A stretch of 22,089 nt of DNA from a virus (IMGVR_UViG_3300023108_000173:1-22089); one strand, 5' to 3'; shown: positions 1-22,089, counted from the stretch's first letter. The notes: generated by a model from the letters alone, not told the origin. Made by a program: numbers and translations.

Positions 1-794
1 GTCTTAGCTGCCAACCCAGCAGGGCGGAAGTAGCTACCCCACTTCTCTTCGTCATATGCCTCGCCATCGACAGATGCCTCAAACATTTCCTGCATAATCT
101 TCAATTCTACATCTGTTGGCTTCTTTGGAAGGAAGTCATTCAGATTGAACAAGCCGTTGTTATTCACAGCCTGCATTTCAGCATCGCCTAGTGGGCGTGT
201 TCGTCGTGCCCAGCTGGATGTTGAGTAATCAGCGTATCCACCTTTGGAAGTCTTCTTCAGTCTAAAGTCCAAGCCTGATGTGTAATCAGTTGGCATCTCT
301 TCCATGTCTGGATCCATAAGAGCATCCTTGACTAGGGTAAAGATTTGTGGACCAAGTATAAAACGACGAATAAGATTCTCAGGTTTCGATTCTTCGTTCA
401 TTGGATCTTCTACTACAAATCCTTGAAACAAATAAGAACGCTTCTTCCAATACTTACGCCCCATTGACTCCATCTCCGGAGACTTGAACCAAGCACGAAC
501 TTCGTTCAAGATAGGGCAAGACTCTCCGTACATTTCCATACAAGGAATCTGTACCTGTACTGGCTTAGAGTCCGTTTGTCCTTTGATGCCACCTTCAAAA
601 GGTAGTTTAATCATCAAACGTTCTCGCCAAAAGAAAGTGTTGTTTGTATCTGCGTCAGGTAGAAATCTCAATACCGCAGTCGTTCCTTCTGAAATATTCC
701 AGAAGGGATAAATTGCGTTATCGCCGCCACCTTGTCCTGTTGATTTGGATTCTTGTTCTTTGAGTTTTGCTCGGATTTCTGCTAAAGATGCCAT
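1..794 (-). CDS. gp32: Single-stranded DNA-binding protein gp32, 3' end cut by window edge
   Basis: I translated this from the minus strand: an open frame starts at ATG 792-794 and runs off the left edge after 264 codons. In T4-like phages gp32 coats single-stranded DNA during replication, recombination and repair and contacts the other replisome proteins. The N-terminus (MASLAEIRAKLKEQESKST) is short, basic and polar like the cooperative-binding arm of gp32. It is followed by the hallmark stretch around residues 31-68 (FWNISEGTTAVLRFLPD, then FFWRERL and LPFEG). Cys85 and Cys93 lie where gp32 carries its zinc-binding subdomain. The acidic C-terminal tail would be outside the window. A clean AGGAG ribosome site precedes the ATG. 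A sigma70-like promoter at 862-890 would give early or middle expression, unlike the late genes upstream. Identification rests on remembered family patterns and is fairly secure. Confidence 0.85.
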   Translation of the reverse strand, partial: MASLAEIRAKLKEQESKSTGQGGGDNAIYPFWNISEGTTAVLRFLPDADTNNTFFWRERLMIKLPFEGGIKGQTDSKPVQVQIPCMEMYGESCPILNEVRAWFKSPEMESMGRKYWKKRSYLFQGFVVEDPMNEESKPENLIRRFILGPQIFTLVKDALMDPDMEEMPTDYTSGLDFRLKKTSKGGYADYSTSSWARRTRPLGDAEMQAVNNNGLFNLNDFLPKKPTDVELKIMQEMFEASVDGEAYDEEKWGSYFRPAGLAAK

Positions 795-846
795 AATATT
801 CTCCTATAATAATAGCCTGTTAAATATGCCTAAGTTGAGTTAAAAG

Positions 847-871
847 TAGCATATACTTCTTAGTATATACT
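847..871. repeat. 11-base direct repeats around the gp32 transcription start
   Basis: TAGCATATACT (847-857) and TAGTATATACT (861-871) differ at one base and are offset by 14 bases. The second copy overlaps the predicted -10 box and a perfect 12-base palindrome. They could be an operator or a leader RNA element, since T4 gp32 regulates its own translation. They could also be chance similarity in AT-rich DNA. Confidence 0.4.
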
Positions 872-890
872 ATATTTTATCTAAAGTCAA
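862..890 (-). promoter_or_regulatory. sigma70-like promoter for gp32
   Basis: On the minus strand TTGACT (890-885) is followed after exactly 17 bases by TATACT (867-862), a near-consensus host housekeeping promoter. Transcription would start near 855, leaving a leader of about 60 bases before the gp32 ATG at 794. The -35 lies in the last codons of the SGNH-like gene. The -10 lies inside the 12-base palindrome TAGTATATACTA (861-872). Confidence 0.65.
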
Positions 891-1689
891 GAGGAAATAT
901 TTCTTGCTTTAGAACCGTTGTGCTAAATGAACTAGCTTCAGTTTTATTTATCCATAATGACAGCGCATTATAAAAAAGATGATGATTTGTTTCTGACAGA
1001 TGATTGGGGGAGAGATTTATCTCATGAGTGACGAAGAGTGAATCAGTATATGGCATATTCATATAAGTCTCCAGACCAGGTCCTTGATTGACGCTCACAT
1101 TATCAAATATATGTTCATTATTTGCTTTTAAAAACATGTCTGTATAACTAGAAGACTCATTTAGTGGCAGTTGTGGAACTTGTATAACAAGAACCTTTTT
1201 AAATAATTTTCCTTGAGCAATTAATGTTTGTAAGTTTCGAATTTCATCTATTTCATCAACATTATAAGGAATTCGATGATGCCGAGCATATATCTTAGCC
1301 CATTTATACCAAGGTAAATATTTCTCTGCGTCTTTAATTTCAATTATAGATTCCTCTCTAGTTCTATAAAACATATGTGCAAAATTACTAGCTTCACTAG
1401 CCTCAAATGGCTTAAAATCAAATCTATGAGCATAAGATAATAAAAAAATTAAATTTATATCTTTTAGCTGTTCAAGTTTTCGTTTATGTTTTATAATTTT
1501 CTTAAAAAGTTCATTCAGCATCCTTATGGGTGATGATCCACTAAGACAGTAATTTCTTACTTGATACTGATGGTTAAGTTGGTAGGTATATGTATATGGT
1601 ATGTGGGAAAAGCATGGATCTCCAAAGCTATCTCCAAAGATCCAAACTTTTTCCCTTGTATCATCCTTCGTGGGAATGATTGTGATCAT
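877..1689 (-). CDS. SGNH/GDSL-like hydrolase-type protein, function unknown
   Basis: 270 aa. Residues 16-24 read WIFGDSFGD, the block I of SGNH/GDSL hydrolases, with Ser21 as the possible nucleophile. CLSGSSP near residues 48-54 could be the glycine-containing block II. Near the C-terminus NHLSETNH (229-236) sits where the catalytic Asp-x-x-His block is expected, but the Asp is not evident (S227 or E233 occupies the spacing). Activity is therefore uncertain. I recall proteins with this GDSF start in marine T4-like phages without a known role; an esterase acting on cell-surface sugars or lipids is one guess. No signal peptide is visible. The start overlaps the preceding His-rich lipoprotein gene by 29 bases, so the two are probably translated from one message. 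No better in-frame start exists before the GDS motif. Confidence 0.6.
   Translation of the reverse strand: MITIIPTKDDTREKVWIFGDSFGDPCFSHIPYTYTYQLNHQYQVRNYCLSGSSPIRMLNELFKKIIKHKRKLEQLKDINLIFLLSYAHRFDFKPFEASEASNFAHMFYRTREESIIEIKDAEKYLPWYKWAKIYARHHRIPYNVDEIDEIRNLQTLIAQGKLFKKVLVIQVPQLPLNESSSYTDMFLKANNEHIFDNVSVNQGPGLETYMNMPYTDSLFVTHEINLSPNHLSETNHHLFYNALSLWINKTEASSFSTTVLKQEIFPLDFR
945..952 (-). promoter_or_regulatory. Possible late promoter upstream of gp32
   Basis: GATAAATA on the minus strand, inside the 3' part of the SGNH-like gene and about 150 bases before the gp32 start. It matches the late motif seen elsewhere in the window, but the distance is much longer than for the other copies. It could add late expression of gp32 or be coincidental. 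Confidence 0.25.
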
Positions 1690-1909
1690 GGTATTGATCG
1701 TGCTTCTTCACTGATTGGTGATGATGAGGTGCTGGTGCCTCTGGTTTGTTATGCTCGTGGTAGTCACAAATAACATCTGTGCCACGGGTGTAGCAAATCT
1801 TATCGTGATCGTCGTGCTGCATGAAGTAAGGTCCTTCAACTGCAGGTTGAGGTGCTGTACAGCCTACTGCGATGAGTGCCACTGCGCTCAATGCCAAAAA
1901 TAATTTCAT
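1661..1909 (-). CDS. Small His-rich lipoprotein
   Basis: 82 aa. The N-terminus MKLFLALSAVALIAVGC is a lipoprotein signal peptide with lipobox AVGC and lipidated Cys17, so the mature protein should be anchored in a host membrane facing the periplasm or outside. The mature part is only about 65 residues. It has two other cysteines (KICYTRGTDVICDYHEH), a Pro/Ala stretch and a tail very rich in His (HHHQ, then HDQYHDHNHSHEG), suggesting metal binding. A strong AGGAG lies before the ATG, with late promoter AATAAATA at 1931-1938. Its 3' end overlaps the SGNH-like gene by 29 bases. Phage lipoproteins of this size sometimes block superinfection (T5 Llp is an example), but nothing here proves that role. 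I do not recognise the family. Confidence 0.75.
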   Translation of the reverse strand: MKLFLALSAVALIAVGCTAPQPAVEGPYFMQHDDHDKICYTRGTDVICDYHEHNKPEAPAPHHHQSVKKHDQYHDHNHSHEG

Positions 1910-1930
1910 TGTTTCTCCTAAATTATATTT

Positions 1931-1938
1931 TATTTATT
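1931..1938 (-). promoter_or_regulatory. Late promoter AATAAATA before the His-rich lipoprotein gene
   Basis: AATAAATA on the minus strand, ending 21 bases before the ATG at 1909 and overlapping the stop codon of the upstream secreted-protein gene. T4 late promoters have TATAAATA at -10. The spacing matches other copies in this window. Confidence 0.55.
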
Positions 1939-2419
1939 ACCAAACAGTGAACCACAGCATATTGTTGCCAATAGGTGATTCCATGTCAGTAAGTTCAACC
2001 ACTCCCATTTTCATATCGGGGTGTGCCTCAAACAAAGCCAATTCATGATAAGATATCATTGGCTCATCCTTTAACTTTTCGTATAACTCCATTACTTCCA
2101 TTGGACTGTCAGCAATGAACAGAGTAATATCAAGATCAGGATAGGTTGTAAATCTAACGCCATGCCGTTGTGCTATTTGTCTATCGTAGTAAATATTTTT
2201 CATTTCAGCTACGACATAATCAAATGAGAATGCATAGACGTCATCTCGAGATGTATAAAAAACAGGATATTCTACACCACCTCGCATAATAGGCCTTTTG
2301 ATGTCATGGAAGATTCTTCCATTACCTACATAGCCATTGTCGTGAATTTCAGCTGATGCTGTGCTTGTCATTATAACAGACATTACCAGTGCTACTAAAA
2401 GCCCGCTAATGTATTTCAT
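1937..2419 (-). CDS. Secreted or periplasmic protein of unknown function
   Basis: 160 aa. MKYISGLLVALVMSVIMTSTASA is a typical Sec signal peptide with an A-S-A cleavage site before Glu24, so the mature protein of about 137 aa should be exported to the periplasm. The mature part looks like a compact mixed alpha/beta domain with many aromatics (YPVFYTSRDDVYAFSFDYVV, later ISYHELALFEAHPDMKMG) and no cysteine. I recognise no catalytic motif or family. It lies 11 bases behind the small lipoprotein gene, has GGAG before its ATG, and belongs to a group of exported proteins between gp17 and gp32. It may alter the host envelope or take part in lysis or exclusion, but this is inference from location only. 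Confidence 0.7.
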   Translation of the reverse strand: MKYISGLLVALVMSVIMTSTASAEIHDNGYVGNGRIFHDIKRPIMRGGVEYPVFYTSRDDVYAFSFDYVVAEMKNIYYDRQIAQRHGVRFTTYPDLDITLFIADSPMEVMELYEKLKDEPMISYHELALFEAHPDMKMGVVELTDMESPIGNNMLWFTVW

Positions 2420-2430
2420 TCAGTACTCCT

Positions 2431-2715
2431 CTACTTTATTTCCTCAACTATAGTTCTATCAACTGGAGTCTGAACATAACCTACTTCCTCACTCCAAAAA
2501 TAATAGTAGCCTGTTGGTATTCCATTCTCTTTTTGTCCTGATGTTATTTTGCCATCTTTAATGGTCCATGTCTTAACTACCTTTCCCTCATCTATATATG
2601 AGACACGATAGTCTTGCCCTATAACATTATCAGCAGAACGAAAGAGTTTGTTTCTGGCTTCCTCGGTACAAGCAGATAAAAGTATCAATACAATCGTTAT
2701 AATGATGACACGCAT
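2431..2715 (-). CDS. Small lipoprotein of unknown function
   Basis: 94 aa from the ATG at 2713-2715. The N-terminus MRVIIITIVLILLSAC is a classic lipoprotein signal with lipobox LSAC and lipidated Cys16. The mature part of about 79 residues has the character of a small beta-sheet domain: YRVSYIDEGKVVKTWTIKDGK, then TGYYYFWSEEVGYVQ. A longer reading from a TTG at 2736 would overlap the upstream stop (TTGA) and add seven residues before the natural signal-peptide start. I prefer the ATG because it gives the normal short basic n-region. AAAGGG 12 bases upstream is a possible ribosome site. The gene follows the 477-aa gene directly and is probably co-transcribed with it. Membrane location is well supported; the role is not known. 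Confidence 0.7.
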   Translation of the reverse strand: MRVIIITIVLILLSACTEEARNKLFRSADNVIGQDYRVSYIDEGKVVKTWTIKDGKITSGQKENGIPTGYYYFWSEEVGYVQTPVDRTIVEEIK

Positions 2716-2732
2716 CAATTGAGCTAACCCTT

Positions 2733-4166
2733 TCAAGCCCCTATTCCACTCAACCTAATAATATCATTCAATCCACCTGCAGAATCTTGTACAAACTCTC
2801 CACGTGATCTTGTGTGATATTCTTTGAACTTTTCGTTTATTGCTCTAATAAACTTATTAGCTCCTTCAACGTATTTTGGGCCATAGTCTTTTTCTACGGC
2901 TGTCAATACTGCTGTTTCGCCTTTAGGAAACTGTCCTGTTTCCTTATCATAGTAACCTAAAATAAATTCGGTTACGGGGATTTTCTTTTCTTCTCTATGA
3001 TCCACTATCTCATCGTCGATAGGATTGAACTTGCTACCTTTGTGATGATGACGCTTTTTTAGATCTCGTAATTTTTCTTGTTGGACTGCATTATCAACTC
3101 TATGTTGTGCCCAAGCCTCAAATTTTTCTACTGGGGATGAAGATTTTTTTGCTGCTCGATTTCTTTCTGTTGGTTCTTCTTTTACTAAATCGTCTGGACC
3201 AATTGACTCTAAAGGAGCCTCTGCTACTAGACGATAAAGGTAAGGGAATGCTTCTTTTAGCTCTTCATCAAATTGCTTTACAGTAAGTTGATCAATCCAA
3301 TTTACAGAAATGTCCTCAGGAACTTCTGTAAGTTCCTCAGCTACGAATTGTGATGTAATGTGCTTGTAGCTATACTCACGTTGTATTGATTCTAGTGTTC
3401 GTTTGATTGACTGGATACGTTCTTTTACAAGTCCGTGATAGTTTTTCATTCCCTCTGTAACTGCTTTAGATTTGCCTACATAAGTTTTAAACTTACCTAA
3501 AATACCAAGCTCTTCAGATAGTCCCGTAATGTGTTTTCCAAAATCATCAAATGGATGCCCGCCTTCAGACATATGCCGTGCCATAGCTCGTGCACCGTTC
3601 AAATGCTTATATGGATATTTAAATCTTTCTCCATCAGCATTTTCAATATAAATGTTTTTGATGTTCTGTGTTCTTGAATTCATCAAATCTTGATTTACCT
3701 TGCGGGTGTGCTCTAGGTGGATACGTGATGTTCCAACATCTTGATAGCTATCTCGAGCAGTCCCGTATAGTTTTGATTCTGTCATTGCTTGATCCCCAAA
3801 GTGTTGTGATGACATAAATTTATAATCGCGTTTGTCTAAGTTGCTCTTTGTAATGTTTCTCACATCAAAGTTCATTAGCCTTTTTCTAGCAAACTGTCGT
3901 AATTCTTTTAGAAAAGAATACCATCCTTTTTTTGTAGTAGAGGTTTGGTCCTCTAGAAAAGTTTCAGCGTACATTACATTCAAACCCTCTTGGCTCAGTT
4001 CAACATTTATTGATCCTGTTCCTGGTTTGAATTCAAAGTCAAAGTAGCGTCCTTCCTTAGGATTGTTTGTAACATTTCCTGATTCGTCACCAATAGTAAC
4101 CTCAGGAAATCTTCCGCGGATTTTATTAAACAGCTCTTCGCCTATAAAGTCAATATTCTTATCCAT
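2733..4166 (-). CDS. Conserved T4-like phage protein of unknown function, possibly structural
   Basis: 477 aa from the ATG at 4164-4166. An in-frame TTG at 4181 overlaps the gp17 stop as TTGA and would add five residues; neither start has a good ribosome site. The protein is hydrophilic, charged and without a signal peptide or membrane segment. The N-terminal part (FNKIRGRFPEVTIGDESGNV, then WYSFLKELRQFARKRLMNFD) feels familiar from marine T4-like phages, where I remember no assigned function. The middle is helical with KERIQSIKRTLESIQ, and residues around 330-390 are Lys/Arg/His-rich (KKRHHHKG), suggesting nucleic-acid contact or disorder. The C-terminus DIIRLSGIGA resembles both ends of the 339-aa protein two genes upstream. 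Position next to gp17 and a late motif directly before it suggest a late, head- or packaging-related role. Confidence 0.75.
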   Translation of the reverse strand: MDKNIDFIGEELFNKIRGRFPEVTIGDESGNVTNNPKEGRYFDFEFKPGTGSINVELSQEGLNVMYAETFLEDQTSTTKKGWYSFLKELRQFARKRLMNFDVRNITKSNLDKRDYKFMSSQHFGDQAMTESKLYGTARDSYQDVGTSRIHLEHTRKVNQDLMNSRTQNIKNIYIENADGERFKYPYKHLNGARAMARHMSEGGHPFDDFGKHITGLSEELGILGKFKTYVGKSKAVTEGMKNYHGLVKERIQSIKRTLESIQREYSYKHITSQFVAEELTEVPEDISVNWIDQLTVKQFDEELKEAFPYLYRLVAEAPLESIGPDDLVKEEPTERNRAAKKSSSPVEKFEAWAQHRVDNAVQQEKLRDLKKRHHHKGSKFNPIDDEIVDHREEKKIPVTEFILGYYDKETGQFPKGETAVLTAVEKDYGPKYVEGANKFIRAINEKFKEYHTRSRGEFVQDSAGGLNDIIRLSGIGA

Positions 4167-4171
4167 AATTT

Positions 4172-4179
4172 TATTTATC
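4172..4179 (-). promoter_or_regulatory. Late promoter motif GATAAATA abutting a start codon
   Basis: GATAAATA on the minus strand at the 3' end of gp17, ending only 5 bases before the ATG at 4166. If used as a -10 box, transcription would start at or next to the ATG and give a nearly leaderless message. Confidence 0.4.
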
Positions 4180-5758
4180 AATAATGATTAGATATAAAGA
4201 TTGGCATTGGTGGTTCGTATTCGTCATCTTGCGTCAAACTCTTGAAAGAGTTATATATTCTAGGATCCCAATCTCGTAACACGCCAATCATTCGTATAGC
4301 CAGCAGCATGGCAGAAACCAAGTCATCTGTTTCCTCCATCTTAGCACTATAAGATGCACCGTTAGCTACAAAATTTTTCAGTTCTGATATCAATGCTGCT
4401 GAATTTATTTCTAGTTCGTAGTTCTCAATCATAGTTTTCATTTTACTACACGCATTGAGTTTAGAGCTATGTGTAGTGTTGAAGCCTTTCCTATACTTCC
4501 GCATATGTCCTTTGCGGATAGGCTCGCTCAAAAATAATCCAGGTATATGTTCTTCACCTAAGTCATTAATAACAATAAGTGCCGCCTCACCAATGGAATT
4601 ATTTTCTACACTCCAATATAATGAATTTACATTGTCTAATTTAGATGCAATATGAATACACAAATCTTTTAGCAATCGTATTTGTCCAGGAATAGCAGTA
4701 GTGTTATGTCGCCACTCTGCTACCTGCTTCCAAGTAGGAACTTCTACAACTTGTATAGCAGCATAGTCACCACCAGTTCCCATAGCCGGGTCCAGTGCTA
4801 CAACATATGTAGCCGCTGGATCTATTTTTCTATACCAGCGTATCTGTCCCATGTTCATTATAATTTTGTTGCCTACCATCTCAGCTAAACGTATAGAGTT
4901 GATTAGTGTTTCATCATATACTAAGAACTCGCAGCCATATTCACGTCTAAAACGCTCTTCACCAATACGTCCTAGTTCAGCCTCTTTCCATTTTTCATCT
5001 CTATCAGGATGCTCGTCCCAGCGGCAGGTAAAAGATTTAAATCCGTTTATACCTAAATCTTGTTCGTTGCCGTGCTCGTCAAACTTGTGTTCAGCTTGCT
5101 TCCAAATTGTAGCAAATGTATCTTCGTCTGAGTTTGGAGTAGATGTAATAATGGCACGCCCACCAGTTGCTAGTGTAGGAGAGATAGAAGTCCAAAATTC
5201 TTCAGCTATGTTTGGAGCAACGAACGCAAACTCATCACAGTATAGCAGTGATATGGACATACCTCTACCAGTGTTACCTGTAGTGGTTGCACTTACAATC
5301 CTGCTACCGTTTTCGAATTCAATGCTACCTTTATTGTAACTGATTACACCTGCACGAATATGATCTGGACAACATTCATACACATAGCGAACTCTCTGCA
5401 TAATCTCTTGAGCGCCTGTGTATTTGTGAGCAGCGATTAGAATTGTTTGATCTGGATGAAACATAGCGTACCACATCAAATATATTGCCGCGCAGGTTGT
5501 TTTGCCTGTCTGGCGTGGTAGCATATTCACATTGAAGCGATGATTGTGATATGTATCCATTAGTCTGACTTGATAGTCAAACGGATCAAATAACAATTTA
5601 CCTTTGACAGGATGTTGTATGTAAGCGTAGTGTTTGGAAAAGTGCAAGTATCCTTCCTCAGGATCCATGCACTTCATTAATTCTTCTATTTGTTCATTGG
5701 TGTATTGTTCTTGCTGGTTAGCTTTTTTAGTTAATACCCCATCCAAAGATTTTGACAT
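4178..5758 (-). CDS. gp17: Terminase large subunit gp17 (packaging ATPase and nuclease)
   Basis: 526 aa, somewhat shorter than T4 gp17 (610 aa). It is the motor that pumps DNA into the prohead at the portal and cuts the concatemer. The ATPase domain carries Walker A PRQTGKTT (81-88), Walker B LLYCDEF (171-177) with the catalytic Glu176, and the coupling motif TSTPN (205-209). The C-terminal RuvC-like nuclease has the three acidic positions: Asp323 in ALDPAMGTGGDYAA, Glu385 in WSVENN and Asp479 in ETDDLVSA, so both activities look intact. The gene follows the 339-aa gene after 12 bases without a strong ribosome site of its own, so it is probably on the transcript from the promoter at 6811-6818. 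Unlike T4, the small-subunit gene is not adjacent but about 7.6 kb upstream. Confidence 0.97.
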   Translation of the reverse strand: MSKSLDGVLTKKANQQEQYTNEQIEELMKCMDPEEGYLHFSKHYAYIQHPVKGKLLFDPFDYQVRLMDTYHNHRFNVNMLPRQTGKTTCAAIYLMWYAMFHPDQTILIAAHKYTGAQEIMQRVRYVYECCPDHIRAGVISYNKGSIEFENGSRIVSATTTGNTGRGMSISLLYCDEFAFVAPNIAEEFWTSISPTLATGGRAIITSTPNSDEDTFATIWKQAEHKFDEHGNEQDLGINGFKSFTCRWDEHPDRDEKWKEAELGRIGEERFRREYGCEFLVYDETLINSIRLAEMVGNKIIMNMGQIRWYRKIDPAATYVVALDPAMGTGGDYAAIQVVEVPTWKQVAEWRHNTTAIPGQIRLLKDLCIHIASKLDNVNSLYWSVENNSIGEAALIVINDLGEEHIPGLFLSEPIRKGHMRKYRKGFNTTHSSKLNACSKMKTMIENYELEINSAALISELKNFVANGASYSAKMEETDDLVSAMLLAIRMIGVLRDWDPRIYNSFKSLTQDDEYEPPMPIFISNHY

Positions 5759-5770
5759 TGTTCTATATTT

Positions 5771-6790
5771 TTAGAGCCCAGATAGTTTGCGGATGTCGTC
5801 CATCTCTTCATCATATTGACTACTATTGATTTGATCCTCTGGTGCGTCCTCAATCTTCTTCTTTAGATGTGGAGGAAGATTGTGCTGCTTACCTTTGAGT
5901 TCTTTTTCTCGTGCTGCTTGCTCGCCTTCTGTTCTTCTTCCTGCAGATCCACCTGCACGTGTTCGACTAATGTTTGCTAAATGTCTGCGTTTTGCTTTCT
6001 TCTCTTCTCGTTCTACAGCCTCGTCATAGTCTGTGCCTAGATCCAATACTTTGTTGCCGTACATTCTTTTGAGTTTGCGGAATTTGGAGTTTGGAAGCGC
6101 CATGATGTCTGCGTTCTCATTAGGGACTTCAATGTCACCAGCAAAGCGATTATCGTCTTGGATGTCCATATAGTCATCGTCGTTAGGAACTATAAAGTAT
6201 GTTCTGTCACTACGTCCTGAGAAGTTGTTACTACCTTCATCTCTGCCATCAATCTCTGTAAAGTATTTTTCATTCAATGCTTTCCAAAGTTCTTTCTTAA
6301 ATTTACTTTCCATTGCCATTGGATCCTTTACTCTAATGTCTGATTTTTTGTTGCTTGGTCCACCTGATACATTCTTTCTCAAAAAGTCTCCGTCTTGATA
6401 TTTCTCATCTGGGGAGTTGTCCCAGTCACCATCGCCTTCTGCTTCTCCGCAGGGTTCGTCACCGTGGATTCCTCCACAAGTGTCACAAGTTGAAGGTCCG
6501 TCTAAATCTAATCCAAGAGGTTTAGATGGAGGCATCCCGTCCAAGTCTGGAGCAAGTGCTGGTCCAATTGGTGGCTTAATGTCTGGAATGTCCAGCCCAA
6601 TTGGTGGCTTTGGTGCGTCACCTAATCCAATTGGCGGGAGAGCGGGTTTATCTAAACCCATAGGTGGTTTATCTCCACCAGTAAAGATTCCCATCAAATC
6701 TTTTATCTCTTGACTGTTTGTTCCGTTTAGCGATATATTTACGCTAGCTTCATTCAGCCCAGCCAATTTTTTCATGTCTTGTAAATTCAT
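5771..6790 (-). CDS. Pro/Gly-rich acidic protein, possible head-core or internal protein
   Basis: 339 aa. Residues 41-76 hold four imperfect copies of a (K/L)PP(I/M)GL(D/G) repeat. Residues 102-114 have CDTCGGIHGDEPC, too few cysteines for a full zinc ribbon in one chain. An acidic stretch follows, then a basic helical C-terminal half (REEKKAKRRHLAN, 261-273) and NLPPHLKKKIED. The N-terminus MNLQDMKKLAGLNE/ASV contains LNE, which fits the T4 prohead-protease rule (L/I-x-E, cut after Glu14). The C-terminus DDIRKLSGL echoes the N-terminal DMKKLAGL and the C-terminus of the 477-aa protein. Largely disordered by composition. It sits between the giant gene and gp17 with GGAAGG before its ATG and late promoter GCTAAATA 20 bases upstream. 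I infer a packaged or scaffold-associated protein; the family is not recognised. Confidence 0.75.
   Translation of the reverse strand: MNLQDMKKLAGLNEASVNISLNGTNSQEIKDLMGIFTGGDKPPMGLDKPALPPIGLGDAPKPPIGLDIPDIKPPIGPALAPDLDGMPPSKPLGLDLDGPSTCDTCGGIHGDEPCGEAEGDGDWDNSPDEKYQDGDFLRKNVSGGPSNKKSDIRVKDPMAMESKFKKELWKALNEKYFTEIDGRDEGSNNFSGRSDRTYFIVPNDDDYMDIQDDNRFAGDIEVPNENADIMALPNSKFRKLKRMYGNKVLDLGTDYDEAVEREEKKAKRRHLANISRTRAGGSAGRRTEGEQAAREKELKGKQHNLPPHLKKKIEDAPEDQINSSQYDEEMDDIRKLSGL
6563..6668 (-). repeat. Tandem PPIGL-coding repeats in the 339-aa gene
   Basis: The plus strand shows CCAATTGGTGGC-like units near 6563, 6597 and 6629 and a weaker CCCATAGGTGG near 6658. They encode the four PP(I/M)G units at residues 41-76. 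Spacing is irregular (roughly 10 to 11 codons), as in a flexible linker grown by short duplications. Confidence 0.6.
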
Positions 6791-6791
6791 A

Positions 6792-9700
6792 TTACCTTCC
6801 TGTTATAAAGTATTTAGCGTTCCTGTATGTATTTAATCTCTCAGTAAGTTTTTTCATCTTACGATACAATATTATTTTGTGAGATTCTGTTGTTTCTTCT
6901 TTATAATGTCCTGAGCTAAGTCTTCTAAGAATAAATTCTTCGTGAGCATCAGCACGTTCATCTTTATATGCTAGAGGATTTATTGCCTTTACTCTTTCAT
7001 ATTGCTTCTCAGCTTCTGTTGCTAAAAATCTTGCCATCTCTACTTTTATACCAACAACACCGGATGCTCTTCCATTAAATATGTCATCAACATATCTTCT
7101 ATCATTAGGATTTTTTATATTTTGGATAATTTGGTTATAGTTGTCTGTTAGAAAATATCCATCATAGTTATCGAGAACTTCTTGAAGGGCATACTTAGCA
7201 TCTGTCATTTTATTTGGATCTACCATACCAAAGCCCAAAGCCCCTTGACTCAAATCAACTGTAGGTGCGTTTCTAGCATCATACCTTCCAGCTGGAGCAG
7301 TTGTTTCATTACTTCCTATAATAATAGGATGTCCTTCTGCAAATACTTGATTGTTAGGCTCGTTTCGTATATCCTTAAATGTTTTACTTAAGACTTGTAA
7401 TCCACCATTTTTGTCAATATTTATGAAATAATATGGTCCTTGCTTCCATCGTCTTGCTATACTTTCTACTCTTTTCCTAAACTCTCTCATATCACCGCTT
7501 GTTCTAGGTTGTTTAGGAACATCTCGAACAACACTTAATTTATGAATATTAAACGGAGTCAAAGGCATTTCTACAGGCTCATCTTTTCCTGTTTCAGCAT
7601 TTGGTTTAGACACTGTTACAGCAAATCCTCCTCCACCATATGTTTCTCCCATAAAGTTTTCTTTAGCCCATTTGTTGTTGAAAACTCTACCACCTGTAAT
7701 ATCGTTTTTCCATTGCTCAAGTCCGCCAAACCACCACTTTGGATTGAAGGCTGATACAGAATCATATTGTAACATTCTAGCTACATATGCTCGTTTATCG
7801 TCATCGCTAGTATCATCGTTTCTTAAATAGGCATCTATTTTTTCTAAATCTTTTTCTCTCAATGCCATTAGCTCTTCATTAGTGTCATCTATCCATCCAG
7901 CTGCTACCATGAGAACTACTATATCATATACATCTAATAAATCAAGAGCCCATATAGCCAAACCAAATGCGGCACCAGGTACGGCACCAATAGCAGCACT
8001 GGTTGCAACTATTGCTATTCCTAATTTTTTAGCTATTGAAGTTGCGACTGATTTAGGCATCTTAGCTAATCTCTCAGCTATCTCTCTACTAGATGGGAGA
8101 CTTTTTGATACGTTAGCTTTATGTTGTTTCTCTAAACTTTCTGAGTTAGCTCCTGCTTCTATCTCTTTTCGTTGAGCCTCTATTTTTGCTGTGCCTTTGT
8201 TTATTGCTGTATCTAATTTCTTTTGTTCGTCTCTTCCGCCTTCAAGTTCATCAAGTTCTTTAGCATCCTTAACGCCTAATCTATCAGCCTGGGCTCTATC
8301 AGCATCTGTTAGGTTTTTCTTGCGTTCTTCAAAGTTGCCGCCTGACGTTCGTTCGTCGATAGCTTTTCTCTCTTCTTTAAACTCGCCCCATGTATTTTTA
8401 TTTTCTTCAGATACTGGAATTAGTTTTCCAGGACCAGCTTTGTTTATTGCGTCCTGTGTTGTGCCTGCCATCGTGTTTGTTTCTGGGCCAGCCATACTAC
8501 TTGATGTAGGCTTTTGTAGTTCTCCGTCTTTTGGGGTAATGTTTCTTTGATTTATAGTTCCTGGTTGTTCTGAGTTTGCTACGCCTAAATCGCTTAATGC
8601 TTGTTGCATTTGAGCATCAGCTTTTTGAGGTATAGTAGCAGTTTTTAGTGGAGTAGTGGGACTGTTAAGTTGTTGTGCTACAGTGCTAGTAGCCATTTTG
8701 CCAGTAGTATTATTTCTCCACTGTGCTCCTAGCCATTCATACTCAGCACCGTTTACCATCTTTTTGTCACCAACAGTGTATTTTGTTTGTGTTGAGGATG
8801 GCGGTGATTGACCATTCATAGCAGCAATTTTATCAGCTTGTGCTTGAATTTCTGCTGCTGGGGTAGATGGTTCTGGTTCTACTGTAAGCTGACTTTTAGG
8901 ATCAAAGTTTGGTGATGGATCTGGCTCTGCTAGCTTTCTTTGTTGGATATTGTCAAACTCTGTATTGGCTTGTTTTGTTAGTTCAGCTGATTTATCTCCA
9001 GCTGGTGCTGTGCCAGTCTCTGGAAATGTTTTAGCATCGCGCATTTCTCGTTCAACAGATTGTTGTAGTTGTTCTGAGTTGGGAGAATTTTTTACAGAAT
9101 TCCAATATGCTGTCGCTGCTTTATTTGTATCAGCTTGGAGTTGAGCTATCTCTCTTTCATAGGCAGCAGTTCGTCTAGCCCTTGCTGCTTCTTCTCTACC
9201 TTCAGCTCCTAATTTTTGAGCATCTTCAATATATTTTTTTCTTGCGGCTTGTTCTGCTGCCATTGCTTTTTCATATGCTGTATATGCTCGCATACTTTCA
9301 CCTTCGGCATTTTGCATCAGCCGACGCATCTCTCTTTCATGTTTTTGCATAGCAAGAAGCTGTTCTTGCTTTCTAGCTATCGCAGCATTCTCTGCAGCTG
9401 ATAGATTAGTTTCCAAACTACTACCAAAAGTAGAACCATCAACCGGTCTATTGTTTGGTGTATGTGCTGCCAGTGTCTTGCTAATATTTGCCTGTCCCAT
9501 AGCTTTTTCAAGTTTGTCTAAATCTATTGTGCTACCTTGCATAGCATTGGCAACAAACTTTGGAGCATTTTTATCTTTCCAAGTTACTTCTATAGACTGT
9601 GCAAACTCTTGAGGTTTTATTTGACCATGTGTTAATCTTTCTAGTGCTTCTTGCCCAGCGTCTGAAGTTAATGATTTATTCAGTGTAGAATCTTTAGCTT

Positions 9701-12700
9701 GGAATATGTTTAATAATTCTTCAGTTTTTGTAACTTTTGGGTCCACCAGTTCAAATGGAATGTTATTTCGTGTAACCCCGTTTTGCTGTATCCATGATGC
9801 TAAATCATCTCCTGAAAGAACTGTAGCAGAATTTCGGTATCGCTCTAAATCTATTTCTCCACTCGTTAAAGGTTTAGATTCTTTTGAGATTGGTTCTAGT
9901 TTTGCGTTGGGTCTTGGTAGCCTAGTATCAACATTAATCTCAAAGTTTTTAAGCTCATCCATAAAACCTCCATTGGTATAAGTGGAGTTATTAGATATTA
10001 GTCCCGCAGTAACTTGTTTCAAGTTTGTCTTACTTGCTTCTGGCAATCCACCAACATTTATTTTACTGACATATAGTTTAGTTAAATCAGTAATGTCATC
10101 TAATAGTTTAGGATTAATATTTTTCATTGATGCCCGCATGTCATTTAGATACTTTTCTAAATTTCCATCTGGTGGATTATCAGCTCCGTCTAATATTCCT
10201 AGTAATAGTTTATGCTGAGCGTTATGTTCTATTTTAGGAAGCTCAGGCATCTTGTTAGGATCAAGAGCTTGAAGCACCTTGACTGGAGTGTTGCTATTGA
10301 TATCTATTTTGATAGGACGATGGGTTGCAGGTGTTATGCCTCCACCGCTTACTGATTGAGCTGGTGCAGGAATTTGATTTCCAAGTCTTAGTTGTTGAGC
10401 CGTAGGCATTTCTGCTTTTTTAGATTTCGTAGATGCCGGCGTTATAATTGGCTCTTTAGGTAGAGCAGGCTTGACAGGTTTTTCACCTCGTAATGCACCT
10501 GGGTCATCGAGATTAACTGGGACTGGTCTTTTGCTTGGATCAGTTGTTTTTGTCCTTAAAGTATCGTCAACATCACCACTTCCTTGTCGAGCTACTCCTG
10601 ATTTACCTGGACCTTCTTTATCAAACTCTATTGGTGTATTTTTACTTGGAGTAACATCATCGTATTTTGATAATGGATTTTCATTTGGGTTTTTTAGAAA
10701 CTGTTGGCTTTTAGCTATTGCTCTTTCTCTGCTAGCGTCATCTATACCTGTTTGCCATATAGGCTTTCTTTCTCCATATCCATCATTCGAACTAGTTTTA
10801 ATGGTCTCTTTACCACCTGTCTTTTTTATTTGATCATTTCTTAGTGGCTGTTGCGGCCCATGTGGAGTGGGTCTAACGATTGGCTCTTTTATGCTTGATC
10901 CGCTTGGGGTAACATCATTGTATTTTGATAATGGATTATTTGGCTTTGGATTCTTAAGAAATTGTTGAGCTTTCCTAGCAGCATTCTGTCGTCGAAGTTC
11001 TTCAGGATCCAATTGCCCAGCAAGCTCGTCAGCGTGATTTGGACTGGCGCTAGAACCAACACCTGCTTTTAATCTATCTGGGGTTCTCCTGTATTTAGGA
11101 CCAACATCGTTTGTCCTATATCTATTAGCTAGTTCTGTATCAGGGTTAGATCCATCGTATGCTGCAGCATTTCTTCTTGCTAAATCATCAGCACTGCCTA
11201 ATCTACTTTTGCTTATATCTGTCTTTTTAGATGCTTCCGGGCGTTGTCTAAATTGATCTTTTCTAGCATTGTCCCATTTATTGTAATTTGAATCGTAACC
11301 TGCGTATCTTTTACCGCCTAACCTTTGATGACTTCCTGCTACACTGCTTGGGCTAGTTAATTTTGATAATCTGTTTAATTTTCTAGTATTAATATCATCA
11401 GCTCTTCGTGCTATTTCTTCTGGGCTAGACGCTCTGTTTCTGCCCATACGAGTATTAGTTCTAAGATTTTGTTTTCGTCTAGTTTCAAAATCAGCAGCTC
11501 GTCTTCCTGCTTCATCTGGATTAGATGCTCTAGTTCTTCCCCTATTAGCATCAACTCGAAGATTTTGTTTTCGTCTAGTTTCCCAATCAGCATTTCTTCT
11601 TCCTATTTCATCTGGGTTAGAAGTTCTGCTGAGATTGCGCCGTCTTTGATTTAATCTGTTTCGTCGTCGCCAGTCTTGCTCAGCCTTGGGATCATAGTCA
11701 AATGTATTTTGACGACTCATAGGCCTACGGTTTGGATCTGGCTTTGGATCTGGCTTTGGATTTTTACCATCACTTCTGCCAGTGGCTACTCTTTTCTCAC
11801 TCCATGGATCCTCACCATGGATCATTTTCTTTTTACGTTTTGAATCTAGTTCTTCAGGTGGTCGATTCTTTAGTGGTTTTTCAGGTGGATCTGCTCGTAA
11901 TCTCTCAGGTGGTTTCTTTTCTGGTGTTGCTCCATTTACCCGTTTCCTACCAACAAGCCCAGCAGCGAGGATTGCCGGAAGAGCAGCAGCATTAACGGCA
12001 TTAGATACTGCTTCCTCAGATGGTATAGTACAATCAATGTTAGCATTCAACTCGCTTACTGCTTTACGAGCTTCGTCAAAAGAAAGTTCTTTGTCAAAAT
12101 AAGGATCACCTGCTTCTTTGCCTGGCTCAGATAGATATATTTTAAATTTTAATCCTGATCTTGCCATAAAAAACTGTGGACAGCCATCATCTTCTGCTTT
12201 AGCTGCCACAGGTTCAGTATTGGTTTTTGCGCTTACTGTTGTAGAATTTTGATTAACTGGACGTTGGACTACAGGAACTTCAGCAGGAGGTAGTTCTTCT
12301 TTAGGCTTTTTTTCTTGAGGTTCAAGTTCTGGTTCTGGCTGAGGTGCAGAGCGATTTAGTTCTATCTCATAATAGTCAGCTGCCTCAGGATGCAATACTC
12401 CTAAATCATTTAGTCGTTCAGCAGATGCTTTGTCACTATCATCTAAATCAATACCAGCGCCAGTTCCTTTTAGATTGGAATAAGCTACAGCAGGAGCTTT
12501 AGATCCAAAGAATTTAGTAATTGCATTTTGTCCCGCATAAAAGAATGCTTTTACTCCTAGCTTGCGAGCAATTCTCCCATAATAGTTATCAGAGAATGAT
12601 GCTGCGCCAGCTGGACTTTTCCCCCAACTAGATTTTGATTGCTCAAATTTTTGTGCTTGGGCATACCCTGCTTCAATTTGTTCAAATGTAGGATTGGCTG

Positions 12701-12803
12701 GCAGTGAATCAACTATACGTTGTATTTCAGCATCTAAAACTTTACCGCTGCCAGATTTCCCTTCAACTATTGGACGATGTATTGCGTAGTCCGACTGTTT
12801 CAT
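6792..12803 (-). CDS. Giant 2003-aa protein, putative internal head or ejection protein
   Basis: One uninterrupted 6-kb frame, ATG 12803 to TAA 6792. I recognise no enzyme domain. In order: an N-terminus with RPIVE/GKSG, where I-V-E (12-14) fits the T4 prohead-protease rule; a Pro/Glu linker (about 150-180); a small domain near 205-265; a hydrophobic stretch (268-285, AAALPAILAAGLVG); a long, very Arg/Lys-rich disordered part with 32-aa repeats (395-481) and a second repeat pair (613-634, 700-720); a coiled coil rich in Ala, Glu and Arg (about 1132-1250); a Trp motif EWLGAQWRN in 1342-1382; two hydrophobic helices (1594-1620, 1625-1638); and a folded-looking C-terminal domain of about 350 aa. 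It lies between genes 16 and 17, 2 bases after the 167-aa gene. The mix of basic disorder, coiled coil and membrane-like helices recalls injected virion proteins. A structural tail role or tape-measure-like role is the main alternative. Confidence 0.8.
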   Translation of the reverse strand: MKQSDYAIHRPIVEGKSGSGKVLDAEIQRIVDSLPANPTFEQIEAGYAQAQKFEQSKSSWGKSPAGAASFSDNYYGRIARKLGVKAFFYAGQNAITKFFGSKAPAVAYSNLKGTGAGIDLDDSDKASAERLNDLGVLHPEAADYYEIELNRSAPQPEPELEPQEKKPKEELPPAEVPVVQRPVNQNSTTVSAKTNTEPVAAKAEDDGCPQFFMARSGLKFKIYLSEPGKEAGDPYFDKELSFDEARKAVSELNANIDCTIPSEEAVSNAVNAAALPAILAAGLVGRKRVNGATPEKKPPERLRADPPEKPLKNRPPEELDSKRKKKMIHGEDPWSEKRVATGRSDGKNPKPDPKPDPNRRPMSRQNTFDYDPKAEQDWRRRNRLNQRRRNLSRTSNPDEIGRRNADWETRRKQNLRVDANRGRTRASNPDEAGRRAADFETRRKQNLRTNTRMGRNRASSPEEIARRADDINTRKLNRLSKLTSPSSVAGSHQRLGGKRYAGYDSNYNKWDNARKDQFRQRPEASKKTDISKSRLGSADDLARRNAAAYDGSNPDTELANRYRTNDVGPKYRRTPDRLKAGVGSSASPNHADELAGQLDPEELRRQNAARKAQQFLKNPKPNNPLSKYNDVTPSGSSIKEPIVRPTPHGPQQPLRNDQIKKTGGKETIKTSSNDGYGERKPIWQTGIDDASRERAIAKSQQFLKNPNENPLSKYDDVTPSKNTPIEFDKEGPGKSGVARQGSGDVDDTLRTKTTDPSKRPVPVNLDDPGALRGEKPVKPALPKEPIITPASTKSKKAEMPTAQQLRLGNQIPAPAQSVSGGGITPATHRPIKIDINSNTPVKVLQALDPNKMPELPKIEHNAQHKLLLGILDGADNPPDGNLEKYLNDMRASMKNINPKLLDDITDLTKLYVSKINVGGLPEASKTNLKQVTAGLISNNSTYTNGGFMDELKNFEINVDTRLPRPNAKLEPISKESKPLTSGEIDLERYRNSATVLSGDDLASWIQQNGVTRNNIPFELVDPKVTKTEELLNIFQAKDSTLNKSLTSDAGQEALERLTHGQIKPQEFAQSIEVTWKDKNAPKFVANAMQGSTIDLDKLEKAMGQANISKTLAAHTPNNRPVDGSTFGSSLETNLSAAENAAIARKQEQLLAMQKHEREMRRLMQNAEGESMRAYTAYEKAMAAEQAARKKYIEDAQKLGAEGREEAARARRTAAYEREIAQLQADTNKAATAYWNSVKNSPNSEQLQQSVEREMRDAKTFPETGTAPAGDKSAELTKQANTEFDNIQQRKLAEPDPSPNFDPKSQLTVEPEPSTPAAEIQAQADKIAAMNGQSPPSSTQTKYTVGDKKMVNGAEYEWLGAQWRNNTTGKMATSTVAQQLNSPTTPLKTATIPQKADAQMQQALSDLGVANSEQPGTINQRNITPKDGELQKPTSSSMAGPETNTMAGTTQDAINKAGPGKLIPVSEENKNTWGEFKEERKAIDERTSGGNFEERKKNLTDADRAQADRLGVKDAKELDELEGGRDEQKKLDTAINKGTAKIEAQRKEIEAGANSESLEKQHKANVSKSLPSSREIAERLAKMPKSVATSIAKKLGIAIVATSAAIGAVPGAAFGLAIWALDLLDVYDIVVLMVAAGWIDDTNEELMALREKDLEKIDAYLRNDDTSDDDKRAYVARMLQYDSVSAFNPKWWFGGLEQWKNDITGGRVFNNKWAKENFMGETYGGGGFAVTVSKPNAETGKDEPVEMPLTPFNIHKLSVVRDVPKQPRTSGDMREFRKRVESIARRWKQGPYYFINIDKNGGLQVLSKTFKDIRNEPNNQVFAEGHPIIIGSNETTAPAGRYDARNAPTVDLSQGALGFGMVDPNKMTDAKYALQEVLDNYDGYFLTDNYNQIIQNIKNPNDRRYVDDIFNGRASGVVGIKVEMARFLATEAEKQYERVKAINPLAYKDERADAHEEFILRRLSSGHYKEETTESHKIILYRKMKKLTERLNTYRNAKYFITGR
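6811..6818 (-). promoter_or_regulatory. Late promoter GCTAAATA before the 339-aa gene and gp17
   Basis: GCTAAATA on the minus strand inside the last codons of the giant gene, ending 20 bases before the ATG at 6790. The same octamer occurs upstream of the tail sheath gene. It probably drives the 339-aa gene and gp17. Confidence 0.5.
10644..10967 (-). repeat. Two copies of a QQFLKNP...NPLSKYxDVTPS repeat in the giant gene
   Basis: Residues 613-634 (10902-10967) and 700-720 (10644-10706) both read QQFLKNP, then NPLSKY(N/D)DVTPS, with a one-residue length difference. Both follow a short Arg/Ala-rich helix-like stretch. The copies are 87 residues apart, suggesting duplication of a larger unit whose remainder has diverged, or two copies of a binding motif. 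Confidence 0.8.
11361..11621 (-). repeat. 32-aa (96-base) Arg-rich tandem repeats in the giant gene
   Basis: Unit 1 (residues 395-426) begins SNPDEIGRRNADWETRRKQN, unit 2 (427-458) begins SNPDEAGRRAADFETRRKQN, and unit 3 (459-481, partial) begins SSPEEIARRADDINTRK. The first two share most residues and continue to GR(T/N)RA. The DNA is also similar (TCATCTGG, GTTTTCGTCTAGTTT). Each unit carries about nine Arg/Lys, suggesting nucleic-acid contact. Confidence 0.85.
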
Positions 12804-12805
12804 TC

Positions 12806-13309
12806 TTAATTGCTTTCACCTGTGGAAAAATTTACTGTTCTTTCTTTACGGGCTACTTCAAGTTCTTTGAGTAAGTCCATTACACGATTGGCTCCTACTT
12901 GATCCTGTGCTGATTCTCCACCAAGCTCTGGATTAGTAATAAGAGGCTCGTATGGTTTGTCCTCATCTTGCTTTGTATATTCATCCATAGGATCGTATTC
13001 ATTGCGAATGCTTAGATGCGATTCTGGAAAAGGAACCTCATCTTTAATAATATTAGCCAATATCTGTGTAGTAGTAGGATAGTTTAGCTCAATATCAAAG
13101 TGTGTAACTTCTACATTGCTTAGGCGTGGAAAGTCCAATGGAGTTTCAGTAATAGGTGTTGTTTTAGCTTTTTGGCATTTAATAACCTCAAATTTATTTA
13201 GACAGCCTTCTAGCTTTCCTTCAAACCCTTCAGGTAGCTCTCCTGCTGCCCGTAATTTGAAAACATATGTTTTCTTAGTTTCCATTAAATAATCGTTAAA
13301 GTGTTTCAT
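12806..13309 (-). CDS. Conserved 167-aa phage protein with capsid-targeting-like N-terminus
   Basis: 167 aa. The start MKHFNDYLMETKKTYVFKLR resembles the capsid-targeting peptide of T4 internal proteins (IPI begins MKTYQEFIAE): same length to the Glu at position 10 and a hydrophobic residue two before it, which would allow prohead-protease cleavage after L-M-E. The following domain (FEGKLEGCLNKFEVIKC, TPITETPLDFPRLSNVEVTHFDIELNYPTT) is of a type I recall in marine T4-like phages near head genes, without a firm function. The acidic C-terminal half (NEYDPMDEYTKQDEDKPYEP) is probably flexible. GAGGAA lies 8 bases before the ATG and late promoter GATAAATA 21 bases before. It is directly followed by the giant gene. 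I infer a head-core or internal protein. Confidence 0.75.
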   Translation of the reverse strand: MKHFNDYLMETKKTYVFKLRAAGELPEGFEGKLEGCLNKFEVIKCQKAKTTPITETPLDFPRLSNVEVTHFDIELNYPTTTQILANIIKDEVPFPESHLSIRNEYDPMDEYTKQDEDKPYEPLITNPELGGESAQDQVGANRVMDLLKELEVARKERTVNFSTGESN

Positions 13310-13329
13310 AATCAGATTCCTCGTTTCTA

Positions 13330-13827
13330 CTATTTATCAATATTTTTTAGTTTCTCAATGAGGCTGTTTCTGTCACTTACTACAAATCCTTCAGTCTCAA
13401 TTACTCCTTGCGCCTCTTTAGGCTTAGTGTCGTGATCCAATTTGTCCTTTTTTAGTTGTAGCTCTACCATCTTTATCTTTTTATCTAGCTTTGCTACCTT
13501 GGCATCTAAATTAGTCTTTAGCATTTGTCCCGCTACTTCAAAGATGCGCGAGCTATAACGGGACTCTACGTTCATACCTAAGTCCATTAGATCATCATAA
13601 GCGTCCATGCTACGTTGTGCTACCTCGTCTAATTCAGCATCAGCAGCATCGCCCAAGCCTTTTACTTTAGGCAACGCTTCTGTAATTTTGTCAAAGTCTG
13701 CTACTTTACGGAGAGTATCATTCAACTCTTCTTTAGTTTTTCGTTGTTTGCGTTTTGGTTTGGCATCCTCTTGAATGATTTCCTGAGACTCAGGAAGATT
13801 CAAAAGTTCCTCAAGTTTTTTTGTCAT
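13330..13827 (-). CDS. gp16: Terminase small subunit gp16
   Basis: 165 aa, nearly the length of T4 gp16 (164 aa). The small subunit forms a ring that recognises phage DNA and regulates the gp17 motor. The N-terminal 30 residues are basic (KPKRKQRK, 23-30). The diagnostic part is the central helical segment RYSSRIFEVAGQMLKTNLDA (90-109) continuing into a Lys-rich coiled coil to about 130, which matches the marine gp16 pattern in my memory (SSARIFEVAG). The C-terminus (SDRNSLIEKLKNI) resembles the short gp16 tail. AAAAGG lies just before the ATG. The gene follows gp4 after 14 bases. In T4, gene 16 overlaps gene 17; here 7.6 kb of other genes separates them, which is the most striking change of order in the window. 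Confidence 0.8.
   Translation of the reverse strand: MTKKLEELLNLPESQEIIQEDAKPKRKQRKTKEELNDTLRKVADFDKITEALPKVKGLGDAADAELDEVAQRSMDAYDDLMDLGMNVESRYSSRIFEVAGQMLKTNLDAKVAKLDKKIKMVELQLKKDKLDHDTKPKEAQGVIETEGFVVSDRNSLIEKLKNIDK
13331..13338 (-). promoter_or_regulatory. Late promoter GATAAATA before the 167-aa gene and giant gene
   Basis: GATAAATA on the minus strand, overlapping the gp16 stop codon and ending 21 bases before the ATG at 13309. The GAGGAA ribosome site lies between the two. The giant gene has no late motif of its own close by, so it is probably read from here. Confidence 0.55.
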
Positions 13828-13841
13828 ATATACCTTTTATT

Positions 13842-14282
13842 TTATTTAGTGTAACGTCCGGTGTGGAACATATCATTTTCGGTTACTACACGAAATGTCA
13901 TTCCTTGTTGTTTGCAATATTGTCTAGCAACTTGCCATTTAGCTTGATTGACTATTAGGTGCATCTGATTTCGTTTGCTTCTGCCAACTCGTTCTTGTAT
14001 TGCTTGGTTAGCAGGTTTGACTTCTATTAATTCTGTTTTGACGTTGCCTTCTTTGTCTTGATACTGTATTAGAAAGTCTGGTACATATACGGTATGTTTT
14101 CCTGTAACAGGATTTTGGTATGGTAAGCGTATTGGTTCTGAGGACCATTTTGTTACTGAGGTGTGATTATCACAGAAGCGCATAAATTGCAATTCCCAAC
14201 CACTGCGATATGTTGGTAATGTGTTACCTAGGTATTTGTCTGGATTTGCGAGCTGATATCTGCCCTTAAGATACTTCCCCAT
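13842..14282 (-). CDS. gp4: Head completion protein gp4 (PD-(D/E)xK nuclease fold)
   Basis: 146 aa, close to T4 gp4 (about 150 aa). gp4 is needed to finish filled heads before tails join and belongs to a TnsA-like nuclease fold; it probably trims or seals the DNA end at the neck. The sequence shows NPDKYLGN (13-20), SGWELQF with Glu30, TKWSSEPIRLPY (44-55), VPDFLIQY with Asp69, and ELIEVKP with Glu87-x-Lys89, followed by the C-terminal KWQVARQYCKQQGMTFRVVTE. The catalytic set Glu30, Asp69, Glu87 and Lys89 is complete. The gene overlaps the upstream 167-aa gene by 17 bases and has no obvious ribosome site, suggesting translational coupling. Confidence 0.9.
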   Translation of the reverse strand: MGKYLKGRYQLANPDKYLGNTLPTYRSGWELQFMRFCDNHTSVTKWSSEPIRLPYQNPVTGKHTVYVPDFLIQYQDKEGNVKTELIEVKPANQAIQERVGRSKRNQMHLIVNQAKWQVARQYCKQQGMTFRVVTENDMFHTGRYTK

Positions 14283-14769
14283 CGTTCTGCGTCAATAATA
14301 TTTTTTGTCCTTGCACAATACCTATTCTTTGATTTGAGGTATTAGATACGGCGTTAAAATTTAATGCTGATAGTTTGTCAGGATTTGTAATAGTATCACC
14401 GATATTTCTTTCTTCATTTTTCATAGTTTTAGGTTTTTGTCTAAAACCTAACTGAGAAATTTTATCTCTATTTGTATTAAGAATTTTTAAAACAATATTG
14501 TTTAGTTCTAGTTTTGTATATCCTTTTAATGAATCTAATAATTTAAATATTTTTATATTTTCCATTTTAGCTTGTGCTAATAATACTTGTCCAATAGTAG
14601 TGGCAGATGACTTATCAAAGCCACGCTTTTCAAAAAAGCCAATCACTGCATCAAAATCATTAGACGCAAATTCTAATCTTTGTTTGAATTTGTTATCAAA
14701 AAATGCTATAATTTTTTGATCATCTGATAAAGAGCTTTGTGGTAAATCTGTTCGTGCTACTGCTTCCAT
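14266..14769 (-). CDS. Conserved T4-like phage protein of unknown function
   Basis: 167 aa. A middle domain of about 100 residues is clearly helical: KIIAFFDNKFKQRLEF, then FDAVIGFFEKRGFDKSSATT, then IFKLLDSLKGYTKLELNNIV and ILNTNRDKISQLGFR. I recall the FDAVxGFFxxRGFD pattern from marine T4-like phages as a conserved protein without assigned function, probably part of the virion or an assembly factor. The C-terminal 45 residues are polar. The ATG overlaps the stop of the tube-like gene (TAATG), with GGAG 8 bases upstream. The 3' end overlaps gp4 by 17 bases, so the three are a tightly coupled unit. No signal peptide or membrane segment. Confidence 0.75.
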   Translation of the reverse strand: MEAVARTDLPQSSLSDDQKIIAFFDNKFKQRLEFASNDFDAVIGFFEKRGFDKSSATTIGQVLLAQAKMENIKIFKLLDSLKGYTKLELNNIVLKILNTNRDKISQLGFRQKPKTMKNEERNIGDTITNPDKLSALNFNAVSNTSNQRIGIVQGQKILLTQNDGEVS

Positions 14770-15953
14770 TAATCATCTCCAAAAAATCCGCCTTCGCCGC
14801 TTACTACATTATCATATAGTCCGCCAAGTCCTTCATTAACCATTCCGCCTACTTCTTGCATAACACCTGCTTCTGTTAGTTTTCCAGCATTTTTCAAAAT
14901 ATTTACACCGCCAATAATAGCACCTAATATATTAGGTGATTTTGGAACTCCGCCTTTAGTATAATCAAATAACTCATTTCTTCCATCGTCGCCGCCGCCT
15001 CCGCCGCCGCCAGTAAATGAGTTTATAATATCACCTGCTCCTCCAATGATACTTTTTAGACTTACGCCCCCGCCACCATATATACTATTTGGACTTGGTG
15101 TTACATCATAATGTGTAAGATTTCCAAATCCTTTTGGTGAAGTTCCTGATAAACCTTTGCCTGCTTGTGTAGCACCACGCTCGATCCATACAGTCTCATA
15201 ATTGAATGTTGCTCGCAATTCATTTACACTATTATCGTTACTCGCCGCATCACCAAAATCCCAGCCAGTAAGTATTGGATTGATTATTTGAAATTGTGTA
15301 TATGTATGGCGAGTCATTTGGCTAATTTGAATGCTTTTGAAAAACGGATTCTCAGCACCAGCATTTAAACCGTGTAGTGTTTTGTTCATAGCAGCATTTT
15401 TATAAGTATTGTCTCCCAGCCTCATTGCACCTGATAGTGCCATCTCTTCTGCTTGTGGGTTATATATACTTGCTGCGCCTGTTCCAGTAGCAGCTCCTGG
15501 AAAGTTTTTATTATAAAACGTAGATACAACATCTTTCCAACCATCGGCATAATAATATTTGAAGTATGCCTCAAGCATACCTGTCATCATACCTAAGTTA
15601 TCATCATGGAAAGTCATATCAATAGCATTATAACGAATGCCTGTTTGGACGTGTTTAGTTCTGTTATATTTCTTTTTAGTCTCTATGTCAATCTCCATAG
15701 CAGGAAGTCTAACAGATTTAACCATCAAGCCAGACTCTAAAGTATGTCGATCTTTCCAAGTTAACAGAATTTTGTCCATAGTGTTTGGTGAAAACTCAAA
15801 AAACACATGGTATAAGAACTTTACTTTAGGTGCTAATCTAAACTGATTAGCAACAAAAGTTCTAGAGGCATGACGATAATCAGCTAAATTCCCTTTGGGA
15901 TTTAGAGTTCCACTGATTAGATTGTCAAAAAATCCGTTAAAAATATTGCTCAT
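14769..15953 (-). CDS. Tail-tube-like structural protein (gp19/gp54-like)
   Basis: 394 aa. The first 30 residues (FDNLISGTLNPKGNLADYRH, then ASRTFVANQFRLAPKVKFLY) match a conserved marine T4-like virion protein as I remember it. The next 220 residues look like the tail-tube fold: a beta-rich part HVFFEFSPN, then VKSVRLPAMEIDIETKKKYN, then GIRYNAIDMTFHDD, and a closing strand set HTYTQFQIINPILTGWDFGD. This order resembles the tube protein and T4 gp54, the baseplate protein that starts tube growth. The last 130 residues are Gly-rich and probably flexible, with a run of seven Gly coded at 14991-15011. It follows gp19 after a strong hairpin, and no good ribosome site is visible before its ATG. 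Tube initiator or terminator are equally possible. Confidence 0.75.
   Translation of the reverse strand: MSNIFNGFFDNLISGTLNPKGNLADYRHASRTFVANQFRLAPKVKFLYHVFFEFSPNTMDKILLTWKDRHTLESGLMVKSVRLPAMEIDIETKKKYNRTKHVQTGIRYNAIDMTFHDDNLGMMTGMLEAYFKYYYADGWKDVVSTFYNKNFPGAATGTGAASIYNPQAEEMALSGAMRLGDNTYKNAAMNKTLHGLNAGAENPFFKSIQISQMTRHTYTQFQIINPILTGWDFGDAASNDNSVNELRATFNYETVWIERGATQAGKGLSGTSPKGFGNLTHYDVTPSPNSIYGGGGVSLKSIIGGAGDIINSFTGGGGGGGDDGRNELFDYTKGGVPKSPNILGAIIGGVNILKNAGKLTEAGVMQEVGGMVNEGLGGLYDNVVSGEGGFFGDD
14991..15011 (-). repeat. GGC-codon microsatellite (seven glycines)
   Basis: Seven Gly codons (GGC three times, GGA, GGC three times) within the flexible C-terminal part of the tube-like protein. A run like this can change length by slippage in codon units. 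Confidence 0.8.
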
Positions 15954-15961
15954 AGTATTTC

Positions 15962-15994
15962 AATATAGGGGGAGAAAACTCTCCCCAATATATT
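15962..15994 (-). terminator. Strong hairpin directly after the tail tube gene
   Basis: On the plus strand GGGGAGA (15969-15975), loop AAAC, TCTCCCC (15980-15986) form a 7-bp GC-rich stem. Outer arms AATATA (15962-15967) and TATATT (15989-15994) add 6 bp with a small internal loop. The hairpin begins at the gp19 stop codon and ends 9 bases before the next ATG. No U-run follows, so partial termination, RNA stability or control of the next start are all possible. Confidence 0.6.
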
Positions 15995-16622
15995 AGATAC
16001 CGCCACCTGTAGCAAGAGTGCTAATAGTTCTACCAACATTAGTTCCAATACCGCCAGCCGAAATAGGCGACTGAATTGCGTTATCAAATCTAATAGTCAA
16101 TGCTATTTGCACTACATCTGAGGTAGCGTAGTTCAGCGTGTTGTAGTTGGCACTTTCCAAAAAGCATCCGTAAAGTTCAAAAGTTTCCAATACAGTTGCT
16201 GCATGTGCGCCATTACCACCGTCAAGTATTTCGATAGTCATTGTAAACTTATAATCTAAACCTGAGGCAGCACTTGATTGCTCATAGAAATCTAATTGTT
16301 TCTGTAGTTGCTCGCCAACAAGTTTTTGAACATTGTTGTTTACATCTTCACGCAAGTTAACTGAAAGTGATTCCCAGCTATGCTTGCCTGCTAAATTTAC
16401 CTTTGAGTTGTACACATCGACTGTGATAGGCTCAAATGATACAGAAGGACGACTAACATCAATTACTTGTTTTGTCAATTCTGTTGTTGGAGTTGAAACT
16501 CCAAAGTTGTTAAATGTTACCCTAAACCGATATTGTAGTTTGGGCATCAACAGCCCTTGAGCGCTGGGCGAATCGCCCGTCGCTAATGGTACTGTCATTC
16601 TTGATAATGTTGCTATAGACAT
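15993..16622 (-). CDS. gp19: Tail tube protein gp19
   Basis: 209 aa (T4 gp19 is 163 aa). It polymerises as hexameric rings inside the sheath and forms the DNA channel of the tail. The tube-fold pattern is visible: LMPKLQYRFRVTFNNFG (25-41), then ELTKQVIDVSRPSVSFEPIT with the typical strand pair, then YNSKVNLAGKHSWESLSVNL and a C-terminal part with ETFELYGCFLESANYNTLNY and QIALTIRFDNAIQ. Position directly after the sheath gene is the usual T4-like order. AGGAG lies about 8 bases before the ATG, and late promoter CATAAATA lies between gp18 and gp19, allowing extra expression of this abundant protein. Confidence 0.93.
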   Translation of the reverse strand: MSIATLSRMTVPLATGDSPSAQGLLMPKLQYRFRVTFNNFGVSTPTTELTKQVIDVSRPSVSFEPITVDVYNSKVNLAGKHSWESLSVNLREDVNNNVQKLVGEQLQKQLDFYEQSSAASGLDYKFTMTIEILDGGNGAHAATVLETFELYGCFLESANYNTLNYATSDVVQIALTIRFDNAIQSPISAGGIGTNVGRTISTLATGGGI

Positions 16623-16644
16623 CTAAATGACTCCTAACTATAAG

Positions 16645-16652
16645 TATTTATG
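16645..16652 (-). promoter_or_regulatory. Late promoter CATAAATA before gp19
   Basis: CATAAATA on the minus strand in the 33-base gap between gp18 and gp19, ending 22 bases before the gp19 ATG. This spacing matches the other late motifs, with AGGAG between. Confidence 0.6.
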
Positions 16653-16655
16653 CTT

Positions 16656-19600
16656 TTATAAACCTGCGATTTCGCCAGTATTTTTAATCCTAATAGGAAT
16701 GTAAATAAACTCAATTGCTTTGACAGGCTCAATAGCTATATCTACATATAGTTCGTTCCTATCAATCCTTGCGGGAGTGTTATTGGATTCATCACATACT
16801 ACAAGATAATCATACAAAGCTCTCAAACCAACAAGTTCAAGTAGCATAGTTTCTACTTGTTGTTTGATCTCATCACGAGTAATTTTATCGTTTGGTTCAA
16901 ACAAGTATGGTTTAGCAAGAACTCTTAGTTGGCTACGCAAGTAAATAATCAATCGTGCTACGTTGATTCTATCAAGTGCGCTAGCTACAAGTTGTCGAGT
17001 CTTTTGTCCAAAACATACAAGTCCAGCACCAGTTACAAATGTAATTGGGTTAACATTGTTGCTATACAATGTATCACGCATACCTTCGTTCAATGCTACA
17101 CTACGGAATTCGCCTTCCTCTGTAATATAACCTGAGCTTGTTGCGTTTGTAATGTTACCACGTCTTGTTCCAGCTGGAGCAAACCATGGATAACTAACTT
17201 GATCAGATAAAGCAATAGTTCGCATCATCATATGACTTGCTGGAACTACTACATTGTTACCAAAGTTATCGCTTGTAAATCCTGAAGGATAATACACTGC
17301 CATATATGGATCAGTTGATACTAAACCGTTATCATTATCTTCTACTGCAAGATTTTGATTTGTTGCCCATTGTTGTAGTACCGTAGCGTTCGCCGGAAGT
17401 CTGAAAGGCGAGTCACCAATAATAAATGCTGTTAGTCCTCTGTCATAGTTTAGTGAGTTCATCTCACCAATAAGTTCTGAATAACCTGGACATGCCATTA
17501 GGTTAAACAGTTTTGATTCGTCATCACGGATCTCTTCGTTTGAGTTAACCAATGCTTGTAGTTTTTGAACTACTACTTTTCTCTGAGCTTTTCGTCCAAA
17601 TGATCCTGAACCATCTACTTGGTTACCTGATTCAGTTACCCATCTGTCTCGGAAGTAAGCACCAATACTTTCATCGCCCATTGGTTGATCGTTGTATCGT
17701 GTATTCTTATCAACATAATCAATATAATTTTTCTCATATCGTTTTACATTGAAGCCACTTCGTCGAAGATTAAACAGCAGCATTCCTTTTGGGTATAGTG
17801 CTGGATCTGGTGAGTCTGGATCAACATAGTCTGTTGTAATCATTTCAGAAATTTCACCGGGCTCATCGCTATTGTCGCCGCGTGTATTGTATCTTGCATC
17901 AGCAAATAAAATACCTTCCTCAGTTGTTTGATCTGATGTATCAACTTGGAACCATCGATTCTTTACTGGCAAGTCAGTTCTTTCTCCGTTATATTTGTAT
18001 AACAACGGATAGTTTTCTAAATCGGAAGTGTCAATCCATAAATCACCTGTTACAAGAGGAGTTCCATCTTCTTGTGTTTCTGGCGCTGACGCCATTACAA
18101 GAGGACCCATTGGATCTGGTTGTAAGTGATCATCAACATTATAGTATGGTGATGGACGTGGGCTCATTCCTGATTTTCCATCATATAAATAACCTACAAA
18201 CTCGTGTCCGTTATGTACTAAAATATCTACTTCATCTACAATAGAGTTATACCAAAGTGCTCCATGAAGTGTAGCATTTTTAATTTCTCTATTTTCAGCT
18301 TGATACTTCAATACATTCCAAAGGCTTCCGCGCATTTCTTTAACGGATGATGTGTCGTCTGTTCCTTGTTCCCAATACAAGTTTAGAGCGCCTGTGCTTC
18401 CGTTATATGGAACAAACCCAGCTTGAGCTAAAATATTGTCGCCCATTGTATTTGAATCATATTGGAATTTAATTTCACCACCTAATGAATGCTCAATTAC
18501 TACTTTGTTATGAATGTTTACACGAGCGCTGACATTTGGAACATTGGAGTCATTAATAGCCGCAGCCAATAAGTTAGCATCAGTAAATTCTCCATCATAA
18601 TTTGCAGTAACTAATACCCAAGGGCTGAACTCAAGCATAGCAGCATCAGTTGATGCAATCTTAAATGAGTGCGTTCCTACTGATAATACATCTTTATTAA
18701 TCTTTGCGCCAGAGATGGAAGTAGGTGCTACTGAGTCACGTCGATAAAACTTCACTGTTGCCAATGGGCGCTCATCGTTTGCTACGTTAGTAGCAGCATA
18801 CAAATTGCCAGTTAGCAAGTTAGCGCCGCCACCTGCTTTATCCATGGAATATAATGCTTCTTCGTGAGAGTCATATAAATTGATATCAACATTATCCCAA
18901 AGTTTTGTAGAGTCATTCCATTTTCGAACAACGTATTTTGCTCCTAAATTTGGAGTAGTTGTCTTCATCCATACAGATCCAGTTGGGCGTGGAAACTCGT
19001 CGTTCATTTTATACTCTGGAATATTTGTATGTCGTGAGATTTGGAATTTTGGAATATTATAAAATCCTTGGTTAGTTGCTTCGTTGAAGTCAATACCAAG
19101 CCCTTCATCGGACATAGGTCCTAATGGATTGTCTGTTCCTGGGATATTGATAAGCTCAATAGTTTCAATTAAGTTTCCAGCTCCGTCAGTTCCATCAGAG
19201 TAAATCTCAAGTCGTCCATAAACTTCTTTAGCACGGATATGTCCTGTTGCTACAAATGCATTTTCAATTTTTGTTACAATTTGAGCAATAGAGTCACCTG
19301 TATTGATAGTAATTGGAGTTGGTGTTCCGTTTACTACAATATTGAATGATCCTGGATTAGATTGATTGAAGATTGGATTGGCTGTAGTTCCTTTGATTAC
19401 TGGATGGCTCTTAACCCATGCTGGGCTTCCAACTAATACCCAATTGCCCTCAATATTTCGATAAAAAATTCTGTTTAGTGTAGAGGTTGCTACAGCAGCA
19501 TAATCGCCTACAGTTCCAATAGATTTTTTAGGAATATACCCTGCGTAACCATTTATAAAATAACTACCAGTATTTTCAGTATCACCAACTTCATCAATTG

Positions 19601-20102
19601 TGATTACTTTTTTATTTTGGAAAACTTGTCCACCATCAATAACGGAAGTTCCTTTCCATTCTTGAATACCCCAAAGGCTAATGCTAGTATCAAACCAATA
19701 TGATCCATCTGACGGATCACCACCTGGAGCATCTGCTTGTGGCTCGAGCTCATTCAAATCAATGTCTGCTCTTGTAATCCATGCTCGGTTAGCTACTCCT
19801 AAATATGAGTAGGCTGCTTGTAGTCCGTATTCGTTTAGCTCGCTAGCATGAATTGGATTGTTGTTAATATCTGTTTTGAAGATCGGGTCGCCAAATGTAT
19901 CAACCAAGTCACGTTGCGAAGTTAGCAAGTATGGAATACCTGCGTTCTTGCTCAGTGTTCCTGGAGCAACACCTGTTCCTGATCCATTAGGTTTGTTTCC
20001 AGCGGAAACAACAAAAATCATAGGTAAGGTACCTGGTTCAGCCGGCGTATAAAAACTTTCGTCAACGACAGTAACCTGTACACCTGGGGATACTAATGCC
20101 AT
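16656..20102 (-). CDS. gp18: Tail sheath protein gp18, enlarged by an insertion
   Basis: 1148 aa, against 659 in T4. It forms the contractile cylinder around the tube. The N-terminal sheath part is clear (SPGVQVTVVDESFYTPAEPG, then AAYSYLGVANRAWITRADID, to about 115), as is the conserved C-terminal part from about 790 (RKAQRKVVVQKLQALVNSNE, then MACPGYSELIGEMNSLN, RINVARLIIYLRSQLRVLAK, and TPARIDRNELYVDIAIEPVK). Between lie about 650 residues of beta-rich insertion that would project from the tail surface. It contains three Trp motifs of one type: GSYWFDTS (133-140), GSVWMKT (375-381) and GDLWIDTSD (686-694), each followed by further aromatics. GAGGAG precedes the ATG, and late promoter GCTAAATA lies 41 bases upstream. 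Marine relatives also have long sheaths as I recall, but the size is notable. Confidence 0.95.
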   Translation of the reverse strand: MALVSPGVQVTVVDESFYTPAEPGTLPMIFVVSAGNKPNGSGTGVAPGTLSKNAGIPYLLTSQRDLVDTFGDPIFKTDINNNPIHASELNEYGLQAAYSYLGVANRAWITRADIDLNELEPQADAPGGDPSDGSYWFDTSISLWGIQEWKGTSVIDGGQVFQNKKVITIDEVGDTENTGSYFINGYAGYIPKKSIGTVGDYAAVATSTLNRIFYRNIEGNWVLVGSPAWVKSHPVIKGTTANPIFNQSNPGSFNIVVNGTPTPITINTGDSIAQIVTKIENAFVATGHIRAKEVYGRLEIYSDGTDGAGNLIETIELINIPGTDNPLGPMSDEGLGIDFNEATNQGFYNIPKFQISRHTNIPEYKMNDEFPRPTGSVWMKTTTPNLGAKYVVRKWNDSTKLWDNVDINLYDSHEEALYSMDKAGGGANLLTGNLYAATNVANDERPLATVKFYRRDSVAPTSISGAKINKDVLSVGTHSFKIASTDAAMLEFSPWVLVTANYDGEFTDANLLAAAINDSNVPNVSARVNIHNKVVIEHSLGGEIKFQYDSNTMGDNILAQAGFVPYNGSTGALNLYWEQGTDDTSSVKEMRGSLWNVLKYQAENREIKNATLHGALWYNSIVDEVDILVHNGHEFVGYLYDGKSGMSPRPSPYYNVDDHLQPDPMGPLVMASAPETQEDGTPLVTGDLWIDTSDLENYPLLYKYNGERTDLPVKNRWFQVDTSDQTTEEGILFADARYNTRGDNSDEPGEISEMITTDYVDPDSPDPALYPKGMLLFNLRRSGFNVKRYEKNYIDYVDKNTRYNDQPMGDESIGAYFRDRWVTESGNQVDGSGSFGRKAQRKVVVQKLQALVNSNEEIRDDESKLFNLMACPGYSELIGEMNSLNYDRGLTAFIIGDSPFRLPANATVLQQWATNQNLAVEDNDNGLVSTDPYMAVYYPSGFTSDNFGNNVVVPASHMMMRTIALSDQVSYPWFAPAGTRRGNITNATSSGYITEEGEFRSVALNEGMRDTLYSNNVNPITFVTGAGLVCFGQKTRQLVASALDRINVARLIIYLRSQLRVLAKPYLFEPNDKITRDEIKQQVETMLLELVGLRALYDYLVVCDESNNTPARIDRNELYVDIAIEPVKAIEFIYIPIRIKNTGEIAGL

Positions 20103-20143
20103 ATTTTATCTCCTCATAGGCTTAAAAAATAAATCGCTAACTG

Positions 20144-20151
20144 TATTTAGC
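20144..20151 (-). promoter_or_regulatory. Late promoter GCTAAATA before gp18
   Basis: GCTAAATA on the minus strand in the gap between gp18 and the divergent plus-strand gene, ending 41 bases before the gp18 ATG. Identical to the octamer at 6811-6818. Confidence 0.45.
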
Positions 20152-20184
20152 ATATACCCGTAAATCTAGGCTGTTACAAACCAT

Positions 20185-20205
20185 CGAAAAGGACAACGAA
20201 AAGGA
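20185..20205 (+). repeat. Direct repeat CGAAAAGGA before the HNH-like gene
   Basis: CGAAAAGGA occurs at 20185-20193 and again at 20197-20205 (period 12), directly upstream of the TATAAATA box. The second copy could act as a ribosome site, but it is 13 bases from the ATG. If transcription starts at the ATG, both copies lie upstream of the message and could be a regulator site. Confidence 0.4.
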
Positions 20206-20213
20206 TATAAATA
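20206..20213 (+). promoter_or_regulatory. Perfect T4 late promoter box TATAAATA, plus strand
   Basis: TATAAATA is an exact match to the T4 late -10 consensus. It ends 5 bases before the ATG at 20219 of the HNH-like gene, so the message would have almost no leader. Confidence 0.55.
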
Positions 20214-20218
20214 TTTGC

Positions 20219-20572
20219 ATGGAACGCAAAACACGGCCCTTATGTGAGAGTTGTAACTCTCAGCCGGCAGGAATCAATTATTATAAAGAAGGAAAAGCAT
20301 ACTATCGCAGGAAATGCGACAAGTGTTTGCGACAAACAAATAAGACTAGGGCTCCTTTTTGGAAGCGAGCTGGCTATGAGATGAAGAATTATTGTGAGAA
20401 GTGTAGCTACAAAAGCAATCACGCAGAGCAGTTCAATGTATTTCACATCGACGGAGATCTTACAAATTGTAAAATAAAAAATCTAAAAACTGTCTGCGCT
20501 AATTGTCAGAGGATATTGCACAAAGAAAATATTAGGTGGAAACAAGGAGATTTGATTCCAGATATGATTTGA
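20219..20572 (+). CDS. Zinc-finger protein with degenerate HNH-endonuclease motif
   Basis: 117 aa, on the strand opposite to its neighbours. Four Cys pairs are visible: Cys9/Cys12, Cys33/Cys36, Cys59/Cys62 and Cys93/Cys96, enough for two zinc sites. The C-terminal half follows the HNH pattern: FHIDGDLTN with His76 and Asp78, then KNLKTVCANCQ with Asn88. The usual last His of the motif is replaced (Gln97, with His101 nearby), so cutting activity is uncertain. The basic linker (RRKCDKCLRQTNKTRAPFWK) suits DNA or RNA binding. I recall similar small CxxC proteins in marine T4-like phages, without a tested function. It could be a free-standing homing nuclease relic or a transcription or packaging factor. 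Its 3' end overlaps the convergent kinase gene by 41 bases. Confidence 0.75.
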   Translation: MERKTRPLCESCNSQPAGINYYKEGKAYYRRKCDKCLRQTNKTRAPFWKRAGYEMKNYCEKCSYKSNHAEQFNVFHIDGDLTNCKIKNLKTVCANCQRILHKENIRWKQGDLIPDMI

Positions 20573-21128
20573 GCATATTGAGATCTCCATTGTTATTCAC
20601 AATAGAATCCATTTTACTTGTAGCCCAGTTCCATTCTGAAGGATGAATATTATCAGGTATAATGTTTAGCTTTGTATAGTGCGTAAACCAAACAGGATCG
20701 TTCCCACGCTTTATACGCCAAATATTTCCTCCTAGTCCTTTAATCATATTAATTTCATTTACAAATCTTACATCAGGTATAACAAAATTTGTATCTCTAT
20801 TAGATAGTAATTGCTGTTTGACTAGGCTTACCCAAATACCATCATAGAATCCTTCTCGCATACACTCTGTTCCATACAGTTGTAATACGAGTCTAGGTGT
20901 TACTTCTCTTCCTAGTTCCCTAGTCCAAAAGAAATCTACTTCCTCACGCCACGCACGTGACTCAGGTGTATCACCCTCAAGCATTTGTCTGTCCCAGCCA
21001 AACATAGCTGAGACACCATCTTTTAGTTTATCCGCGAATGAAATTTTTGTAAAGTTGTGTTCTTTGACTAGAATGTCTGCTACAGTTCCTTTGCCGGAAC
21101 CAATTAAACCACATAGGCCTATTATCAT
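20532..21128 (-). CDS. gp1: Deoxynucleoside monophosphate kinase (T4 gp1-like)
   Basis: 198 aa (T4 gp1 is 241 aa). It phosphorylates dNMPs, supplying precursors for phage DNA synthesis. The P-loop GLIGSGKGT (7-15) opens the protein, followed by the adenylate-kinase-like order: FTKISFADKLKDGVSAMFGW (25-44), then TPRLVLQLYGTECMREGFYD and the strand NFVIPDVRFVNEINMIKGLGG with PDVRF, a pattern of the phage dNMP kinase family. The C-terminal part contains HPSEWNW, also typical. AGGA lies 6 bases before the ATG, and the stop of gp13 is 1 base away, so it is translated from the gp13 message. A nucleotide enzyme among structural genes is unusual but known from other T4-like phages. Confidence 0.85.
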   Translation of the reverse strand: MIIGLCGLIGSGKGTVADILVKEHNFTKISFADKLKDGVSAMFGWDRQMLEGDTPESRAWREEVDFFWTRELGREVTPRLVLQLYGTECMREGFYDGIWVSLVKQQLLSNRDTNFVIPDVRFVNEINMIKGLGGNIWRIKRGNDPVWFTHYTKLNIIPDNIHPSEWNWATSKMDSIVNNNGDLNMLKSYLESNLLVST

Positions 21129-21129
21129 T

Positions 21130-21888
21130 TTATCCTATTAAGAAGCCGTACCCAGTTCCTCCTGCTGTTGCGTCTCCAACCTCTTTCTCAAGTTTTTCCA
21201 TTTCTTGTTGTGCTTCAGCTTTGAGTGCATCGCCATTTAGTGTACCACCTCCTTGTGGTCCTGCGATACTAGCAAACTTACTCCTCGCTTCGCCAATCAT
21301 ATATTTGGCTTGTGCAAGTGCGTAACTTTTGATCCAATAGCCGGATTGGTAGTCGTCTAGCAGTTGTTCTGTGGGACGATAGTTATAACATTTCAACAGT
21401 AGTGTTTCGTCGTCCGCCGATGGACGTTGTAATATAGTTAGCAGTTTTGTGGTCCGGTTCCAATTAAACTCGATAAATCCTCCAAACATTCTACCAGCTA
21501 GCTCTTGAAAGCCCGAGTATAATTCAAATGTAGCTAAATTGCCTGAGGTTCCTTGCGTGTTCAACAAGTATGTATTTGTCTGTCCTACTTGGAATGGATC
21601 AAATCCGCCTGTAGAAGATCCTGAGCGTGAGGTTAGCCCTCTGCGAAATATGCGTTCTACTTCCATAATCTCTCGTGGAAGTGTGTAGTTGTTTTGATCT
21701 CGTATTAGTTGTAAAAAGAAATAAGATTCTTCAACACTATTATCAGAGCGTTGTCGATATCTATCTAATGCGTTATTTAAAGATATTTCGTAATGCGATG
21801 GGTCTAGTTCAACATCAACCATGCCACCGCCAAGCATATTATAAATGTAATCAAATATATCTTGTCTTGCTGCTCGTAGGTCCTTCAT
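21130..21888 (-). CDS. gp13: Neck protein gp13
   Basis: 252 aa (T4 gp13 is 309 aa). In T4, gp13 forms the neck ring below the portal with gp14 and closes the filled head before tail attachment. Family features seen: an opening helix LRAARQDIFDYIYNMLGG, then MVDVELDPSHYEISLNNALD (the gp13 pattern of a variable ligand strand followed by an amphipathic helix), then FFLQLIRDQNNYTLPREIME, and a final helical part WIKSYALAQAKYMIGEARSK, FASIAGPQGGGTLNGDALKA. AGGAG lies 8 bases before the ATG. Late promoter AATAAATA ends 17 bases upstream. The gp14-like gene starts on the other strand 66 bases away, whereas T4 has both neck genes on one strand. Confidence 0.82.
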   Translation of the reverse strand: MKDLRAARQDIFDYIYNMLGGGMVDVELDPSHYEISLNNALDRYRQRSDNSVEESYFFLQLIRDQNNYTLPREIMEVERIFRRGLTSRSGSSTGGFDPFQVGQTNTYLLNTQGTSGNLATFELYSGFQELAGRMFGGFIEFNWNRTTKLLTILQRPSADDETLLLKCYNYRPTEQLLDDYQSGYWIKSYALAQAKYMIGEARSKFASIAGPQGGGTLNGDALKAEAQQEMEKLEKEVGDATAGGTGYGFLIG

Positions 21889-21905
21889 AAATATTCTCCT
21901 ACTTG

Positions 21906-21913
21906 TATTTATT
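21906..21913 (-). promoter_or_regulatory. Late promoter AATAAATA before gp13
   Basis: AATAAATA on the minus strand, ending 17 bases before the gp13 ATG. It lies 8 bases from the oppositely directed GATAAATA at 21922-21929. Confidence 0.55.
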
Positions 21914-21921
21914 TCTATAGC

Positions 21922-21929
21922 GATAAATA
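21922..21929 (+). promoter_or_regulatory. Late promoter GATAAATA before the gp14-like gene
   Basis: GATAAATA on the plus strand, ending 25 bases before the TTG start at 21955, with ribosome site AAAAGGA (21942-21948) between. A CATAAATA at 21887-21894 on the same strand is a weaker alternative. Confidence 0.5.
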
Positions 21930-21954
21930 CAATAAATCTTTAAAAGGAATCGTT

Positions 21955-22089
21955 TTGCCCAGACTAAGTTTATACAAACCCGAACGTGGGAAAGATTATC
22001 AGTTTATTGACGATAGAATCTTTGAGATGTTTACTGTTGGTGGGACTGATGTAAATTTACATTTACTGTTAGGAACAACTAATCCAACA
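21955..22089 (+). CDS. Start of a neck/virion structural protein (gp14-like), TTG start, cut by window edge
   Basis: A 45-codon open frame from TTG 21955 runs off the right edge. It begins (M)PRLSLYKPERGKDYQFIDDR, then FEMFTVGGTDVNLHLLLG. This is strikingly like the N-terminus I recall for a conserved marine T4-like virion protein (MPRLNLYKPEKG..., VGGTDVxxHKYLG) usually close to gp13, probably the neck protein gp14; that assignment is from memory and not certain. The TTG start is supported by AAAAGGA 6 bases upstream, by a late promoter motif before that, and by the position of PRL directly after it. The next ATG (codon 25) is inside the conserved part. Its plus-strand orientation is unlike most of the window. 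Confidence 0.65.
   Translation, partial: MPRLSLYKPERGKDYQFIDDRIFEMFTVGGTDVNLHLLLGTTNPT

Follow-up and report, generated by a model that had tools for sequence, protein, structure and literature searches.

What is the function of a 2003-codon gene that lies near the terminase genes of a T4-like phage and encodes a protein that matches no known family? This question is raised by a 22,089-nucleotide stretch of viral DNA (IMGVR_UViG_3300023108_000173:1-22089, hereafter the window), which comes from a jumbo myovirus related to PA5oct (Arenbergviridae) and covers part of its genome. The minus strand carries, in this order, a neck protein, a dNMP kinase, the sheath, two tube proteins, a 167-aa protein, a head-closure nuclease, a 165-aa protein, a second 167-aa protein, the 2003-aa protein (the giant), a 339-aa protein, the terminase large subunit (TerL) and a 482-aa protein. 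The same gene order is found in PA5oct and, with insertions, in the Sinorhizobium phage Phosso and the Agrobacterium phage Atu_ph07; in the Serratia phage BF and the Vibrio phage 2.275.O the order matches, with TerL not adjoining. A sequence-only reading of the same DNA had described a single 6-kb frame covering over a quarter of the window, which is confirmed at 27%, though on the minus strand. It had also placed the giant between gp16 and gp17. This is loosely right, since the 165-aa gene, the second one upstream of the giant, is weakly TerS-like, but two further genes lie in the interval.

The giant ORF is real and not an artefact. It is intact and open from its ATG, begins 2 bases past the stop of the preceding 167-aa gene, and its TAA is followed after one base by the ATG of the 339-aa gene, the ribosome-binding site of which (AGGAAGG) lies inside the last codons of the giant. 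The protein is nearly unchanged in four other IMG/VR contigs: it is full length in L002 and L003, with one amino-acid change each and an exact extra 96-bp tandem copy, and only its 3' part is present in L004 and L005. A more distant locus, L058, carries a diverged N-terminus of the giant in frame at the same place. Searches with the giant against Pfam, PHROGs, PDB sequences and about 50,000 phage genomes gave no family match, and phage records were not matched even at E 1; the sole Pfam match was at chance level (E 0.097). The giant itself shows no recognisable enzymatic or peptidoglycan-binding domain, nor did fibre or tape-measure domains in Pfam or PHROGs match it. The earlier statement that it holds no recognisable domain thus stands, and clear homology to a known tail fibre, tape measure or enzyme was not found in Pfam, PHROGs or PDB. 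The giant is clade-specific.

Table 1. Features of the giant and of its neighbouring genes (window coordinates)
Feature	Position	Strand	Basis
165-aa protein, weakly TerS-like	13330..13827	-	phrog_445 E 9e-5, phrog_16202 E 2e-15
167-aa virion protein, phrog_14802	12806..13309	-	homologue of PA5oct gp282, found by mass spectrometry
Giant slot protein, 2003 aa	6792..12803	-	open frame; no family match
Predicted capsid-targeting propeptide MKQSDYAIHRPIVE, residues 1-14, gp21-type I-x-E end	12762..12803	-	conservation in L058, rarity of [LI]xE[AGS]
N-terminal domain common to other slot proteins, residues 24-148	12360..12734	-	HMM E 5e-5; AlphaFold2
Hydrophobic segment, residues 266-284	11952..12008	-	Kyte-Doolittle 1.65
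Three Arg-rich repeats of ~32 aa, residues 393-484	11352..11627	-	extra exact 96-bp copy in L002/L003
A/E/K/R/Q-rich stretch, residues 1136-1234	9102..9398	-	sequence composition
YTVGDKKMVNGAEYEWLGAQWRN motif (W-motif), residues 1340-1371	8691..8786	-	HMM E 0.02, weak
Paired hydrophobic helices, residues 1582-1640	7884..8060	-	Kyte-Doolittle 1.79 and 1.98
Orphan C-terminal region, residues 1641-2003	6795..7883	-	near-identical IMG/VR relatives only
339-aa core protein, predicted cleavage after LNE14, before A	5771..6790	-	in many relatives, N-terminal extensions precede it in one ORF
Terminase large subunit	4178..5758	-	Pfam PF03237/PF17289; 54% identical to PA5oct TerL

The order of parts described earlier, from a cleavable-looking N-terminus through a hydrophobic segment, basic repeats, a helical stretch and paired hydrophobic stretches to a C-terminal part, is the one seen in Table 1. 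The protein is basic (pI 9.1, net charge +27) and mostly disordered by composition. The Arg-rich repeats differ in copy number between near-identical phages, one extra copy of 96 bp (32 aa) being present in L002 and L003. Tandem Repeats Finder missed them because the copies in the window have diverged; the unit is shown by the duplication in L002. The A/E/K/R/Q-rich stretch is probably helical or a coiled coil, and the two hydrophobic stretches of the pair lie within residues 1594-1633. For the coiled coil and for a folded domain at the C-terminus, both proposed in the sequence-only reading, the support comes from composition only: the C-terminal ~400 aa are richer in order-promoting residues than the rest, but an AlphaFold2 model of the C-terminus made without an alignment reached a pLDDT of 39 and was not taken into a fold search. 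Relatives of the C-terminal region were sought in viral contigs (IMG/VR), GTDB genomes and phages, and only the near-identical IMG/VR copies were found.

The surroundings of the giant are more informative. About 110 related metagenomic loci were gathered by searches with TerL and the 167-aa protein. The neighbours are conserved across these loci (TerL is mostly 57-83% identical), whereas the slot that separates the 167-aa gene from TerL has hypervariable content. Most loci contain a single slot ORF of 165-1565 aa that ends in the core of the 339-aa protein; a separate upstream slot ORF occurs in a few (1514 aa in L062, 874 aa in L068, 787 aa in L020). In the window the usual single ORF is split into the giant, which is the largest version found among the slot proteins, and the 339-aa protein. 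Split and fused forms are interleaved in the TerL tree: the window clade and L062/L068 have the split form, L109 and L018 the fused form, and L020 both. The sequence-only reading had missed this lineage-wide variability of the slot, as well as the connection of the giant to the adjoining 339-aa gene, to the core of which homologous N-terminal regions are fused in relatives. As to the presence of the same gene in related genomes, the slot is kept, but the giant itself is represented by near-identical copies and the diverged N-terminus in L058.

A hidden Markov model built from slot proteins, with the giant and L058 left out, was searched against 3434 ORFs. It found the N-terminal domain of the giant at the E-value given in Table 1, and all its matches below E 0.01 were slot genes; the reverse search from the giant and L058 was weak (L063, E 0.006). 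AlphaFold2, supplied with 11 sequences, modelled the domain with confident helices (pTM 0.68), and Foldseek of this model against BFVD and PDB gave no match at E<=0.001. The domain is shared by the slot proteins of L020, L062, L018 and L065, the remaining sequences of which differ from the giant; those of L018, L020 and L065 are, unlike the giant, fused to the 339-aa core. The domain was found neither in a 357-kb relative nor in five named jumbo phages, PA5oct included. As judged from sequence comparison, the same locus and the shared domain show that the giant belongs to the slot-protein family.

PG_binding_1 is found in 13 of 38 slot proteins, and L065 combines the N-terminal domain of the giant, PG_binding_1 and the core in one ORF. 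The best PDB matches of a region common to L020 and L109 are goose-type lysozymes, at a weak E of 0.03. Such peptidoglycan-binding and goose-lysozyme-like domains are often present in ejected proteins. ESI-MS/MS detected two PA5oct proteins in virions, the slot protein gp281 and the adjacent gp282. PA5oct gp281, BF gp207-209, Vibrio 2.275.O 387-389 and Phosso 408-410 occupy the same position after the 167-aa family, in PA5oct and Phosso also before TerL. Direct homology of the giant to the slot proteins of PA5oct, BF, Vibrio, Phosso or Atu_ph07 was considered and set aside, as nothing was detectable beyond the 22-30-aa W-motif. For this motif the giant family was the top match of the HMM among the 3434 ORFs; it resembles, weakly, repeats in the BF and Vibrio 2.275.O slot proteins.

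In T4 the internal proteins reach the head by means of a propeptide of 10-19 residues that ends in an L/I-x-E site, after which the protease gp21 cleaves (PMC9026906). The start of the giant agrees with this pattern. In comparison with L058 (MKQSDYAIHRP(I/L)VE) 13 of the first 14 residues are identical, against 63 of 137 (46%) thereafter, and the sole difference in the peptide is I to L at P3, a position read by gp21, so that the motif is kept. The giant contains only two [LI]xE[AGS] sites, at 14 and 922. Its peptide is unlike the MKxFxxFLxE consensus of the 167-aa family, members of which start in relatives with MKSF.EFLTE before S and thereby resemble the T4 capsid-targeting peptide. Within residues 5-36, [LIM]xE is enriched in the slot proteins, being present in 62 of 80 slot clusters versus 46 of 100 downstream control clusters (p=2e-5). 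A lone L/I-x-E triplet is a weak indicator by itself: 21 of the 65 controls not homologous to window genes also had one. A recognisable EASMN-type core start usually comes directly after x-E, with A, S, G, M or T following the E and with I, L, M or A two residues before it, either at the gene start or, in a fused ORF, hundreds of residues further in; the E is missing from the core start of some short relatives. BF gp209 and Vibrio 389 have a start with INE before A in common with the 339-aa protein. A gp21-type protease (Peptidase_S77) is encoded in the sibling contig G001 (76.6 kb; E 1e-25), and also in G006, G009, PA5oct, BF and Phosso. The T4-like context, the processed-looking N-terminus and the virion-protein locus claimed earlier for the giant are thus supported.

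We consider it probable (about 0.6) that the giant is a prohead-core virion cargo, cut by a T4-type protease, packed with the DNA and then probably ejected. This reading is based on the PA5oct-like slot with its virion proteins gp281 and gp282, the hypervariability of the slot, the shared N-terminal domain, the conserved 14-residue peptide, the gp21-type sites and protease, and PG_binding_1 in slot proteins. The first 14 residues would act as a capsid-targeting propeptide that brings the giant into the prohead, where the gp21 homologue would cut after IVE14, before Gly15. The basic product of ~1989 aa would be packaged, would probably leave the head together with the DNA, and its hydrophobic helices and C-terminal region may act at or inside the cell envelope. 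In relatives the slot would hold different cargo, in many cases joined in frame to the core, for which the window has the separate 339-aa gene.

The T4 precedent for capsid targeting, L/I-x-E cleavage and ejection (PMC9026906, PMC3012670) extends to several details: IPI, IPII, IPIII and Alt also have a short N-terminal propeptide ending in L/I-x-E and are basic, the lineage encodes a gp21-type protease, and the cargo set is diverse in both. No PHROG or Pfam match links the giant to the T4 internal proteins or Alt. These are themselves poorly conserved, which would leave a shared mechanism possible, and the giant is not filed as a homologue. The T4 internal proteins are small (~8-20 kDa) and Alt has ~680 aa, whereas the giant, after the predicted cut, keeps ~1989 aa that include repeats, hydrophobic helices and the orphan C-terminus. 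By analogy they still appear a better parallel than T7 gp15 and gp16, to which the giant had been likened. That likeness holds as a functional one (large, presumably head-stored, and expected to act at the envelope), but neither homology to gp15/gp16 nor a lytic transglycosylase domain was found in PHROGs, Pfam or PDB. SPN3US and phiKZ carry a large mass of head proteins, several of which are cut by a gp21-related protease and ejected into the host (PMC5694885); these have longer propeptides and S/A-x-E sites, and are unrelated to the giant. The simplest account would make the giant a clade-specific variant of T4-style capsid-targeted cargo, in a T4-like internal-protein locus grown large. The size, the fused or split arrangement of cargo and core, and the nested start would be the new elements.

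This nested start was studied in those ten fused ORFs that have a methionine immediately ahead of the cleavage site; several are related, and at least four distinct lineages are represented. The in-frame ATG before the core was preceded by a ribosome-binding site in all ten, compared with 3 of 247 other in-frame ATGs, and in L065 the codon in this context is a TTG. No such internal start is present in five other fused forms. Because of the internal ATG and its ribosome-binding site, the core is probably also made alone in many relatives. The arrangement is consistent with a fusion of two genes, or with a nested gene. A core that is itself a degraded scaffold was also considered and rejected, its [LI]xE sites not being clearly enriched.

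That relatives nest the core in frame within a longer ORF, an arrangement like that of the lambda C/Nu3 scaffold, could point to the giant being a core- or scaffold-like head-assembly protein, lost by degradation or removal ahead of virion maturation. It adjoins head genes, and it is long, variable in length and mostly disordered by composition. A scaffold destined for degradation should, however, be rich in [LI]xE, which is not enriched in the giant (11 sites versus 16.8 expected); the giant is moreover basic, and a scaffold would have no need for the peptidoglycan-binding domains of the slot proteins. We regard this alternative as unlikely. Slightly less probable still is a structural protein on the outside of the virion or associated with its tail, such as a neck whisker, a fibre or a baseplate hub, that would act on the envelope from the tail. 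The slots of Phosso and Atu_ph07 do hold fibre-like beta-repeat proteins, the W-motif resembles repeats of the BF and Vibrio slot proteins, and peptidoglycan domains are frequent in tail hubs, but the giant itself has no beta-repeat or fibre signatures, the blank Pfam, PHROGs and PDB searches apply here as well, and gp21-type N-terminal sites are common to the slot proteins. A non-virion protein, made in the infected cell and merely sited in a structural operon, is very improbable: metabolic-looking genes do occasionally enter the slot, such as a radical-SAM-like protein directly before TerL in L035 (4506-5708), but the giant is tightly coupled to the upstream 167-aa virion protein and the downstream 339-aa protein, and has its domain and processing signals in common with slot proteins fused to the core.

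Returning to a cargo packed with the DNA, a more general proposal can be put forward tentatively, namely that the slot is a dedicated cargo-loading locus. Swappable cargo would be fused to the core with a gp21 site in between, the core would also be supplied from the nested start, and it would carry the cargo into the prohead, to be cut free at maturation; the phage of the window would instead have made this cargo a separate giant that carries a targeting peptide itself. If the cargo reading is right, it would pinpoint, for a large group of uncultivated jumbo phages, the locus of their delivered proteins, offer a simple rule for finding them (the slot plus an L/I-x-E site), and reveal a natural way of getting very large proteins into phage heads. 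The switching between split and fused forms by nested start and protease site would then become testable.

Some further observations concern the same loci. A short L..L(A/S)G(I/L/V) motif is found at the start or end of many virion proteins of the lineage (MKKLAGLNE, RKLSGL*), for example in window 5771-6790, L018, L109, L020 and Phosso 412, and could serve as a peptide that binds the head core. In relatives, the 482-aa virion protein that follows TerL (window 2733-4181) also varies greatly in length (~400-865 aa). Between it and ssb (window 1661-2736, minus strand) three small exported-looking proteins are encoded, two with lipoprotein-type signal sequences with C and one with a signal peptide; a p82-like gene is found again in L019. 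A 270-aa SGNH/GDSL hydrolase-like protein (window 877-1689, minus strand) has a relative at the matching place in L034. On the opposite strand, between the dNMP kinase and the sheath, a 117-aa HNH-like ORF (window 20219-20572, plus strand; 3' ends overlap) is probably a homing endonuclease. TerL appears interrupted or truncated in L048 (8861-12031) and in L132/L133 (12127-12765), possibly by an intron, an intein or a homing-endonuclease insertion. Finally, in L018 (1067-6481) two fibre-like ORFs and a 1101-aa subtilisin-like protease (Peptidase_S8, E 1e-21) form an insertion that separates the 155-aa gene from head closure.
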